Source: Oscillospiraceae bacterium (lineage in GTDB: Bacteria > Bacillota > Clostridia > Oscillospirales > Acutalibacteraceae). Taken from it: a stretch of DNA of 64,000 bases. Below the pieces are notes generated by a model. That model did not search any database, had not been told where the DNA came from, and saw only the letters and a program-made list of their open reading frames with translations. Shown here one piece after another: positions 1 to 64,000 of the stretch. Each line of letters starts with the position of its first letter. The first letter of the stretch is position 1. Made by a program: the position numbers and the translations under genes. The stretch spans positions 186,001-250,000 of the forward strand of contig SVOJ01000002.1 of assembly GCA_015066385.1 (NCBI GenBank), read 5' to 3'.

Positions 1-1
1 T

Positions 2-712
2 GATAAAAAAATTATTTTCCGTGAAAGACTTTCTACCAATCACACAGCCACCGTTCTTGAATATGTGGTAACAATCAAAACTGCATTTGAAATGAACGAT
101 ATTAAAAAGGAGGACATTACCGGCTCCATTATTTCTTCGGTTGTGCCTGCTGTTACAAATACCGTTAAAACCGCTGTCGAAAAATATCTCAACATAACAT
201 CCCTCATCATCGGCCCCGGCATCAAAACGGGCTTGAGCATTATGATCGACAATCCGAGCCAGCTCGGTTCCGACCTGGTTGTAGATGCTGTGGCAGGCAT
301 CAGCGAATATACAACACCGCTTATTATTATCGACATGGGAACGGCAACCACCGTTTCGGTTATTGATGCAGACAAGCAGTATATCGGCGGTATGATTATT
401 CCCGGTCTTGCAGTATCACACGATGCACTCATCAGCAGAACTTCCCAGCTTTCAAAAATTGCTTTTGAAAAACCGAAAAAAGTGATCGGAAGCAACACCG
501 TTGATTGCATAAAAAGCGGCTTGCTTTACGGCAATGCAGGTATGCTGGACGGATTGATTGAAAGAATAAACGATGAACTCAAAGAAAAGTGCACGGTTGT
601 TGCAACAGGCGGACTTTCCACTGTTATTGCCCCGCTTTGTAAAAATGAAATCATTATCGACGAAGATCTGTTGCTGAAAGGTCTTATGAAGATTTATGAA
701 AAGAACAGTTAA
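2..712 (+). CDS. coaX: Type III pantothenate kinase, 5' truncated by the window edge
   Basis: Type III pantothenate kinase phosphorylates pantothenate in the first step of coenzyme A synthesis, in the cytoplasm. The frame is open from base 2, so the N-terminus is lost; about 20 residues holding the first phosphate-binding motif (usually DIGNT) should lie upstream. A GTG at 65 is in frame, but the preceding residues fit the family, so I treat the gene as partial. Visible family features are GPGIKTGL (fragment residue about 72), GSDLVVDAVAG, the second phosphate motif DMGTATT (about 111), the GGMIIPGL segment and ATGGLS near the end. A strong hairpin terminator follows within 10 bases. Unlike CoaA, these enzymes are not usually feedback-inhibited by CoA (family knowledge). 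Confidence 0.93.
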   Translation, partial: DKKIIFRERLSTNHTATVLEYVVTIKTAFEMNDIKKEDITGSIISSVVPAVTNTVKTAVEKYLNITSLIIGPGIKTGLSIMIDNPSQLGSDLVVDAVAGISEYTTPLIIIDMGTATTVSVIDADKQYIGGMIIPGLAVSHDALISRTSQLSKIAFEKPKKVIGSNTVDCIKSGLLYGNAGMLDGLIERINDELKEKCTVVATGGLSTVIAPLCKNEIIIDEDLLLKGLMKIYEKNS

Positions 713-720
713 AATCACAA

Positions 721-752
721 AAACGGAATCCGCAAGTACGGATTCCGTTTTC
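721..752 (+). terminator. Rho-independent terminator of coaX
   Basis: Perfect 12-bp stem, 721-732 against 739-750, with a 6-base loop and a short T run. It starts 8 bases after the coaX stop. It also reads as a hairpin on the minus strand, where it could help end pfkA transcription. Confidence 0.85.
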
Positions 753-793
753 TCATGGGTATTACGGGTATTACCTTTATTTAACAAACAAAA

Positions 794-1783
794 TCAGATG
801 GAGATTTCCATTGCCGTGTTGTAAAGTTCGCGGTCAATGGCTTTCTTCATATTGAGGGCTTCGACGATATCATAATCGATGATATCTTCCTTCTTCATGG
901 CGACAACACGGTTGCCGACACCGTTGAGAAGAAGATGTGTTGCATAAGAGCCCATCTGGCTGCCGACAACACGGTCTTTGACAGAGGGTGAACCGCCGCG
1001 CTGTACATGACCAAGCACGGTTGCTCTGCTTTCAACACCGAGAGTATGCTGAATGTACTTAGCAAGCGCATTGACACCATTGATACCCTGGGCTTCGAGT
1101 TTTTCGGTAATGCCTTCCGCAACAACAATGATGAAGTGCTTTTTGTCAGTCTTCATGGTGCGGCGCATACGATCAATAATATCACGTTCAATATTGAATT
1201 CAATTTCGGGAATGAGAATGGAGGTGGCACCGACAGCAATACCTGCATTCAGAGCCAGGAAACCTGCTCTTCTGCCCATGACTTCAACAACAGAGCAACG
1301 GTCATGCGATTCGGTGGTATCACGGATGCGGTCAACCATATCCATAATGGTGTTAAGGCAAGTGTCATAACCGATGGTGTAATCCGAGCAAGCGATGTCA
1401 TTGTCGATCGTTCCGGGAACACCGACACAGTTGATACCTCTGACGGAGAGATCTCTTGCACCTCTGAAAGAACCGTCGCCGCCGATGACAACGATACCTT
1501 CAATGTTGTTTGCCTTACATACTTCGATAGCCTTTGCCATACCTTCTTCGGTAGCAAATTCGGTGCTGCGTGCGGAATAAAGCATAGTACCGCCGCGATG
1601 AATAATATCGGAAACACTGCGCAGATTCATTTCATACATATCGCCTTCCATAAGGCCTTTGAATCCGCGGCGGATGCCGAGCATTTTTACATTGTTTTCA
1701 CAGCCTGTGCGAACTGCGGCACGGATTGCAGCATTCATGCCGGGGGCGTCGCCGCCGCTGGTAAGTACGGCAATTGTTTTCAT
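794..1783 (-). CDS. pfkA: ATP-dependent 6-phosphofructokinase
   Basis: Converts fructose 6-phosphate to fructose 1,6-bisphosphate, the committed step of glycolysis. The protein is 329 residues, usual for bacterial PfkA (about 320). It shows the N-terminal nucleotide-binding SGGDAPGMN (residues 9-17), GGDGSF near 100, the catalytic PGTIDNDI near 124 and GHVQRGGSPS near 245. I chose the ATG at 1783 over a longer upstream frame because it begins the conserved MKTIAVLTSGG and has AGGAGGA 7 bases upstream. The gene follows dnaE, an order common in Firmicutes, but it has its own promoter in the 118-base gap. A GGDG motif suggests the ATP-dependent rather than the PPi-dependent type (family knowledge). 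Confidence 0.97.
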   Translation of the reverse strand: MKTIAVLTSGGDAPGMNAAIRAAVRTGCENNVKMLGIRRGFKGLMEGDMYEMNLRSVSDIIHRGGTMLYSARSTEFATEEGMAKAIEVCKANNIEGIVVIGGDGSFRGARDLSVRGINCVGVPGTIDNDIACSDYTIGYDTCLNTIMDMVDRIRDTTESHDRCSVVEVMGRRAGFLALNAGIAVGATSILIPEIEFNIERDIIDRMRRTMKTDKKHFIIVVAEGITEKLEAQGINGVNALAKYIQHTLGVESRATVLGHVQRGGSPSVKDRVVGSQMGSYATHLLLNGVGNRVVAMKKEDIIDYDIVEALNMKKAIDRELYNTAMEISI

Positions 1784-1827
1784 GGGTAGATCCTCCTGAA
1801 GGAATAATAACATTTTTTGTTCAATAT

Positions 1828-1856
1828 ATAATAGTCCGAATTGACTGTTTTGTCAA
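1828..1856 (-). promoter_or_regulatory. Predicted sigma-A promoter of pfkA
   Basis: Minus-strand TTGACA (1851-1856), 17-bp spacer and TATTAT (1828-1833), about 45 bases upstream of the pfkA start. The perfect -35 box suggests pfkA is transcribed strongly and independently of the long operon that ends with dnaE. Confidence 0.7.
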
Positions 1857-1901
1857 GACTTAACAGTCCTTTATTTTCACAATTTGACACAAAAGCGACT
1901 T

Positions 1902-4900
1902 TTACAGCCTTGCGGCGACATTTTTTTCGCCCAATAAAGTGGCAAGACAGAAAGCAAGCGGTTCATTCCACTCGGTACACAGTCCGCTGGCAAAGTCATA
2001 TTGTTTTTCATCCGCATAATAGAAGATAACGGGCAGCGTGCCGTCTTCTGCAAAAATACCGCAAAGACTCTTTACCTTACTGAGCACTTCACCGTTGCGG
2101 CTTGCAACGCGCAGGAACAAACCTTTTTTCGCATTGTCATGCGTCACGGACACCTGCGGTGCAGGCAATTGCTTTTTCGGCAACGCACGCATCACGGGTT
2201 TCGGCTTTTCGGGTGCAGGCGGGGCTGCGGGCGGCACCTCATTGTAATCGGGTACGGGAATATTGTTGTAATCTTCGGGCGGTACATAACCGTAGTCTGC
2301 ATCATAATCCGCAGACGGGGTACTGCTTGCAACGGGTGGAGGCGGAGGAAGTTCATCCGCACTTCCCTGACTTCTTTGCAAAGGTTTGAATTCCATGGGC
2401 GGAAGACGATAATTTTTAATCAGATCGTCATCATCTTTCATGCCGTCCACGGATGCGACTTCTTCAAGCAGGAGTTTCGGCACTTCGTCATCACGCAAAG
2501 ACAGTTTCCCTGTTAACAGCACAACGGTATCTTCCACAAGAAGATCGGCAAACTGTTCGTATTTCTTCGGAAATACAAGAACTTCGATCGATCCTGCCGT
2601 ATCTTCAATGGATAAAAATGCCATGGTGGTGTCATTTTTTGTAATTTTTTTACGGACGGTGGACAACAAGCACAGGATGCGGATTTTATCACCGTCATGA
2701 TAAGGGCTTTCAGGGTCGTTGAGGTCGGAAGCCATCAGCGAAGATGTTTTTGCACTTCCGAGTTTTTTGGAAAGGGTTGCATATTCGGTCATGGGATGCC
2801 CCGACATATACATACCCGTGGTTTCTTTTTCAAGTTGCAGTCGTTCGCGTTCGGGCAGTTCCTTGACATCGGGAACGGGCGGTTCGCTTGCCTGTGCAAG
2901 GTCTGCACTTAAGTCAAAGAAACCGATCTGCCCTTCAATTTTGGACTTTTTGTCGCTTTCGAGAGATGCTAAAATATCGTCGATCATCAGAAGCATCTGG
3001 CGGCGGTTGTGACCGAAGCAATCGCAAGCACCGCTCTTGATAAGGTTTTCAAGAGAACGGCGGTTGAATTCCTTACAATATACACGTTTGCAGAAAGAAT
3101 AATAACTGTAAAACGGGCCGTTTTCTTCGCGTTCCTGAATGAGGAAACTGATGAAGCCTGCGCCTAAGTTTTTGATTGCCAACAGACCGAATCGGATATT
3201 CCCGTCCACAACGGTGAACTTTTCGCCCGATTCATTGACACTCGGCGGCAATACTTCAATACCGAGGTTTGCACACTCATCAATGTATGCAACCACCTTG
3301 TCGGTATTGGAAAGCACGCTTGTAAGCATGGATGCCATGAATTCGGCAGGATAATGACAACGCAGATATGCCGTCTGGAAAGTAACCAGTGCATAAGCAG
3401 CGGAATGGGACTTATTGAATGCGTAAGAAGCAAACGATGCCATGTCATCAAAAATGGCATTGGCGGCATCTTCCGAAATACCGCGTTTCAGACAGCCGTC
3501 ACATTTGGAGCCGCCGTCCGTACCGTCCGAACCGTACAGGAAATATTTACGCTGTTCGGCTAGCACATCAGCCTGCTTTTTTGCAACTGCACGACGCACC
3601 ATATCAGCCGCACCGAGTGAATAACCTGCAAGTTCACGGAAAATCTGCATAACCTGCTCCTGATAGACGATAACCCCGCAGGTAACGTCGAGAATGGGTT
3701 GCAGTTCAGGGCAATGGTATGTGATTTTATCGGGATGTGCACGGTTTTCGAGATAGGCGGGAATGAAATCCATGGGACCGGGACGGTACAGAGCAATAAC
3801 AGCGATGATATCTTCAAGATTTCGCGGCTGCATGTTGATCATGAGGGATCGGATGCCGCCCGATTCGCACTGGAACACGGCGAACGTACCGCCTTCGCCG
3901 AGCATTTTATAGGTCGCTTCATCGTCAATATCAATTTTGCGGATATCAAAATCGGGTTCACGTTTATGAATCATCTTTTCGGCATCGGCAATAACGGTCA
4001 GTGTACGAAGACCGAGGAAGTCCATCTTTAACAGACCTAATTTTTCAACCCAACCTTTATAATACTGCGTAACAACGGAATCGCCCGATTTGAACAAGGG
4101 AACATAATCATCAACGGGACGGTCGCAGATAACAACACCCGCCGCATGCATACCCGTATTGCGGGGCATGCCCTCAACCTGCATGGAAACATCAATGAGT
4201 TTTTTGACATCGGGATTGGTGTCATACATTTTTTTAAGATCCTGCGAACTTTGCAAGGCTTTTTCGATGGTCATACCGAGTTCTGCGGGAATCTCTTTTT
4301 TAACCGCGTTTACATCTGCAAAGGACATGCCGAGCACGCGTCCGACGTCCTGCACGGCACCTTTTGCCGCCATGGTACCGAAGGTTGCGATCTGGGCTAC
4401 ATGGTCAGCACCGTACTGACGGACAACATAGTCAATAACTTCCTGCCTGCGTTCATAGCAGAAGTCAATATCAAAGTCGGGCATGCTGACACGTTCGGGG
4501 TTTAAGAAACGTTCAAACAGCAGGCTGTAACGCATGGGATCAATGTCGGTGATTCCGCAGGTGAAAGCGGCAATACTGCCGGCACCCGAACCACGTCCGG
4601 GCCCGACGGGAATGCCGATGGATTTTGCATAGTTGATGTAGTCCCAGACGATAAGGAAGTAGTCAATAAAGCCCATCTGATTGATGATACCGAGTTCATA
4701 ATTCAAACGGTCCATGTATTCCTGCGGATAATTCTCACCGTAACAGCGGATCATACCGTCATAGCAAAGACCTTTGAAGTATTCAAAATGATCCTGATCG
4801 TTCGGAACTTTGAATATGGGAAGTTTTGTGTCGCCGAACTTGAAATCCACATGACAGCGTTCGGCAATTTTGTTTGTATTTTCGATTGCTTCGGGAATTT

Positions 4901-5669
4901 CGGGGAACAATGCCGCCATTTCGTCGCCGGACTTGACATAGAATTCTTCCGTGGAGAATCCCATGCCCGTGTCCTCATCAATGGTGTGTTTTGTGGACAC
5001 GCAAACGAGGATCTTCTGAATTTCGGCATCTTCCTTGCGGATATAGTGACAGTCGTTTGTGACAACAAGCGGAATGCCCGTTTCGCGAGCAAGGCGAATG
5101 AGCAAAGGATTGGTCTGTTTTTGTTCTTCCAGACCGTGATCCTGCAATTCGAGATAATAATTCCCCTGTCCGAACAGATTGTTGTACCACAAACAGACTT
5201 CTTTTGCCTTTTCATAGTCATCTTTCAGCAAATTTTGCAGAACTTCCCCTGCAAGACAAGCAGAAAGGCAAATAAGCCCCTCATGGTGTTGTTCGAGTAA
5301 CTCTCTGTCAATACGGGGTTTGGTATAGAACCCTTCTGTCCATGCGGCGGAAACCATTTTGATGAGATTCTGGTATCCTGTCTGATTTTCACAAAGCAGA
5401 ACAAGATGGAATCGCTCCGAGTCATAAGCGTGCACCTTGTCATGTCGGCTTCGGGGTGCAACATAACACTCGCATCCGATGATCGGGTGCAAGCCTGCAT
5501 CATGTGCCGCTTTGTAAAAATCAATGGCTCCGTACATAACACCGTGGTCTGTCATGGCGATGCTCGTCATACCGAGCTCCTTGGCATGCTTCATCAGAGG
5601 TTTGATGCGACATGCACCGTCCAAAAGACTGTATTCGGTATGCAAATGCAAATGGGTAAAGGGTGTCAT
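1902..5669 (-). CDS. dnaE: DNA polymerase III subunit alpha (DnaE)
   Basis: Replicative DNA polymerase catalytic subunit, 1255 residues. Order of domains: N-terminal PHP domain (HLHLHTEYS at 6-14, TDHGVMYG after it), the polymerase core with the catalytic PDFDIDF at about 396-402 and GRGSGAGS just before it, the finger and tandem helix-hairpin-helix region, then an OB-fold from about 990 (KIRILCLL onward). A low-complexity Pro/Asp/Tyr linker (about 1105-1168, with a run of five prolines) joins a conserved C-terminal domain (1170-1255). E. coli DnaE is about 1160 residues; the linker explains the excess. The start ATG has AAGGAG 8 bases upstream, and the araD stop codon overlaps that site. The 9-base gap after araD implies cotranscription with arabinose genes. 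Confidence 0.97.
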   Translation of the reverse strand: MTPFTHLHLHTEYSLLDGACRIKPLMKHAKELGMTSIAMTDHGVMYGAIDFYKAAHDAGLHPIIGCECYVAPRSRHDKVHAYDSERFHLVLLCENQTGYQNLIKMVSAAWTEGFYTKPRIDRELLEQHHEGLICLSACLAGEVLQNLLKDDYEKAKEVCLWYNNLFGQGNYYLELQDHGLEEQKQTNPLLIRLARETGIPLVVTNDCHYIRKEDAEIQKILVCVSTKHTIDEDTGMGFSTEEFYVKSGDEMAALFPEIPEAIENTNKIAERCHVDFKFGDTKLPIFKVPNDQDHFEYFKGLCYDGMIRCYGENYPQEYMDRLNYELGIINQMGFIDYFLIVWDYINYAKSIGIPVGPGRGSGAGSIAAFTCGITDIDPMRYSLLFERFLNPERVSMPDFDIDFCYERRQEVIDYVVRQYGADHVAQIATFGTMAAKGAVQDVGRVLGMSFADVNAVKKEIPAELGMTIEKALQSSQDLKKMYDTNPDVKKLIDVSMQVEGMPRNTGMHAAGVVICDRPVDDYVPLFKSGDSVVTQYYKGWVEKLGLLKMDFLGLRTLTVIADAEKMIHKREPDFDIRKIDIDDEATYKMLGEGGTFAVFQCESGGIRSLMINMQPRNLEDIIAVIALYRPGPMDFIPAYLENRAHPDKITYHCPELQPILDVTCGVIVYQEQVMQIFRELAGYSLGAADMVRRAVAKKQADVLAEQRKYFLYGSDGTDGGSKCDGCLKRGISEDAANAIFDDMASFASYAFNKSHSAAYALVTFQTAYLRCHYPAEFMASMLTSVLSNTDKVVAYIDECANLGIEVLPPSVNESGEKFTVVDGNIRFGLLAIKNLGAGFISFLIQEREENGPFYSYYSFCKRVYCKEFNRRSLENLIKSGACDCFGHNRRQMLLMIDDILASLESDKKSKIEGQIGFFDLSADLAQASEPPVPDVKELPERERLQLEKETTGMYMSGHPMTEYATLSKKLGSAKTSSLMASDLNDPESPYHDGDKIRILCLLSTVRKKITKNDTTMAFLSIEDTAGSIEVLVFPKKYEQFADLLVEDTVVLLTGKLSLRDDEVPKLLLEEVASVDGMKDDDDLIKNYRLPPMEFKPLQRSQGSADELPPPPPVASSTPSADYDADYGYVPPEDYNNIPVPDYNEVPPAAPPAPEKPKPVMRALPKKQLPAPQVSVTHDNAKKGLFLRVASRNGEVLSKVKSLCGIFAEDGTLPVIFYYADEKQYDFASGLCTEWNEPLAFCLATLLGEKNVAARL

Positions 5670-5678
5670 AATTGCTCC

Positions 5679-6377
5679 TTAGTTTAATTTCTGACCGTAA
5701 TAAGCATTTTCACCGTGTTTGCGGAAATAATGCTTATCCAAAAGATTGTTGTCTACTCGTTCTTTACCGCCGAGCAGCTCCGTTTTAAGTGCCATCCGAG
5801 CAACGATTTCGAGTGTTGCGGCATTTTTGGCGGCTTCTTTTGCATTTTTGCCCCATGCAAAGGGCCCGTGTGACTTGACATTGACCGCTACAATTGCTTT
5901 GGGATCAAGATTGTTCTTTGCAAAATGTTCGGCAATGACAAGGCCTGTATTCTTTTCGTATTCGCCTTCGATTTCTTCTTTGGTGAGTGCACGGCAACAA
6001 GGAATATCACCATAGGCAAAGTCGGCATGGGTAGTGCCGTATGCGGGGATATCTCGGCCTGCCTGCGCGAAAGCGACGGCAAATTCGGAATGGCTGTGCA
6101 CCACACCGCCGAGAGAGGGAAAAGCCTTGTACAGTTCGAGGTGGGTCGGGGTATCGGAAGACGGATTGAGAGTGCCGTCCACCACTTCCCCGTTCATATT
6201 CAGCACAACAATGTCTTCGGGCTTCAGCGCGGTGTAAGCAACCCCCGAGGGTTTGATGGCAAACACGCCTGCTTCACGGTCGATTTCCGAAGCATTGCCC
6301 CATGTGAAAGGTGCAATGCCGTATTCGGGAAGCGACATATTGGCTTCATACACACGCTGTTTCAGTTCTTCAAACAT
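5679..6377 (-). CDS. araD: L-ribulose-5-phosphate 4-epimerase
   Basis: Class II aldolase/adducin-family zinc enzyme that epimerises L-ribulose 5-phosphate to D-xylulose 5-phosphate, the last step of L-arabinose catabolism. It has 232 residues against about 231 in E. coli. The zinc ligands appear as HSH (H94, H96) and a later His in VKSHGPFAWG; the SSDTPTHLELY segment (about 73-83) holds the catalytic Asp region. The ATG at 6377 is preferred over an in-frame TTG 9 bases upstream, because GAGG lies 9 bases before the ATG. Only 5 bases separate it from the araA stop, so araB-araA-araD form one translational block. Confidence 0.96.
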   Translation of the reverse strand: MFEELKQRVYEANMSLPEYGIAPFTWGNASEIDREAGVFAIKPSGVAYTALKPEDIVVLNMNGEVVDGTLNPSSDTPTHLELYKAFPSLGGVVHSHSEFAVAFAQAGRDIPAYGTTHADFAYGDIPCCRALTKEEIEGEYEKNTGLVIAEHFAKNNLDPKAIVAVNVKSHGPFAWGKNAKEAAKNAATLEIVARMALKTELLGGKERVDNNLLDKHYFRKHGENAYYGQKLN

Positions 6378-6382
6378 AATAA

Positions 6383-7852
6383 TCAACCTCTGCCGAAAAT
6401 GACGGCATTGTACTGCAGTTCACGTCTGAAATCTGCAATCTTTGTATCTTTATTGATGTGAACGAATTCGATACCTGCCATTTCGGCAAAGTCACGCATC
6501 ATTTCAGCCGTAACATCATAAGACAAAACGGAATGATGTGCACCGCCTGCATAAATCCATGCTTCGGCAGAAGTTTTCAGATTCGGCATAGGTTTCCACA
6601 GCACACCGGAAACGGGCAGTTTCGGCATGTCATTGATCTGCTCAACGCATTCAATATCGTTGACGATCATGCGAAGATGGGTTCCCATATCGACAAGAGA
6701 AACAACAATGGCAGCACCGGGCTTGGCTTTGAAGACAAGTCTTGCGGGGTCTTCCCTGCCGCCGATGCCCAGCGGATGCACCTGAATTTCGGGCTTGGTC
6801 TGTGCGATGGTCGGGCAGACTTCAAGCATATGTGCACCCATGATCATTTCATTGCCGGGTTCAAAATGATAGGTATAGTCTTCCATGAAAGCAGTGCCAC
6901 CGTTAAGGTCTGCAGTCATGGCTTTGAGTATTCTTGTCATGGCGGCAACTTTCCAATCGCCTTCCGCACCGAAGCCATAGCCAAGACGCATTAAATCCTG
7001 GGATGCAAGACCGGGCAGCTGACGAAGGCCCTGCAGGTCTTCAAAGTTGGTATGAAAAGCGGTAAAACCTCTCTCATCCATAAAACGTTTGACAGCGATT
7101 TCTTCACGTGCCTGATAACGGACAGCATCCATATTATCGGTCGCAAAGGTATAATACTTTTTGTATTCTTCGATCTGTGTGTCAATCTCGGCTTCAGTCA
7201 CCTGTTCAACATAGTTGATGATATCGCCGACACCATAGTGCTCGATTTCCCAACCGAGTCTGTACTGTGCTTCAACCTTGTCGCCGTCTGTTACGGCAAC
7301 AGAGCGCATATTGTCGGAAATACGCAGGCAACGAAGCGATTGACTTTCTTTATAACCGACAGCCGCACGCATCCAGACACCGATTTCCTTGCGGAAGTCG
7401 GCATTTTCCCAATGACCTGCAATAACTTTGCGGGCTTTGTTCAGACGAGCGGTGATGTATCCGTGTTCACGGTCGCCGTGTGCAGACTGATTGAGATTCA
7501 TAAAATCCATGTCGATGGTGCTCCACGGAATATCACGGTTGAACTGTGTATTCAGATGCAGGTAGGGTTTCTGTAACATCGACAGTCCCTTAATCCACAT
7601 TTTGGACGGAGAGAAGGTATGCATCCAACAGATGACACCTGCACAGGCAGAATCATTGTTGGCTTTATTCATAACATCCGCAATTTCGGAAGATGTTTTC
7701 ACGCAAGGCAGAAAAACAATTTCGCAAGGAATATTCGCATCGGCATTAAAACCGTCCACCATTGTCTTTGCATCCGCATCGACCATCTGCAGAGTTTCGG
7801 GACCGTAAAGGTGCTGTGAACCGACAACAAAGTAGAATTTATTCTGTTTCAT
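6383..7852 (-). CDS. araA: L-arabinose isomerase
   Basis: Interconverts L-arabinose and L-ribulose, using Mn2+ in the cytoplasm. Length 489 residues (E. coli 500). It begins with the family hallmark FVVGSQHLYG and contains the conserved metal-site segments FGAEGDWK, the FMEDYTYHF/GAHMLEVCP region and GGAHHSVLS near the C-terminus. The ATG at 7852 lies one base past the araB stop codon; its ribosome binding site is inside the araB 3' end (GGCAGGTG). An upstream GTG that overlaps araB is a less likely start. The order araB-araA-araD resembles E. coli araBAD, but no araC/araR-like regulator or arabinose transporter is adjacent. Confidence 0.97.
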   Translation of the reverse strand: MKQNKFYFVVGSQHLYGPETLQMVDADAKTMVDGFNADANIPCEIVFLPCVKTSSEIADVMNKANNDSACAGVICWMHTFSPSKMWIKGLSMLQKPYLHLNTQFNRDIPWSTIDMDFMNLNQSAHGDREHGYITARLNKARKVIAGHWENADFRKEIGVWMRAAVGYKESQSLRCLRISDNMRSVAVTDGDKVEAQYRLGWEIEHYGVGDIINYVEQVTEAEIDTQIEEYKKYYTFATDNMDAVRYQAREEIAVKRFMDERGFTAFHTNFEDLQGLRQLPGLASQDLMRLGYGFGAEGDWKVAAMTRILKAMTADLNGGTAFMEDYTYHFEPGNEMIMGAHMLEVCPTIAQTKPEIQVHPLGIGGREDPARLVFKAKPGAAIVVSLVDMGTHLRMIVNDIECVEQINDMPKLPVSGVLWKPMPNLKTSAEAWIYAGGAHHSVLSYDVTAEMMRDFAEMAGIEFVHINKDTKIADFRRELQYNAVIFGRG

Positions 7853-7853
7853 C

Positions 7854-9524
7854 TTACACACCTGCCACTTTCTTTTTGATGTTTTTAAGACGCTTCATAA
7901 CGTCATTGGCACCTCTGCCGAAGTAATCATGCAGAATTCTGTATTCGGCAAACAGTGCATCGTAAATTTCTGCGGATTCTTCGTTGGGATAATAAACCGT
8001 ATCCATGACTTTGCCGAGTTTCTTTGCGGCTTCAAAAACATCATCATAACCGCCGTTTTCTTTTCCTGCGGCACAAGCACCGAAAATAGCCGAGCCGAGT
8101 GCACCGCCCTGATCACTGCCTGCAATGCGGATGGGCATGCGGATGATATCGGCATAGATCTGCATGGTCATGGGATCTTTCTTGGCAATACCGCCTGCGG
8201 CATAGAACTCATGCACGGGAACACCGTATTCACGGAAGGTTTCGATGATCATTCTTGTGCCGTATGCCGTGGCTTCAATGAGTGCTCTGTAGATTTCTTC
8301 AGGTTTGGTCTGCAGAGTCATTCCGAGCATCATACCCGTCAGATCCACGTCAACAAGGCAGGAACGATTGCCGTTCCACCAATCGAGTGCAACAAGACCG
8401 GATTCACCGGCTTTGAGTTTTTCGGCCTTGGAACGAAGATATTTATGTATATTCATGCCTTCTTCAGCGGCTGCTTTTTTGTAAGATTCGGGCACACAAT
8501 TGTCAATAAACCATGCAAAATGGTCACCGACACAGGACTGACCTGCTTCATAACCGAAGAAACCGGGCAGAATACCGTCTTCAACCACACCGCACATACC
8601 CTGCACCTGCTTTTCTTCCTTACCGAGCAGCATGTGGCAGGTGGAAGTACCCATAATGGCAAGCATTTTGCCTTCTTCGGCAATACCGACAGCGGGAACG
8701 AAAACATGTGCATCGATGATGCCGACAGCAACAGCCGTGCCTTTGCAAAGACCCGTTTTTGCCGCCATTTCGGCAGTCAGTTCGCCGGCTTTGCCGCCCA
8801 TGGGACTGATTTCTTTACCGAGTTTTTCTTCGACAACATTTTCAAGTCTTTCATCGAGTGCCTTGAAGAAATCCTTGGACGGATAGCCTGTACGCTTATT
8901 CCACATTTCTTTGTAGCCTGCACAGCAGGCACTTCTGTTTTCTTTGCCGCAAAGCTGCCATGTAACCCAGTCGGCGGCTTCAATGAAAGTATCGGCGGCA
9001 TCATAAATATCGGGTGCCTCGTCAAGAACCTGCCAGATTTTCGGGATTGCCCATTCGGAAGAAATTTTTCCGCCGTAGTTCTTGAGCCATTCTTCACCGC
9101 GTGATTCTGCAATCTCGTTGAGTTTGTTTGCCTGTGCCTGTGCGGCATGATGTTTCCACAATTTCACATAGGCATGCGGTTCGCTCTTATATTCATCCAT
9201 GAAGCACAGCGGTGTACCGTCTCTTTTAACAGGCAACAATGTGCAGGCTGTAAAATCAAGACCGATACCGATGACATCAGCAGGATTGATTTTTGATTCT
9301 GCAAGAATGGCAGGAATGGTGGTATAAAGCACATCCAGATAGTCCTGCGGATGCTGCAAAGCCCAGTCCACACCTAATTTTTTGCCGCAGGGCAAAGTTT
9401 CATCCATAACGGCATGGGGATAATCGAGAACTGCCGAGCAGAGTTCTTCACCGCTTTGTACATCCACAAGCAAGGCTCTGCCCGAAAGGGTACCATAGTC
9501 AACACCGATTGCATATTTAGCCAT
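7854..9524 (-). CDS. araB: Ribulokinase
   Basis: FGGY-family kinase that phosphorylates L-ribulose. It has 556 residues (E. coli 566). Visible are the N-terminal phosphate-1 loop ([15 protein letters not shown], residues 7-21), [14 protein letters not shown] with the family's conserved Asp, [14 protein letters not shown] and the C-terminal ATP-binding [11 protein letters not shown] with [22 protein letters not shown] lies just upstream of the start. It is the first ara gene, 30 bases after a lipoprotein gene, and I see no terminator or convincing promoter in that gap, so it is probably read from the long operon upstream. Confidence 0.96.
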
Positions 9525-9554
9525 AATTCATTCCTCACATTCTTTATTCTGATT

Positions 9555-10091
9555 TTAATTTTCAAATATTAAATCTGCAACAGCAGAAAGGTCTTCAAAT
9601 GTACCGCCGTAAGAAGAAAGGCTGTAGTTAATCTCATTGTCCATCCACAGCAGAATGGCACCGTTGGACAACAAATGGGCTTCAATTGCATAGTCAACAG
9701 AATCATTCGTATAGAAAATCTCATCTTCGAGATATTCGGTTTCGCCGAGAATCCCCGTCAGTGAATAGCCTTCACGTCCCGTGGAAGCGAAAGCCGCTCT
9801 GTATGTATAAAGCACATCATTGAACATGAACTGCACCTGACTGATTTCATCAAACAAAATGATCTGCGAAACTTCCGAAGCTCCCTGCGGGGCACTGATT
9901 GCAATATTTCCTGCATCCACAAAAGCAGAGGCATCTTCAAAAACGGAAGGCAATAATTCGGGTGCTACCGTAACAGGTTCATTCGTCGGCACTTCGGTCG
10001 CAGGCTCGGTCGGCCGTTCGTCAGTTTGCGGGGTACAACCGACACACAAAAGCAACAAAACTGCCATAAAGAAACAGATTGTCTTTTTCAT
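9555..10091 (-). CDS. Predicted lipoprotein of unknown function
   Basis: A 178-residue protein with a lipoprotein signal: MKK, a hydrophobic stretch of residues 4-15 and a lipobox ending at Cys19 (CVGC). A Thr/Pro/Glu-rich linker (residues about 22-45) follows, as is usual for surface lipoproteins, and then a small domain of about 130 residues that I do not recognise. The mature part is acidic and predicted largely beta. The ATG at 10091 has AAGGAAG upstream and overlaps the stop of the preceding glycosylase gene (ATGA), which implies translational coupling. A longer reading frame upstream lies inside that gene and is rejected. No function can be assigned. Confidence 0.85.
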   Translation of the reverse strand: MKKTICFFMAVLLLLCVGCTPQTDERPTEPATEVPTNEPVTVAPELLPSVFEDASAFVDAGNIAISAPQGASEVSQIILFDEISQVQFMFNDVLYTYRAAFASTGREGYSLTGILGETEYLEDEIFYTNDSVDYAIEAHLLSNGAILLWMDNEINYSLSSYGGTFEDLSAVADLIFEN

Positions 10092-10684
10092 TTTTTCTTC
10101 CTTTCTTTGACAGATAAATAAGGGTTGTCGGGAATATAAAACCGCCACAAAAAGTCAATGGCTTCTTGCGAATAATCAATATTGATACGTTTTGATGTTG
10201 CAATTTCCCCGACAGCAAAACCGTCCTCTTCAATCCAGATGCAATCCCCTGTCAAGTCCGTTGCATTATCGTCCTTGGTCAACTGCAAAGCCTGACACAG
10301 TTTTCCGGGACCCGAACAAAGATTATAAATCTTATCTGTCTTACGGTTTTTGCGCATTTCATCCATACCATCCAAGGGTTCAAGTGCACGAATGAGAACG
10401 CAGTCGGGTATGTTTTCGATATTTGCGGAAATATTCAGACAACAGTACATTCCGTAAATGAGATAAATATAAGCCTTTCCGCCGTCTTCAAACAAAACGG
10501 CGGTGCGGTCTGTTTTGCCTTTGGATGCATGAGCGGCCTTGTCGCCTTGCCCCATATAGGCTTCGGTTTCAACAATGCGGGCTTTAAGGATACCGTTTTC
10601 GGTTTTTCTGCACAGCACCTTGCCGAGCAAATTACAGCTCAAAGTAAGCCCGTCACATAAATAAAAATCCTTGTTCAGTTTCAT
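10088..10684 (-). CDS. DNA-3-methyladenine glycosylase (Mpg/Aag family)
   Basis: Monofunctional glycosylase that removes alkylated purines such as 3-methyladenine at the start of base excision repair. At 198 residues it matches the family (about 190-210). Diagnostic features are LLGKVLCR, the RIVETEAYMG motif with the catalytic Glu (near residue 42), DKAAHA, the IYLIYGMYCCLN segment that contributes DNA-intercalating tyrosines, and LCSGPGKLCQAL. It overlaps both neighbours by 4 bases (ATGA at each junction), so it is translationally coupled within the rqcH-mpg-lipoprotein block. Confidence 0.94.
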   Translation of the reverse strand: MKLNKDFYLCDGLTLSCNLLGKVLCRKTENGILKARIVETEAYMGQGDKAAHASKGKTDRTAVLFEDGGKAYIYLIYGMYCCLNISANIENIPDCVLIRALEPLDGMDEMRKNRKTDKIYNLCSGPGKLCQALQLTKDDNATDLTGDCIWIEEDGFAVGEIATSKRINIDYSQEAIDFLWRFYIPDNPYLSVKERKKK

Positions 10685-12417
10685 GATTTTTCAGGGTCAT
10701 GCGGCTGTATACGCATGGTTTTGTAAACATGATAAATCACAAAACCCGGTGCGGATGCAGGCGGTTTTTTAAGATTTTTCACCTGTGTGTAATCGACTTC
10801 AACCAACCCGCCCGAAGCCAGAGAACTGAAAAATGCGGCAACTGCGGCAGCATATTCCATATCGACTGCAGGAACTTCTTCCCCTTTTGCTTCGAGCACA
10901 ACATGAGAACCGGGTGCTTTCTGCACATGGAACCACCAGTCGTTCTTGGCAGCGGTTTTTAATGAAAGTCGGTCGTTCTGCAGGTTGTTTCTGCCGACAT
11001 ACACTTTGTATCCGTTCGGACTTGTAAATTCCAACGGCGGCAAAGGTTTTGCATTCTTTTTATCCTGTGCGGTTTTCTTGATGTAACCTGCTTCTTTGAG
11101 TTCGGAACGGATTTCGCTCAGTTCTCGTTCGGTCTGTGCACGGGAAAGTGCATCTTCCACGGTTTTAAAATAGGCAAGTTCCGCTTCACCTTTTTCAATC
11201 AGATCTGTCAGCATTTTTTCTGCTGTTTGTGCTTTGCGGTATTCTTTGTAGTACCGTTGGGCATTGGCAGTCGGTGTCAGATGCGGCAAGACGGGGATGC
11301 GGACAACATTATAATCTTCGTAATAATTGGGGATATCATAGTAAAATGCACCTTTTTCAAGCTGATAAAGATTTGCATTGATGAGTTCCGCGAAAATGCG
11401 TTTACTCTCTTTATCTGCACAAGCGGAAAGTTCTTCACGCTGCAACAAAAGTTTTCTTGCAGTGCGTTCAATGAGCGTTTCCACGGTTTTGAACAAATCG
11501 GCGGCTTTGGCTTTTGAACGGAAATAGCGTTCTTTACCGAAACTGTACGCATCAAGCAGAGCCGAAAAACTGTTCGCTGTTTTTGCATTTGCACACATGG
11601 GGTGGTGTGTTACGGGCATATAGGAATATTCCGCAATCTGCCCGTCGACATCAGTACAATACCACGGTGTTGCACTGCCCGACAATACCTTTTGCTGCAA
11701 TTCGGACAGTTCCTGTGTAAGGCGTTGATGCATGGCAGAAGACAGTTCTTTGACCGCGCAATCCCCCAAAGTGACACGGTAGGCAATTTCATTGGCAAGA
11801 AGCGGTGAAATACCTTCAATACTGCCGAGAATAGCCCCGGATAGTTGTTTATTTTCTTTTGCGAGCACGCTTGCGGTCAGTTCTTCGGGGGTATTTCTCG
11901 TGAATGACAATTTATTCTGTTGCGGCGGCAAACAGTAATGCACATGCGGTAAAATTTCACGCACGCTCGATTTGGTTTCGTCAATACGTTTGACCGCATC
12001 AATAATGACCTCATTTTCATCAAGCAAAATGATATTACTGTACTGTGCCATGATTTCAATAATCAGTGCACGGTTGACACGATCACCGATTTCATTGGTG
12101 GCATCGAAATCAAAACGCAGAATACGGTCCTGCCCGACCTGCGACACGCTTTTTACGATCGCACCCGACAGATGTTTTCTTAAAAGCATGCAAAGCATGG
12201 GCGGTTTCATGGGGTTTTCGACCGCCATGGTGGTAAAATGCACGCGGGGATAATTGCCCGAAGCGGAGAAAAAGAGTTTTCTTTGTTCGGCTCTTGTACG
12301 CAACAACAAAACCGCCTCGTGTTTGGCAGGCTGATAAATTTTTTCAACTCTTGCACCAACGGCAAAGTCGGCGATTTCGTTTTTCAGAAAATGCAGAAAA
12401 AGTCCGTCTGTTCCCAT
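10681..12417 (-). CDS. rqcH: Ribosome quality control protein RqcH (NFACT family)
   Basis: RqcH binds stalled 50S-peptidyl-tRNA complexes and adds C-terminal alanine tails that mark the chain for degradation; older annotations call it fibronectin-binding protein A. The 578 residues show the NFACT-N domain from the start (FLHFLKNEI, VEKIYQP, FSASGNYPRVHFT), a central helix-hairpin-helix and coiled-coil part, and the C-terminal NFACT-R domain (YVGRNNLQNDRLSL then WWFHVQKAPGSHVVL). The start ATG immediately follows the nif3 stop codon (TAAATG). Its neighbours trmK and nif3 are common Firmicute partners in translation-related clusters. Confidence 0.95.
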   Translation of the reverse strand: MGTDGLFLHFLKNEIADFAVGARVEKIYQPAKHEAVLLLRTRAEQRKLFFSASGNYPRVHFTTMAVENPMKPPMLCMLLRKHLSGAIVKSVSQVGQDRILRFDFDATNEIGDRVNRALIIEIMAQYSNIILLDENEVIIDAVKRIDETKSSVREILPHVHYCLPPQQNKLSFTRNTPEELTASVLAKENKQLSGAILGSIEGISPLLANEIAYRVTLGDCAVKELSSAMHQRLTQELSELQQKVLSGSATPWYCTDVDGQIAEYSYMPVTHHPMCANAKTANSFSALLDAYSFGKERYFRSKAKAADLFKTVETLIERTARKLLLQREELSACADKESKRIFAELINANLYQLEKGAFYYDIPNYYEDYNVVRIPVLPHLTPTANAQRYYKEYRKAQTAEKMLTDLIEKGEAELAYFKTVEDALSRAQTERELSEIRSELKEAGYIKKTAQDKKNAKPLPPLEFTSPNGYKVYVGRNNLQNDRLSLKTAAKNDWWFHVQKAPGSHVVLEAKGEEVPAVDMEYAAAVAAFFSSLASGGLVEVDYTQVKNLKKPPASAPGFVIYHVYKTMRIQPHDPEKS

Positions 12418-13167
12418 TTACATCACCGTTTCAACCGGATTCTTCAGTTCGCTGACAAAAAATGTATTGGTCGGAAATACAACACGCAGTTTTTCTGCCA
12501 AAGCCGTCATGGCGAGCACTTCCGTTTCGTAATGCCCTGCTGCGGCAAGTGAAAAGCCGAGTGCATCCGCAGCAAGAAATTCATGGTGCTTGACTTCTCC
12601 CGTCAGGAGCAGATCCGCACCGTTCAGGGCGGCTTCTTCATAATAATCACTACCTGCACCGCCGCAGACGGCAACGGTTTTTACTTGTTTTTCGGGACAA
12701 GTCAGACGCACTGCGGTTTGCAGTTTTTCAGCCGCAAAACGAGCAAACTCCTTTGCCGACACAGTCTTTTTCAATGTACCGATTCTGAATTCCGTATTCG
12801 GCTGTGCAATTGCGGAACAATCAACGGCGAGCACTTTGCACAGAGTATCATTCACCCCGCCGACCGCCTGATCCCAGTTGGTATGGGCACAGATGGCTGT
12901 CAGTCCGTTTTTGGCAAGCAGATACGGAACGCTGTCGGCAAGACAGGTCTTGACTGCCTGAAAAATAACGGGATGATGGGAAATGATGAGCGTACAGTTT
13001 TTCTGCACGGCTTCTTCCACGGTTTTCGGAGTAATATCCAGACACAGCAATGCATTTTGAAATTCAGCATTGCGGTCACCGACAAGAAGCCCCGCATTAT
13101 CAAAGGACATCTGTGTATCAAAAGGGGCTATTGCATCTATATAGTTATAAACAGTTGAAATTTTCAC
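12418..13167 (-). CDS. Nif3-like dinuclear metal-centre protein
   Basis: Member of the Nif3/YqfO family, which binds two metal ions in a toroidal hexamer; its biochemical role is unsettled. The 249-residue form lacks the PII-like insert of the long YqfO versions. Metal-ligand segments include SHHPVIF (about 62-68), AHTNWDQAVGGVND (about 94-107) and GEVKHHEFLAA near the C-terminus. I chose the GTG at 13167, which has GGTGGT 7 bases upstream and gives the typical start KISTVYNYIDAIAPF; a GTG at 13179 is the alternative. It follows trmK, the usual conserved pairing. Confidence 0.9.
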   Translation of the reverse strand: MKISTVYNYIDAIAPFDTQMSFDNAGLLVGDRNAEFQNALLCLDITPKTVEEAVQKNCTLIISHHPVIFQAVKTCLADSVPYLLAKNGLTAICAHTNWDQAVGGVNDTLCKVLAVDCSAIAQPNTEFRIGTLKKTVSAKEFARFAAEKLQTAVRLTCPEKQVKTVAVCGGAGSDYYEEAALNGADLLLTGEVKHHEFLAADALGFSLAAAGHYETEVLAMTALAEKLRVVFPTNTFFVSELKNPVETVM

Positions 13168-13187
13168 TTGGTTTACCACCGTAAAAG

Positions 13188-13865
13188 TTAATTTTTATTC
13201 TTTTTATAAAAGGCAAGACAATCCTGCAACCATGCAGTTTCATCGTTGTTTACACCTGCATTCTGCAAAGCCTGCAGACGGATACACAGTTGGCGATGCA
13301 GATTTTCTGTATAAGCACAAGTCAGACGGTCTTCCTTTTGCAACAAGGTTCCGAAATAACACAATCCATTGTCGGGAGCATATTTTTGTCCGTCATAAAA
13401 AGCACTGATGGTTATATATAACTTCCCTGCATCTTCCGACACGGATTCATCGTCGATGCAAAAACCGTTCCGCAACAAAAATGTACGAACTTCCCAGACA
13501 TGGGATTGCGGCTGCAGGACAAGATGCAGATCTGCCTTTTGCAGCCATTCACACTCGGACAAAATTTTGGTCATCAGTGTGCCGCCCATGCCGCAGATTG
13601 TAATGTCTTCCGCTTCTTCGGGTAATACTTCGTGCAGTCCGTCAGAAATACGCAGGACAATACGGTCGGAAAGTGCATACTTTTCGACCGTTTTTTTTGC
13701 ATTTTCAAGTGGACCTGTGCCGATATCAACAGCAAGGCAAAGCGGTGTTTTTCCGCCGAGCACCAGGAATGCCGGCAGATATGCGTGATCCGTACCGACA
13801 TCGACTACCCGTTTTCCGGGACGCACTGCATCTGCGGCGGCGGTTAATCGTTTTCCGGGATTCAC
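13188..13865 (-). CDS. trmK: tRNA (adenine(22)-N(1))-methyltransferase TrmK
   Basis: SAM-dependent Rossmann methyltransferase that makes m1A22 in tRNA. It has 225 residues. The SAM-binding motif is VVDVGTDHAYLP (about 20-31), followed by AVDIGTGPLENA and the family-specific ICGMGGTLM (about 89-97) and LQPQSHVWEVR. It starts with GTG directly after the TAA of the upstream DUF1858 gene, with no intervening base. Immediately downstream comes nif3, as in Bacillus (trmK-yqfO). Confidence 0.94.
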   Translation of the reverse strand: MNPGKRLTAAADAVRPGKRVVDVGTDHAYLPAFLVLGGKTPLCLAVDIGTGPLENAKKTVEKYALSDRIVLRISDGLHEVLPEEAEDITICGMGGTLMTKILSECEWLQKADLHLVLQPQSHVWEVRTFLLRNGFCIDDESVSEDAGKLYITISAFYDGQKYAPDNGLCYFGTLLQKEDRLTCAYTENLHRQLCIRLQALQNAGVNNDETAWLQDCLAFYKKNKN

Positions 13866-14066
13866 TTATTTGTTTGCAAAATAAGCGTTGATCTGTGCGA
13901 CAAGTTCGTCTGCATTCACACCGTGAACGGCACAAGCCTGTTCAAGTGTTTCGCTTCTTGCGGAAGGACAGCCGAGGCAATGCATGCCCATGTTAAGAAA
14001 GAAAGGTGCAACACCTCTGTCAAAGTCAAGAATATCGCCGATTTTGGTAGTTTTTGTAACAGTCAT
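13866..14066 (-). CDS. DUF1858 domain protein
   Basis: A 66-residue protein that is nothing but a DUF1858 domain. It has the pattern IGDILDFDRGVAPFFLNMGMHCLGCPSA, in which the CLGCP motif supplies a two-Cys site, followed by helices that typically end in an LVAQINAYF-like segment. Such small proteins occur in anaerobes and resemble the N-terminal part of ScdA/RIC-type proteins linked to hybrid-cluster or Fe-S chemistry (family knowledge); the role here is not known. GAAAGGAAAT lies upstream of the ATG. It is packed between GT2 and trmK in the long minus-strand operon. Confidence 0.9.
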   Translation of the reverse strand: MTVTKTTKIGDILDFDRGVAPFFLNMGMHCLGCPSARSETLEQACAVHGVNADELVAQINAYFANK

Positions 14067-14087
14067 TTTTATATTTCCTTTCAGATT

Positions 14088-15026
14088 TTATTTTGTATTG
14101 GTTTCAGATATAATATAAACGGGTCTGCCTTTGATTTCCGTATACACACGGGCAAGGTATTCCCCGAGAATACCGATAACGGCAAGAACAATGCCGACCA
14201 GCATGAACAGCACACTGTAAAGCGTGACAAAAGACTGCATAAGCAGTTCATCACAGACAAAACGGCGTACAACCGCATAAATACCGACACCGACACCGAC
14301 AACACACAACAACACACCAAACCATAAAGCAAGGCGAAGCGGCGATGTTGTATAGCCTAAAATGCCATCCAGTGCATACTTTGCAAGTTTTCGGATGGAC
14401 CATTTGGTTTCCCCTGCCGCACGTTCGCGGTTTTCGTGGCTGAACCATTTGGTATTGAAACCGACCCATGTAAAAATACCTTTTGAAAAACGGATGCGTT
14501 CGGGCATAGACAGAATGGACTGCACAACCTTCTGCTTCATAATGCGGAAGTCCTGTGCACTGTCGTTGATATTGATTTCGCTGACCTTGTTGATGACCTT
14601 ATAAAAAGCCCCCGAAAGAGCACTTTTGAGTGCTTCTTCGCCTTCACGATCAGAGCGTCTTGCGGCGGCAACATCATAGCCTTCTTTTTCACAGGCTTCG
14701 ATCATTTCGGGAATCAGATCGGGCGAATGCTGCAAATCGGCATCAATAATACCGATGTAATCTGCATGCACGGCATACTGCATGCCTGCAAGCATAGCTG
14801 CTTCCTTGCCGAAATTACGCGAAAATGAAATAAATTTACAACGCTTGTCCGTTTCGGCAAAGCGTTTGATGATGTTGAGCGTTTCATCCTTACTGCCGTC
14901 ATTGACAAAAACAAATTCAAAATCGAAATTCTGCAAAGGATTGCAGACTCTGTAAAGTTCTGTACGAAGCAGTTCAAGCACATCCGCTTCGTTATAGCAT
15001 GGAATAATGAGAGCAACGTTTTTCAT
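14088..15026 (-). CDS. GT2 family polyprenyl-phosphate glycosyltransferase with two membrane helices
   Basis: 312 residues, resembling the DPM1/GtrB group that transfers a sugar from a nucleotide donor to undecaprenyl phosphate on the cytoplasmic face of the membrane. The GT-A fold shows IIPCYNEADVL (8-18), FVFVNDGSKD with the first Asp, IGIIDADLQHSPDLI (DxD-like motif near 93-97), and the amphipathic segment SIRKLAKYALDGI. Two transmembrane helices follow, about 232-255 and 265-290. It probably supplies a sugar for wall glycopolymer or lipid decoration; the acceptor and sugar cannot be read from sequence. It begins 3 bases after the upstream isomerase gene. Confidence 0.92.
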   Translation of the reverse strand: MKNVALIIPCYNEADVLELLRTELYRVCNPLQNFDFEFVFVNDGSKDETLNIIKRFAETDKRCKFISFSRNFGKEAAMLAGMQYAVHADYIGIIDADLQHSPDLIPEMIEACEKEGYDVAAARRSDREGEEALKSALSGAFYKVINKVSEININDSAQDFRIMKQKVVQSILSMPERIRFSKGIFTWVGFNTKWFSHENRERAAGETKWSIRKLAKYALDGILGYTTSPLRLALWFGVLLCVVGVGVGIYAVVRRFVCDELLMQSFVTLYSVLFMLVGIVLAVIGILGEYLARVYTEIKGRPVYIISETNTK

Positions 15027-15029
15027 TAC

Positions 15030-15884
15030 TTACTCCTCAATCATGGAAATTAAATATCTGCCGCAATCGTGCATATACCTGAGTGCGGTATCAAAAAAGC
15101 CGTTCGGAATTCGGGCGAGAAAATTATCCGCTTCAAAGGTGAAATCACCCTTATAACCGATATCCTTGAGTGCTTTGGTAATAGCACTCCAATCCATTTT
15201 TCCGCAGAACGGCAGGGTGTGAGAATCTTCAACAAAGGTGGTGTCATGAACATGCAGTGCAGTCAGTTTTTCTCTGCCAAGTGCATGGATAAACTGAACT
15301 TCGTCCTCACCGATAAGGCCAATGTGCCCTAAATCAAGACAGGCGGTGAACCACTCTGGTTCGAGTGCATCAAGAAAATCAACGAATTCAGAAGAAACAG
15401 AGCATACATTCGGAGAAATGTTGCGGGTGCGGGGATTGCGTGTCCACATATTCTCAAGTGCAATCTTCACCCCTGCTTTTTTTGCGGTGGGAAGCAGATC
15501 TCTGTACATGGCGATGTTTTTCTTTTTGTTATCGCCTTTGAAATCAACAGGATGGATGATGATATTCTTCACTCCCAGAATGCCGCAGATTTCAATGCTG
15601 CGATGCAGTTTGGGATATGTTTTTTTATTATACTCATCATCGCCCACTCTATACGACGGGAACGGTGCATGTGCCTGATTGAAAAAGACGCCGTTTTCTT
15701 TGGCCGTCTGCAAAAGTTTATAGGCATATTCTTCATAGTTGTCGTTATAAAAAAGTTCCTGCTCGTTGTAATCTTCGAACATGGTATAGTCAATGGCATC
15801 AAAACCTGCCTGTGCGATATGCTTGACAGCTTCAACATCACCGAAGCGTTCAGCGGTTTCGTGTGTTTGCGTGGATAAAATCAT
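15030..15884 (-). CDS. Sugar phosphate isomerase/epimerase-like TIM-barrel protein
   Basis: 284-residue member of the xylose isomerase-like TIM-barrel superfamily (AP endonuclease 2 fold). Motifs include HAPFPS, IIHPVDF, KIALENMW with a metal-site Glu (near 150), TACLDLGHIGLIG and LHVHDTTF with a metal-site His. These proteins usually isomerise or epimerise keto-sugars or inosose with a divalent metal; the substrate here is unknown. The ATG at 15884 has GGAGG 8 bases upstream and begins the compact family start MILSTQTHE; five extra upstream codons are unlikely. It is the first gene of the long minus-strand operon, with a promoter at 15911-15939. Confidence 0.88.
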   Translation of the reverse strand: MILSTQTHETAERFGDVEAVKHIAQAGFDAIDYTMFEDYNEQELFYNDNYEEYAYKLLQTAKENGVFFNQAHAPFPSYRVGDDEYNKKTYPKLHRSIEICGILGVKNIIIHPVDFKGDNKKKNIAMYRDLLPTAKKAGVKIALENMWTRNPRTRNISPNVCSVSSEFVDFLDALEPEWFTACLDLGHIGLIGEDEVQFIHALGREKLTALHVHDTTFVEDSHTLPFCGKMDWSAITKALKDIGYKGDFTFEADNFLARIPNGFFDTALRYMHDCGRYLISMIEE

Positions 15885-15910
15885 GACATACACCTCCATT
15901 TTATAAAATC

Positions 15911-15939
15911 ATTATAGCATTAACTTTTTCAATTTGCAA
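15911..15939 (-). promoter_or_regulatory. Predicted promoter of the long minus-strand operon
   Basis: Minus-strand TTGCAA (15934-15939), 17-bp spacer, TATAAT (15911-15916), then GGAGG and the isomerase ATG. It is divergent from the SDR promoter 43 bases away. It may drive twelve genes down to dnaE, as no clear terminator lies between. Confidence 0.75.
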
Positions 15940-15981
15940 TAGAAAAGAAATCCTGACAAATGTTGTTTTTTTTAATAATAA

Positions 15982-16010
15982 TTGAAAGTCGGTATTTATT
16001 GTGGTATAAT
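15982..16010 (+). promoter_or_regulatory. Predicted promoter of the SDR/flavoprotein operon
   Basis: TTGAAA (15982-15987), 17-bp spacer and TATAAT (16005-16010), with TGG just before the -10 box (extended -10). It lies 30 bases before the SDR start, with AAAGGAGG at 16025-16032. Confidence 0.78.
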
Positions 16011-16040
16011 ATATATATCAATCAAAAGGAGGCAGAAGTG

Positions 16041-16841
16041 ATGCTGACAGGAAAAAACATTGTTCTGACAGGTTGCAACAGCGGTATCGGTCTTGAAGTT
16101 TTAAAATTACTGGTCAAAGGCAACAATCATATTCTGTGCATCGACAGAGATACGGATAATCTTGTAAAATTTGACCCTTCAAAGGTAACAATCATGCATC
16201 TTGATGTATCTTCACAAGATGCAGTGGATTCTGTTTTTGAGAAAGCACAAGAAATTTTTGATTTCATTGATATATTCTATGCAAATGCAGGCTATGCCTA
16301 TTATGAAGAACTCAACAATGCGGATTGGGCACACATTGAGAGAATATATGAAACCAATGTCTTCTCCCCGATCTATTCGTACGAAAAATATGTGCAATAT
16401 CTCGACGGCAGGAATGGTATTTTTGCTATTACCGTTTCTGCAATCGGTGAAATGGCAATGCCCGGATTTTCCCTTTACAGTTCCTCAAAATTTGCCATGA
16501 ACGGTTTTCAGCAAGGCATTCGTCTTGAAAAACCGGACAATGTACAGTTGACCTGCCTTTACCCAGTGGCAACCGACACAAACTTTTTCAAGACCGCCAA
16601 CAAATTCATTTTCAAGAAGCCCTTCCCCGTTCAACAACCCGATGTTGTTGCAGCAAAGATGGTGGAAGGTATTGAAAACGGTGCAGAAAATGTCAGTCCG
16701 TGCACCTTGTTTACCATTTCCAAACAGCTTATGAAGTTCATGCCGTTTGTTCGCAGTATTTACTGGGGCATGGAAAAGAAAAAGTTTGAAGAATACAAAA
16801 TCTCGGTAAAAGACGGAAAGGCGGTAAAATGGGATGACTGA
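16041..16841 (+). CDS. Short-chain dehydrogenase/reductase
   Basis: 266-residue SDR with the nucleotide-binding TGCNSGIGLE (residues 10-19), the DxDTDN segment after beta-2, the structural NAG (about 83) and the catalytic Ser plus YSSSK (Tyr/Lys) near 145-160. It should oxidise or reduce a hydroxyl/carbonyl using NAD(P); the Asp at the end of beta-2 hints at NAD preference. The ATG at 16041 is preferred over a frame extending 81 bases upstream because AAAGGAGG sits 8 bases before it and the longer frame overlaps the promoter. The gene overlaps the next by 8 bases, so the two enzymes are probably made together and may act on the same substrate. Confidence 0.9.
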   Translation: MLTGKNIVLTGCNSGIGLEVLKLLVKGNNHILCIDRDTDNLVKFDPSKVTIMHLDVSSQDAVDSVFEKAQEIFDFIDIFYANAGYAYYEELNNADWAHIERIYETNVFSPIYSYEKYVQYLDGRNGIFAITVSAIGEMAMPGFSLYSSSKFAMNGFQQGIRLEKPDNVQLTCLYPVATDTNFFKTANKFIFKKPFPVQQPDVVAAKMVEGIENGAENVSPCTLFTISKQLMKFMPFVRSIYWGMEKKKFEEYKISVKDGKAVKWDD

Positions 16842-18906
16842 CAAAATGCTGTTCACACCAATGAATATCGGTTCTTGCGAAATCAAAAACCGTATCGTCA
16901 TGGCACCCATGCTCATGGGCTTCGGCCAGTTTGACGGAAAAACGACCGAAAAGATGCTCAACTATTACGAAGAACGCGCAAAAGGCGGAACAGGACTCAT
17001 TATAACCGAAATCACCCGTATTGACGACAAAACGGGCTCCGCGGCTTTTGCACAGCTTTCTGCAAGCACGGATGAAAACATTTTTTCGCTGTCGGAACTT
17101 GCACAGCGTATTCACAAACACAATGCAAAAATATTTGTGCAGTTGCACCACCCCGGCAGGCAGAATATCGGTCTGCTTGTCGGCACGGTCCCGCTGAGCA
17201 TGCAACTGGAAAAGCTGACAAAGGGACTGTACGGTAAACTGCTTTATAAGCTCACCCCCGCATTGGGGCCGACTCTTATTGAAAAGAACGTTGCACCCGC
17301 TTCCGTTGCTCCCTCCGCTTGCGAACCTGCTTATTTTGCAGGCGGCAAGGTCAGAGCGCTGACGATTGAAGAAATCAAAGAGCTTGAACAGGAATTCATT
17401 GCAGGTGCGGTGCGTGTGCAGAAAGCGGGCATTGACGGTGTGGAACTGCATGCTTCACACGGCTATTTACTGCAACAGTTCTTCAGCCCCGTCACCAATC
17501 AGCGTACGGATGAATACGGCGGCAGCTTTGAGAACAGAATGCGTTTTATAACCAACATCATCAACGGAATCCGTGAAAAATGCGGCAGAGATTTTCCGTT
17601 GATCGTGCGATTGACGGTGGATGAATGTTATGACCGCATCGGTCAACCCGATAAAGGCTATAAACTCGAAGAAGGCGTGAAAATAGCAAAAGCACTTGAA
17701 GAACTCGGTGTGGATGCAATTGACGTTTCATCTGCAGGCTATGACACTTTCAACTACTGGCTTGAACCGTCCTCTTTTGAACCGGGTTGGAGAAAATATA
17801 TGGCAAAGGCTGTTAAGGATGCAGTCAGCATCCCTGTTATCGCCGCCAATCTTATTCGCTCCCCCGAACAGGCAGAAGCACAGTTACAGGAAGGCACGCA
17901 GGACTTTGTTTCGCTCGGAAGACCGCACATTGCCGATCCGCACTGGGCAAGAAAAGCCGAAAACGGTGAAACTATCCGCCGTTGTGTCTGTTGCTTGAAC
18001 TGCATTGAAACCATGCAGACCAATGCTTACAGCGGTTCACACGGTGAATGTGCCGTTAATCCGTTTGTCGGCAATGAAGGACAGGCACTCAAAAAAGACG
18101 GTGCAGGCAGACGTGTAGTTATCTGCGGTGCAGGTCCTGCAGGTCTTATGACTGCCGATATTCTTGCACAAAGAGGCTTTGATGTAACCGTTTTTGAAAA
18201 GGAAGCACAGCCCGGCGGACAGATCAATCTCGCAAAAATACCCCCGAAAAAGGACAAAATTGATTGGTTTACCCAAGACCTTTACAAGATGGCAGTTGAA
18301 CACGGTGCAAACTTCTTTTTCAACACCGAAGCCACCATCAAAAAAATTGCAGACATTCATCCTTATGCCGTATTTTGTGCAGTCGGCAGTTCTGCCGTCA
18401 AACCGTTCTTCGGCGGCAAATATACATATGAAGATTTACTGACCTTTGAAGACATTTTGTCGGGTAAAGTAAAATTAACGGACAAGAATGTTGCGGTGAT
18501 CGGTTCGGGCTTTACGGGACTTGAAACGGCTGAATTCCTCAATGAAGAGGGCAATCGCACAACGATTATCGAAATGGCTTCTTCCGTTGCCCCCGGCGCG
18601 TGGATGCAGCACATTGATGATATGTTACCCCGCATTGAAGCGGCAGGAACAGTCATCAGAACAAATGAAGCACTGTGTGAAATTTACAAAGACAAGATTG
18701 TTTCCAAAAACACCAAAACGGGAGAAAAAACAGAAATGCCTGTGGATGCTGTTGTGCTTGCACTCGGTTCAAAATCGTGCAGCGAACTGTGGGAAAACTT
18801 ACAGAAAACCAATTGGCGAGTATTCAAAATCGGCGATGCCGATCATCCCGGAAACCTTGCCAATGCAACAAAATCGGCTTACAATGCCGCTGTCGCATTG
18901 AAATAA
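16834..18906 (+). CDS. Old-yellow-enzyme/Fe-S flavoprotein oxidoreductase (2,4-dienoyl-CoA reductase family)
   Basis: 690-residue enzyme with an N-terminal FMN TIM barrel (FTPMNIG, ENR-type QLHHPGRQ, HASHGYLLQQF), a [4Fe-4S] cysteine cluster in CVCCLNCIE...GECAVNP (about residues 386-412) and a C-terminal FAD/NAD(P) part (VICGAGPAGL, later VIGSGFTGLETAEF). This architecture is shared by FadH, trimethylamine dehydrogenase and the BaiCD/BaiH bile-acid enzymes; it reduces conjugated double bonds by transferring hydride from NAD(P)H. The exact substrate cannot be assigned. Overlap with the SDR gene suggests a paired keto/ene reduction pathway. A strong terminator follows. Confidence 0.93.
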   Translation: MTDKMLFTPMNIGSCEIKNRIVMAPMLMGFGQFDGKTTEKMLNYYEERAKGGTGLIITEITRIDDKTGSAAFAQLSASTDENIFSLSELAQRIHKHNAKIFVQLHHPGRQNIGLLVGTVPLSMQLEKLTKGLYGKLLYKLTPALGPTLIEKNVAPASVAPSACEPAYFAGGKVRALTIEEIKELEQEFIAGAVRVQKAGIDGVELHASHGYLLQQFFSPVTNQRTDEYGGSFENRMRFITNIINGIREKCGRDFPLIVRLTVDECYDRIGQPDKGYKLEEGVKIAKALEELGVDAIDVSSAGYDTFNYWLEPSSFEPGWRKYMAKAVKDAVSIPVIAANLIRSPEQAEAQLQEGTQDFVSLGRPHIADPHWARKAENGETIRRCVCCLNCIETMQTNAYSGSHGECAVNPFVGNEGQALKKDGAGRRVVICGAGPAGLMTADILAQRGFDVTVFEKEAQPGGQINLAKIPPKKDKIDWFTQDLYKMAVEHGANFFFNTEATIKKIADIHPYAVFCAVGSSAVKPFFGGKYTYEDLLTFEDILSGKVKLTDKNVAVIGSGFTGLETAEFLNEEGNRTTIIEMASSVAPGAWMQHIDDMLPRIEAAGTVIRTNEALCEIYKDKIVSKNTKTGEKTEMPVDAVVLALGSKSCSELWENLQKTNWRVFKIGDADHPGNLANATKSAYNAAVALK

Positions 18907-18962
18907 CCAACACTTTCCAACCTCAAATAGCAAAATACCATAAATAAGCCAACATAATAATC

Positions 18963-19003
18963 AGGCGGCACTCCGTAATTTCCTTACGAAGTGCCGCCTT
19001 TTT
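18963..19003 (+). terminator. Terminator of the SDR/flavoprotein operon
   Basis: Stem of 9 perfect pairs (18963-18971 against 18991-18999) with further inner pairing, followed by TTTTT. Confidence 0.85.
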
Positions 19004-19021
19004 CAACGTTTTTATTAAAAC

Positions 19022-19053
19022 AAACCCGCCTGCGGACAATCCACAGGCGGGTT
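19022..19053 (-). terminator. Terminator of the giant repeat-protein gene
   Basis: On the minus strand a GC-rich stem (AACCCGCCTG against CAGGCGGGTT) with an 11-base loop, then T-rich sequence, 8 bases after the stop of the 3538-residue ORF. It sits back to back with the plus-strand terminator. Confidence 0.8.
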
Positions 19054-19060
19054 GTTGATG

Positions 19061-22000
19061 TTAGTTGAGGAAGCCTTTGAACCAGTTGATGATCTTTTCA
19101 AACAGTTCAATCAACTTCTGGAAGAATTTGATAAATCCGTTGGGAATAATGCCGGCAGAATCCACAATATCCTTGAAGTTGGAATCCAGGAAATCGCCGA
19201 GGGTACCGGCAATATTATTCAGGAATTCAACGTCACTCTTTGCAAACAGATCCTGCATGAATTTATAGTTATCGTTGGCTTCGTCAAGGGATCCATCCAC
19301 GCCTTCAACAACGCCTTCAGCACCGATGAAGATGTAGTAAATGGTGTAGAGAATCTTATCCATACCATCTGTTGTCTTTGCCATATCAACGAAGTTGTCA
19401 AACAATGCACACACGAACTTAAAGCCGTCTTCACTCAATTCATCCTTGAGCATGATCTTCAGAGCTCTTGCGTTTTCTTCGACTGCAACAAATGACATCA
19501 CAAAACGAAGAATGACGGAAGTCATATCTGCTCTGTCTTCTGCAGATACATACTTCATGGTGTATGCGGTTTCGCCGTTCTTGGAGGTAAATTCAACAAC
19601 CTCACCGACAGTCAGCTCAACAATCGCATCCATAGCCATATCCTTGAAGGTAAGACCGGTGCTTTCTTCCAAATCGGTAAGAAGCTGTTCAATCAGAGTG
19701 TTGATGTTCAGTTCAGTCGGATCGAAACCGATAAGTTTATAAACATCAAGCTCGCCGATTGCGGGTTCAAGATTTTCAAGAACTGCAAAAATTGCATTTG
19801 CCGTATTCTTGATAACCGTATCAAGACCGTTGGAGTTGAGGAAGTAGATAACTGCGGGAAGGACTTCGAAGATTTCATTGACGGGATCTGCGAGAATAAG
19901 GTCTACCTTATCAAGAATCGGATCAATGATCAGACGCAGCATATTTTCGGGCTGGCTGTCAGCTGCAATCTTGAATTCATCCAGTGTGCGAATGTTTTCA
20001 CAAGCAAGAGCTTCCATCAGCGGGATAATACCGTATGCGTAACCTTCGGCACCTTCGACAACGATCATATCTCTGCCGGTTCCGTCTGCACTGTGGAACA
20101 GAGCAATCAGATCATCACCGGTCAACAGCCATGCAAGAATCGGGTAAGTCGGTTTGAAAACTCTGATCAGTTCGTTGACAAACTGTTCTCTGTTACCGTC
20201 TTCAATATCGGCAACTCTGTAATCATTCCAATAAGTCAGATCAATGCCAAGTGCTCTGTTGAGAACTTCGGCAATCATAGTGAAGAGTTCTTCACCGAGG
20301 GATTCCTTCAGACTTGCAATCAGTTCGGGAAGTGCAGTTACAATTGCATCCAGATTTGCCTTTGTGTAGATTGTGTCACCAATCAACGTATCAAGAACAT
20401 CTTCAAGATCTGCATAAGTGGTTTCACCGTCTTCTGCTTCAATGCCGAGCAGTTCAATGACTGTATCCACAAAACCGGGAAGATTTTCTTCCATGTAGCG
20501 ACCCATTTCAGGTGTGAAGTATTTACCGTAAACAAGGCCGTTGAGGCTGCCCACAAGCATGGGAGAAAGAACCGTGCCGGTACCTGCGTATTCAGTGAAG
20601 AGCCAATCGAATTCCTGAACTTCAACAGAAACTGCATTGCCGGACAGGTAAGTAAGGAGAACCTTATAAATATCCTCGCCCATCCAGTCAACAAGCTGAT
20701 CTTTATTTCTTGCATCAATGAATGCATCACCGACGAAGGAAATAACAACCGTGATCATATCTCTTCTGGATTCTTCTTCGGTGTATACCATACGGTATGC
20801 GGTTTCACCGTTTGCAGAAGTGTAAGATTCTGCTTTGCCCATGTAAAGGGTTGCAAGGAATTCCTGTGTGAAATCCGGGAAGTACAGCGGCACAAGATCT
20901 TCAACAATATCAAATACCGCATACCAATCAAGGTTGGTGATATCAATGCCCTCAATGAGGGTTGCAAAGTCAACTTCAACACCGAATGCATTGAGTTCCT
21001 TGAGAATGAAGTTTACGGGAGCCAGCAGGTTGTTGACAACTGCCTTTACACCGTCTGCATTGATGAAGTAAATGACATTGGGAAGCAGATCGAGTATAGT
21101 GCCGATTGCACCCTTTTCACCGGGATTCTGCAGATCACCGCAGATTGCATAAAGAATATCAGTGAGTGCCGTAAATACATCTCTGACGACGTTTTCCATG
21201 TCGATGTTACCATCGGCATCTGTGTAAGCACTTGCGGGCTTCATGGTTGCACCGAGTGCTTCGAGAAGCGGAACAAATGCTTCATCATAGCCTGCACCAC
21301 CCGTTATTGTGATGTGGTCAGCACCTGCGTAATCAGTAAGGAATTCGAAATCTTTTTCGAAGAGGAGCCATGCAAGCAGTCGGTAAGCGGGCTGAAGTGC
21401 TTCAACGAAGCCTTCAACAAACGCATCTCTCTTGGCTTCATTTGTAGTAGCAGAGTCAATGCCCCAATCCTTGGTGCAGGTTACGTTGCCTTCCGCATCA
21501 ACCGTGCAGTAGTCATCGAACCAGGTTGCAAGCCCCTGTGCATCAAGAAGAACGCCTGCCTTGACGATGATATCTTCATAATCAATCAAAGCACCGACAA
21601 CAGCTTCAATCAAAGAATTGAGCAGACTGTTGGTATACAAACCTCTGGTGATGGCATTATCAAGCATCTTGCCGATGCTGGTGTTTTCATCCTTTGCGAT
21701 CTTGATGATTTCCTGAACAAGCGTATCAAGTACGTCGTTGAGATAATCAGCCGTTGCTTCATTCCAGTTATTCTGGTACTGGGTGTAAATGGTGTATGCG
21801 GAGCCGGTTCTTACGGGGAATTCTCCGTCAGCATCTACAAGCTGTGCAAGGTCTCCGTCGTACATATATGCCCAATTGATGTCGGCATATTCAAATTCTT
21901 CGGTTGCACCTGCAAGCAGGTTGAGAACTGCCTGATACTGTTCAGCACCGAGAAGTTCAGAGAAGATTGTACCGTTGAGCTTGAATGCATCAAGAGCAAA

Positions 22001-25000
22001 GGAAAGGATGACGGTAAGAACATCATATTCTCTGCCGGTAATGTCAACTCTGTAAGCGGTTTCGCCGTTTACAGAAGTGAAGGAAGCGGCTTCGCCAAGA
22101 CCGTAAATATTCTTTACGGTTGCAACCATTTCGGCATTTGTAATGAAGCCGGCTTTTGTTGCAAGAAGAGCAAAGACTGCATCAGTACCAAGGTTGCTGA
22201 GGTCAAAGTTGATGAGATTTGCCAGCAGTGCCTGGAGATTGTCAGCCCCGACAACATCACTCAGCTCTGCAAGAACCGCATTGACGGGAGCAAGCAGATT
22301 TTCAACAGAAGCGGTCAGACCGTCTGCATTGATGAAGTAAAGCAGATTCGGAATGAGTGCAAATACTTCTTCAATCGGATTTGCGGAAATTTCATCCACA
22401 AGAGCAAGTGCAGAATCGAGAATATCTGCTACAGCATTGCCGACATTGTAAGTCTTGGTAGTTGCATCATAGTAAGCATCTGCACTCTTCATGGTACAAC
22501 CGAGAGCTTCGAAGATGGGTACAAGACCCTGTTTGTAACCTTCGCCGCCCTTAAGAGTGATAATAGCTTCACCGTCGGAACCGTTAAAGAAGGTGTAAGA
22601 TTCGCCGAAGAACAACCATGCAAGCAGTTCATTTGCAGGAGCAAGGACTTCCTTGAGGCCGGCAACAAATGCGGCTTTCTTTGCACCTGCATCAGAGGCA
22701 GCATCAACACCCCAATCCTTGGTGCATTCATATTTGCCGTCTGCATTGACTTCACAGAATGTGAACCAGGTTGCAATGTCTGCATCCAGAACTGCCCCGA
22801 TGAGATCAAGAAGATTTGCATCGAAGCCTGCGATTGCATTGACAATCAGTTCAACGACAGAGTTGAGGTTTGCATCGGTATACAGCTTGTCAGTGATGAC
22901 ATCATGCAGAAGCTGGCCGATGGTGCTTCCCTCTGCAACACTGTCCATAATCATGACAAGGATTTCGTCCAGTGCATCATAAGCGGCAACAGCAACGTCC
23001 TCATCCCAATCATTTGCATAAGCAAGATAGGTGAATTCAACGGTCGGGAATCCGTCTGCGGCGAGTTTTGCAAGTGCATCATCGCCTTCATACATATAAG
23101 CCCAATCGGGATCGGTGTATGTTACGGCGTATCCTTTGAGCAGTCCGCTGATGGATTCAATGATTGCGGCAGCTTCTTCACCGAGCAACCCGGTAAACAG
23201 CTCTTCATTGAGAAGGAACATTTCAAGTGCGAAGCTGATAACAAGAGTCAGCACATCGCCTTCGCGGTCAGTAATATCAAGAGTATAACCGGTAAGTTTT
23301 TCTGCATAGGTGTATGCGGAAAGTTCACCGACATACAGGGTGCTGAGGATTTCACCGAGATCATACAGTACATTACCGTCTTCGTCATAAGCGACAAACT
23401 GAATGTTAAGCGGTTCTTCATTTTCACCGACTTTGAGTTCAGTAAGAAGATCAAGAACTGCTTCAGTGGTGATGTCGGTAATATCAATGGGCAGTGCATC
23501 GCCGAGAAGAGCCGTGATGCTGATTTCTTTGCCGTCACCGAGAAGCGGACCAACCATATCAAGTAGTGCATTGACAGGTGCAAGCAGGTTGTTGACAGCA
23601 GATTTGACACCGTCAGCATTCAGGAAGTAAATGAGATTCGGCAGAAGCTGCACAACACCTTCAATGGTGCTTTCAGCAGTGGTAAGAGAATCAATGAGAT
23701 CGAACAGGCTGTTCAGGATTGCTTCAACAGCATCCACACCTGTTGCAAACGAGGCAGCGGGAGCGAGATCAATACCGAGAGCCTTAAAGATCGGCACGAT
23801 TGCTCGGTCATAACCTGCACCACCTGCAAGGGTGATAACATCATTATAAATGTAGTTATCATCAGCATCCTTATCGGCACCGGTGAAGAATGCATAATCG
23901 TCACCAAGGAACAGCCATTCAAGGAGTGCATTTGCAGGAGTGAGAACTTCCTTAAGAGCTGCAACAAAGGTTGCTCTCTTGTCGGTAGCTTCGTCAACGC
24001 CCCAATCCTTGGTGCAAACAAGCTTGGGTTCACCGGTTTCAGCATCAGTGCCTTCTACGCACATAGCGAACCAGGCAGCGATATCGGTATCAATAAGAAC
24101 ATCAACAAGGTCAAACAGAGAAGTATTGAAACCTGCAAAGAGGTTTACAATCAGTTCAACGATCATGTTGAGGTTTGCATCGGAATAAACATTGTCTTCA
24201 AGCATGCTATTGACGAGCTTTGCGACGTTGCCGTCGAAGTCAGCAGCAATCAGCGAAATGAGATCACCAAGGCTGTTATAAAGAGCATCAGCAGCTTCGG
24301 GAGTCCAATCGGTTGTGTATGCAAGATAGGAGAAGGTATCTCTCGGAGAGGGAACATTATTGAAGTCACCGTCTATGGAAAGCATGTAACCCCAGTTGGG
24401 TTCGGTATAGGTTACATCAATACCTTCAAGAATACCTGCAAGGACGGGATACAGACCGGCAATGGTTGCACTGTTCATCATTTCGCCGAGGAATGCAAAG
24501 AGGACTTCGCCGTTGGTCTTGGTTGCATCCTGTGCGGGATCATTGAGTGCTTCAAGCAGACCGGTCACAAGGATGGTGATTGCATCTGCTGCGGAAACGG
24601 TGGTCATCTTGTAAGCATAACCTTCGTCGGTGGTTACATCGACAACGCCGGAACACAGACCCGTAATACCGTATTCAACAAGGTTGCTTGCATAGAGGTT
24701 TGTGCCGATCAGAGCATCAGCAATCTTGAGAATGTCGGAAACTCTGAGGTTGTTGATGTCAATATTGATCTGTACATATTCAGGATCATCCGGGCTGATG
24801 TAAACACCGTTGAGAACGTACTGAAGAATGGTATCAATATTGAGAGATCTGTAGGAAACAAATTCGGAAAGGATAATGCTCAGAAGCTGGTTGAGATTGA
24901 TATCAAACAGCGGTCTGATGGTATCAACTAATACCAGAACGGGCATGAGCAGGTTCTGAAGCAGGACGGACAGGCCGTTGCTTTCAATGTAATAGAAGAG

Positions 25001-28000
25001 GTCGGGAATGAGTTCAAGAAGCTGAGATGCAAAGTCTTCCGCATCGGTCAGAGCATAGAACCAGTCAAGAACAGCAATGAGGGTGTTGGTGAAACTGCCC
25101 ATCGGGTCAGCATTGAACTGTGCCTGCGAAGGCACACCTACAACACCGATTGCTTCCATAAGCATACCGAGGGTGCTTTCAAAGGTTTCATAACCGATGA
25201 GTTTTACAACATCGGCAAATGCGGAAATGTCTTCACCTGCAAACAGGAACTCAATGAGAATCTGTGCTTCGCCGAGCAGTCTGGAAAGGATGTTGACGAA
25301 GGTGTAGCCGTCGCCGTCAACAAGCGGCATTCTGTTGAAGAACCAGGAAATGGTGCCGTCTTCGTTTGCAACACCTTCAATGCCGAAGTTGTTGATATAA
25401 GCCTTATCGGTGGGTTTGATGATTTCAGCATCTTCTGCCCAGGTTTCTGCCGGGAAGAGATAACCGAATGCCTTGAACCAGGAAGCGATATTGATGCCGA
25501 CCTGATTGGTAACAACGTCTGCAATGACTGCGCTTGCGCTGTCGCCGAGGCCGCAAAGCATTTCAACCAGTTTGGTGATGTTTGCATTGGTGAACAGAGC
25601 ATTGATTTTGCTCTGCAGGAATGCGCCGAGGGTTTCGGCATCGCCGAGATCCATTTCAACCATTTCGAGAATGGTGGTAAGAAGAGAATCAAAGTTATCT
25701 ACAAGGTAGTTAGCCTTATCTTCGGTCCAGTCGTTGGAGTAATCAAGATAGATCATATCAACGGGCTGCAGGCCGTCGATGCCTTCGTAGCCCCACTGGC
25801 TTTCAACCCATGTCATTTCCTTGAGGTCATAGGATACGGGGTTGAGCACTTCCATGATTGCGGCAAGAGCACCTCTGGGATTACCGGCAAAGGAAGCAGT
25901 GATCTTCTGAATCAAAGGAGTAATCATACCGCTGATTCCGCCTTCTTCGGAAGAACCGAGCAAGCCCATGATCATATCCATAAATGCGGGATCTTCAAGA
26001 GCAGAAACAAGGTAGTCAAGCAACCAGTAAAGCAGGTCGCCCTTGTTTGCAACAAGAGGAGATTGGTCACCTGCGCCGCCGACCCAGTCGGAACAGAAGA
26101 TGATATCCTGCTGTCTGATGGGAGGCAGGGTCAGCGCGGAAAGGTCAATTGCGGATTCTTCGCCGCCGAGCAGGCCGCCGAGCATCGGAATGAGCCCTGT
26201 AATGACTTCATTGAAGTTGGTCAGTTCGAAGCCAAGCAGACCGTAGAGACCGCCCTGATCGTTAATAAGATCAGCAACAACCAATTCAACGTCGAAGGAA
26301 ATAACGCCTGCGAGCTGGGTGTCAAGAGCATCCAACAGACCGCCAACTAACCAGGAGTCGGTATCCAACACTTCAACTTCATGAATAGTCAGAGTCAGGC
26401 TGATGCTCAACGCATCAAGCAGTTCCTGAACGGAATCCATGGAGAGATAATATACAAGGTTGGGAAGGATTTCGAGGATGGTGGAAAGAGGAGCATTCAG
26501 AATTTCATCCACACGTTTAAGAAGAGTGCCAAAAATCGCCTGTGTAACATCGTCACCCGAGCAGTCTGCACTAAGGGTCGGGATGTCCTTGACACCGAGC
26601 ACTTCAAACAGCGGAACAAGGTAGTTGCCGTATACATTGAGAGCAGGAATATCCAACTGCAAACCACCTTCAATGTACACATTATTGGCACTGACCAACA
26701 GAGAAATCTTGGATGAATATGCGATTGCAGCATTTGAAACACCTTCGGAGAAGGGTTTTGTGGAAAGCAATGTCTGCAACAGCGGGAGAATGGAATCAAG
26801 GATACAAGCTAAAGTATCAAGGAAGGAATCCTGATCATAGACACCCCATGCAAATTCAAGCACCTTGGTTTCGTCCACATCAAGGGTATCGGGGTCGTCT
26901 TCCATGACGAGGTTGGACCAATCTCTGCCGGCTGCGGTAAGCGCCTGATAAATTTCGGAATCCGTGCCGTAGAAAGAGGGATTGGAAATGGCAAGGGACT
27001 GTGCAAGGGTGTAGGGATAAATGTAAAGTCCTAATTCCTTGAATACAGTCGGGAAGTCTTTCTGTCTGTAAGAACTGACGTAGTTCGTATCAAGGTATAC
27101 ACCCAAGGAACCGGAAAGACCGCTGACCGCATCTGCAGCAACAACACCGAGATCAAGCCACGGCACACCGTTTGCATCTACCGTAGCACCATCGAGGTCA
27201 CCGATTGCACCGACAAGTTCATTGGCAATCATGTCACAGATCATCGGGAAAATGGCACCGACAAGGGTGTTGATCATTTTGTCATTGTAGAGCATTTCCT
27301 CAAGCATCATGTTGAGGTACTCTTTGAGACCTACATATGCATCTTCTTCTTCGTTATAGAAGTCGAGCAATGCACCGAAGTCACGGGAGGTGATGAAGCC
27401 GTCCAGCTTTGCAATGGTGTCAACCATTGTCTGTTCGGTTACATAGTAATTATCGTCTGCACCGTCTCTGACGAGGTCGTTGGGATAGCCGAGCTGTTCA
27501 ACGATTGCATCGCCGTTTTCATCGACTTCACCGGTAGAAACAGTATAATCACCTGCATAACGGATTGCATAGTATCCGTCTTCTTCAAAGGTAAAGTCTT
27601 CATCAAAGAATGATTTGCCGCCGTCTCCTGCCTTGGAGAATGCATGATATCTGTCAAGCAGGGTCTGCACCATGGCATACTTGGAAATGTAGTCAGAAGA
27701 CAACCATGCTTTTCCTTCACCCGTGACAAAATCATAAAGATCATAGTCGAAGTGCGAAATGGTGGACTTGATTACAGCAAAGTTGTCGAAGTTAACCGTT
27801 GTAACACCGGCATAAGCCTGCACGTTATCAATCTGCTGTTCGGTTCTTGCAACAAGAACATTCTTGATTTCATTTTTACCTGCAGTAGAGGAATTAGTAA
27901 CAATATTCTGCAGAAGAACATTCTGACCTTCATAATTGAGGGTGAAGATATTGTCGGCAATGGTCTGGTTGTAGTTTGCCTTGATATCATTATACTTTGC

Positions 28001-29677
28001 AATCAGATTTACAAGCTGGGTATCCATTTCATCATACAGGGTCATCAGGAAATCATTATCGTGATTGTTGATGTCTGCTGTATATATAATAGGATAGAAA
28101 TAATTATAATAAGTCTGATATTCAGCCTTCAGCCCACGGACTTCTGCAACCGCATCAATCTTTGCTGCGAAGCTAAGCCACTTGGCCTCGATTTCAGAGG
28201 TATAATAAGTACGGTAGTATGCCTTGGAGGTGTAAGTGCCAAGAAGAGCATTCCAGGAGTTCTTGCTGGAAAGCAGCGAAGAAACTTCGGGATCGGAAGG
28301 AACATTGACATTCTCACGAATCAGCAGAGCGTCATACTGATCGTACTTTGCCATCATGGAGTTGACCATTTCTTCCAGACGCTGTTCGGTCATAATTTCA
28401 TGCAGAGTGTCAATATAAGCCTTGGCTTCAGTGAAGTTGATGCTGTTGTACTTTGCAGCAACTTCGGGATAGTTTGCAAGGATGAAAGTCTTGACATCAG
28501 ACTGCATATTGTTTGCAACATTGTAAGCAGAATTGACCTTGTTATACAGCGAAGACATCTGGCTGTAACTTTCGACATTGTATTCGGAACCGACCAGAGC
28601 ATCCATGGTGTCGATGGCACTCTTTGCGGCAACAACCTTGTGCGCAAAAGCAAGTCTGTTGATGAATGCAGTGATATCACTCTTGGGAACATCGAAATGA
28701 GCAAGGGTTGCATCATTGAAGTTGTCGTTCATCATCTTCTGGAAGTCAACCGCCTGTTTGTCCAAATATTCCAGTGTGGAAAGAGGCATATCAAGCAAAT
28801 CTTCCTGCGTGTAAGCCAGCACTTCTTCATTGAAGAACTTAAGAATGGATTTCAGGTACTTTTTAGCAGTTGTGTTCTTAGTAACGGTTCTGACCGGCTT
28901 TGCGGACATGTAGTTCCATGCAGTAGACTTGTAAGTCACATCATAGGTATCGTCGCCACAACCACCGTCAACGGTATCCACCTTTGTAGTCTCTGCATAT
29001 TTACCTTGGGCATATGCATAGGTGTAGGACACTTCCGTAAGGAAAGATGACGGAATATCATCAATCAAATCATAAGACTGCAGGAATGCATCCACATCAA
29101 CTTTGATGGAAACTGTCTTTGTTGCAGATGCAGGCACACCACTCGGCCATTCTGTTGCATTGGCGGTGTAATCTGCACCAACCCCAGGGTTGCTACTCTG
29201 GCCTGTTTTTTTCTTGTTTTCTACCCAAGTTCTGTTTTCATACCCCTTAACAGTTGTGCCTGCCGGATTCAGAACGGCAGTAGCAAGCTGCGTACCGCGA
29301 TCTGCATTGGAAAATTCGTTCTTGAATTCGGAGAGGAATGCAGCAAGGAGTGTATCACCCGAGTTGTTGCTTGCAGTGTCGGCTCTGCCGCCTCTGTACG
29401 TTTTGACTGCGTAGTCAAAAATTGCTTCAGCTGCAGCAAGTGTCTTACCGTTGTCGCCGGTAACAGTAAATGCATTATTGGAACCGGAATAAGATTTGCC
29501 GTCTGCCAGTGCAGCATTGATGCTTTCGATGACTTCTTCATGCGTATACTTGGAGTCGCCGGCTGCGGCATAAACGGTATAAACACCGTTGACCCCTGCG
29601 TAACACGCAGAGAAAATCATCAGCAGGGAAAGAAGCAGACTTAACAGCTTCTTCGGGAGTTGTGCTGTGTGTTCCAT
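19061..29677 (-). CDS. Giant secreted repeat protein, 3538 residues, function unknown
   Basis: A single open frame with an N-terminal Sec signal peptide (KK, hydrophobic core about 11-25, likely cleavage after Ala-Ala-Ala near residue 39). Residues about 40-850 look alpha-helical with coiled-coil character and Asn/Tyr/Asp-rich loops. From about residue 930 the chain consists of roughly six tandem, diverged repeats of 410-490 residues. Landmarks per unit are a W-[GA]-Y-M entry, YSDANLN-like and VELIVN helices, a Cys-x(8-14)-CTKDWG loop (units 3-5), LTPANALLEWLF, GGAGY, and PNLIYFLNADG. The repeats are rich in Leu/Asp/Glu and poor in Lys/Arg. I see no LPxTG, SLH, dockerin or carbohydrate-binding module; the chain ends in an aromatic, hydrophobic helix. 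AAGGAAGGG precedes the ATG. I do not recognise the family; an extracellular or surface structural role is inference. Confidence 0.93.
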   Translation of the reverse strand: MEHTAQLPKKLLSLLLSLLMIFSACYAGVNGVYTVYAAAGDSKYTHEEVIESINAALADGKSYSGSNNAFTVTGDNGKTLAAAEAIFDYAVKTYRGGRADTASNNSGDTLLAAFLSEFKNEFSNADRGTQLATAVLNPAGTTVKGYENRTWVENKKKTGQSSNPGVGADYTANATEWPSGVPASATKTVSIKVDVDAFLQSYDLIDDIPSSFLTEVSYTYAYAQGKYAETTKVDTVDGGCGDDTYDVTYKSTAWNYMSAKPVRTVTKNTTAKKYLKSILKFFNEEVLAYTQEDLLDMPLSTLEYLDKQAVDFQKMMNDNFNDATLAHFDVPKSDITAFINRLAFAHKVVAAKSAIDTMDALVGSEYNVESYSQMSSLYNKVNSAYNVANNMQSDVKTFILANYPEVAAKYNSINFTEAKAYIDTLHEIMTEQRLEEMVNSMMAKYDQYDALLIRENVNVPSDPEVSSLLSSKNSWNALLGTYTSKAYYRTYYTSEIEAKWLSFAAKIDAVAEVRGLKAEYQTYYNYFYPIIYTADINNHDNDFLMTLYDEMDTQLVNLIAKYNDIKANYNQTIADNIFTLNYEGQNVLLQNIVTNSSTAGKNEIKNVLVARTEQQIDNVQAYAGVTTVNFDNFAVIKSTISHFDYDLYDFVTGEGKAWLSSDYISKYAMVQTLLDRYHAFSKAGDGGKSFFDEDFTFEEDGYYAIRYAGDYTVSTGEVDENGDAIVEQLGYPNDLVRDGADDNYYVTEQTMVDTIAKLDGFITSRDFGALLDFYNEEEDAYVGLKEYLNMMLEEMLYNDKMINTLVGAIFPMICDMIANELVGAIGDLDGATVDANGVPWLDLGVVAADAVSGLSGSLGVYLDTNYVSSYRQKDFPTVFKELGLYIYPYTLAQSLAISNPSFYGTDSEIYQALTAAGRDWSNLVMEDDPDTLDVDETKVLEFAWGVYDQDSFLDTLACILDSILPLLQTLLSTKPFSEGVSNAAIAYSSKISLLVSANNVYIEGGLQLDIPALNVYGNYLVPLFEVLGVKDIPTLSADCSGDDVTQAIFGTLLKRVDEILNAPLSTILEILPNLVYYLSMDSVQELLDALSISLTLTIHEVEVLDTDSWLVGGLLDALDTQLAGVISFDVELVVADLINDQGGLYGLLGFELTNFNEVITGLIPMLGGLLGGEESAIDLSALTLPPIRQQDIIFCSDWVGGAGDQSPLVANKGDLLYWLLDYLVSALEDPAFMDMIMGLLGSSEEGGISGMITPLIQKITASFAGNPRGALAAIMEVLNPVSYDLKEMTWVESQWGYEGIDGLQPVDMIYLDYSNDWTEDKANYLVDNFDSLLTTILEMVEMDLGDAETLGAFLQSKINALFTNANITKLVEMLCGLGDSASAVIADVVTNQVGINIASWFKAFGYLFPAETWAEDAEIIKPTDKAYINNFGIEGVANEDGTISWFFNRMPLVDGDGYTFVNILSRLLGEAQILIEFLFAGEDISAFADVVKLIGYETFESTLGMLMEAIGVVGVPSQAQFNADPMGSFTNTLIAVLDWFYALTDAEDFASQLLELIPDLFYYIESNGLSVLLQNLLMPVLVLVDTIRPLFDINLNQLLSIILSEFVSYRSLNIDTILQYVLNGVYISPDDPEYVQINIDINNLRVSDILKIADALIGTNLYASNLVEYGITGLCSGVVDVTTDEGYAYKMTTVSAADAITILVTGLLEALNDPAQDATKTNGEVLFAFLGEMMNSATIAGLYPVLAGILEGIDVTYTEPNWGYMLSIDGDFNNVPSPRDTFSYLAYTTDWTPEAADALYNSLGDLISLIAADFDGNVAKLVNSMLEDNVYSDANLNMIVELIVNLFAGFNTSLFDLVDVLIDTDIAAWFAMCVEGTDAETGEPKLVCTKDWGVDEATDKRATFVAALKEVLTPANALLEWLFLGDDYAFFTGADKDADDNYIYNDVITLAGGAGYDRAIVPIFKALGIDLAPAASFATGVDAVEAILNSLFDLIDSLTTAESTIEGVVQLLPNLIYFLNADGVKSAVNNLLAPVNALLDMVGPLLGDGKEISITALLGDALPIDITDITTEAVLDLLTELKVGENEEPLNIQFVAYDEDGNVLYDLGEILSTLYVGELSAYTYAEKLTGYTLDITDREGDVLTLVISFALEMFLLNEELFTGLLGEEAAAIIESISGLLKGYAVTYTDPDWAYMYEGDDALAKLAADGFPTVEFTYLAYANDWDEDVAVAAYDALDEILVMIMDSVAEGSTIGQLLHDVITDKLYTDANLNSVVELIVNAIAGFDANLLDLIGAVLDADIATWFTFCEVNADGKYECTKDWGVDAASDAGAKKAAFVAGLKEVLAPANELLAWLFFGESYTFFNGSDGEAIITLKGGEGYKQGLVPIFEALGCTMKSADAYYDATTKTYNVGNAVADILDSALALVDEISANPIEEVFALIPNLLYFINADGLTASVENLLAPVNAVLAELSDVVGADNLQALLANLINFDLSNLGTDAVFALLATKAGFITNAEMVATVKNIYGLGEAASFTSVNGETAYRVDITGREYDVLTVILSFALDAFKLNGTIFSELLGAEQYQAVLNLLAGATEEFEYADINWAYMYDGDLAQLVDADGEFPVRTGSAYTIYTQYQNNWNEATADYLNDVLDTLVQEIIKIAKDENTSIGKMLDNAITRGLYTNSLLNSLIEAVVGALIDYEDIIVKAGVLLDAQGLATWFDDYCTVDAEGNVTCTKDWGIDSATTNEAKRDAFVEGFVEALQPAYRLLAWLLFEKDFEFLTDYAGADHITITGGAGYDEAFVPLLEALGATMKPASAYTDADGNIDMENVVRDVFTALTDILYAICGDLQNPGEKGAIGTILDLLPNVIYFINADGVKAVVNNLLAPVNFILKELNAFGVEVDFATLIEGIDITNLDWYAVFDIVEDLVPLYFPDFTQEFLATLYMGKAESYTSANGETAYRMVYTEEESRRDMITVVISFVGDAFIDARNKDQLVDWMGEDIYKVLLTYLSGNAVSVEVQEFDWLFTEYAGTGTVLSPMLVGSLNGLVYGKYFTPEMGRYMEENLPGFVDTVIELLGIEAEDGETTYADLEDVLDTLIGDTIYTKANLDAIVTALPELIASLKESLGEELFTMIAEVLNRALGIDLTYWNDYRVADIEDGNREQFVNELIRVFKPTYPILAWLLTGDDLIALFHSADGTGRDMIVVEGAEGYAYGIIPLMEALACENIRTLDEFKIAADSQPENMLRLIIDPILDKVDLILADPVNEIFEVLPAVIYFLNSNGLDTVIKNTANAIFAVLENLEPAIGELDVYKLIGFDPTELNINTLIEQLLTDLEESTGLTFKDMAMDAIVELTVGEVVEFTSKNGETAYTMKYVSAEDRADMTSVILRFVMSFVAVEENARALKIMLKDELSEDGFKFVCALFDNFVDMAKTTDGMDKILYTIYYIFIGAEGVVEGVDGSLDEANDNYKFMQDLFAKSDVEFLNNIAGTLGDFLDSNFKDIVDSAGIIPNGFIKFFQKLIELFEKIINWFKGFLN
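19500..20618 (-). repeat. Giant-protein repeat unit 6 (terminal, diverged)
   Basis: Begins at QEFDWLF; keeps YTKANLD, FKPTYPILAWLL, EGAEGYA and PAVIYFLNSNG (near 19840), but the two-cysteine CTKDWG loop is gone, replaced by a YWNDYRV segment. A unique C-terminal helical tail follows. Confidence 0.75.
20619..21898 (-). repeat. Giant-protein repeat unit 5
   Basis: Begins at YADINWAYM; carries YTNSLLN, CTKDWGID, LQPAYRLLAWLLF, GGAGYDE and PNVIYFINADG (near 21070). Confidence 0.85.
21899..23123 (-). repeat. Giant-protein repeat unit 4
   Basis: Begins at YTDPDWAYM and is closely related to unit 3: YTDANLN, DIATWF, CTKDWGVD, LAPANELLAWLF, GGEGYK and PNLLYFINADG (near 22340). Confidence 0.85.
23124..24412 (-). 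repeat. Giant-protein repeat unit 3
   Basis: Begins at YTEPNWGYM and contains the full set of landmarks: YSDANLN, DIAAWF, two cysteines ending in CTKDWGVD, LTPANALLEWLF, AGGAGYD and PNLIYFLNADG (near 23615). Confidence 0.85.
24413..25814 (-). repeat. Giant-protein repeat unit 2
   Basis: Begins near the WVESQWGYEG entry motif and carries LDYSNDWTEDKANYL and PDLFYYIESNG (near 24985). It lacks the CTKDWG cysteine loop. Boundaries are approximate. Confidence 0.7.
25815..27100 (-). repeat. Giant-protein repeat unit 1 (partial, most diverged)
   Basis: Only the second half of the consensus is clear: FAWGVYDQDSF matches the KDWGVD segment, NYLVPLFEVLG matches the AIVPIFKALG segment, and PNLVYYLSMDS matches PNLIYFLNADG (near 26455). 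Boundaries are approximate. Confidence 0.55.
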
Positions 29678-29863
29678 AAAAAACCCTTCCTTTTTTATGT
29701 TTTTTTATTTTAACTATACGCTCCGCTTGCAAACTGAAAAATATTGGCATTTTCCGGCTTGGTCGGAACAAATAATTAACCAAATAAGTGCAAATGAGTC
29801 TAAATTTTCAATAAAACGAAGACACTTTTTTTCATTTTATGTTACACGAACCCATTCTTGAAT

Positions 29864-29892
29864 ATCTTAACACAAACTTAAAAAATAATCAA
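29864..29892 (-). promoter_or_regulatory. Predicted promoter of the giant repeat-protein gene
   Basis: Minus-strand TTGATT (29887-29892), 17-bp spacer, TAAGAT (29864-29869). It would leave a leader of about 180 bases. No better pair lies nearer the start codon. Confidence 0.5.
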
Positions 29893-29969
29893 GTCAAAAA
29901 TTTCTTATTTTAAACTTTTCGTATCCTTTCTATATAAAAAAATCCCTTTGATTCTTGTGCAAAACATAC

Positions 29970-30004
29970 AAAAAAAACAGAACGGAAAAAACACACCGTT
30001 CTGT
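29970..30004 (-). terminator. Terminator of the MATE transporter gene
   Basis: Stem of 9 pairs (29977-29985 against 29996-30004) followed on the minus strand by a run of seven Ts, about 10 bases after the MATE stop codon. Confidence 0.85.
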
Positions 30005-30014
30005 TAAAATTTTA

Positions 30015-31412
30015 TCAATTTTTACTGCCTGCCTGCATCCATTTTTTGCTTTTCAGGCGCAACAGGAACAGTACACCGCGCACAAACAACTCTATGCACA
30101 TAGCGAACCAATATCCCTTTAACCCGTATTGTACAGAGAGCACCGCTGCCAAAGGCAAGCGCACCGCCCACATACTGACAAAGTTCAGACAGCTCGGCAC
30201 AAGCGTATTCCCTGCCCCTCTGAACACACCGTTTGCCACAATGGACGCGGCATAAAACGGCTCCACAAATGCGGCTATGCGCAACACCTGCGCACCGAGT
30301 TCCACAACAGACGGATCGGGGGTCATAATACCGATCATAAAGGGGGCAAAAATAAACATCAACACTGCCGCAAGTCCCATAACGAGCATACCAAGTCCAG
30401 TTGTCAGCCAACCGAGCCGTCGGGTCAGGTCATAGCGTTTTGCACCGATACTCTGCCCGATGAGCGTGGTCGCGGCATTGCCGATGCCGTAGCCGGGCAT
30501 ATAACAAAGGCTTTCGGCGGTAATGGCAAATGAATTGGCCGCAATGGCAACCGTCCCCAAGGGCGCAACAATGCGTGTCCCCATCACTTGTGCACCGGAC
30601 ATGATAAGTTGTTCAATCCCGACGGGAATACCGATTTTGGCGGCATTCCTGAGTGTTTCACCTATCATGGGCAATCTTTCTTTTCTGCGCAGATGCAGGC
30701 TGTCTGACCGAACAAGCAAAATCAAGGTCATGACAAGGGCTATTACCACATGTGACAGAGCCGTTCCGAGCGAAGCGCCCGAAACACCGAGGTCTGCTCC
30801 GAAAACAGTTATGCCGCCGAATTGACGTGTCGGGAAAATCAGGAAGAAATTGAAAACAACATCCAGCAAACACATCACAACAAACAGCACACTCGGCGTT
30901 TTCATATTGCCGCTTGCCTGCAACATGGCGGCAGAAATATTATTGAGTTGAGCAAAGGGCAACGCGAGCGCATAAATGAGAAAATAGCGCGATGCATCTG
31001 CACAGATATCGGCATTGCCGCCGAGCCATTCAGGCAGTTTACCGCTGACACCCGAACCGAGTGCACACAACAACAGCGATATACCGAGTGCCACCACAAA
31101 GCCTTGTTTCATGACACTGCGGGCATCTTTGTCGCGCCCTGCGCCGATGCGTTGCGCAACCTGCACGGAAAAGCCCGTAATTGCCGCATTGCAGATGCCG
31201 TTAAACAGCCATGTGCTGGAGGAAACCAGACCGATTGACGCAGATTGCTGTGCACCGAGTTGTCCGACCATGGATGCATCAATGTACTGCATGACGATGC
31301 TTGACAATTGCGCAAAAATGGCGGGCAGACTCAGTTGCAGAATCATGGCAACCTGCTGACGTGTATTCAGTTTTTCACCGCTCCGCAAACGGAGAAGCAA
31401 GTTTTCTTTCAT
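30015..31412 (-). CDS. MATE family efflux transporter
   Basis: 465-residue integral membrane protein with about twelve hydrophobic helices, arranged as the two six-helix halves of MATE antiporters. The first half starts with LSLPAIFAQLSSIVMQYIDASMVGQLG, which fits the conserved helix-1 pattern, and the second with IGIPVGIEQLIMSGAQVMG. These pumps export organic cations or drugs in exchange for Na+ or H+. The start ATG has only a weak site upstream (CGGGG). It has its own predicted promoter in the 65-base gap after spoVAD, and a terminator follows. The substrate is unknown. Confidence 0.93.
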   Translation of the reverse strand: MKENLLLRLRSGEKLNTRQQVAMILQLSLPAIFAQLSSIVMQYIDASMVGQLGAQQSASIGLVSSSTWLFNGICNAAITGFSVQVAQRIGAGRDKDARSVMKQGFVVALGISLLLCALGSGVSGKLPEWLGGNADICADASRYFLIYALALPFAQLNNISAAMLQASGNMKTPSVLFVVMCLLDVVFNFFLIFPTRQFGGITVFGADLGVSGASLGTALSHVVIALVMTLILLVRSDSLHLRRKERLPMIGETLRNAAKIGIPVGIEQLIMSGAQVMGTRIVAPLGTVAIAANSFAITAESLCYMPGYGIGNAATTLIGQSIGAKRYDLTRRLGWLTTGLGMLVMGLAAVLMFIFAPFMIGIMTPDPSVVELGAQVLRIAAFVEPFYAASIVANGVFRGAGNTLVPSCLNFVSMWAVRLPLAAVLSVQYGLKGYWFAMCIELFVRGVLFLLRLKSKKWMQAGSKN

Positions 31413-31446
31413 ACCCCGATACCGTTTCTTTTATTTTAACCTATTT

Positions 31447-31475
31447 ATAATAGCAGAGAAACGGAAAGGAATCAA
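31447..31475 (-). promoter_or_regulatory. Predicted promoter of the MATE gene (30015-31412)
   Basis: Minus-strand TTGATT (31470-31475), 17-bp spacer and TATTAT (31447-31452), in the gap between spoVAD and the MATE gene. Confidence 0.55.
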
Positions 31476-31477
31476 GA

Positions 31478-32485
31478 TTATTTTCGGGAAAGTAAAACCG
31501 CATGTGCAATCCCGGGGATGCTCTCCCCTTGCCGCACACTCAACGGCGACATCAATGCTCCCGTACCGACAAACAACACCTTTTGCAGTTCGCCTTTTTC
31601 AATTTTTCTGCGGAACATAGTGCTTACCAATGCCGCCGAACAACCACAACCCGATGCCCCTGCGTGCACATCTTGCTTCTCAATGTCAAACAAAAGATTA
31701 CCGCAATCCTCATGTACGGCACTGATATCAAGATCATTATGAAACAGAATCTGACACAAAAGTTGTGAACCGACGGAGCCGAGATCCCCCGTCAGAATGC
31801 AGTCATAGTCCCCTGCTTGCGTTTTTGTCAGCTTCAGAAACCGAGCGATTGTATCCGCTGCGGCGGGTGCCATTGCCGCACCCATATTGGCGGCATCGGT
31901 GATTCCTAAATCCTGAATGGTGCCGATCATGGCGGCTTCGATACAACAACCTGATTTGCCGTGTCCGACAAGCACCGCACCTGCGGCGGTAGCGGTGCGC
32001 TGTGTTGTCGGCGGACGCTGACTGCCGTATTCAAGCGGAAAACGAAACTGCTTTTCGGCAGAACAAAAATGGGACGAAGCACACACAAGTGCCGTTTTTG
32101 CCGCCTGACTTTCTGCAAAAATACCCGCCATGCAAAGCCCCGACGCAAAGGTGGAACATGCGCCGTAAAGCCCTGCCATAGGGATTTTCAGTTCCTTTGC
32201 GGCAACAGAACTTGCCACGCACTGGTCAAGCAGATCCCCTGAAAACAAAACATCCACATCCTGCGGCGGCAGGTTTGCTTTCTGCAAAACCCGCTGCATG
32301 GCTTCTTTTTGCAAAGCCGCTTCTGCCTGTTCCCATGTTTTGCAGTTGATATCGTCATTATCATAGCAAAAATCGAACTCTTTGGCGCACGGCCCATCTC
32401 CTTCCGCTTTGCCGCCGACCGCCGCCCCGAACAGTACTGACGGTCGGGATGCAAAAAACATAACATTTCCTTGTTTTTCGATCAT
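31478..32485 (-). CDS. spoVAD: Stage V sporulation protein AD
   Basis: SpoVAD is a thiolase-fold protein of the spore inner membrane complex that moves dipicolinic acid into the forespore and out during germination; it binds dipicolinate directly (family knowledge). The 335 residues show the expected thiolase-like pattern: VDVLFSGDLLDQCVASS, GLYGACSTFASGLCMAG, an SHFCSAEKQFRFPLEYG segment, and HAGASGCGCSA towards the C-terminus. I chose the ATG at 32485, with GAGGG upstream, over a GTG 15 bases earlier. The usual partners spoVAC and spoVAEb are not adjacent: spoVAC lies 5.8 kb away and no spoVAEb is visible. In Bacillus these genes are sigma-G dependent. Confidence 0.95.
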   Translation of the reverse strand: MIEKQGNVMFFASRPSVLFGAAVGGKAEGDGPCAKEFDFCYDNDDINCKTWEQAEAALQKEAMQRVLQKANLPPQDVDVLFSGDLLDQCVASSVAAKELKIPMAGLYGACSTFASGLCMAGIFAESQAAKTALVCASSHFCSAEKQFRFPLEYGSQRPPTTQRTATAAGAVLVGHGKSGCCIEAAMIGTIQDLGITDAANMGAAMAPAAADTIARFLKLTKTQAGDYDCILTGDLGSVGSQLLCQILFHNDLDISAVHEDCGNLLFDIEKQDVHAGASGCGCSAALVSTMFRRKIEKGELQKVLFVGTGALMSPLSVRQGESIPGIAHAVLLSRK

Positions 32486-32575
32486 AATACCCTCACACAA
32501 ATATAAAAAAATACAGTTTCAGTTTTTCCGATTTCGATACAATTACAATGAAAATTTATTTGTAAATTATTTACT

Positions 32576-32604
32576 TTTACGAAAGAAAAGAGTAGTATTA
32601 TAAT
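32576..32604 (+). promoter_or_regulatory. Predicted promoter of the plus-strand cassette
   Basis: TTTACG (32576-32581), 17-bp spacer, TATAAT (32599-32604), 37 bases before the first gene of the cassette inserted between spoVAD and spoVAC. Confidence 0.6.
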
Positions 32605-32641
32605 CAGACAAAGAGCCATAAAACAGGAAAGGGTTATTCAT

Positions 32642-33802
32642 ATGCGAGTTTTTCAGAATTACAGTTTTTTGATAAAAACAAAGATTCCTTTTTCACAATG
32701 GCACGAGATTGCCTATGCATTCATGAAAAACTGCGGTGTGAAAAACAACAAGTTTCAATACTATTTTGAAGACCTTGACCACACGGAATCTTTCAAAAAC
32801 TATTTAAAGAAATGCGAAGATGGAAGTATCCATGTAAGTGAATTCCGTATAGATGAAGCAAAACGATACCTTCGCAGCAAATTGAGTTTTGAAAAAGCAT
32901 TGGCAGACTGTCCGTCGCTCGGCCCGGTTTACCGCACAAAACAAGAAAATGCCGATTTTGATTGTATTCATCTGTCAAACTTTCAATCCGAAAACGGAGC
33001 AACAGAGGAAGAGGTAATCTCCCTGATGTCAAAAATTTATCGTTATTATGGTTTCAGTGAATCACATATTATTTTTCAGGATATTGACTTTTTCGGAAAA
33101 TGTGTCCCCTTTGTTTTTGAGAAGGACATTCATGGAAATTATTTGAATTACGGGTCCTCCGTAATTTTATACAGGGACCGCGTTTTTCCTCATTGGAGCG
33201 GTATAACATTCCGCATTGAAGTATTGCATGACGGACAATATTACGATCCGACTCCGTATCTTGAAGAAGCCAAAAAACTTCTGCCCAAAATTCGGCCTGA
33301 TTCTTTTATGACTTACTATTTAAGTCCGGAAGAAAAGGAAATGTATAAAGGATTGGAACAAACCGCAAAACCGTTGGTAAAAGAGGTCAAAGATTTTGCA
33401 CTTGCACGCCTACGGGAGTTCAATGAACCGCAAGAAACGGAAAATTTTTCTTTCGCACCGATACTCAAAAAAACGGCAAAAAAATATGGTTTCAAATATG
33501 TGCAATATTTGTACTATTGCTACTTTGTGCAAAAACGAACCCAAAACGGACATTTCATCTCCGTTTGTTTTGATACAAACATCCATGAAGGCAGTATCAA
33601 CGGTGGGATGATTGATTTAAAAGGATTGGGTTTTGAATTGCGCTTATTTAATGCAAAATGTTACATTTATAACAGCAAAACCGCAGAACGGCATCTGGAA
33701 GCACTGTTCCGCATTTTGTGCGAAGCGGAAGAGCATGACACGTTCAAAGAACTTGACAATCATTTCCCCACCACCCCGGACTGGTATACTGTAACCTATT
33801 AA
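32642..33802 (+). CDS. Hypothetical protein, 386 residues, not recognised
   Basis: Soluble protein without signal peptide or membrane helix. It is rich in Phe, Tyr and Lys and looks mixed alpha/beta with repeated aromatic patches (YYFEDLD, KYVQYLYYCYF). A LHDGQYYDPTPYLEE segment and a C-terminal part with ERHLEALFRILCEAEE suggest two domains, but I recognise no family or catalytic motif. GGAAAGGG precedes the ATG by about 9 bases and a promoter lies at 32576-32604. It is the first gene of a five-gene operon with a sugar isomerase, GH43, MATE and DUF4304. The base composition is more AT-rich than its neighbours, which hints at recent acquisition. Confidence 0.85.
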   Translation: MRVFQNYSFLIKTKIPFSQWHEIAYAFMKNCGVKNNKFQYYFEDLDHTESFKNYLKKCEDGSIHVSEFRIDEAKRYLRSKLSFEKALADCPSLGPVYRTKQENADFDCIHLSNFQSENGATEEEVISLMSKIYRYYGFSESHIIFQDIDFFGKCVPFVFEKDIHGNYLNYGSSVILYRDRVFPHWSGITFRIEVLHDGQYYDPTPYLEEAKKLLPKIRPDSFMTYYLSPEEKEMYKGLEQTAKPLVKEVKDFALARLREFNEPQETENFSFAPILKKTAKKYGFKYVQYLYYCYFVQKRTQNGHFISVCFDTNIHEGSINGGMIDLKGLGFELRLFNAKCYIYNSKTAERHLEALFRILCEAEEHDTFKELDNHFPTTPDWYTVTY

Positions 33803-33818
33803 AGGAAGATGAAAAATT

Positions 33819-34661
33819 ATGTGGAAACAAAAAATCGGCATTTCGGTCGGCAACCGTTATTGCATTCCGACCTTGCAAGCCGTTGAATTGTTGGCAAAAA
33901 TCGGTTTTGATGCAATTTCTCCCGAATGGAGTGACCGTGAACAGCTCGGCGATATTGTTGCCTGCGCACGGCAAAACGGAATGGCAGTACAATCCTTACA
34001 CGCACCATTCGGAAAAGCCAATGTGATGTGGAGTCACGATCCGTCCGTCAGCCAACCGGCATTGGACGAACTGCTTCTTGCCGCCGATGCGTGTAAAGAA
34101 TTGCAGATTCCCGTCATGGTTGCACATGCATGGATCGGGTTTGACTATACCTTTGATGCTGAGAACCTGCATTTTGACAATTACGATGTCCTTGTAAACC
34201 GCGCAAAGCAGAACGGCATTCAGATTGCATTTGAAAACACAGAGGGTGAAGAATATCTGTTTGCACTTTTAGACAGATACAAAAACAACTCGTCGGTCGG
34301 ATTTTGTTGGGATGCGGGGCATGAAATGTGCTACAACCGCGGTGAAGACTTGCTCGGCCTGTTCGGCGACAGACTGTTGATGACGCATCTGAACGACAAC
34401 CTCGGGGTCAGCCGTTTTGACGGAAAAACATATTGGACAGATGACCTGCATCTGCTTCCCTTTGACGGCATCGCCGATTGGGATTACAATGTGCAACGTT
34501 TGCAGAAAGCAAGAAAATTGGACTATCTGAATTTTGAATTGAATATTCAGTCCAAACCAAATCGCCATGAGAATGACGTGTATGCCAATATGCCGATTGA
34601 ATTGTACTTCACCGAAGCCTACAAACGGGCTTGCAGGATTGCTTATAAATATCAGAAATAA
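33819..34661 (+). CDS. Sugar phosphate isomerase/epimerase-like TIM-barrel protein
   Basis: 280 residues of the xylose isomerase-like TIM-barrel superfamily. Metal-site segments are QIAFENTEGE (Glu near 138), GFCWDAGHEMCYN (Asp/His near 165-170), LMTHLNDNLG (His near 190) and YLNFELNIQ (Glu near 245). HAPFGKANVMW is the early loop. Such enzymes isomerise or epimerise monosaccharides; here the GH43 gene 15 bases downstream suggests it handles the sugar released or a derivative. AAGGAAG lies upstream of the ATG. It is related in fold, but not closely in sequence, to the isomerase at 15030-15884. Confidence 0.88.
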   Translation: MWKQKIGISVGNRYCIPTLQAVELLAKIGFDAISPEWSDREQLGDIVACARQNGMAVQSLHAPFGKANVMWSHDPSVSQPALDELLLAADACKELQIPVMVAHAWIGFDYTFDAENLHFDNYDVLVNRAKQNGIQIAFENTEGEEYLFALLDRYKNNSSVGFCWDAGHEMCYNRGEDLLGLFGDRLLMTHLNDNLGVSRFDGKTYWTDDLHLLPFDGIADWDYNVQRLQKARKLDYLNFELNIQSKPNRHENDVYANMPIELYFTEAYKRACRIAYKYQK

Positions 34662-34676
34662 CAAGGAGGTTTTGCA

Positions 34677-36341
34677 ATGGATCACCCCATGAACCCCATT
34701 CTGAATGCAGATATTTTCGTTCCCGATGCGGAAGCGCATGTGTGGAAAGACGGCCGAATGTATCTATACGGTTCTTTCGACATCGCAGGCAAAAAGGGCT
34801 ATTGCAGTGACGAATACCATGTGTATTCATCTGACAATCTGATCGATTGGGTTGACCACGGTGTATCATTCCGATTGAGTCAGGCAACATGGGCAAGCGG
34901 CAACACAGCGTTGTATGCTCCCGACTGTGCATACCGCAACGGAGAGTATTTTTTGTACTACTGTGTTCCCGACGGACGGTGCGGTGTTGCAAAATCCAAA
35001 AGTCCATACGGACCGTTTGAAGACATCGGCCCCATTGAACATGTAAACATGATCGATCCTGCCGTGTTTACAGATGATGACGGGCAAAGTTATCTTTATT
35101 GGGGACAGTTTGACGGTGTGCGTGTGGCAAAGCTCAAAGACAACATGACCGAAATCGACCCTGACACCATCACACAGCCGTTAAGCGTTGCCGAGCATGA
35201 ATTCCACGAAGGCAGTTCGGTCAGAAAAATCAACGGAAAATACTATTATCTGTTCACCGATACCCATCGGCACGGCGGCAGAGCCACCTCACTCGGCTAT
35301 GCCGTTTCGGACAACCCGATGACGGGCTTTGAATACAAAGGCATTATTATTGACAACTTCGGTAGTGACCCCGAAACATGGAACAACCACGGCTCGCTCG
35401 AAAGCTTCAACGGACAGTGGTATGTTTTCTATCACCGTTCCACGCACTGTTCGCCGTTTTCACGCCATGTCTGCATGGAACCGATTACAATCAACGAAGA
35501 CGGCAGTATTGATGAAGTGAAAATGACCACATCTGTCGGCAAAGATGCTATTCGTGCAAACCAGCCGTTAGCGGCACACAGGGCTTGCGAAATGGGCGGT
35601 ACAGCTTACATTGCAACGGATGCTGAATCCATTGACGGGCTTGCAATCCGTGCATCCCGATCGGGTGACAGTGTTGCCTACCGTTATCTTGCATTTGACG
35701 GCGAAGACAATTTCGGTATTATGATGTCTGCCGACAGCGATCTCAGGGCGGAAGTTTATATCGATGACAAGTATCTTACATCCTTGCACATAGAGGAAAA
35801 TGACACAGATGAAATTTTCGATGTTGAACATTCCCCCGTTTACGGTACACATACGGTGACGATTCGTCTTTTCGGTGATTTCAAGGATGCAAAAATTTCA
35901 ACATTTCTCTTTGAAAAAAGTGAACAACAACTCAGAAAGGAGCATGCTATGAAATGCCCGAATGCTTCGGATGGTCCCTATCAACTTGCTGATTGGTACT
36001 GGAAAAGCGGTTTGCATGATGCCAAAATTCTTTCGATCAACGAATTGCAACTCACACCTGACTACAAAGAAAAAAGGCCGAAAAGAAACTGCCTTGAATT
36101 GCACCTCGACTGTCAACAGGCTTTGTATGAAAGAAATATCAAAAAAATTTGTTTTTATAATTACAAACTAAAAACATACGATGTTGATCTTATGCAATTT
36201 GATCGACGTTGGTGGATACACGATACCATCCAACAATTAGACAACGGGCATTATCTGTTGGAAATTGAAGTTGAATACAAAGCAAGAAAACAAATTCAAT
36301 TTGTTATTGAATTTGAATTTGCAGAAACAGAAAGAACATAA
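34677..36341 (+). CDS. GH43 family glycosidase fused to a small C-terminal domain
   Basis: 554 residues without signal peptide, so cytoplasmic. Residues 1 to about 310 form a five-bladed GH43 propeller: NADIFVPDAEAHVW near the N-terminus supplies the general-base Asp, MIDPAVFTDDDGQSYLYWG the second Asp and HEFHEGSSVRK the acid Glu. Residues about 310-415 resemble a beta-sandwich accessory domain. Family members are mostly arabinofuranosidases or xylosidases. From residue 425 the chain is a different, Lys/Tyr-rich domain of about 130 residues with the pattern WKSGLHDAKILSI. An AAAGGAG ribosome binding site and in-frame ATG (35949) just before this domain show it was once a separate gene. AAGGAGG precedes the true start. 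Confidence 0.9.
   Translation: MDHPMNPILNADIFVPDAEAHVWKDGRMYLYGSFDIAGKKGYCSDEYHVYSSDNLIDWVDHGVSFRLSQATWASGNTALYAPDCAYRNGEYFLYYCVPDGRCGVAKSKSPYGPFEDIGPIEHVNMIDPAVFTDDDGQSYLYWGQFDGVRVAKLKDNMTEIDPDTITQPLSVAEHEFHEGSSVRKINGKYYYLFTDTHRHGGRATSLGYAVSDNPMTGFEYKGIIIDNFGSDPETWNNHGSLESFNGQWYVFYHRSTHCSPFSRHVCMEPITINEDGSIDEVKMTTSVGKDAIRANQPLAAHRACEMGGTAYIATDAESIDGLAIRASRSGDSVAYRYLAFDGEDNFGIMMSADSDLRAEVYIDDKYLTSLHIEENDTDEIFDVEHSPVYGTHTVTIRLFGDFKDAKISTFLFEKSEQQLRKEHAMKCPNASDGPYQLADWYWKSGLHDAKILSINELQLTPDYKEKRPKRNCLELHLDCQQALYERNIKKICFYNYKLKTYDVDLMQFDRRWWIHDTIQQLDNGHYLLEIEVEYKARKQIQFVIEFEFAETERT
35936..36341 (+). other. Captured C-terminal domain with relict ribosome binding site and start codon
   Basis: AAAGGAG at 35938-35944 and ATG at 35949 lie in frame within the GH43 ORF, with an ideal gap. 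The site is now read as the linker Arg-Lys-Glu-His-Ala. The 130-residue part is more AT-rich and has a composition unlike the enzyme part. The segment GLHDAKI and the alternating beta strands resemble small immunity-type proteins, but I cannot name a family. It might still be made separately from the internal start. Confidence 0.65.
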
Positions 36342-36356
36342 AGGGAGGCTTGCACA

Positions 36357-37715
36357 TTGCACTCTGACCGCACTTCCCTGACCGAGGGGTCTATCCGGAA
36401 GTCGATGCTGCTGTTTGCCTTGCCTGTTTTTTTAGGCAATGTGTTTCAGCAGTTATACAATACATTCGATGCGTGGTGTGTCGGCAATTACATAGGTGAC
36501 AATGCCCTGGCGGCTGTCAGTTCTTCGGGCAGTCTGATATTTATGATGGTCAGCTTCTTCAACGGTGTTGCCATGGGCGCAGGGGTTGTGATTGCCCGTG
36601 TTTTCGGCGCAAAACAGTTTGATGCCATGCGCAAAGCCATTCACACAGCCATTGCATTCGGTCTGGTGGTGGGTATTGTGCTGACTGTTGCAGGTGTTGC
36701 ACTGACACCGATAATACTTCGTTGGATGGATACACCCGATGAGGTCTTCCCCGAATCCGTCGCTTATTTCCGCTATTACTTTCTCGGGGCTGTTTTTGTT
36801 GTGATGTACAACATTTTCGTCGGCATTCTGCATGCCGTTGGCGACAGCAGACACCCTTTGTATTATCTGATTTTCTCCACTTTTCTCAATATTGCCCTTG
36901 ATATGCTGTTTGTTGCAGTATTGGGATTCGGTGTCGGTTCTGCCGCTGTTGCCACCACCATTTCGCAAGGGGTCAGTGCATTGCTTTGTTTGTTGCATCT
37001 GCTGCATATTGATGCTCCGTATAAAGTCTGTTTTCGGGAAATCCGCTTTCACAAAGACAGCCTCAAGGAAATCATCCGTTACGGGTTGCCTTCGGGTGTA
37101 CAGAACAGTGTGATCGCCGTTGCCAATGTGGTGGTGCAGACCAATATCAACAGTTTCGGCAAAGCAGCCATGGCAGGTTGCGGTTCTTACTCCAAATTAG
37201 AGGGATTTGCATTTCTGCCCGTTACTTGCTTTACACAGGCACTTTCCACCTTTGTCGGGCAGAATCTCGGCGCAAAACAGCATGAACGTGTCAAAAAAGG
37301 GGTTGCATTCGGTGTTGTATGCAGCTGTGTGCTTGCCGAAATCATCGGCGGATTGTCTTACATTTTTGCACCGCAACTCATCGGCTTATTCAGTGACTCG
37401 ACGGAATCCATTGCATTCGGAACACAACATATGCGAACCATTTGCCTGTTCTATTGCCTGCTTGCATTTTCTCATTGTATCGCCGGTGTCATGCGCGGTG
37501 CAGGCAAAGCGACCGTGCCGATGTTTACGATGCTTGCCTGTTGGTGCGTATTCAGGGTCAGTTATATTACTGTCGCAGTGAAGTTTATCAATGAACTCAC
37601 CACCGTGTCATGGGCATATCCGATCACATGGACACTCAGCAGTATCATCTTCCTGATTTATTTCCTCAAAGCGGATTGGATTCATACATTTGATAAAAAA
37701 GAACAAAAGGCTTGA
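36357..37715 (+). CDS. MATE family efflux transporter
   Basis: 452-residue membrane protein with twelve hydrophobic helices and the MATE pattern in helix 1 (FALPVFLGNVFQQLYNTFDAWCVG) and at the start of the second half (GLPSGVQNSVIAVANVVVQ). Probably Na+ or H+-driven export. The start is TTG at 36357, preceded by GGGAGG 8 bases upstream; no ATG fits. It follows the GH43 gene by 15 bases and belongs to the same operon. It is only distantly similar to the MATE protein at 30015-31412. Its last codons and stop lie inside the first copy of an 18-bp direct repeat that is also the left arm of a terminator hairpin. Confidence 0.92.
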   Translation: MHSDRTSLTEGSIRKSMLLFALPVFLGNVFQQLYNTFDAWCVGNYIGDNALAAVSSSGSLIFMMVSFFNGVAMGAGVVIARVFGAKQFDAMRKAIHTAIAFGLVVGIVLTVAGVALTPIILRWMDTPDEVFPESVAYFRYYFLGAVFVVMYNIFVGILHAVGDSRHPLYYLIFSTFLNIALDMLFVAVLGFGVGSAAVATTISQGVSALLCLLHLLHIDAPYKVCFREIRFHKDSLKEIIRYGLPSGVQNSVIAVANVVVQTNINSFGKAAMAGCGSYSKLEGFAFLPVTCFTQALSTFVGQNLGAKQHERVKKGVAFGVVCSCVLAEIIGGLSYIFAPQLIGLFSDSTESIAFGTQHMRTICLFYCLLAFSHCIAGVMRGAGKATVPMFTMLACWCVFRVSYITVAVKFINELTTVSWAYPITWTLSSIIFLIYFLKADWIHTFDKKEQKA

Positions 37716-37721
37716 CCGTTT
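37704..37721 (+). repeat. 18-bp direct repeat, left copy
   Basis: CAAAAGGCTTGACCGTTT, identical to 38274-38291. It contains the MATE stop codon (TGA 37713-37715). It carries the left arm and most of the loop of the terminator but lacks the right arm. Confidence 0.95.
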
Positions 37722-37752
37722 ATTATCAAATCAAACATTGCGAGGTGGTAAT

Positions 37753-38265
37753 ATGGCAAATCGGGACGTAATGTTATCTACACTAAAAGAAATCACATTT
37801 CCGATACTGTTGGAACAAGGTTTTACCGGGAAATATCCGAATTTCAGGCGTAAACTTGATAACTGCATTGAACTTGTTTCTTTTCAAAGCAACAAATACG
37901 GCGGTTCTTTTACCGTAGAGATTTCTGCCGTCTTTCCAAACGAAAAAAACAAGAATTATGAATTGTATGATGGCGTAACTGAAGAAACCTTTGGCACAGA
38001 AGCAACAAATAAGCGATACCGATTGCCGGGCATGTTTGACGGTTGGTTTTATTATCGGGATGTATATCGCAAGCACACTTTATTTTTCGGCAATGTATAT
38101 ACGGATGTTCCGGAAAAAGAAATGAATGATTTTGTCCCCCCAAAAGGATATAAATTAGTCCAAAAGTTCAATAAAAATGCAGCAATACAAATCTGCAATG
38201 AAATCAACAAACAATTAACAACGGCAGAAAAGTGGCTTAAAAATTTTGAAAAACAAAACAGGTGA
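37753..38265 (+). CDS. DUF4304 domain protein
   Basis: 170-residue cytoplasmic protein. The DUF4304 pattern is seen in ILLEQGFTGKYPNFRRKLDNCIELVSFQSNKYGGSFTVEI (residues about 16-55), followed by a RYRLPGMFDGWFYY segment. The function of DUF4304 is not established. The ATG at 37753 has GAGGTGG upstream; the longer frame that starts in the MATE tail is rejected. The gene has no promoter of its own, only 31 bases of 5' flank and 8 bases of 3' flank, and it is bounded by exact 18-bp direct repeats, so it looks like an inserted compact gene cassette read from the MATE operon. It is AT-rich. Confidence 0.88.
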   Translation: MANRDVMLSTLKEITFPILLEQGFTGKYPNFRRKLDNCIELVSFQSNKYGGSFTVEISAVFPNEKNKNYELYDGVTEETFGTEATNKRYRLPGMFDGWFYYRDVYRKHTLFFGNVYTDVPEKEMNDFVPPKGYKLVQKFNKNAAIQICNEINKQLTTAEKWLKNFEKQNR

Positions 38266-38272
38266 TAATATT

Positions 38273-38306
38273 GCAAAAGGCTTGACCGTTTGGCCAAGCC
38301 TTTTGC
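38273..38306. terminator. Bidirectional terminator between the plus-strand cassette and spoVAC
   Basis: Perfect 12-bp stem (38273-38284 against 38295-38306) with a 10-base loop and flanking T/A tracts. It can end the MATE/DUF4304 transcript on the plus strand and spoVAC on the minus strand. Confidence 0.85.
38274..38291 (+). repeat. 18-bp direct repeat, right copy
   Basis: Identical to 37704-37721, 570 bp away. It forms the left arm and most of the loop of the intact terminator at 38273-38306. Confidence 0.95.
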
Positions 38307-38308
38307 TT

Positions 38309-38758
38309 TTAAAATAAGGTTGTGATCCAATAAATCACCCCGTACAGTGTTGCAGCGGCGGTGCCGAAGACGATAACGGGGCCTGCAATGGAAAACATAT
38401 TAACGGCGGTACCGAGAATGTGCCCTTCCGTTTTGAATTCGAGCGCAGGTGAAACCACAGCATTGGCAAAGCCCGTAATAGGAACAAGCGTTCCCGCCCC
38501 TGCGTGTTTTGCAATCTTATCAAACACGCCGATTCCTGTCAGTATGGCGGCAAGTGCGACCAACGAAACGGAAACGAGTGTCCCGACGGTCTTTTCGTCT
38601 TCAATTTTGATAGCATACAATGTTTTTAAGATTTCACCGATTACACAAATTGCGCCGCCGATCAAAAAGGCTTTCAGGCAGTTTACGGCGCATGGTGAAT
38701 TCGGCGAAGCGGCTTTGGTCATGTCTGCATATTGTTTGTTTTGTTTTTTCTTTTGCAT
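38309..38758 (-). CDS. spoVAC: Stage V sporulation protein AC
   Basis: 149-residue inner-membrane protein of the spore dipicolinate channel; SpoVAC acts as a mechanosensitive channel in Bacillus (family knowledge). After a Lys/Gln-rich N-terminus it matches the family closely: CAVNCLKAFLIGGAICVIGE (helix 1, about 28-47), then ILTGIGVFDKIAKHAGAGTLVPITGFANAVVSPALEFKTEGHILG and a final helix. The ATG at 38758 has GAAAGG 9 bases upstream; the upstream ATG at 38767 lacks spacing for that site. spoVAD, normally next, is 5.8 kb away beyond opposite-strand genes. Confidence 0.95.
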   Translation of the reverse strand: MQKKKQNKQYADMTKAASPNSPCAVNCLKAFLIGGAICVIGEILKTLYAIKIEDEKTVGTLVSVSLVALAAILTGIGVFDKIAKHAGAGTLVPITGFANAVVSPALEFKTEGHILGTAVNMFSIAGPVIVFGTAAATLYGVIYWITTLF

Positions 38759-38778
38759 ATTCTTCATCCTTTCACATT

Positions 38779-38808
38779 CAGTATGAACAAAATGCAAAAG
38801 CAAATTAC
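38779..38808 (-). promoter_or_regulatory. Possible sigma-G/sigma-F type promoter of spoVAC
   Basis: Minus-strand CATACTG (38779-38785) resembles the forespore -10 consensus CATWMTA; GTAAT (38804-38808), 18 bases upstream, is a weak -35 match. Position and gene content fit, but the match is imperfect. Confidence 0.35.
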
Positions 38809-38815
38809 ACTAAAA

Positions 38816-38849
38816 CGCAAAAAAACCGCAGTCCTTTCGGATTGCGGTT
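38816..38849 (-). terminator. Terminator of the rpsF-ssb-rpsR operon
   Basis: On the minus strand an 11-pair stem (38839-38849 against 38824-38834) capped by a GAAA tetraloop and followed by a T run, 15 bases after the rpsR stop. Confidence 0.88.
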
Positions 38850-38863
38850 GATTGCTATTTTGC

Positions 38864-39121
38864 TTATTCAGCAGTATAAGGAAGCAAAGCGATCTGACGA
38901 GCGCGTTTGATAGCAACGGTCAGTTCTCTCTGATGAGCGGCGCAAGTGCCGGTCACTCTGCGGGGCAGAATCTTCGCTCTTTCGGAAATGAAACGGCGAA
39001 GCTTTGCAGTATCCTTATAATCGATAACAGCGTCCTTTTCTACACAGAAAGTGCAAACCTTTTTACGGCCTTTTCTGTTGTTGGGACGGCGGTCACCTCT
39101 ATCACTCTTTTCGAATGCCAT
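38864..39121 (-). CDS. rpsR: 30S ribosomal protein S18
   Basis: 85 residues. S18 binds 16S rRNA as a heterodimer with S6 in the platform of the small subunit. Family features are [56 protein letters not shown]. The CxxC pair plus the Cys/His of TCAAH suggest a zinc-binding (C+) version. GGAGGATTA precedes the ATG. Third gene of the classic rpsF-ssb-rpsR operon. Confidence 0.98.
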
Positions 39122-39148
39122 TGGTTAATCCTCCTTAATAGATTTGAC

Positions 39149-39574
39149 TCAGAACGGAAGGTCATCTTCTCCTGCGAGTTCGCTGAAGTCTTCGCTGCCT
39201 GCGTTCTGATAGGCTGCGGGAGCACCGACACGTCCGCCGGTTGTTCCGCCTTCGGCTTTGGAGCCGCAAAAGCTGACATTGTCTGCAACGATTTCAACGG
39301 CCTGACGCTTATTTCCGTTCTTGTCCTCATAATTACGGGTCTGAATAGAACCCTGAATAGCAATCATGGAACCTTTCTGAAAATACTTGGTAACGAATTC
39401 AGCCTGTTGACGCCATGCTACAACGTTGATAAAGTCGGTCTGTTTTTCTTCACCGCTTCTTGCAAATCTGCGGTCAACTGCAACTGAAAAAGAAGTAACG
39501 GACAAGCCGCTTGCAGTGGTACGCAGTTCGGGATCAGCGGTCAGACGACCCATGATGATTGCACAGTTGAGCAT
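39149..39574 (-). CDS. ssb: Single-stranded DNA-binding protein
   Basis: 141-residue SSB. The OB-fold occupies residues 1-105 (IIMGRLTADPELR, INVVAWRQQAEFVTKYFQKGSMIAIQGSIQTRNYED). A short Gly/Ala linker leads to the acidic tip EDDLPF, which recruits repair and replication partners. The ATG at 39574 follows AAGGAG by about 9 bases; the longer upstream frame overlaps rpsF and is rejected. It sits between rpsF and rpsR, as in most Firmicutes, so it is probably the housekeeping SSB. Confidence 0.98.
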   Translation of the reverse strand: MLNCAIIMGRLTADPELRTTASGLSVTSFSVAVDRRFARSGEEKQTDFINVVAWRQQAEFVTKYFQKGSMIAIQGSIQTRNYEDKNGNKRQAVEIVADNVSFCGSKAEGGTTGGRVGAPAAYQNAGSEDFSELAGEDDLPF

Positions 39575-39587
39575 TTTAATACACTCC

Positions 39588-39866
39588 TTATTTAGCAATG
39601 ATCATTGTGCGGAGAACGCCGTCGGTAATGTTAGCGACACGATCAAGTTCCGCAGGAAAAGCAACGTCGGCAGAGAAGTTGTAGAGCACATAGTAGCCTT
39701 CAGTCTCGTAATTGATGGCGTAAGCAAGTCTGCGCTGACCCCATTCATCGACACTGTCAAGAGTACCGTTGGCTTCGATGAGTGCCTGGAACTTTTCTAC
39801 AAGACCCTTAGCTTTTTCTTCGCCCTCTTTCAGGGAGAATACCATTACGGTTTCGTAGTTTGACAT
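39588..39866 (-). CDS. rpsF: 30S ribosomal protein S6
   Basis: 92 residues with the ferredoxin-like S6 fold: NYETVMVFSLKEGEEKAKGLVEKF at the N-terminus, then the conserved DEWGQRRLAYAINYETEGYYVLYNF. The ATG at 39866 follows AAGGAGGTG with good spacing; a longer upstream frame runs through the promoter and is rejected. First gene of the operon with ssb and rpsR, whose product S18 is its binding partner. Confidence 0.98.
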   Translation of the reverse strand: MSNYETVMVFSLKEGEEKAKGLVEKFQALIEANGTLDSVDEWGQRRLAYAINYETEGYYVLYNFSADVAFPAELDRVANITDGVLRTMIIAK

Positions 39867-39937
39867 ATCTGCACCTCCTTTTGGACTTTGGCCCTGATGA
39901 TCCTCAGAGCAAGGATGATTGCTGCCATTTGACAGCC
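39867..39937 (-). promoter_or_regulatory. rpsF 5' leader with two small stem-loops
   Basis: The minus-strand leader between the promoter and the rpsF ATG can fold into GCTGTC-AAAT-GGCAGC (39922-39937) and an ATCCT/AGGAT stem-loop after it. S6:S18 leaders in other bacteria autoregulate the operon, but I do not see the known CACCG-type binding bulge, so this is only a candidate. Confidence 0.35.
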
Positions 39938-39942
39938 TTGAT

Positions 39943-39971
39943 ATTATATCAACAAGAATAACACTTGTCAA
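39943..39971 (-). promoter_or_regulatory. Predicted strong promoter of rpsF-ssb-rpsR
   Basis: Consensus match at both boxes on the minus strand: TTGACA (39966-39971), 17-bp spacer, TATAAT (39943-39948). Confidence 0.88.
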
Positions 39972-40004
39972 TAGTTAATTTTTGATTTTTGATAAATTAT
40001 TTAA

Positions 40005-41546
40005 TTATTTAACAATTGTCCAGATCAGATCAAAAATCGGAAGGCTGGTGATGAGTTCAAGAATGAACTGAATGAATTTGCCGAGCGGTGTACCGAAATC
40101 GAAGAAATAGTGATTGAATTCACCGACAGGTGCCCCTTCATAATCAAGCACGAATGCCTGTGTATAAACGATGCCGCCTTCGTTGATGATTTCAGCGCGG
40201 ATGTAGTTGCCTACGCCTTCAAGTTCATCAAGATCAACCGTGTTGCCCGTGGCAACAACATTGCCGCCGGAAACCCAGGAAATGAGCATTGCATTGTCGC
40301 AATCAATGGAGATGATATCCGCATCATCGTCAACAGTGATGGCATCAACCTGCGGACCTGCAACGGTGTTATCTGCACGGAACTTATTGCCGGTGCCTTC
40401 GTCGCCTTCTGCGTTTTCTGCATAGATAGCATCAGCAATCGCCTTGAGTTGGGCACCGAAAGCCTGTTTTGCAGCATCGTCGGAAGCAAGAAGTGCGCTT
40501 GCATAACCGTTCAGTTCATCTGCATTGCCGACATATTTGCTTGCGGCAAAGAATTCACCGTTTTCAAGGGAAGCCCTGAAGGATTCATTTGTGAGTTCTT
40601 CCATCAGATGAAGCGTGAAGCCGGAGTCGACAATATCAAGATTGTGCGCGTCGCTCGTTGCAATGGCGTAAACACTTCTTCCCTGCGGAATGAGATCCGT
40701 GAGCATGATATCCCACAGTTTCCGATCAAAACGGGTTCTGGAATCGCCCTTGGAGTTGATGTCGATACCGATGCAGTTTCTGTAATCATTCAGAAGATTT
40801 TCATACTTATCAACAATGTAATTGTAGTTGATGGTATCGGTGTTGTAGGCATCGGCAGTATAGATTTCATCGCGGGCATTGGAGTATTCACCGGGATGAT
40901 TGATAACGCTGACACCGCCGGCTCCTGCGATACCGCTGAGTGCCGTTACATAGTCACTCGTGCCTGCGAGCATACCGTCGCCCCAGTCTGCAAACCAAGA
41001 GTTGACATGTGCATTGTTAAAGGATGCGGCATTGTGTTCATTACCGAACGGAACACGCATCATGGGATTCAGAGCAGTGCCGTCCGCTTTGCTCTGGGAG
41101 TAATAAGTGTCACCATTTTCGGCATCGGCAAGCGTGTAAGCATTGCCGTTTGCGGCTGTACCTGCAAAATCAAGCGGAACAACAGGCTTGATTTCACCGT
41201 CTTTGATGGAAAGCGCAATTTTGACATCGGGATCAACATGGCCGTCGGTCCAGTTGTAGTCAATGGTGCCGTGATCGGTAATGGCAAGAATATCAAACCC
41301 GAGTTCATAATGACGTTCAACGGATTCCACAAGGGTATCACTGCCGTCAGACGCTGTGGTATGGCAGTGCAGGTCTGCTTTGTACTGTGCAACTGCATCC
41401 CAGTTTACATTTGCATACGGGTTTGTGATTACGTAGTCAACCTCGCTTGCCGCCGAAGCGAAGCAGAAACCGTAGGTCAGAACAAGGCTGAGTGCCAACA
41501 CGGTCACAACGGATTTTTTGAAATTGTGTGAGAAAAGTTTCATCAT
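40005..41546 (-). CDS. Secreted PHP-domain phosphoesterase-like protein
   Basis: 513 residues. A Sec signal peptide (KK then hydrophobic 12-30, cleavage near ASA-A at about 33) precedes a PHP domain: ADLHCHTTASDGSDT (about 57-71), ILAITDHGT (about 90-98), SVINHPGEYS and the late ATSDAHN, together the usual His/Asp metal ligands. PHP domains hydrolyse phosphoesters with a trinuclear metal site; export is unusual. A beta-rich part (about 395-480) follows, and the chain ends in a hydrophobic aromatic helix (FIQFILELI...IWTIVK) resembling the tail of the giant repeat protein. AAGGAG precedes two adjacent ATGs (41546 and 41543); I list the first. Confidence 0.88.
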   Translation of the reverse strand: MMKLFSHNFKKSVVTVLALSLVLTYGFCFASAASEVDYVITNPYANVNWDAVAQYKADLHCHTTASDGSDTLVESVERHYELGFDILAITDHGTIDYNWTDGHVDPDVKIALSIKDGEIKPVVPLDFAGTAANGNAYTLADAENGDTYYSQSKADGTALNPMMRVPFGNEHNAASFNNAHVNSWFADWGDGMLAGTSDYVTALSGIAGAGGVSVINHPGEYSNARDEIYTADAYNTDTINYNYIVDKYENLLNDYRNCIGIDINSKGDSRTRFDRKLWDIMLTDLIPQGRSVYAIATSDAHNLDIVDSGFTLHLMEELTNESFRASLENGEFFAASKYVGNADELNGYASALLASDDAAKQAFGAQLKAIADAIYAENAEGDEGTGNKFRADNTVAGPQVDAITVDDDADIISIDCDNAMLISWVSGGNVVATGNTVDLDELEGVGNYIRAEIINEGGIVYTQAFVLDYEGAPVGEFNHYFFDFGTPLGKFIQFILELITSLPIFDLIWTIVK

Positions 41547-41575
41547 AACTTCTCCTTTTCTTAATAGTTATTTTT

Positions 41576-41604
41576 ATTATACAAAAAAAAGCAAAAAATG
41601 TAAA
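41576..41604 (-). promoter_or_regulatory. Predicted promoter of the secreted PHP protein gene
   Basis: Minus-strand TTTACA (41599-41604), 17-bp T-rich spacer, TATAAT (41576-41581). The -35 box lies inside the terminator hairpin of the upstream operon. Confidence 0.65.
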
Positions 41605-41638
41605 TCTGCTTTTTTCACAAAAGCAGATTTACATTTTT
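41594..41638 (-). terminator. Terminator of the GH3/GH43 operon
   Basis: Perfect 20-bp stem (41594-41613 against 41619-41638), 5-base loop, followed on the minus strand by further T-rich sequence. Confidence 0.88.
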
Positions 41639-41645
41639 GTTTGTT

Positions 41646-42413
41646 TTACACATATGGATTGATTCGGTATGCCGTGTATTCGTGGCTGAAATGATAGCCT
41701 AATTTTTCAGCAAGTGCCACGGAAATGCGTGTGGCGGCATCCCAATTCGGATAAAGACCGCGTTGCTTGCATTCAAGAATCAGTTTTGCACCGCAGGCAG
41801 CGGCAAGACCGCGACGGCGATGGTCTTCACGGGTGACGATCTCAATTTCGATTCCGCCGTTATAGCTTGAAAACGAGGAAGAGCCTGCAATGATCTCCCC
41901 ATTTTCAACAGCAACGATCCCCAGTCCGAGTTCTGCAAATTTTTCGTAATTCGGATAGTTGCACACAAAATCCTTTGACCAGTCATTTTGCAGGCATTGA
42001 TGATACAATCGCTCATCAATCAATTTCAACTGCACCGTGTTGTCAATTGCCGCAATGAATCCGTTTAGTTTTTCCGTGTTAAAAACGGGATCCTTACGGA
42101 TGGCATAGCGTGAAAATTTTTCGCACTTTTCGCCGTAAACAATTTCAATACAATTTTCCCAATCCTTATTCTGCGGGACAAAAACGGCAAAGTCACCATT
42201 AAAAGAAGCAGGCTTGAAAGCGGTCAATTCCTTATTCGACTCCCCTGCCAAAAAGACAAAGACATTCATCACTGCCATGGCACAGGTCGGGTGTTGCAGG
42301 TCATCCGCATAAATTTCCCCCATAACACCTTGCAGGGCAGAGAGAATACAGGTATCCGAACAGCCGTCAAACAAAGGGGCTGCAACGGACGGATTTTCCA
42401 ATTTAAAAATCAT
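41646..42413 (-). CDS. GNAT family N-acetyltransferase
   Basis: 255 residues. The C-terminal half carries the acetyl-CoA-binding GNAT pattern: GLGIVAVENGEIIAGSSSF (beta-2/3), IEIEIVTREDHRRRGLAAACGAKLI (motif A with R-x-x-G-x-A) and SVALAEKLGYHFSHEY. The N-terminal half resembles the companion domain seen in the GNAT_acetyltran group. The acceptor substrate is unknown. It overlaps the nitroreductase gene by 4 bases (ATGA) and is the last gene of the seven-gene minus-strand operon. Confidence 0.88.
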   Translation of the reverse strand: MIFKLENPSVAAPLFDGCSDTCILSALQGVMGEIYADDLQHPTCAMAVMNVFVFLAGESNKELTAFKPASFNGDFAVFVPQNKDWENCIEIVYGEKCEKFSRYAIRKDPVFNTEKLNGFIAAIDNTVQLKLIDERLYHQCLQNDWSKDFVCNYPNYEKFAELGLGIVAVENGEIIAGSSSFSSYNGGIEIEIVTREDHRRRGLAAACGAKLILECKQRGLYPNWDAATRISVALAEKLGYHFSHEYTAYRINPYV

Positions 42414-43150
42414 GATTTTTCTCCGTTCAGAAAATCATCGAGATACACGCGAACAGAACGACTCATTTCATAAGAAAAGTCCGAATTGTGCTTGCGGTCG
42501 CAAAAACGACGACACCACTCTTCAAAAGACAGAACACCTTTCTTGTAATCAAACATGTCGTGCAGTTCATCCCGTTCCATAGTGCGGTAGGTGTTTTCGT
42601 GCACAATGTGCGAAAGCTCGCAACGGGCGGGCTTTTCACGGTCTTGCTGCTGTTTGGTGGGATAGCCGAACACCACCATAGCGGCCGGAAAAACATACTG
42701 CGGCAGATTGAGCATTGCCCGGTGCTGTTCACAGTTTTCCATGATATCACCGATATAGCAACTGCCCAAACCGAAACTGTGTGCCGCCGTGACGGCATTC
42801 TGTGCCGCAATTACGGCATCCTGCACGGACAGAACAAAGTCACCCGCGTCGGGCAAACGCGGCTTGCAGTTTTCCAGTTCATAAAGATCGAACCACTTTT
42901 TGAAATCTGCACAGAAAATCAGCACCAGTGCCGCATCGGCAATAAACGGCTGATTGTCGCAGGTGACGGACAACTGTTTTTGCAGATCTTTGTCCGTAAT
43001 ATCAAGAATGGTATACATCTGCTGGTTGCCTGCCGTGGGAGCGGCACAGGCGGCAAGCAGAATTTCACGCTTGATTGCGGGGTCGATCGGTCTGTTTTCA
43101 AACGCACGCACACTTTTGCGTTCATGCAGCTGACGGATAACTTCGTTCAT
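42410..43150 (-). CDS. Nitroreductase family FMN oxidoreductase
   Basis: 246 residues of the NADPH/FMN nitroreductase fold. The N-terminal ERKSVRAFENRPID is the FMN-phosphate binding pattern; AACAAPTAGNQQMYTIL and LGSCYIGDIMEN follow as usual, and VVFGYPT ends the core. These enzymes reduce nitro groups, quinones or flavin; the substrate here is not evident. A C-terminal extension of about 55 residues (FDYKKGVLSFEEWCRRFCDRK) goes beyond the core. 15 bases separate it from the Gfo/Idh gene upstream. Confidence 0.9.
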   Translation of the reverse strand: MNEVIRQLHERKSVRAFENRPIDPAIKREILLAACAAPTAGNQQMYTILDITDKDLQKQLSVTCDNQPFIADAALVLIFCADFKKWFDLYELENCKPRLPDAGDFVLSVQDAVIAAQNAVTAAHSFGLGSCYIGDIMENCEQHRAMLNLPQYVFPAAMVVFGYPTKQQQDREKPARCELSHIVHENTYRTMERDELHDMFDYKKGVLSFEEWCRRFCDRKHNSDFSYEMSRSVRVYLDDFLNGEKS

Positions 43151-43165
43151 AAATAAAAAATCCTT

Positions 43166-44296
43166 TTACAGTTTGATGATTTTTTCGGTAACGGGGGTGT
43201 TGGGTCTGAAATGCGGCACTTCGATGTGTCTGCCGTTATTGGCTACGGAAATACCCGACAGCAAACCGACAGCCGTCCATTCACAGGCCTTGTAAACATC
43301 CAGTTCGGGCTGTTTGTTGTCACGTACGGCATTGATGAAATCTTCCACAATGAAGAAGTCGCCGCCGTCATGGCCGGCTTTTTTCTGTTCTTCGGTCGCA
43401 TTTTTGTAACGTTCGGGAAGATAATCCGTGAATTCGGAAATATTTTTCCATTTCATATTATGAATGGGGCTGTCTTCGCCGATCAGGGAAATACGGTCAA
43501 TGTCTTCGCCGTGTGCTTTGGAGCGAAATGCCCCTTTGGTTCCCTGGAAGTAATAAGAATCCATGTTGTGCGGATGGGCAGACATACAGTCGGTGCGGAT
43601 CTGAATGAGTTTGCCCTTTTCGGTACGGCACATGGTGGTGGTGCCGCTGTCCTGTTTGAGTCCTATATCATTATAAATACCGGGTGAGAAGGTGGATATT
43701 TCCGTCACACGGTCATCGGGGAACCATTGCATGGTCGGGCCTAAGCTGTGCGTGGGATAGAAATTACCTCTGATGCCGCACTGCCAATAGGATCGCCATG
43801 AGGTTTTGCCGTTCGGGTATACAAACAGGTCACCGATATTGTGCATGTACATACCTTCGGCATAATACGGATCGCCGAACACACCTGCTCTGACCATATT
43901 CTTCACAATCTGCACTTTGGGTGCATAAATGTAGTTTTCGGCAAACATATAAGTCTTTTTATATTTTTCAACCGTTTCACAAAGCCACCAAAGCTCATCC
44001 ATGCTGACACCTGCGGTCACTTCGCTCATAACATGTTTGCCTGCTTCCAAGGCTGCAATGGTCTGCGGCACATGGCACTGCATGGGAGTGGAGATGATAA
44101 CCGCATCAATATCAGATTCAAGCATGTCTTCAAATACACGGTAGGTCTTCTGTACGCCCGTTTTTTCGGCTATATCTTTGAGATGTCCTTCGTCAAGATC
44201 ACACACGGCTGTAATTTCCACGTCTTCAATGGAATTAAGCCCCATAAGAGTGGACATACCGCGTGTACCTGCAATACCGACTTTGATTTTTTTCAT
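43166..44296 (-). CDS. Gfo/Idh/MocA family oxidoreductase
   Basis: 376 residues. An N-terminal NAD(P)-binding Rossmann domain starts VGIAGTRGMS (about 6-15) and contains AVCDLDEG and the family EAGKHVMSEVTAG (about 86-98, usually E-K-P, here MSEVT). The C-terminal alpha/beta domain includes YMFAENYIYAPKV and YPTHSLGPTMQW (the His expected at the active site). Family members dehydrogenate sugars or sugar derivatives. Its place directly after GH3 suggests it acts on a released sugar. AAAGGAG precedes the ATG. Confidence 0.9.
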   Translation of the reverse strand: MKKIKVGIAGTRGMSTLMGLNSIEDVEITAVCDLDEGHLKDIAEKTGVQKTYRVFEDMLESDIDAVIISTPMQCHVPQTIAALEAGKHVMSEVTAGVSMDELWWLCETVEKYKKTYMFAENYIYAPKVQIVKNMVRAGVFGDPYYAEGMYMHNIGDLFVYPNGKTSWRSYWQCGIRGNFYPTHSLGPTMQWFPDDRVTEISTFSPGIYNDIGLKQDSGTTTMCRTEKGKLIQIRTDCMSAHPHNMDSYYFQGTKGAFRSKAHGEDIDRISLIGEDSPIHNMKWKNISEFTDYLPERYKNATEEQKKAGHDGGDFFIVEDFINAVRDNKQPELDVYKACEWTAVGLLSGISVANNGRHIEVPHFRPNTPVTEKIIKL

Positions 44297-44313
44297 AGTT
44301 GTTTTCTCCTTTT

Positions 44314-46419
44314 TTACAGTATGATTTGTGCACTGACTGCCTTGTGTCCGGTCAGTTCTTCGCTTCGTGCATCGGGCTGTGAGAATGCGGCAAAGACAGT
44401 AAATCTGTCACCGTAAACCGCACGGTTGCCATCGTCGTCAACACTTGTGAATGCACGTTTATTGAGTACGATTTCAACTTCTTTTTCTTCGTTTTCTGCA
44501 AGTTCCACTCGCTTGAAACCGCAAAGACTGCAATTGCGGACTGCAAAGGAAGAAGTTTCGTCCTTGATGTAAATCTGCAGAACATCCGCTGTTGCATTGC
44601 CGTTGTTCTTTACATTGACTTTCACGGTTACTCCGTCAAAATTGCCGTCGGCATCTGTGTTCTTTTCGACCGCAATACTCTGTGCAAAGCAATCACCGTA
44701 GGTCAGACCGAAGCCGAACGGATACAACGGTGTTCCTTCAAAATAACGGTAGGTACGGTTTTTCATGGAATAGTCGCAGAAATCGGGCAGATCTTCGGTG
44801 GATTCATAGAACGTAAGCGGCAGTTTGCCGGAGGGGGCATATTCACCAAACAGCAGTTCTGCAATATCCTTACCGCCTCTTGCACCGGGATACCAGCACT
44901 GCACAACAGCATCTGCTTTTTCATCAGCAACGCGAAGATCCATGGCACTGCCTGTCATATTCAAAAGAATCACGGGTTTTCCTGTTGCAAGAACTGCATC
45001 CATAAGCATTCTCTGCGGAGCAGGAAGTAAGAGCGAAGTCTTGTCGCCGGGGCCTGCATCCCCTTCTTCGCCTTCGAGCCATTCGTCAAGACCGAGCACA
45101 AGAATCACCACATCGGACAATTCACAGATTGCCTGTGCTTCGGCAAGTTCATCGGGCTTGTCGTGCTTGGAAAGGAATTCAATGGATTCTCTCCACTTGT
45201 GACAGCCTTCGGAATAATAAACACGGATATCATCTCCGACATAGTCCTGAATGCCTTCCAGGGCGGTGATATAACGCGAAGAGGTGCCGTGGTAATTGCC
45301 GACAAGAGCATCTCTGGAGTTTGCGTTCGGGCCGATAACTGCAATGTTTTTGATATTGTCTTTGTTCAGCGGCAAAATGCCGTTGTTTTTGAGCAGAACA
45401 AGGCTTTCACGGGTTGCCTTGTGTGCAAGGTTGATGTGGTCTTTGCTTTCGACTACGGTGTAAGGGATTTTGTCGAGTTCGGTTTTGTCAAACAAACCGA
45501 GCATAAATCTTGTTGTAAACAGACGAACACAGGCACGGTCAATATATTTTTCGTCAAGAATACCTTCGGCATGTGCATCCAGAATTCGCTGATAGGTACA
45601 GCCGCAGTTGACGTCACAACCCGTTTCGAGTGCGAGTTTGACAGATTCTTCGGGTCTTGAAGTAACCTTGTGATTTTCATGGAAATCCTTGATTGCCCAG
45701 CAATCGGACACATAGTGACCTTCAAATCCCCATTTTCCTCTGAGATATTCATTCATCAGCACTTCACTTGCACAGCAGGGCTCGTCATTGGTGCGGTTAT
45801 AAGCCCCCATGACTGCTTCCACTTTTGCTTCCTTTACGCAGGCTTCAAAAGCAGGCAGATAGGTTTCTTCCATATCCTTACGGGATGCAATGGCATTGAA
45901 TGTGTGTCGCTGCGGTTCCGGCCCCGAATGCACGGCAAAATGCTTGGCACAAGCTGCTGCTTTGAGATATTCACCGTTCCCCTGAATGCCTTTTACGAAC
46001 TGTACCCCCATGCGGGAAGTCAGATACGGGTCTTCACCGTAGGTTTCATGCCCTCTGCCCCAACGGGGATCACGGAAAATATTGACATTTGGCGACCAGA
46101 AAGTAAGTCCCTTGTAAATATCGCGGTCTCCGCGTGTGCTCTGCATATTGTACTTGGCTCGGCCTTCGGTGCCGATGCAGTCACCGACCGCAAACAGCAG
46201 GTCTTCATCAAACGAAGCCGCCATACCGATTGCCTGCGGGAACATGGTGGCGGTGCCTGCTCTTGCAACACCATGCAGGGCTTCGTTCCACCAGTTGTAT
46301 TCGGGGATACCGAGGCGTTCAATGGCAGGTGAATCGAATTTCAGCTGTGATGCTTTTTCCTCAACCGTCATCTGTGCCACAAGTGCTTCGGCACGTCTTT
46401 TTGCTTCTGCTCTGTTCAT
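44314..46419 (-). CDS. GH3 family beta-glycosidase (xylosidase/glucosidase-like)
   Basis: 701 residues, no signal peptide, so cytoplasmic. The GH3 barrel starts VEEKASQLKFDSPAIERLGIPEYNWWNEALHGVAR, a pattern typical of beta-xylosidase/arabinofuranosidase-type members. The nucleophile is the Asp in HYVSDCWAI (about 241), with KHFAVHSGPE as substrate-binding segment. The second alpha/beta domain and a C-terminal fibronectin III-like domain follow (from about 600). It probably trims xylo- or gluco-oligosaccharides together with the GH43 enzyme 24 bases upstream. AGGAG precedes the ATG. Confidence 0.94.
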   Translation of the reverse strand: MNRAEAKRRAEALVAQMTVEEKASQLKFDSPAIERLGIPEYNWWNEALHGVARAGTATMFPQAIGMAASFDEDLLFAVGDCIGTEGRAKYNMQSTRGDRDIYKGLTFWSPNVNIFRDPRWGRGHETYGEDPYLTSRMGVQFVKGIQGNGEYLKAAACAKHFAVHSGPEPQRHTFNAIASRKDMEETYLPAFEACVKEAKVEAVMGAYNRTNDEPCCASEVLMNEYLRGKWGFEGHYVSDCWAIKDFHENHKVTSRPEESVKLALETGCDVNCGCTYQRILDAHAEGILDEKYIDRACVRLFTTRFMLGLFDKTELDKIPYTVVESKDHINLAHKATRESLVLLKNNGILPLNKDNIKNIAVIGPNANSRDALVGNYHGTSSRYITALEGIQDYVGDDIRVYYSEGCHKWRESIEFLSKHDKPDELAEAQAICELSDVVILVLGLDEWLEGEEGDAGPGDKTSLLLPAPQRMLMDAVLATGKPVILLNMTGSAMDLRVADEKADAVVQCWYPGARGGKDIAELLFGEYAPSGKLPLTFYESTEDLPDFCDYSMKNRTYRYFEGTPLYPFGFGLTYGDCFAQSIAVEKNTDADGNFDGVTVKVNVKNNGNATADVLQIYIKDETSSFAVRNCSLCGFKRVELAENEEKEVEIVLNKRAFTSVDDDGNRAVYGDRFTVFAAFSQPDARSEELTGHKAVSAQIIL

Positions 46420-46443
46420 AGTCTGCTCCTGTAAAAATTATTT

Positions 46444-47424
46444 TTAATTATTGAGAACGGGAAAGCCGTCGGCATCCCATGTGACTTTTCGTTTTCTTGC
46501 ACTGCGGCAGGGATCGTACAGAGAATCCCCGTCGCTGTAGCCGCATTGTTTGTTAAAACAAACCGCATCACGGGAATGATATACAAAAATCCAGTCACCG
46601 TTTTCGTCCTGCACAAATGAGTTATGCCCGGGGCCGTATTCATCGGGCAAATCTTCGCTCGTCAGCAACGGATAAGGCAGTTTTGTCCACGATGCACCGT
46701 TGAGAAGATCCGCTTTTTCATCTGCATACAAAAGCCCGATGCAGTATTCGGGACCCGTTGCGGATGCGGAAAAGGCAAGAAAGATCTTGCCGTCATGAAT
46801 CATCGCCGCAGGACCTTCGTTGACGGGAATACGCACTCTTTCCCAATCGTATTCGGGCTTGGTGAGCAACACAGACGGTGTTGCGGTTTTCCACGGGATG
46901 GCGGGGTCGATTTGTGCTATGTAAACATTGGAATTGCCGCCGTTTTGTGCCCATGCAACGAAATGTTTGCCGTTGCAGACGAAGTGTGTCATATCGAGTG
47001 AAAATCCGCGGAATGCAAATTCATCGTCCTCGCAGGCAGTGAACTTTCCCTTGTCTGTCCATGGGTCATTATAAGGATCATTGCCCTCACACATAATGCA
47101 ATGGCAGTCGATATCCCATACGTTATCTGCACTGCCGCTTGCGGCAAAAAGAACATACCATTTGCCGTTAATTTCGTGGATTTCGGGTGCCCAGATAAAA
47201 CGGAATGCAAAGCCGGATTCTTTCTCATGCCAGATCGTTTTTTCTTCGGCAGTCGCGAGATCATCTATTGTTTTTGCACGGCGTAAAATAATACGGTCAT
47301 AGCCGTCTTTATCATGTGCACCGTACATGGGGTAGGATGCGGTGAAATAGTACCAACCGTCACTCCCTTTGATGACAAATGGATCGGCACGGTCTTTAAT
47401 AAAAATATCGGTTTGTGTGCCCAT
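46444..47424 (-). CDS. GH43 family glycosidase
   Basis: 326 residues, just the five-bladed GH43 propeller without signal peptide. The general-base Asp lies in KDRADPFVIK (about 10-19), the middle Asp in FRGFSLDMTHFV and the acid Glu in RIPVNEGPAAM (about 203). FIWAPEIHEINGKWYVLF is a characteristic blade. Likely an intracellular alpha-L-arabinofuranosidase or beta-xylosidase, which would feed arabinose to the araBAD enzymes in the same window. GGAGG lies 6 bases before the ATG. Same operon as GH3. Confidence 0.92.
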   Translation of the reverse strand: MGTQTDIFIKDRADPFVIKGSDGWYYFTASYPMYGAHDKDGYDRIILRRAKTIDDLATAEEKTIWHEKESGFAFRFIWAPEIHEINGKWYVLFAASGSADNVWDIDCHCIMCEGNDPYNDPWTDKGKFTACEDDEFAFRGFSLDMTHFVCNGKHFVAWAQNGGNSNVYIAQIDPAIPWKTATPSVLLTKPEYDWERVRIPVNEGPAAMIHDGKIFLAFSASATGPEYCIGLLYADEKADLLNGASWTKLPYPLLTSEDLPDEYGPGHNSFVQDENGDWIFVYHSRDAVCFNKQCGYSDGDSLYDPCRSARKRKVTWDADGFPVLNN

Positions 47425-47445
47425 GTCAACCTCCGATATGTTTTT

Positions 47446-48765
47446 TCACATTGTGATTGTTTTTTGCAGGGTACCGCCTTTTTTTGCATAAGGGCTGTAT
47501 GCGGTGATTTTTACAGCATATTCACCATCTGCAAGATTGCCCAGGTCGACATTTGTCATATTGCCGACAGCACGGACATAGTCGGAAATAACGGTGTTCT
47601 GCCAGATGATTTTTTTGCTGTTGTCAAAAACAACAATCTTGTAGTTTTCGGCTTCATAAAATCCTTTGGCACTGTTAAATGACAAAATCACATTTCCGTT
47701 TTCATTTCTTTGTGCAGATACTTCTGCATTTGCGGGAAATGCGGGGGCTGTATCGGGTGCTTTTTGTTTTGCCCATGTGTAAGTGCGTTTGGAAGGCTTG
47801 GCAAGATCGGTAAAGTAATAATCAATATTTTCAAAAAACACACGGTTTTCAATGTCATACAGACGCATTCTGACATTGCCCGAGGCATCGGCTTCGACCA
47901 TCCAGAATCCGCCCGATTTGCCGGGAGCATCCTTGTCGCCGTCAATATAATTGAGATTCCCCATAAATGCAGCCAAAGAACCGCAACCGACCGCCGTGAA
48001 CGACCCCTGCCATACAGAACGAGGGTCACTCGGTGCATAATGGGAATGTCCCGAAAAATCGAAGACCTGCGGATATTTCTGCAACACCTTACGAACTTCA
48101 AACGTGCCCCAGTTGATGCTGCCGTAAACGGTGGCGGTGGGATGCGGATGTTGATAAACAAAAACAGGTTTGTCGGGTGTAGCGGCTACTGCTTTTTTTA
48201 ATTCGGCATCGATCCATCCGAGTTTGGTTGAAAACTTCTTGCCGTCATCATTATAAGAAACACCAATGAAGTGATAACCGTTGAGCACGGTGTGGGTATC
48301 GACTTCTTCGCTGATATATTTTTTGTAAACAGTGTAGCCGACCGTGGCATCCACATCGCGGTAATCAATGAATTCATGGTTGCCGAGAATGGTCAGAATC
48401 TGTGTTTCATCTCGCTTGTTTTCGGCAATGATGCGGTTGTACATTTCATATTGTTTTGCATCGCCGCCACCCGAAAAGTCCCCTGCAACCACAACGGCAT
48501 CGAACTTTTTATAAGCGGAATCTTTTGCGGAATAAGCATACATATCTTCAAAAAGACGGGCAAAACGGATGGCCGCCTCCTGATTTTCTTCTCCATTCAG
48601 GTGGATATCACTGCACACGGCAAAGCGAAGCACGGGGGTAAAATCGGCGGGGACTTTTTTGTTTTCATATTTACCGCCGTTTTTCAGATAAGACAATCCG
48701 AATAAGCCGCTCAGTCCCGCAGTGATGACTTTATGTGCCAACTGTCCTGTTTTAACAGAAACCAT
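47446..48765 (-). CDS. Calcineurin-like metallophosphoesterase
   Basis: 439 residues. The dinuclear metal phosphoesterase motifs are complete: FAVCSDIHLNG (D-x-H), VVAGDFSGGGD (G-D), TILGNHEF (G-N-H-E), YQHPHP and FSGHSHYAP (G-H-x-H). A C-terminal beta domain (about 340-439) looks like a fibronectin-type or purple-phosphatase-like module. The N-terminal LAHKVITAGLSGLFGLSYL is mildly hydrophobic and might be an anchor, but no clear signal peptide is present. The substrate is unknown. The ATG at 48765 follows AAGGAGAG; 13 further upstream codons are rejected. Confidence 0.88.
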   Translation of the reverse strand: MVSVKTGQLAHKVITAGLSGLFGLSYLKNGGKYENKKVPADFTPVLRFAVCSDIHLNGEENQEAAIRFARLFEDMYAYSAKDSAYKKFDAVVVAGDFSGGGDAKQYEMYNRIIAENKRDETQILTILGNHEFIDYRDVDATVGYTVYKKYISEEVDTHTVLNGYHFIGVSYNDDGKKFSTKLGWIDAELKKAVAATPDKPVFVYQHPHPTATVYGSINWGTFEVRKVLQKYPQVFDFSGHSHYAPSDPRSVWQGSFTAVGCGSLAAFMGNLNYIDGDKDAPGKSGGFWMVEADASGNVRMRLYDIENRVFFENIDYYFTDLAKPSKRTYTWAKQKAPDTAPAFPANAEVSAQRNENGNVILSFNSAKGFYEAENYKIVVFDNSKKIIWQNTVISDYVRAVGNMTNVDLGNLADGEYAVKITAYSPYAKKGGTLQKTITM

Positions 48766-48784
48766 TTTCTTCTCTCTCCTTATT

Positions 48785-49876
48785 TTACCATCTGTTTTCG
48801 ACATATTCGCAGAATGCGAACAAGTCTTTTATTTCAAGTTTTGTGCCGTCATCGAGTGTAACATCACCGTTCCAGATGCCGTAAATCTGATGACAATTCA
48901 TTCTGCCGACTTTGAAATCCACATCACTGTGGTTGTCAAATGTGGGTTGCATGGTCATGTTGAATCTGCCGTCTTCAGAAATAATTTTCCACGGCTCCAT
49001 AAAGCGGTCTTTGGGGAATGTTTCAACATCCACCGCACCAATTTTATGCACCTTGCCGTCATAGAAAATGCAGGTTTCGGTGGCATTGGATTCGTCCCCG
49101 ATTGCCCATGTAATTTCAAAACCGAAGAGGTGCTTGTTGCCGTTTGCATCGGTTAAATAAGTAGATGCACTGCCCCAATACCAGACCATTTCGTGAATGG
49201 TGTTGACTCTGCCCCAGTCCATGGCACAGAAGGATTTTTCTTTGGTGAATTCATAGACAAACTCACCGTAACGGAAGGTAGCATTCGTAGGCATGCAAGC
49301 CTGCTTGGTGGTCATAAAATACCGTGTCGGATCTTCTTTGAACGGCAGAACGGTGGTGATGTTTTCCATCCCTGCGGGAATATCCATCTGCACGGTACAC
49401 TCGACCTGTTTGCCTTTGTGCAGTTTTTTAAAGAACAAAGTGCGTTCTGTTTCTTTGGTTGCAAAATCGAACGCACTTTTGCCGATTTTGCCTTTGAAAC
49501 GGTTGGGTGCATCCCCTTTTGCAGGCGGTACAAATTGATTGCCGCCGATAAAATAAGAAATTGCATCGACAATGATTTCACCTGTTGTGAGGTCGGTCAG
49601 TTTTGCCGCGACATAGCCGCCGATGTTGATGTTTGCAAAGCTGACAAGAAGCTGCATTCTGCCGTCGGTGATGGTGTAAAAATCCCACTCCTTACGGCTG
49701 ATAAGACCTTTTTTTACCTTGGTGCGGTCATATTCAAAAACATTTTTCCGTGCCCAACCTTTGGCATGCAAAGTGCCGTCGGGGTTGAGCAACGGTGTCG
49801 GCTCGGTATATTCAATCTGTTTTGATTTTTCTGTCCATTGTGTAAACGGTATATAAGTTCGTTTTTGTTCTGTCAT
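48785..49876 (-). CDS. DUF2804 domain protein
   Basis: 363 residues of the DUF2804 family, predicted to be all-beta and related in fold to lipocalin/hydroxyneurosporene-synthase-like proteins; no activity is established. Recognisable segments are TEPTPLLNPDGTLHAKGWARKN, KEWDFYTITDG, FCAMDWGRV and FEITWAIGDES. The ATG at 49876 has AAGGCGG upstream; an extension of 37 codons runs through the promoter. It is the first gene of the GH43/GH3 operon, so a role in handling a glycan or lipid-linked substrate is only a guess. Confidence 0.87.
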   Translation of the reverse strand: MTEQKRTYIPFTQWTEKSKQIEYTEPTPLLNPDGTLHAKGWARKNVFEYDRTKVKKGLISRKEWDFYTITDGRMQLLVSFANINIGGYVAAKLTDLTTGEIIVDAISYFIGGNQFVPPAKGDAPNRFKGKIGKSAFDFATKETERTLFFKKLHKGKQVECTVQMDIPAGMENITTVLPFKEDPTRYFMTTKQACMPTNATFRYGEFVYEFTKEKSFCAMDWGRVNTIHEMVWYWGSASTYLTDANGNKHLFGFEITWAIGDESNATETCIFYDGKVHKIGAVDVETFPKDRFMEPWKIISEDGRFNMTMQPTFDNHSDVDFKVGRMNCHQIYGIWNGDVTLDDGTKLEIKDLFAFCEYVENRW

Positions 49877-49910
49877 AACATAAAACCGCCTTTCAGACCA
49901 ATCTTTTTTT

Positions 49911-49939
49911 ATCATACCACATCTTTTTGTGAATGTCGA
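49911..49939 (-). promoter_or_regulatory. Predicted promoter of the DUF2804-GH43-GH3 operon
   Basis: Minus-strand TCGACA (49934-49939), 17-bp spacer, TATGAT (49911-49916) with TGTGG before the -10 box. Confidence 0.65.
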
Positions 49940-49978
49940 TAAACATACATGAGAAATATATTTTTTATTAAATGTGCA

Positions 49979-50025
49979 CAAAAACAATGGCTCTCTTTCG
50001 TGCCCGAAAGAGAGCCATTGTTTTA
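49979..50025 (-). terminator. Strong hairpin terminator after the GDYXXLXY-like gene
   Basis: An 18-19 bp stem around 49983-50023 (AACAATGGCTCTCTTTCG and its complement) with a 4-base loop and T tracts on both sides; it ends the XRE/GDYXXLXY operon. Confidence 0.85.
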
Positions 50026-50026
50026 T

Positions 50027-50602
50027 TCAATAGTCATTGCGCAGATCAATTGCAATACAATCCAAAATGTGTTCTTCAAGCGTTTTGCCGTCGATGTAAA
50101 CCGCTTTAGTGACGGCATGGCCTTTGAAGATGTGCACTTCCGCATAGGCTTCCTTAAAATAATTTTCCGTCTGCCGCCATCCCCATTCATTCATTTTTTG
50201 TTCGGGGACAAAATACAGCCAGCGGTAATCATCTTCGGAGAACTGCGTTTGCGGTTCATAACTGCGCATTTGTGAAGGTAAATTATACCATCGCCCTGTT
50301 TGCGAGCGGATATAATTTCCGTCGGGGCGTTTATTCGTTATTCTGATATCCGCAAAACCGTCCGCACCCGTTTTTACGGCACAGTATGTTCCTTCGTATA
50401 TTCCGTCCGTCGAAAAATCATACATCAGATACACGTTTGACGGATGCATCCATTCCACCGCGTTCAGTTCAAATTTGTAGACGGCAGCACGGTTTTCAAG
50501 TCCCCATTCAATGTAAGAAGTATAGGCAACCATCCCGATGGGAATCAGCAATTGCAAAACGAAAATGACAATTAAAACAGTGGCATTTCTTTTTTTATTC
50601 AT
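50027..50602 (-). CDS. GDYXXLXY-like membrane-anchored protein
   Basis: 191 residues with one N-terminal membrane helix (about 8-27) and an extracytoplasmic beta-rich domain. The segment HPSNVYLMYDFS fits the position of the GDYxxLxY motif that names this family, although the motif itself is altered. In many bacteria this protein is encoded beside a DUF2157 membrane protein, as here. Its function is unknown. The ATG at 50602 follows AGGAGGTG; the gene overlaps the upstream one by 8 bases. A longer frame covering that gene is rejected. Confidence 0.7.
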   Translation of the reverse strand: MNKKRNATVLIVIFVLQLLIPIGMVAYTSYIEWGLENRAAVYKFELNAVEWMHPSNVYLMYDFSTDGIYEGTYCAVKTGADGFADIRITNKRPDGNYIRSQTGRWYNLPSQMRSYEPQTQFSEDDYRWLYFVPEQKMNEWGWRQTENYFKEAYAEVHIFKGHAVTKAVYIDGKTLEEHILDCIAIDLRNDY

Positions 50603-52016
50603 CGCTCTGCACCTCCTGTTCTTTGAGGGCAAGCTGTTTGACCCGTTTTGAAAAACGGAAATTGACAAACAGAATCGACGCACCGACAATGATAAACAGA
50701 ATGCCGTAGCCGAACAGATCCAAATCGAAGATGTAGACCACCGATGCGAGCTGAGCGACAATCATCACAATACCCAGATTCAGCGGAATGAACCGTCCGC
50801 TCTTTGCCCCGACTACAATAAGACTTGCTCCCTGTGCAACACCGGCAAGAAGTGCAGGGTAAAAGATCCACTCGTCAAATGCATTCGTGTCTCCTCCGAA
50901 AGAAAGCAGGAACACGACTGCGGCAAAAATGCAGAACAACAACTTCGGCCTGTTTGTCAGCAGATGCTTTTTGCCGAGCAGCCATCCGACCGCAGCACAG
51001 GCAATCAATAGCAAAAAGACAATCAAAGAAACAGCATCCAACTCAAAATCATAGCCGTCGTAAAATACTTCCGGATGCAGGTGTATCACATTGACAACAC
51101 TGACCACCGCCGTACCGAGCATACCGAGTGAAGCGGCAGGCATGACATTGTTTGTGCCTTTGTCGGCCATAAAAAGAGCAAGAAAAGCAAAGCCGAACAG
51201 GGCAAGAAATCCTTGTTCAAAGTGAAATAAGCAAACACCGAGCAAAACAAAGCAGGCTATCGTACTCAGCCACACGCTGTAAATATAACGTACATCTTCT
51301 TTGTTTTTGCGTTTTGTAAGGGTAAAGAAAATACCGACCAGAAGCAGAGCGATCGCCACAAAGAAATACACAAGTTTGCCCGTGTAATCAAGTTTATAGA
51401 TACCGAATGCAATCACCGCCGCATAGTAAGCCACCAACGGCGACACGGCATCCAACAGGAAAATGACGGGCAAGAACAGCAAGCCGTCAAACAGAAAGCA
51501 TTCAAAAAAGTCGGTGGAAACGGAAAAGATGCTGTCTGCCAAGGCGACCGTAGCGGCACAGCCTGCACACCACAATACGGCAGTGCCTTCACGCCATGCA
51601 AGGCTGTCATATTTTTTGCGGTATGTGTAAAGCGCGATTGCCTGACCTGCGAGCATCGGAACAAAGGCAAATACAGACAGCAAGGCATCGGGAATATATT
51701 CCCAGAATCCGCCGAAAACAAAGATGCATCCGCATCCCAACAAAAGACTGCCGATGACGGCAAAAATGACGATGATGAGTTTTTGCGGGTCGGTCTTTTT
51801 TTCGCGTTGCACTCGGCTCTGCCCGTAAATGAGTTCTTCAATTTCAACCGAAAAAACTTCCGCAATGCGAGCGAGAGTTTCGATATCGGGTTGTGTACGG
51901 TTGTTTTCCCATCCCGACACGGTCTGCCGTGTCACATTCAATTGGACGGCAAGCGCTTCCTGCGTCATGTTATTCTGCACACGAAGCCGTTTGATTGTTT
52001 TTGCGACCTTTGTCAC
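50595..52016 (-). CDS. XRE-family HTH protein fused to a DUF2157-like polytopic membrane domain
   Basis: 473 residues. Residues 1-65 are a Cro/CI-type helix-turn-helix (IKRLRVQNNMTQEALAVQLNVTRQTVSGWENNR...). After a charged linker come about twelve hydrophobic helices (about 80-455) that resemble DUF2157. The two-gene layout with GDYXXLXY supports this. It is probably a membrane-tethered transcription factor that senses an envelope or membrane signal (inference). I chose the GTG at 52016, with GGAGGTG 7-8 bases upstream; the ATG at 52022 is too near that site but possible. Two TTGTTGCACAA sites just upstream are likely operators. Confidence 0.8.
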   Translation of the reverse strand: MTKVAKTIKRLRVQNNMTQEALAVQLNVTRQTVSGWENNRTQPDIETLARIAEVFSVEIEELIYGQSRVQREKKTDPQKLIIVIFAVIGSLLLGCGCIFVFGGFWEYIPDALLSVFAFVPMLAGQAIALYTYRKKYDSLAWREGTAVLWCAGCAATVALADSIFSVSTDFFECFLFDGLLFLPVIFLLDAVSPLVAYYAAVIAFGIYKLDYTGKLVYFFVAIALLLVGIFFTLTKRKNKEDVRYIYSVWLSTIACFVLLGVCLFHFEQGFLALFGFAFLALFMADKGTNNVMPAASLGMLGTAVVSVVNVIHLHPEVFYDGYDFELDAVSLIVFLLLIACAAVGWLLGKKHLLTNRPKLLFCIFAAVVFLLSFGGDTNAFDEWIFYPALLAGVAQGASLIVVGAKSGRFIPLNLGIVMIVAQLASVVYIFDLDLFGYGILFIIVGASILFVNFRFSKRVKQLALKEQEVQSDE

Positions 52017-52036
52017 AAGCATCACCTCCGCTTTCA

Positions 52037-52047
52037 TTGTTGCACAA
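52037..52047. promoter_or_regulatory. Candidate operator of the XRE membrane regulator, proximal copy
   Basis: TTGTTGCACAA, a TTGT-N3-ACAA dyad, 20 bases upstream of the start codon. It is followed by GAAAATGAATTT, nearly matching the flank of the distal copy. Confidence 0.5.
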
Positions 52048-52094
52048 GAAAATGAATTTGTCACGCATTTTTACGCAAAAAGAAGCGACACAAT

Positions 52095-52105
52095 TTGTTG
52101 CACAA
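52095..52105. promoter_or_regulatory. Candidate operator of the XRE membrane regulator, distal copy
   Basis: Exact second copy of TTGTTGCACAA, 58 bp from the first and also followed by ATGAATTT. The spacing is between five and six helical turns. Confidence 0.5.
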
Positions 52106-52118
52106 ATGAATTTACATT

Positions 52119-52160
52119 AAAAATTAAGGCAATCCCCTGAAATAATACAAGGAATTGCCG
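52119..52160 (-). terminator. Possible terminator of the lipoprotein gene (52165-53181)
   Basis: Minus-strand GGCAATtCC against GGgATTGCC (52151-52159 and 52128-52136) followed by TTAATTTTT. The stem is imperfect. Confidence 0.5.
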
Positions 52161-52164
52161 TTAC

Positions 52165-53181
52165 TCAATAGGTCATAAAATGTTCGTTGATAAAGTCTGC
52201 ATAGTGAGGATATTGCGTGGTCACATAGCCGTAAGCTGCGGAAGCAACTGTTCTTTCAATTGCGGTATCGGTTTGAATTGTACCAAGATATGTACCGTCT
52301 GCGGCATATTCGTTGGTGTATGCATAGTCTGAGTCTAAGACGGTGGAAGCGTTTTCATCCATCCGCACAGACTGCGTTACACGCTTACCGTTTGCATCAT
52401 ATGTAAACTCCTGCAAAGCATAAAAAGAACCGTTCTGTTCAATGCGGGTAGAAATAAGATTTTTGTTTTCATCATAACCATATTCATAGAGCACTTTGCC
52501 GGTTTCATTTTCCACAAGCAGGTTTGCGGTGGTTCCGTCTTCGTTATACGAGTAAACATATGTTTCATACACACCGATGCTGTCTGCCCGTTCAATGCGC
52601 TGGGTGCGATCATTTTCATCATAAAAATAGGTACGTTGATCATGCAACACGCCATCGGCATAGAATGCCTGCAACAGACAGGTGTTATCCGTGTATTCGT
52701 AAGTCGAATATGTGCCACTGCCGTTGAAAACACCTGTTACCCTTCCCTGTTCATCGAATTCAATCAGAGCAGAGTATTTATTACCGCCGGGCTGAACGGA
52801 CTGCATGGTGATTGCACTGCCGTCTTCGGCAAAACTGAAAGCCATTTCCGTAGTGCCGTCTGAATTGATAATAACCGCCTTGTTGCAGGTCAACACATCT
52901 TCTTTCGTACCGGTGAATACAAAATTGTTTTTATTCTTTGTTTCATCTGCAACAAGTGTGTAGTTTTCAAGTACAGGCAGTTCATTCTGTGCGGCAGAAG
53001 TTGAAAATTCATCTGTACTCTGTGCGGTTATATCCGTCACATTGTCCGGTGTTACTTCCGCGGCATTGCCGGGAGTAACGGCCTCGTCCGAAGCTGTGGT
53101 CGGATCAACGGTTGTTCCGCCGCAGGCACAAAATGCAAACAGCAGTGTGAAAATCATTAAAAATGCAATTGCTTTTTTCAT
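52165..53181 (-). CDS. Predicted lipoprotein with YD/RHS-like beta repeats
   Basis: 338 residues. Lipoprotein signal: MKK, hydrophobic core about 4-17, lipobox ending at Cys20 (FCAC). A Thr/Asp/Ala-rich linker follows to about residue 65. The rest has repeated hairpin-type strands of the form YxYDxxGxxxxxxxxxxG (for example IEFDEQGRVTGVF, YFYDENDRTQRIE, YSYNEDGTTANLL, YGYDENKNLIST, FTYDANGKRVTQ), similar to YD repeats of RHS proteins but without a toxin or cage region. Probably anchored on the outer face of the cell membrane; function unknown. GGAGG lies 6 bases before the ATG and a good promoter at 53209-53237. Confidence 0.85.
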   Translation of the reverse strand: MKKAIAFLMIFTLLFAFCACGGTTVDPTTASDEAVTPGNAAEVTPDNVTDITAQSTDEFSTSAAQNELPVLENYTLVADETKNKNNFVFTGTKEDVLTCNKAVIINSDGTTEMAFSFAEDGSAITMQSVQPGGNKYSALIEFDEQGRVTGVFNGSGTYSTYEYTDNTCLLQAFYADGVLHDQRTYFYDENDRTQRIERADSIGVYETYVYSYNEDGTTANLLVENETGKVLYEYGYDENKNLISTRIEQNGSFYALQEFTYDANGKRVTQSVRMDENASTVLDSDYAYTNEYAADGTYLGTIQTDTAIERTVASAAYGYVTTQYPHYADFINEHFMTY

Positions 53182-53208
53182 GGGAATCCTCCGGTAAAAT
53201 GATAAGAT

Positions 53209-53237
53209 ATTATACCATTCTTTTTAATTGCGGTCAA
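53209..53237 (-). promoter_or_regulatory. Predicted promoter of the lipoprotein gene
   Basis: Minus-strand TTGACC (53232-53237), 17-bp spacer, TATAAT (53209-53214) with TGG just before the -10 box. The -35 box overlaps the tcdA stop codon. Confidence 0.75.
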
Positions 53238-53941
53238 TCCTTTGTTTGTGTCAGTTGCAAAACTGCATATTCCGCAAGCAGAAAACCTGCCACAGGCGGC
53301 ACAAAAGCAATGCTTGCGGGAGCATGGCGGCCGTTTGAATCATCAACACAAAGAGAACGCGGTTCTTCATCCGACCACACAACGGTGATATCGCCGAGGT
53401 TACGGTTTTTCAGTTCTCTTCTCATGACACGGCACAAAGGGCACGTGTTTGTTTTGGACAATTTGCTGATCTGCAACTTTTCGGCATGCAGTTTATTACC
53501 CGTTCCCATGCAGGAAATAAGCGGAATGTTTCTTTTTTTACATTGCTCAACAAGGCTTATTTTGGAAGAAACGGTGTCAATGGCATCCAAACAAAAATCA
53601 TATTGCACATCAAAAAAAGCATCCGCTTTGTCTGCATCGTAAAATGCGGTCAGAATTCGCACATTACAATCGGGATTGATATCAAGAATGCGTTTTTTTG
53701 CTACCTCGGTCTTATTTTCTCCGACCGTTGAATGCAAAGCATACAATTGTCTGTTGATATTCGATTCACTGACCGTATCCGCATCCACAACAGTCAGTGC
53801 ACCGACACCGCAACGTGCAAGTGCTTCCGCGGCAAAAGACCCGACGCCGCCGAGCCCGAACACAATAATGTGTGCATCATGCAAACGGCTTACAGCATCC
53901 GCACCGAGCAATGTTTTTGTTCTTTGCATCCATGTATCCAT
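53234..53941 (-). CDS. tcdA: tRNA threonylcarbamoyladenosine dehydratase
   Basis: 235-residue E1-like enzyme that uses ATP to cyclise t6A37 to ct6A37 in tRNA. The nucleotide-binding VFGLGGVGSFAAEALARCG (about 26-44) is followed by VDADTVSESNINRQ (ATP site with the Arg), DAIDTVSSK and the zinc- or sulfur-type CPLC near residue 175. Length fits TcdA rather than the longer ThiF/MoeB with rhodanese. The ATG at 53941 follows AAAGGAG by 8 bases. It stands alone between two promoters. Confidence 0.93.
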   Translation of the reverse strand: MDTWMQRTKTLLGADAVSRLHDAHIIVFGLGGVGSFAAEALARCGVGALTVVDADTVSESNINRQLYALHSTVGENKTEVAKKRILDINPDCNVRILTAFYDADKADAFFDVQYDFCLDAIDTVSSKISLVEQCKKRNIPLISCMGTGNKLHAEKLQISKLSKTNTCPLCRVMRRELKNRNLGDITVVWSDEEPRSLCVDDSNGRHAPASIAFVPPVAGFLLAEYAVLQLTQTKD

Positions 53942-53973
53942 GCAAAATACTCCTTTGTTTGGTAGATATATCT

Positions 53974-54002
53974 ATAATACACGCTCTGTTTTTAGAATAC
54001 AA
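53974..54002 (-). promoter_or_regulatory. Predicted promoter of tcdA
   Basis: Minus-strand TTGTAT (53997-54002), 17-bp spacer, TATTAT (53974-53979) with an extended TG. It is divergent from the mannosidase operon promoter. Confidence 0.55.
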
Positions 54003-54022
54003 TACAAATTTTTTTTACTCTC

Positions 54023-54051
54023 TTGCCTTTTCGGAATATTTTATATAAAAT
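54023..54051 (+). promoter_or_regulatory. Possible promoter of the mannose-glycan operon
   Basis: TTGCCT (54023-54028), 17-bp spacer, TAAAAT (54046-54051), 32 bases before the first start codon. Confidence 0.45.
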
Positions 54052-54083
54052 ATACAGTTAGAAATATATTGCAGGAGGTTATT

Positions 54084-55865
54084 ATGGCATTTCCGATACA
54101 AATTCCCAAAACATTGACCCGTGTTTGCGAAATCTATAACAAGTATGCAAAAAAGCAGATTCCGACCGAACTCAAACTTGCAGGTGCAAAGAAGCCCGAC
54201 CTTTCGGGGCTTGATATTCCGCTGCCGAGCAAGCGCAGTGAATACACCTGTTCACTTGAAAAAGACGGTGTGCTGTGGTTGGGTGCAACAACAGGCCTTA
54301 CCCGTTATGATCCCAATGCCGAAAGAGAATATGACAAAATCATGTATTTCAGTGCAGACCGTGACCTGCCCGACAACCATGTCAAATCCCTGTGGGCAGA
54401 CGGCGATGCCGTTTGGGCATTGACCGAAACGGGTGCTTCCAGAATCACAATGGTGGAATACACGGCAGAAGAACTCGGCGATATTCTTCGTGCTGAAACC
54501 AAAAAATATGTTGACCGCAGAGGCATGGTAACACAAAGACACCTGACCGTTCCCCGTGTCAAAGAGTCCAAGGTTCCTTACAACCATTCCGACAACGACG
54601 GTTGCTTCACCGCAAGCTATGCCATGGGTGAAATGTGCCGTTTCCATGTGCTGAAAGAAAAATACGGTGCCGAAGATGAACGCGTGCTTGAAGCAAGAAA
54701 GAGTGCGACCCGTGCAGTGGAAGCAGCACTTCTTCTGATGAACATTTCGGGCCGCGGCAACGGTTTTGTTGCAAGAACCTATGTCACGACTGCCGAACCC
54801 TGCCCCGATGACGGTCTTTTCTACAAAAAGCAGGGCGACAAGACCTATGTTGTCACCACATCCGATTCCATTCATAAAAACATGGTCGGCATGGTCTTTG
54901 ACTCCCCCTGTCCCGTGCCCGACAGACTTGCAAAACTGTACCGTGATGAAGGATTCACGGATGATGACATCATTTACAAAGGTGACACCAGCAGTGACGA
55001 AATCACGACCCATTTTGTCAATATCTGGATGGCACACGAAATCCTCGGTCCCGATGACCCTGAACTGGATGAACTGCTGATCATGTCGGGTACAAACACG
55101 CTCAATCACATTATTGATAACGGCTTCGTACTTCGTGAATGCCACGGCAAGCCGACCACATGGGCAAAATGGAACATTGACTATTTCAACACTTCCTTCG
55201 GTTGGGCGGATGCCTGCCTGAACTCGGCACAGATTCTGATGTATCTGCGTGTTATGATGCATGTCACGGGACAATCTGAAGGCAAGTGGAATGATACCTT
55301 CAACGACCTGATTGCACTCGGATATGACAAACTTCCTTTAAAGCACGAAGAACGTTTCCACATGAGTTCCATGATGTCCATGGCGGATTCCGTGGAAGAA
55401 ATGATGTTTGGTGACCACATGCTTGCAACCCTTGCACTCTGGCCGCTGATTCTGCTTGAAACGGATGCTGAACGTAAGGAAAACTTCCGCAAGGCATTCA
55501 AGAGTTGGAACGGCACCATTCGCCGCGAACACGACCCGGGTTATGACATTCCGTTCCTTGCAGCCTGTCCGGATGCTTATGTTGACAGCGAAATGATGAT
55601 TGACTGGTTCCGCAGAACCAATGCAAGCCGTCTTTGCTCGGGTTGCGACATTGATGCCCGCAAGGACATCGCCCGCCGTTACCGTTTCGGCGGCTACAAG
55701 GAAACATCCGCACTGCTTCCCCCCGACGAACGTTTTATTTCCAAATACGACCGCAATCCATATGAATGGAAAACCGAAGAGGGCGGCATGACTCAGATCG
55801 AAAGTTGTTATGTTTATACATTTGCTTACTGGCTCGGCCGTTACTACGGTCTGATCGAAGAATAA
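54084..55865 (+). CDS. Uncharacterised helical protein in the mannosidase operon (candidate carbohydrate-active enzyme)
   Basis: 593 residues without signal peptide. Residues about 60-130 contain two blades like those of two-component-regulator propellers (DGVLWLGATTGLTRYDP and DAVWALTETGASRI), too few to close a propeller. From about 150 the chain is alpha-helical, with paired acidic and aromatic loops (NHSDNDGCFTASYAMGEM, KWNIDYFNTSFGWADAC, DHMLATLALWPLILLETDA, RREHDPGYDIPF) that look like an (alpha/alpha)6 toroid, a fold common in glycosidases and lyases. I know no characterised family. The ATG at 54084 follows AGGAGG. 15 bases separate it from the GH38 gene, so it should act on the same glycans. 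Confidence 0.85.
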   Translation: MAFPIQIPKTLTRVCEIYNKYAKKQIPTELKLAGAKKPDLSGLDIPLPSKRSEYTCSLEKDGVLWLGATTGLTRYDPNAEREYDKIMYFSADRDLPDNHVKSLWADGDAVWALTETGASRITMVEYTAEELGDILRAETKKYVDRRGMVTQRHLTVPRVKESKVPYNHSDNDGCFTASYAMGEMCRFHVLKEKYGAEDERVLEARKSATRAVEAALLLMNISGRGNGFVARTYVTTAEPCPDDGLFYKKQGDKTYVVTTSDSIHKNMVGMVFDSPCPVPDRLAKLYRDEGFTDDDIIYKGDTSSDEITTHFVNIWMAHEILGPDDPELDELLIMSGTNTLNHIIDNGFVLRECHGKPTTWAKWNIDYFNTSFGWADACLNSAQILMYLRVMMHVTGQSEGKWNDTFNDLIALGYDKLPLKHEERFHMSSMMSMADSVEEMMFGDHMLATLALWPLILLETDAERKENFRKAFKSWNGTIRREHDPGYDIPFLAACPDAYVDSEMMIDWFRRTNASRLCSGCDIDARKDIARRYRFGGYKETSALLPPDERFISKYDRNPYEWKTEEGGMTQIESCYVYTFAYWLGRYYGLIEE

Positions 55866-55880
55866 AGGAGGAACGAAAAT

Positions 55881-58358
55881 ATGTCTGAATTTTCCAAAAT
55901 TCATCTGATCGGCAATGCACATCTGGACCCCGTGTGGCTCTGGAGATGGCAGGAAGGATGCGGCGAAGTCATGCAGACATTCCGCTCCGCACTCGACAGA
56001 CTCAATGAATACGATGATTTTGTATTCACCTGCTCCTCCGCAGCGTATTACAACTGGGTCAAGGAAATTGATCCTGCCATGTTTGAAGAAATCAAAGAAA
56101 GAGTTAAAGAAGGCAGATGGGTTCCCGTCAACGGTTGGTGGGTGCAGCCCGACTGTAACATTCCTTCCGCTGAAAGCTTTGCAAGACAGGCTCTGTATTC
56201 GCAGTTATTCTATTATGAAAACTTCGGCAAAATCTGCAGAACGGGTTACAATGTGGACTCTTTCGGCCACAATGCAAACCTGCCCCAGCTTCTTATGAAT
56301 GCAGGCATGCCCGCTTATGTCATGATGCGTCCCGGCATGCACGAAAACAACACCATTCCCGAAAGTGCATTCATCTGGAAGCACCGTGACGGATCCAAAG
56401 TCATCACCTACCGCATTCCGAATACCTACGCTCCGTCGGGCTCTCATTCCCTCGAGAGAGAAAGAAAAGTATATGAAGATGCCATCAACGAAACAGGCCA
56501 CGGCGTTATGTTCTTCTATGGTGTCGGCAACCACGGCGGCGGTCCTACCAAATCCGATCTGAACTGGATGATCGAACACATGGAAGACGACGGCTGGCAC
56601 GAAATGGAATTTTCCTCGCCCGATGATTATTTCCGTGATCTGCTTGTTGAAATGGTGGATCTTCCGATGTGGGAAGATGAATTACAGCACCATGCAAGCG
56701 GCTGCTATTCGGCAACTTCGCTTGTCAAACAGCTCAATCGAACTGCGGAAAACGAACTGTATGCGGCTGAAAGTTTCGCAACGGTTGCAAACTTCATTGC
56801 CGATATGAATCCTTCCAACGAAGAATTTGCAAAAGCATGGAAAGAAGTCTGTTTCAATCAGTTCCACGACATTCTGTGCGGTTGTTCCATTATGGAAGCC
56901 TATGAAGATGTACGCCATACCTTCGGTTCTGCCATCAACACCGCCATGAAAAAATACAACGAAGCAGCACTTCGCATTGCGGGCAAAATCGACACCTGGC
57001 TTGACGGTGTCAGCGATCCTGTGGATACTTGTGTACGTCATCATTCCGCCCCCGGATTCCCGCGCCCCGTTGCGGTGTTCAATCCGCTGTCTTTCGATGT
57101 GGAAGTGCCCGTGCAGACTTATCACCCGTCCTCCAGAGTCAAGGATTGCGACGGCAACGAAATTGCATTCAGCAATGTACGTTCTTCCCGTTCCAACGAC
57201 TCGCACCTTGACACCGTTTTCCTTGCAAAAGTTCCCGCTATGGGTTATGCAACCTATTGGCTGGATGAATTTGACGGCGATGAATATGCCCCCGACAGCG
57301 ATGTAAAAGCAAACGGCCTTTGCATGGAAAATGAATACATCAAAGTTGCATTCAGCAAAGAAACGGGTTGCATTACATCCCTGATTGACAAAAACAGCGG
57401 ATATGACTATGCCGCCAACGGCGAACTTGCCGTGCCGACCGTTATTGACGATCACAAGACCGACACATGGGCACATAATGTGTTCAAGTTCCACGACATC
57501 AAAGGCGTGATGGCCCTTGAAAGCATTGAGTTGATTGAAGAAGAAGGTGCAAGAGCAGTTATTCGCACCGTACACACCTTCGGCAAATCCGTACTGCATC
57601 AGGACTTTATTCTCGGTGCAAAGCAGAAGACGCTTCGCGTAAAATGCCGTGCTATGTGGTCTGAACAGTTCACCATGCTCAAGACTTCCTTTAAACTTAC
57701 AGGCGAAGACGGCATCAACACTGCCGAAATCCCCGGTTCGTTCATCAAGCGACCGACCAACGGCGAAGAAGAACCGCATCAGCGCTGGGCAGACCTGACG
57801 GTCACGGTTGACGGCAATCGCAAGGGCTTGAGCATCATCAACGACAGCAAATACAGCTATGACTGCCCCGACAACGATCTGCGTCTGACACTCTTGCGCA
57901 ATGTTATTTTTGCAGACCACTATTCTCCCCGTCCCGATGCGGATTTCCGTTTCTGCGACGAAGGTCTGCAGACCTTTGAATACGGTATTTACCTGCACGA
58001 AGGCGAAGCCGAATGCAGCGATGTGACCAAAGAAGCCGCACAGTTCAACATCCGTCCAAACTGCGTACCGATGGGCTATCACAAGGGTACGTTGCCGCAG
58101 AAACAGGGATTTGTCCGTTTCAATGCAGACAATATCTTAATGACAGCTCTGAAACTCTGTGAAGACGGAAGCGGCGACATTATTCTGCGTTGCCACGAAA
58201 CACAGGGACGCGAAACGCACTGTGCTGTTTTCTGTGACCTTGTTGAAGCGGCATTCCGCACCTATTTCGAACCCAACGAAATCAAAACATTCCGTATTCA
58301 TAAAGACGGTTTTGCGGATGAACTGAACTTCCTTGAAGGCATTGTAAGTAATGATTAA
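55881..58358 (+). CDS. GH38 family alpha-mannosidase
   Basis: 825-residue cytoplasmic enzyme. The zinc-binding start is IGNAHLDPVWLWRWQEG (His/Asp at about 13 and 15), the nucleophile Asp lies in GYNVDSFGHNANLPQ (about 126), and further ligand segments are NGWWVQPDCNIPSAESFARQ and GVGNHGGGPTKSD. The C-terminal half is the usual beta-sandwich set. GH38 enzymes remove terminal alpha-linked mannose. With GH130 directly downstream, high-mannose or core N-glycan breakdown is the likely task; metal is Zn2+ or Co2+ in the family. AAGGAGG precedes the ATG. Confidence 0.96.
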   Translation: MSEFSKIHLIGNAHLDPVWLWRWQEGCGEVMQTFRSALDRLNEYDDFVFTCSSAAYYNWVKEIDPAMFEEIKERVKEGRWVPVNGWWVQPDCNIPSAESFARQALYSQLFYYENFGKICRTGYNVDSFGHNANLPQLLMNAGMPAYVMMRPGMHENNTIPESAFIWKHRDGSKVITYRIPNTYAPSGSHSLERERKVYEDAINETGHGVMFFYGVGNHGGGPTKSDLNWMIEHMEDDGWHEMEFSSPDDYFRDLLVEMVDLPMWEDELQHHASGCYSATSLVKQLNRTAENELYAAESFATVANFIADMNPSNEEFAKAWKEVCFNQFHDILCGCSIMEAYEDVRHTFGSAINTAMKKYNEAALRIAGKIDTWLDGVSDPVDTCVRHHSAPGFPRPVAVFNPLSFDVEVPVQTYHPSSRVKDCDGNEIAFSNVRSSRSNDSHLDTVFLAKVPAMGYATYWLDEFDGDEYAPDSDVKANGLCMENEYIKVAFSKETGCITSLIDKNSGYDYAANGELAVPTVIDDHKTDTWAHNVFKFHDIKGVMALESIELIEEEGARAVIRTVHTFGKSVLHQDFILGAKQKTLRVKCRAMWSEQFTMLKTSFKLTGEDGINTAEIPGSFIKRPTNGEEEPHQRWADLTVTVDGNRKGLSIINDSKYSYDCPDNDLRLTLLRNVIFADHYSPRPDADFRFCDEGLQTFEYGIYLHEGEAECSDVTKEAAQFNIRPNCVPMGYHKGTLPQKQGFVRFNADNILMTALKLCEDGSGDIILRCHETQGRETHCAVFCDLVEAAFRTYFEPNEIKTFRIHKDGFADELNFLEGIVSND

Positions 58359-58374
58359 ATAAGGAGAAACAAAA

Positions 58375-59325
58375 ATGGCGAAAATTCTCGGTAACAATTT
58401 GCCCAACATTCCGTGGCAGGATGCCCCCGAAGGATATCCGTACCCGATGTGGCGATACAACAACAATCCCGTCATCACCCGTGACAATCTGTTCATGGCA
58501 AACAGCATTTTCAATTCCGCCGTTGTGCCTTACAAGGACGGTTTTGCAGGTGTTTTCAGAGTCGATTTCAGAAGCCGCGATCAGAAACTTGTTGTCGGTT
58601 TCAGCGATGACGGTATCACATGGAACCTGAAAGACAAGGTTATTTTTGAAGGATATGATCCCCGCCTTTGCCTGTTGGAAGACAAATATTATCTGTCCTG
58701 GGTCAACCACACTCCGCACGGCACAACCATCGGCATTGCCTATACGGAAGATTTTGAAGAATGGGTACAGATGGAGGATGCCTGCTATCCCGTTGCAAGA
58801 AACGGTGTCCTGTTCCCCCGCAAGATCAACGGCGAATACTGCCTGCTGATTCGTCCCTGTGACAAGGGTCACACCCCCTACGGCGACATTTACATCAGCC
58901 GCAGTCTTGATTTGACCTACTGGGGCAAACATCGCTTTGTCATGTCCCCTGTGAAAATCTGGGAATCCACCAAAGTGGGTGCAGGCCCGACCCCGATTGA
59001 AACGGACGAAGGCTGGCTTATGTTCTACCACGGTGTGCTGACAAGCTGTAACGGCTTCACCTACAGCATCGGTGCTGCTCTGCTTGACAAAGACGAGCCG
59101 TGGAAAGTGCTTCACCGTGCGGACTGCTATTTGCTGGCACCCCATGAACCATACGAAGTCTACGGTGATGTGCCCAATGTCGTATTCCCCTGCTGTGCAC
59201 TGACCGATGCCGAAACGGGCAGAATCGCCGTGTACTACGGTGCGGCAGATACAAGCGTGGCACTTGCATTCACCACCATTGATAAAACCATTGATTACAT
59301 AAAGAAAAACGACCTGATAAAATAA
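58375..59325 (+). CDS. GH130 family beta-mannoside phosphorylase
   Basis: 316-residue five-bladed propeller enzyme that phosphorolyses beta-mannosides to mannose 1-phosphate. Family features are NPVITRDNLFMANSIFNSAVVPYKDGFAGVFRVD, the catalytic Asp in GYDPRLCLLEDKYY (the usual EDPR is here YDPR), GAGPTPIETDEGWLMFYHGV with the phosphate-binding His, and VVFPCCALTD. The size is like the GH130 subgroup acting on Man-beta-1,4-GlcNAc, which together with GH38 points to host N-glycan use; beta-mannan disaccharides remain possible. AAGGAG precedes the ATG; a terminator follows. Confidence 0.93.
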   Translation: MAKILGNNLPNIPWQDAPEGYPYPMWRYNNNPVITRDNLFMANSIFNSAVVPYKDGFAGVFRVDFRSRDQKLVVGFSDDGITWNLKDKVIFEGYDPRLCLLEDKYYLSWVNHTPHGTTIGIAYTEDFEEWVQMEDACYPVARNGVLFPRKINGEYCLLIRPCDKGHTPYGDIYISRSLDLTYWGKHRFVMSPVKIWESTKVGAGPTPIETDEGWLMFYHGVLTSCNGFTYSIGAALLDKDEPWKVLHRADCYLLAPHEPYEVYGDVPNVVFPCCALTDAETGRIAVYYGAADTSVALAFTTIDKTIDYIKKNDLIK

Positions 59326-59340
59326 GCCCACAAAACGGCA

Positions 59341-59376
59341 ACAGCGTGCAGAAGAAAAATCTGCACGCTGTTTTTT
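59341..59376 (+). terminator. Terminator of the mannose-glycan operon
   Basis: Perfect 12-bp stem (59341-59352 against 59360-59371), 7-base loop and TTTTTT, 15 bases after the GH130 stop. Confidence 0.92.
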
Positions 59377-59386
59377 CTTTATTAAA

Positions 59387-60346
59387 TTACCAAGTGCGGA
59401 TAACAATCGGATCCTCAAAGATTTCATCCATTTTCTCAATAAACGGCATAATATCGGCGGCTCCGCCTATCTTGTGGTCAAAAATCAGTGTCAGCGGCAA
59501 GATCTTTTTCGTACCGATGTCCACTTGTCCCTGTTCATTTTTAAAAGCAAAGGTTTCATCCTTTACCCGTCCTGCCGCAAGCAGAAAAACAGACGGATAC
59601 ATCGGGGAAATATAGGTGATATTCACATCGAGTCGATCATACAAAGTTCCCCAGTTCGTAAAACAGACCGTACCTTCCGTAAAATCATCCGCACGCAGTC
59701 CTTCGTATTTCGGTTTTTCGCCGGAAGAATGCTTTTTCTTTTTGAACAGCTTTGAAAATTTTGCTATTTTGTTTTTGCCGAAGTAAGCACTTCTGAATTG
59801 TGCAAAGGTGGTGCTGACCTTGCCTTTTGCGGCATAGCCTGCCATGCGCTTTGCCGCCACATTGAAATAAGCATGTTTTGTGTTGGTTTTACCCAGACGG
59901 TATTTCAGTTCCTCAAGCTGTGCGGCGATTTCGGCAAGGGATTTTTCTTCCAGATGACGTGCTTTGACCTGAATGGTCTGTCCGTCTTCTGAACAGACGG
60001 GCACGGTAACATCAATATGTTTTTTGATAATAAGCCTGCCGCTTGTGGAATGATGGTCATATTCAATGTGTGCATTCAGACGCGGGGCAACCTTAAGCCC
60101 TTCCGTAAGCACTTTAATCATCAGGGTATTGAACGGCAAGGCATACCCACACTCTGATTTCAGGACTTCGTATTCTTTCCAGAATTCGGTGATATCGGCA
60201 TTGTAGTTACAACAAACAGCGGGAATTTCGCGCTGTGCATTGACAAGGGCATTGCTGAACACACGGCTACGGATGTCCAGAATTTCTATTATGTCTCCCT
60301 CTTCGGGTGCTAATTTGGCACGGTTGATATATTCTTTAAAGCTCAT
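59387..60346 (-). CDS. Stand-alone 2-oxoacid dehydrogenase E2-type acyltransferase domain
   Basis: 319 residues resembling the CoA-dependent acyltransferase (CAT/E2) catalytic fold, without lipoyl or subunit-binding domains. The C-terminal active-site region reads LIFDHKIGGAADIMPF (about 292-307): the His is present, but the canonical H-x-x-x-D-G has G-A in place of D-G. An inserted Lys-rich segment (KKKKHSSGEK, about 203-212) sits in the middle. The partner and the acyl group are unknown; it may bind a non-lipoyl acceptor. The ATG at 60346 follows a GGGGG site and a good promoter lies at 60372-60400. Confidence 0.75.
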   Translation of the reverse strand: MSFKEYINRAKLAPEEGDIIEILDIRSRVFSNALVNAQREIPAVCCNYNADITEFWKEYEVLKSECGYALPFNTLMIKVLTEGLKVAPRLNAHIEYDHHSTSGRLIIKKHIDVTVPVCSEDGQTIQVKARHLEEKSLAEIAAQLEELKYRLGKTNTKHAYFNVAAKRMAGYAAKGKVSTTFAQFRSAYFGKNKIAKFSKLFKKKKHSSGEKPKYEGLRADDFTEGTVCFTNWGTLYDRLDVNITYISPMYPSVFLLAAGRVKDETFAFKNEQGQVDIGTKKILPLTLIFDHKIGGAADIMPFIEKMDEIFEDPIVIRTW

Positions 60347-60371
60347 TACCGAGTCCCCCTTTGCTGAAACA

Positions 60372-60400
60372 ATTATATTAAATTCAAGTAACTTCGTCAA
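60372..60400 (-). promoter_or_regulatory. Predicted promoter of the E2-type acyltransferase gene
   Basis: Minus-strand TTGACG (60395-60400), 17-bp spacer, TATAAT (60372-60377). Confidence 0.75.
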
Positions 60401-60404
60401 GCAC

Positions 60405-60433
60405 TTGCAAAAAAAGAACTATCGTGCTAATAT
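60405..60433 (+). promoter_or_regulatory. Predicted promoter of the vanX-like operon
   Basis: TTGCAA (60405-60410), 17-bp spacer, TAATAT (60428-60433). Its -35 box is only 4 bp from that of the divergent promoter. Confidence 0.6.
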
Positions 60434-60462
60434 AAAAATAATTCTATTGTGTGAGGTATAAC

Positions 60463-61188
60463 ATGAATCCCATACCGATAAGAGCACATCCCGAAATGCA
60501 TACTTTGTTACAAAAAAACAACGAACCGTTTGTGCAACTGACAGAAGAATGCGGCTTAAAAATACGGATGCAATACCCTTTGCTCGGCATGCAAAATGCC
60601 GAAAACAGGTGTTTTGTGCGCAAAACGGTTTTTGAAAAACTGCTTTTGGCACAGTCTTTTCTGCCTGCCGGATACACGCTTTGCATATGGGATGCGTGGC
60701 GACCGTTTGCACTGCAGAATGAACTGTATGAAACTTACAAAGCGGATATTCTGAAGACTTTTTCCCTTGAAAATGCATCAGAAGAAGAACAGGAGGCGGT
60801 GCTTACAAAGTTTGTGGCACCCCCGATTGCAGATCCGCTTGTTCCCCCGTTGCACGCCACAGGCGGTGCGGTGGATGTAACGATTCTTGACAAAGACGGC
60901 AATGAACTTCCCATGGGTACGGCTTTTGATGCATTCACGGACAAAACACAGACGGCTTACTTTGAATTACATGATGAAAATGATGAAAATGATGAAATCC
61001 GCAACAACCGCCGTTTGCTTTACCACTGCATGACCAAAGCAGGATTCGAAAGTTTGCCGAGCGAGTGGTGGCATTATGACTACGGTAACCGTTTCTGGGG
61101 TTATTTCAACAACTGTCCCGCTGTTTATGAAGGCATTTTCACAAGCGATAAAATAAACCTGCTCAGAAAGGATGTTTTAAATGGATGA
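60463..61188 (+). CDS. D-alanyl-D-alanine dipeptidase (VanX/DdpX family, M15D)
   Basis: 241-residue zinc peptidase that cleaves D-Ala-D-Ala. The metal motif is HATGGAVDVTI (His and Asp, about 132-142) and the catalytic Glu plus third ligand are in SEWWHYDYG (about 198-206). IWDAWRPF (about 72-79) is the conserved Arg-bearing segment. A 27-bp stretch (60973-60999) made of a 9-bp tandem repeat encodes DENDENDEI in a loop. No vanH/vanA or sensor genes are near, so this is more likely peptidoglycan recycling or nutrient use than vancomycin resistance. The ATG at 60463 has GAGG upstream. It overlaps the next gene by 8 bases. Confidence 0.92.
   Translation: MNPIPIRAHPEMHTLLQKNNEPFVQLTEECGLKIRMQYPLLGMQNAENRCFVRKTVFEKLLLAQSFLPAGYTLCIWDAWRPFALQNELYETYKADILKTFSLENASEEEQEAVLTKFVAPPIADPLVPPLHATGGAVDVTILDKDGNELPMGTAFDAFTDKTQTAYFELHDENDENDEIRNNRRLLYHCMTKAGFESLPSEWWHYDYGNRFWGYFNNCPAVYEGIFTSDKINLLRKDVLNG
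60973..60999 (+). repeat. 9-bp tandem repeat inside the vanX-like gene
   Basis: Two exact GATGAAAAT units and a third ending in ATC. In frame, so copy changes add or remove Asp-Glu-Asn without frameshift. Confidence 0.8.
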
Positions 61189-62422
61189 TTTTCTGAAAAA
61201 TCAGATCATCAACAGTGTTAAATACATTCCTGCAAACATTGTAAAATCATTTTTCATTCACAAAAGTTCCCCCGAAACCGAAGCATTGCGCAAAAATAAG
61301 GGCTTTGTACGCGGTGTCTGCCATGCCCCCGAAAACTTTGCACAATTGCATGAAGCCAACATCAATTGGGTGCGGCTTGACATTCCTTATCCGTTCAACG
61401 AAAACGGAGAAATACGCAAAACTTATCTTGATCGCAAAGAAGAATGTATCCGCTTCACGGAAAACGGATTCAATGTCATGGCAATTACCTATTACCCTGC
61501 CGAATGCATCAGATTCGGCGCAGATGTACGCACGACAGATGGAGAGCAGAAACTTCGTTCAACCGCGCGTTTTGTTGCAAATGACTTAAAAGACTGCGTC
61601 GCAGGCTTTCAGGTCGCAAACGAAATGGGAATGCCGCATTTTACATTACCGCTGACCATACAGGAAGCAGTGAAATTCATCGGTGTGCAACTGGAAGAAA
61701 TGTATCCTTCGCGTGGTAAAAACATCATCGGTTACAACTCCGCAGGGCCGCAGGTCGATCTGCATCTTCCCATGAAACGGTATCACAAATACTGCGATTA
61801 TGTGGGACTTGATATGTATCTCGGCTGTTTCTTCAATATGCCCGGTTTTGTGTTTCTTTTTGAAATCATGGCACGTTTTTTGTGGGCGTTTACAAGAAAA
61901 CCCATTCTCATGCAGGAATTCGGTTACATCGGTGACGGCAAGCCGAAAACAACGGAAGAAAAGAAAAAAATTCTGCAATCCTACGGTTTTAACAGCGAAA
62001 AACAGGCCGCCGCAGACATTGAAACCTTTGTAAACAACCTCTCCCCTCACTTTGCAAACCATGTCCGCAAAGCCTGCGGCAATGATGCAAATAAGTATTC
62101 TACACTTTTATTCAGCGGGGACATGAAAAATCATCTTTACAAAGAACTGCCCCGCATTACCGTCATTCCGGGCATTCCGCACACCCCCGAAGGACAGGCA
62201 AAGTTTTTTCGCAAGGTCATAAAACTGTTCTATAAACTTGATTTTGTCTGCGGAACGATCATTTACTGCTATTCCGACTACGAAAAATGCGGTTACTGCG
62301 GTCAGACTGATTGCCCGACGGAAACCCGTTGGGGGCTTGTTGACAGGCAAGGCAATCCGAAACCTGCTTATTATGCGGTCAAGGAAGTCTACGGACAAAT
62401 CAAAAATGAAAGTGAGAAATAA
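61181..62422 (+). CDS. Clan GH-A-like TIM-barrel protein, first paralog
   Basis: 413 residues, no signal peptide. The layout suggests a glycoside hydrolase clan A barrel: an early beta-strand with RLDIPYPF, FQVANEMGMPHF with a candidate acid/base Glu preceded by Asn (about 147), YVGLDMYLG, and PILMQEFGYIGDG with a candidate nucleophile Glu (about 246). A CGYCGQTDCPTETRWGLVD motif with several Cys residues near the C-terminus leads to the typical KPAYYAVKE ending. I cannot place it in a named GH family. It overlaps the vanX-like gene by 8 bases and the next paralog by 1 base. Confidence 0.82.
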   Translation: MDDFLKNQIINSVKYIPANIVKSFFIHKSSPETEALRKNKGFVRGVCHAPENFAQLHEANINWVRLDIPYPFNENGEIRKTYLDRKEECIRFTENGFNVMAITYYPAECIRFGADVRTTDGEQKLRSTARFVANDLKDCVAGFQVANEMGMPHFTLPLTIQEAVKFIGVQLEEMYPSRGKNIIGYNSAGPQVDLHLPMKRYHKYCDYVGLDMYLGCFFNMPGFVFLFEIMARFLWAFTRKPILMQEFGYIGDGKPKTTEEKKKILQSYGFNSEKQAAADIETFVNNLSPHFANHVRKACGNDANKYSTLLFSGDMKNHLYKELPRITVIPGIPHTPEGQAKFFRKVIKLFYKLDFVCGTIIYCYSDYEKCGYCGQTDCPTETRWGLVDRQGNPKPAYYAVKEVYGQIKNESEK

Positions 62423-63672
62423 TGATGGATCCGTTCTTGAAAGATCAGATAATCAACAGTATCAAGTACATTCCGACCAATATTGTCAAATCCTATTTCA
62501 CCAAAACTTATTCCGATGAAACAAAAGCGATCCGAAAAAAACTCGGATTTATCCGCGGGGCCTGCCATGTGAGTCAGGATTATGAACAGGTCAAACACGC
62601 AAATATCGAATGGATTCGCACCGATGTGCCGTTCCCGTTTGACAAGAACGGCAATGTGCGGGACGTTTACACAAAAAGAAAAGAAGAATTCAAGACCATA
62701 AAAGCGACAGGATTAAAAATTATGGCAATGACTGCCATTCCGTCGCATTGCACGGATCTCGGAATTGATCCGCGAACGGCAGAGGGTAAAAAACTCATCT
62801 GCAAAGCAGCACGGTTTACCGTGGAAGATCTGCAGGGTGTTATTGACGGCATTCAGGTTGCAAATGAAATCGGCATGCCCCGTTTTACAGTGCCTTTGAA
62901 CATGAAAGAGGGCATTGAATTTATCGGGATGCAACTGAAAGCGATGTATGACTGTCGTGGCAATATCATCATCGGTTACAACTCTGCCGGGCCGCAGGCT
63001 GACCTGCATGCAGGCTTGAAACCGTATCACAAATTCTGCGATTATGTAGGTTTGGACATGTATCTCGGTTGCTTCTTTCATCTTCCCGGCTTCATGTTTT
63101 TGTTCAATGTGATGGCAAGATACCTTTGGGCTTTCACAAAAAAGCCGATTCTGATGCAGGAATTCGGCTACATCAGCGACGGCAAACCAAAAACAAAGGC
63201 AGAAAAAAAGGAAATTCTGCACTCCTACGGCTTCGACAGCGAAAAGGCGGCAAGGGAAAATATAACGCAATTCGTAGAAAATCTGCCGAAACATTTCGGT
63301 GATCATGTAAAATATGTCTGCGAGGGAGATGCAAGCAAGTATGCGGATTTTCTGTTCAACGGCGACATGACGAATCACCTTTATAAAGAATTGCCCGCCA
63401 TCACCGTTATTCCCGGCTATCCGCACACACCCGAAGGACAGGCAAAGTTCTACACAAAACTGCTTGACAGATTTTACAACCTCGACTTTATATGCGGAGC
63501 AATCGTGTTCTGTTACACTGATTTTCCGCACTGCGCTTACTGCGGTCAGAGCGACTGTCCGACCGAGACCCGTTGGGGTCTTGTGGACAACAACGGCAAG
63601 CCGAAACCGTCTTACTACGCCGTGCAGAAAGCATTTGAAAGTTTCCGCAACAAAGACAAAGCTCCAAAATGA
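62422..63672 (+). CDS. Clan GH-A-like TIM-barrel protein, second paralog
   Basis: 416 residues, clearly homologous over its full length to the preceding gene (same N-terminal FLKxQIINSxKYIPxNIVKS pattern, VANEIGMPRF, MQEFGYISDG and CAYCGQSDCPTETRWGLVD). Both candidate catalytic glutamates are kept. The central and C-terminal parts are more alike than residues 30-120, so the copies may differ in substrate. The first ATG (62422) overlaps the upstream TAA; a second ATG follows at once. A hairpin terminator follows. Confidence 0.82.
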   Translation: MMDPFLKDQIINSIKYIPTNIVKSYFTKTYSDETKAIRKKLGFIRGACHVSQDYEQVKHANIEWIRTDVPFPFDKNGNVRDVYTKRKEEFKTIKATGLKIMAMTAIPSHCTDLGIDPRTAEGKKLICKAARFTVEDLQGVIDGIQVANEIGMPRFTVPLNMKEGIEFIGMQLKAMYDCRGNIIIGYNSAGPQADLHAGLKPYHKFCDYVGLDMYLGCFFHLPGFMFLFNVMARYLWAFTKKPILMQEFGYISDGKPKTKAEKKEILHSYGFDSEKAARENITQFVENLPKHFGDHVKYVCEGDASKYADFLFNGDMTNHLYKELPAITVIPGYPHTPEGQAKFYTKLLDRFYNLDFICGAIVFCYTDFPHCAYCGQSDCPTETRWGLVDNNGKPKPSYYAVQKAFESFRNKDKAPK

Positions 63673-63681
63673 ACATCATAC

Positions 63682-63722
63682 AAAAAAATCTGCAAACCAT
63701 CAAACCGGCTTGCAGATTTTTT
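63682..63722. terminator. Bidirectional terminator after the GH-A-like pair
   Basis: 13-bp stem (63683-63695 against 63710-63722), A-rich on one side and T-rich on the other, so it can end the plus-strand operon and the minus-strand gene that enters from the right edge. Confidence 0.85.
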
Positions 63723-63728
63723 ATTGTT

Positions 63729-63998
63729 TTAAAACTTTTTGGAAGTTCCGCCGTGTCTTGCGCCGGAGGATGAAACTCTTCCGCTGGTTCCCGATGAGGA
63801 GGAAGACTGTGTTTGTTTGGGTATTTTCTTTACATTTCTGTACAGGAACCGGTCGCGGCTTGCACTCAGCACGAGTGCTTCGCGACGGACATAATACTGC
63901 GCATCACGTTCTTTTCGTACGGATTTTAGAGAGGATGTCTGTATTTTCAGAATGATGAATGCAACAACAAAACCGATCAAAAGACAAATCGGGATATA
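63729..63998 (-). CDS. C-terminal fragment of a membrane protein, possibly TPM-domain family
   Basis: The frame is open to the right window edge, so only about 89 C-terminal residues are seen. A membrane helix (YIPICLLIGFVVAFIILKI) is followed by a basic cytoplasmic stretch and a Ser/Gly-rich tail ending SSSGARHGGTSKKF. A single helix followed by a Ser/Gly/His tail is typical of TPM-domain (YgcG-type) proteins, but the domain itself lies outside the window. An in-frame TTG at 63980 is an unlikely start. Confidence 0.6.
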   Translation of the reverse strand, partial: YIPICLLIGFVVAFIILKIQTSSLKSVRKERDAQYYVRREALVLSASRDRFLYRNVKKIPKQTQSSSSSGTSGRVSSSGARHGGTSKKF

Positions 63999-64000
63999 TG

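Follow-up and report, generated by a model that had tools for sequence, protein, structure and literature searches.

Gene-cassette arrays are known mainly as integrons, and accretion at the 3' ends of genes is also an established idea. CIMEs are integrase-less elements that stack by accretion, with copies of a gene's 3' end as their boundaries, e14 and phage 21 integrate into icd more than 100 bp before its stop codon and leave a truncated tail, the minimal mobile elements of Neisseria are alternative genes between conserved flanks, and the dif modules mobilised by Xer are small modules moved by a housekeeping recombinase. Here, we describe arrays of small cassettes in sporulation genes. They come from one bacterial family, the named members here being Oscillospiraceae MAGs. 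The reading we favour, and consider fairly probable, is that cassettes collect inside the 3' ends of spoVAC (in some genomes of spoIVB) by trans-acting site-specific joining combined with homologous reshuffling, and that the locus from which the analysis started is a stripped copy. The anatomy of the arrays and the sharing of cassettes are well supported; the mechanism of recombination is what we infer. In the open-licence literature, as far as its accessible passages extend, neither spoVAC nor spoIVB is named as an attachment site, and according to the accessible part of one paper spoVA genes are carried by elements and do not serve as their target (PMC6907783).

The starting locus lies in a window of 64,000 nucleotides (the whole stretch of DNA that was analysed) and consists of a DUF4304 gene between a MATE transporter gene and spoVAC. 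The features of this region are the following.

35949..36341, + strand: another cassette-type gene, of 130 aa, forming an in-frame extension at the end of a GH43 gene; homologues in L205 (G017 array) and L161 (G276)
36357..37715, + strand: MATE transporter gene (open reading frame), with its stop codon in the left repeat
37704..37721, + strand: left copy of the 18-bp repeat, comprising the MATE stop and the left arm and loop of a terminator (sequence match, folding)
37721..37752, + strand: putative remnant of a cassette leader, from a -10-like box to the ribosome site (alignment to the L039 cassette)
37722..38273, + strand: inserted segment of 552 bp, missing from G021
37753..38265, + strand: DUF4304 gene, 170 aa (PF14137; array homologues in L039 and L040)
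38273..38306, + strand: intact terminator between the insert and spoVAC (folding; counterpart of the G021 terminator)
38274..38291, + strand: right copy of the 18-bp repeat (sequence match)
38309..38803, - strand: spoVAC, intact in the window (PF03862); relatives have the attachment region of their arrays at its 3' end

The first-pass annotation had described the DUF4304 gene as an insertion into a terminator hairpin with an exact 18-bp duplication, and the local structure bears this out. The repeat CAAAAGGCTTGACCGTTT is exact on both sides of the gene; its right copy provides a strong terminator (-22 kcal/mol, z -5.7) with the left arm and the loop, and the left copy, within which the MATE stop codon falls, has no right arm and gives no fold (-0.1 kcal/mol). 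With up to three mismatches allowed no further match to CAAAAGGCTTGACCGTTT is found in the window (shuffled sequences average 0.11 matches), and the rest of the genome holds a single match with two mismatches. Exact direct repeats of at least 18 bp within 3 kb did not arise in any of 20 Markov simulations of the window; the real window contains the 18-bp pair and, at 21-24 kb and 61-64 kb, four more. These others (positions 21050-24200 and 61723-63600, up to 23 bp long and spaced by 1.2-2.5 kb) apparently lie inside repeated genes or domains. The assignment of the inserted gene rests on a match to PF14137 of 40.9 bits against a gathering cut-off of 23.2. A 7-bp inverted pair that had been pointed out near the ends of the insert is present, but it needs no function of its own, since ATTATCA overlaps the -10-like remnant and TGATAAT the DUF4304 stop codon.

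That the gene is an insertion is shown by an empty site, the search for which had been proposed as a check. Genome G021 of the same genus, with a MATE gene 97% identical, has MATE followed by one 18-bp copy, the intact hairpin (-26.1 kcal/mol) and spoVAC. Outside the window genome close MATE orthologues occur in three genomes (G021 97%, G016 89% and G001 81% identical), and the DUF4304 protein is present in one of the 26 genomes of the genus. As the MATE stop lies within the terminator arm in the window and in G021, and not in G001 or G016, a form like that of G021 is, judged by sequence comparison, the likely direct ancestor of the window locus. After MATE, G016 and G001 carry a phosphodiesterase-like gene instead of DUF4304 (as judged by Pfam for the G001 gene). 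It lies between MATE and the terminator (L007 and L080 in G001, L081 and L082 in G016) and is absent from the window and from G021. In G001 the spoVAC tail beside this gene is a fragment, and the full spoVAC is found on a different contig.

A scan of the genome contigs revealed ten loci that encode DUF4304 relatives. The closest are L039 (75% identical) and L040 (74%), both from MAGs titled Oscillospiraceae. Their genes have their own promoter and directly precede a terminator and the end of spoVAC, and both loci are arrays, in the order spoVAC tail fragment, cassette, tail fragment, DUF4304 cassette, full spoVAC. Around the remaining eight (38-50% identical) no spoVAC tail was found within the fetched stretches.

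Arrays of this kind were collected with a tail profile (A2) built from five spoVAC tail fragments, which matches 333 of 397 genomes of the family and matches spoVAC tails at least twice in 29 of them; regions were fetched for 27 of these multi-tail genomes (G336 and G422 were left out). Among 61 loci profiled, 28 (from 26 genomes, L039 and L040 included) hold at least two tails in series, with 47 cassettes altogether. All sequences are drafts (MAGs where named), and several arrays lie at contig ends. A typical cassette begins with a conserved left end (TGCTGCTGTCAATATAGGACACA) and comprises one open reading frame with a terminator and, in many cases, a promoter; the final ~126 bp of spoVAC come next. 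The junction is fixed: the tail fragment starts at model position 1-3 in 45 of the 47 cases, the exceptions being L135 (a run of N) and L138 (truncated). At the junction the spoVAC sequence finishes ...GCCCTCTGC, the cassette starts with TGCTGTCAATATAGGACACA or TTGTGTCAACTTAGGACCCA, and the native residues TEG or similar become QAEG or AEG. Inserts are 0.3-5.4 kb long (median 991 bp), and seven of the 47 exceed 1.5 kb and hold one large gene or several. In the 40 shorter cassettes the longest open reading frame covers a median of 81% and lies on the outward strand in 38, where it starts a median of 89 nt from the left end (within 75-135 nt in 31 of the 38). A stem of at least 8 bp is present in the last 75 nt of 36 of these 40, compared with none of 40 shuffled sequences. 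At L204, L208 and L212 cassette-type genes with leader matches adjoin spoVAC with no spoVAC fragment between, as if the tails had been deleted.

The left end can be aligned in 44 of the 47 cassettes (omitted are L135_c2 with N, L138_c1 with its truncated tail and the diverged L145_c1). A short palindrome GTC-N6/7-GAC is found in 38 of these left ends, in 21 of them as TGTC-N7-GACA. The hexamer TTTACA or TCTACA occurs in 34 and is followed 14-20 nt further on by a -10-like box in 29 of the 44. Ten left ends without the hexamer retain the motif. In 16 array genomes a 17-base version of the motif has 31 matches with up to two mismatches, against nine for the reversed pattern; with no or one mismatch there are 22 copies, 21 of them on contigs with spoVAC sequence, and the odd one (G223:C52) lies less than 150 bp from a contig end. 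Across the 397 genomes of the family an 18-base degenerate version with at most one mismatch gives 51 sites in 34 genomes, against nine for the reversed pattern. Nine sites were inspected singly: three look like chance matches (G153, G412, G418), two belong to spoIVB and one to spoVAC, and three (G156, G321, G426) show motif and leader with no spoVAC tail. A model of the leader (R1) matches 49 of the 397 genomes at an E value of 0.001, 33 of these at 1e-6 or better, and at 1e-6 a single one of 391 genomes drawn from the whole class, beside spoVAC. Carriage by viruses gained no support, as two exact scans of IMG/VR with 19 and 24 bases of the motif gave no match; variants would escape such a scan. 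A search of seven loci with Rfam returned three tRNAs, all outside the arrays, and no known RNA element within them.

The second target gene is spoIVB. A variant of the motif, TGTCAATATAGGACCAA, follows a spoIVB tail in five genomes (G233, G215, G123, G128 and G335), where truncated 3' ends of spoIVB are followed by GTGTGTCAATATAGGACCAA (L252, L285, L253, L286, L287). G233 and G123 contain two spoIVB fragments and the full gene, G335 one fragment and the full gene, and G215 and G128 one fragment with no full gene in the fetched stretch; the full gene of G233 matches Peptidase_S55 (E 3e-70). An exchange of cargo between the spoIVB and spoVAC arrays was considered and rejected, as only short stretches (at most 79 bp) are common to both, in one spoVAC insert (L132_c1).

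Cassettes are shared between genera. Near-identical ones occur in two genera each (L133_c1/L158_c1, 98%; L138_c2/L144_c2, 94%), as does the pair L129_c2/L136_c3 with 88% identity; L137_c2 and L143_c1 (96%) come from two congeneric species whose spoVAC flanks differ clearly, and L039_c2 and L040_c2 (98%) from two named MAGs. In the four closest pairs identity drops at the left junction, the preceding 40 bp of spoVAC being 55-85% identical, and on the right side of the shared pairs it drops at some point from the terminator end to halfway along the spoVAC tail. In L138_c2/L144_c2 the identity changes inside the motif. The tails themselves are mosaic. When 41 tail fragments were compared with the full gene of their own locus (six of L129 and L135 were omitted as those stretches contain no full gene), median identity was 87% in the 60 nt near the junction and 75% in the 60 nt near the stop. 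The gene of another genome was at least as close as the own one for 34 of the 41 stop-near halves and for 23 of the 41 junction-near halves. By these values, cassettes tend to bring the stop-near part along and to have a junction-near part derived from the host, with many exceptions: the junction-near half is strongly unlike the host gene in many fragments (e.g., L136, L137, L141). A circle model in which one half of the tail always travels with the cassette was discarded because it does not fit some of the shared pairs.

The cargo was surveyed with Pfam in 40 of 59 cassette open reading frames of at least 90 aa. Matches include DMP19, YitT, MscS, a GDSL esterase, a polysaccharide deacetylase and regulators, and many frames are without a match. 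No integrase is present among the 40, and one (L135_c2) resembles a Y1 transposase. This transposase-like gene is array cargo (L135:2671-3165); a second one (L217:1135-1614, in G302) adjoins spoVAC. An inverted copy of the motif occurs in the last 300 nt of none of the 47 cassettes. The integron integrase model TIGR02249 does not reach its cut-off in any of 24 genomes; partial matches below threshold occur in three of them and likewise, below the cut-off, in four of 14 controls. Tyrosine recombinases (PF00589) are found in all of 20 array genomes, five of which (G222, G297, G258, G215 and G428) have a single match, in a survey that covers the tyrosine type only and includes some genomes 83-85% complete; not every host therefore gives evidence of a dedicated tyrosine integrase. 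None of these matches lies on an array contig in the 20 genomes apart from two on G359:C5 (10562-12376), one of them with an in-frame stop, at 5-7 kb from a spoVAC array. In one respect the first-pass annotation is supported: the DUF4304 gene belongs to a set of cassettes that are mobile, mostly single-gene and, in the scanned frames, devoid of a recombinase.

We rank trans-acting site-specific joining with homologous reshuffling first among the mechanisms that we infer from these data. A cassette would be joined to the target gene always at the same codon, some 126 bp ahead of its stop, and the tail of the target would be duplicated in such a way that the gene retains a complete 3' end and the old tail persists as a fragment. 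The left junction is probably made site-specifically, at or beside GTC-N6/7-GAC, by a recombinase acting in trans, as is suggested by its constancy; the right end would be joined by recombination in conserved codons of spoVAC, and the arrays would be reshuffled as repeated tails and repeated leaders recombine by homology. Some observations speak against this reading. The strongly diverged junction-near tails are not predicted by a plain duplication of the host tail, the window gene is off the canonical position, and the change of identity inside the motif could come from homologous recombination. The draft state of the sequences, the arrays at contig ends and the fact that only 29 of 44 left ends show promoter pairing by the simple pattern also count against it.

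It is possible, although it falls somewhat short of probable, that the arrays represent a platform for gene capture unrelated to integrons, in which a trans-acting and perhaps housekeeping recombinase inserts small cassettes, many of them equipped with a promoter and a terminator, at a fixed codon in the 3' ends of sporulation genes (spoVAC, spoIVB). The repeated unit would then be the own tail of the target gene, so that arrays can grow without destroying it. If true, sporulation-gene arrays would be a separate route by which gut Firmicutes collect and trade small genes. Both attachment genes are defined, as are the codon of the junction and the motif at the left end, which makes the recombination reaction directly testable.

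Homologous recombination alone is a rather unlikely rival. As in minimal mobile elements, alternative genes would be swapped via repeated tails, leaders and terminators without any site-specific recombinase, and the fixed junction would go back to one ancient founding event. The mosaic tails, the change of identity inside the motif of L138_c2/L144_c2, the lack of an integrase in the scanned cassette frames and the single tyrosine recombinase match in five of the 20 array genomes are all consistent with it. However, the motif is retained where the promoter is missing and the same motif stands at the unrelated gene spoIVB, and the first insertion into an array-free gene is left unexplained.

The window copy has to be placed in relation to these arrays. 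The first-pass annotation had called the DUF4304 insert promoterless, and in the window a promoter is indeed not recognisable, the leader model giving no match. However, the 32 bases before the DUF4304 start align with the part of the L039 cassette from the -10 box to the ribosome site with a score of 31, where the best of 2000 mononucleotide shuffles reached 28 and the compared stretch was picked by eye. This alignment suggests that the window gene is a cassette gene minus most of its leader, inside the terminator between MATE and spoVAC. No spoVAC fragment lies beside it, and the spoVAC tail of the window is native, with 97% identity to G021 in the stop-near half and 85% in the junction-near half. 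The window gene thus looks like a stripped and relocated derivative of a cassette, atypical and outside the canonical arrays, and the 18-bp duplication is a trace of the relocation event and not a signature of the cassette system. A DUF4304 cassette lacking most of its leader and a spoVAC tail would have inserted into the terminator between MATE and spoVAC. The simplest course would use the 18-bp terminator arm as homology, either in a single crossover of a circle of ~570 bp or in an insertion with an 18-bp duplication, and both routes would give the observed window sequence. In its present position the gene is probably transcribed from the MATE operon. On the other side of MATE, a GH43 gene is fused in frame to the 130-aa cassette-type gene (34677-36341 for the two together). 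This extension is present in G016 and missing in G021, and relatives of the 130-aa gene are an array cassette in G017 (L205) and a gene beside spoVAC in G276 (L161). With DUF4304 and the 130-aa gene, one on each side, MATE is flanked by two cassette-type genes without full leaders.

For the window alone a canonical insertion into spoVAC may be considered, followed by loss of the right arm of the terminator, of the spoVAC fragment and of the greater part of the leader, while the native terminator took the place of the cassette's own. We regard this course as rather unlikely. It would account for the remnant from the -10-like box to the ribosome site, and in the congener G001 a spoVAC fragment adjoins the terminator; but the native stop-near tail and the G021-like terminator would demand further steps of conversion.

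Much less probable still is the proposal of the first-pass annotation that a promoterless cassette specifically targets the loops of terminators. The structure of the window and the empty site of G021 fit an 18-bp duplication in such a loop, but L039 and L040, the closest relatives, have their own promoter, at odds with a gene promoterless by design, and lie at another site, in tandem arrays inside spoVAC; no second cassette in a terminator loop was met among the loci inspected individually. Because the two closest relatives of the gene reside in spoVAC arrays, targeting of terminator loops was rejected as a general mechanism. That the arrays are remnants of insertion sequences or errors of assembly is scarcely credible, as the draft state of the genomes, the arrays at contig ends and the one Y1-transposase-like cassette protein are set against the same anatomy in 26 independently assembled genomes and 47 cassettes without an inverted motif.

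Among known systems integrons are similar in having tandem, mostly single-gene cassettes that share one orientation and one site and in many cases have no known function. The arrays described here differ in that the 24 searched genomes contain no integron integrase above the cut-off, a sporulation gene's 3' end serves as the repeat, the box pattern GTTRRRY / RYYYAAC is found in none of 44 left ends (first 30 nt), and spoVAC cassettes often have their own promoter and terminator, whereas integron cassettes are usually promoterless. An integron was rejected on the grounds of this integrase result and the junction sequence. Insertion sequences differ likewise, as only one of 40 frames is transposase-like and the cassette ends bear no inverted motif. 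With e14 and phage 21 the arrays have in common the insertion within a protein-coding gene more than 100 bp upstream of its stop; the spoVAC inserts are, in contrast, small and without phage genes. CIMEs resemble them in the absence of a recombination module from the scanned frames, in the repeats of the target-gene end as bounds and in tandem stacking; differences are the mostly single-gene size, the two sporulation genes as targets and the lack of an integrase-bearing partner element among the sequences searched. From the minimal mobile elements of Neisseria the spoVAC arrays differ in having a flank that recurs between one gene and the next and begins at a fixed codon; the mosaic spoVAC tails fit recombination in the flanks, which the fixed junction does not demand. 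As for the dif modules mobilised by Xer, the motif described here is at most a candidate Xer site, and small modules moved by a housekeeping enzyme would suit hosts in which tyrosine recombinases are few.
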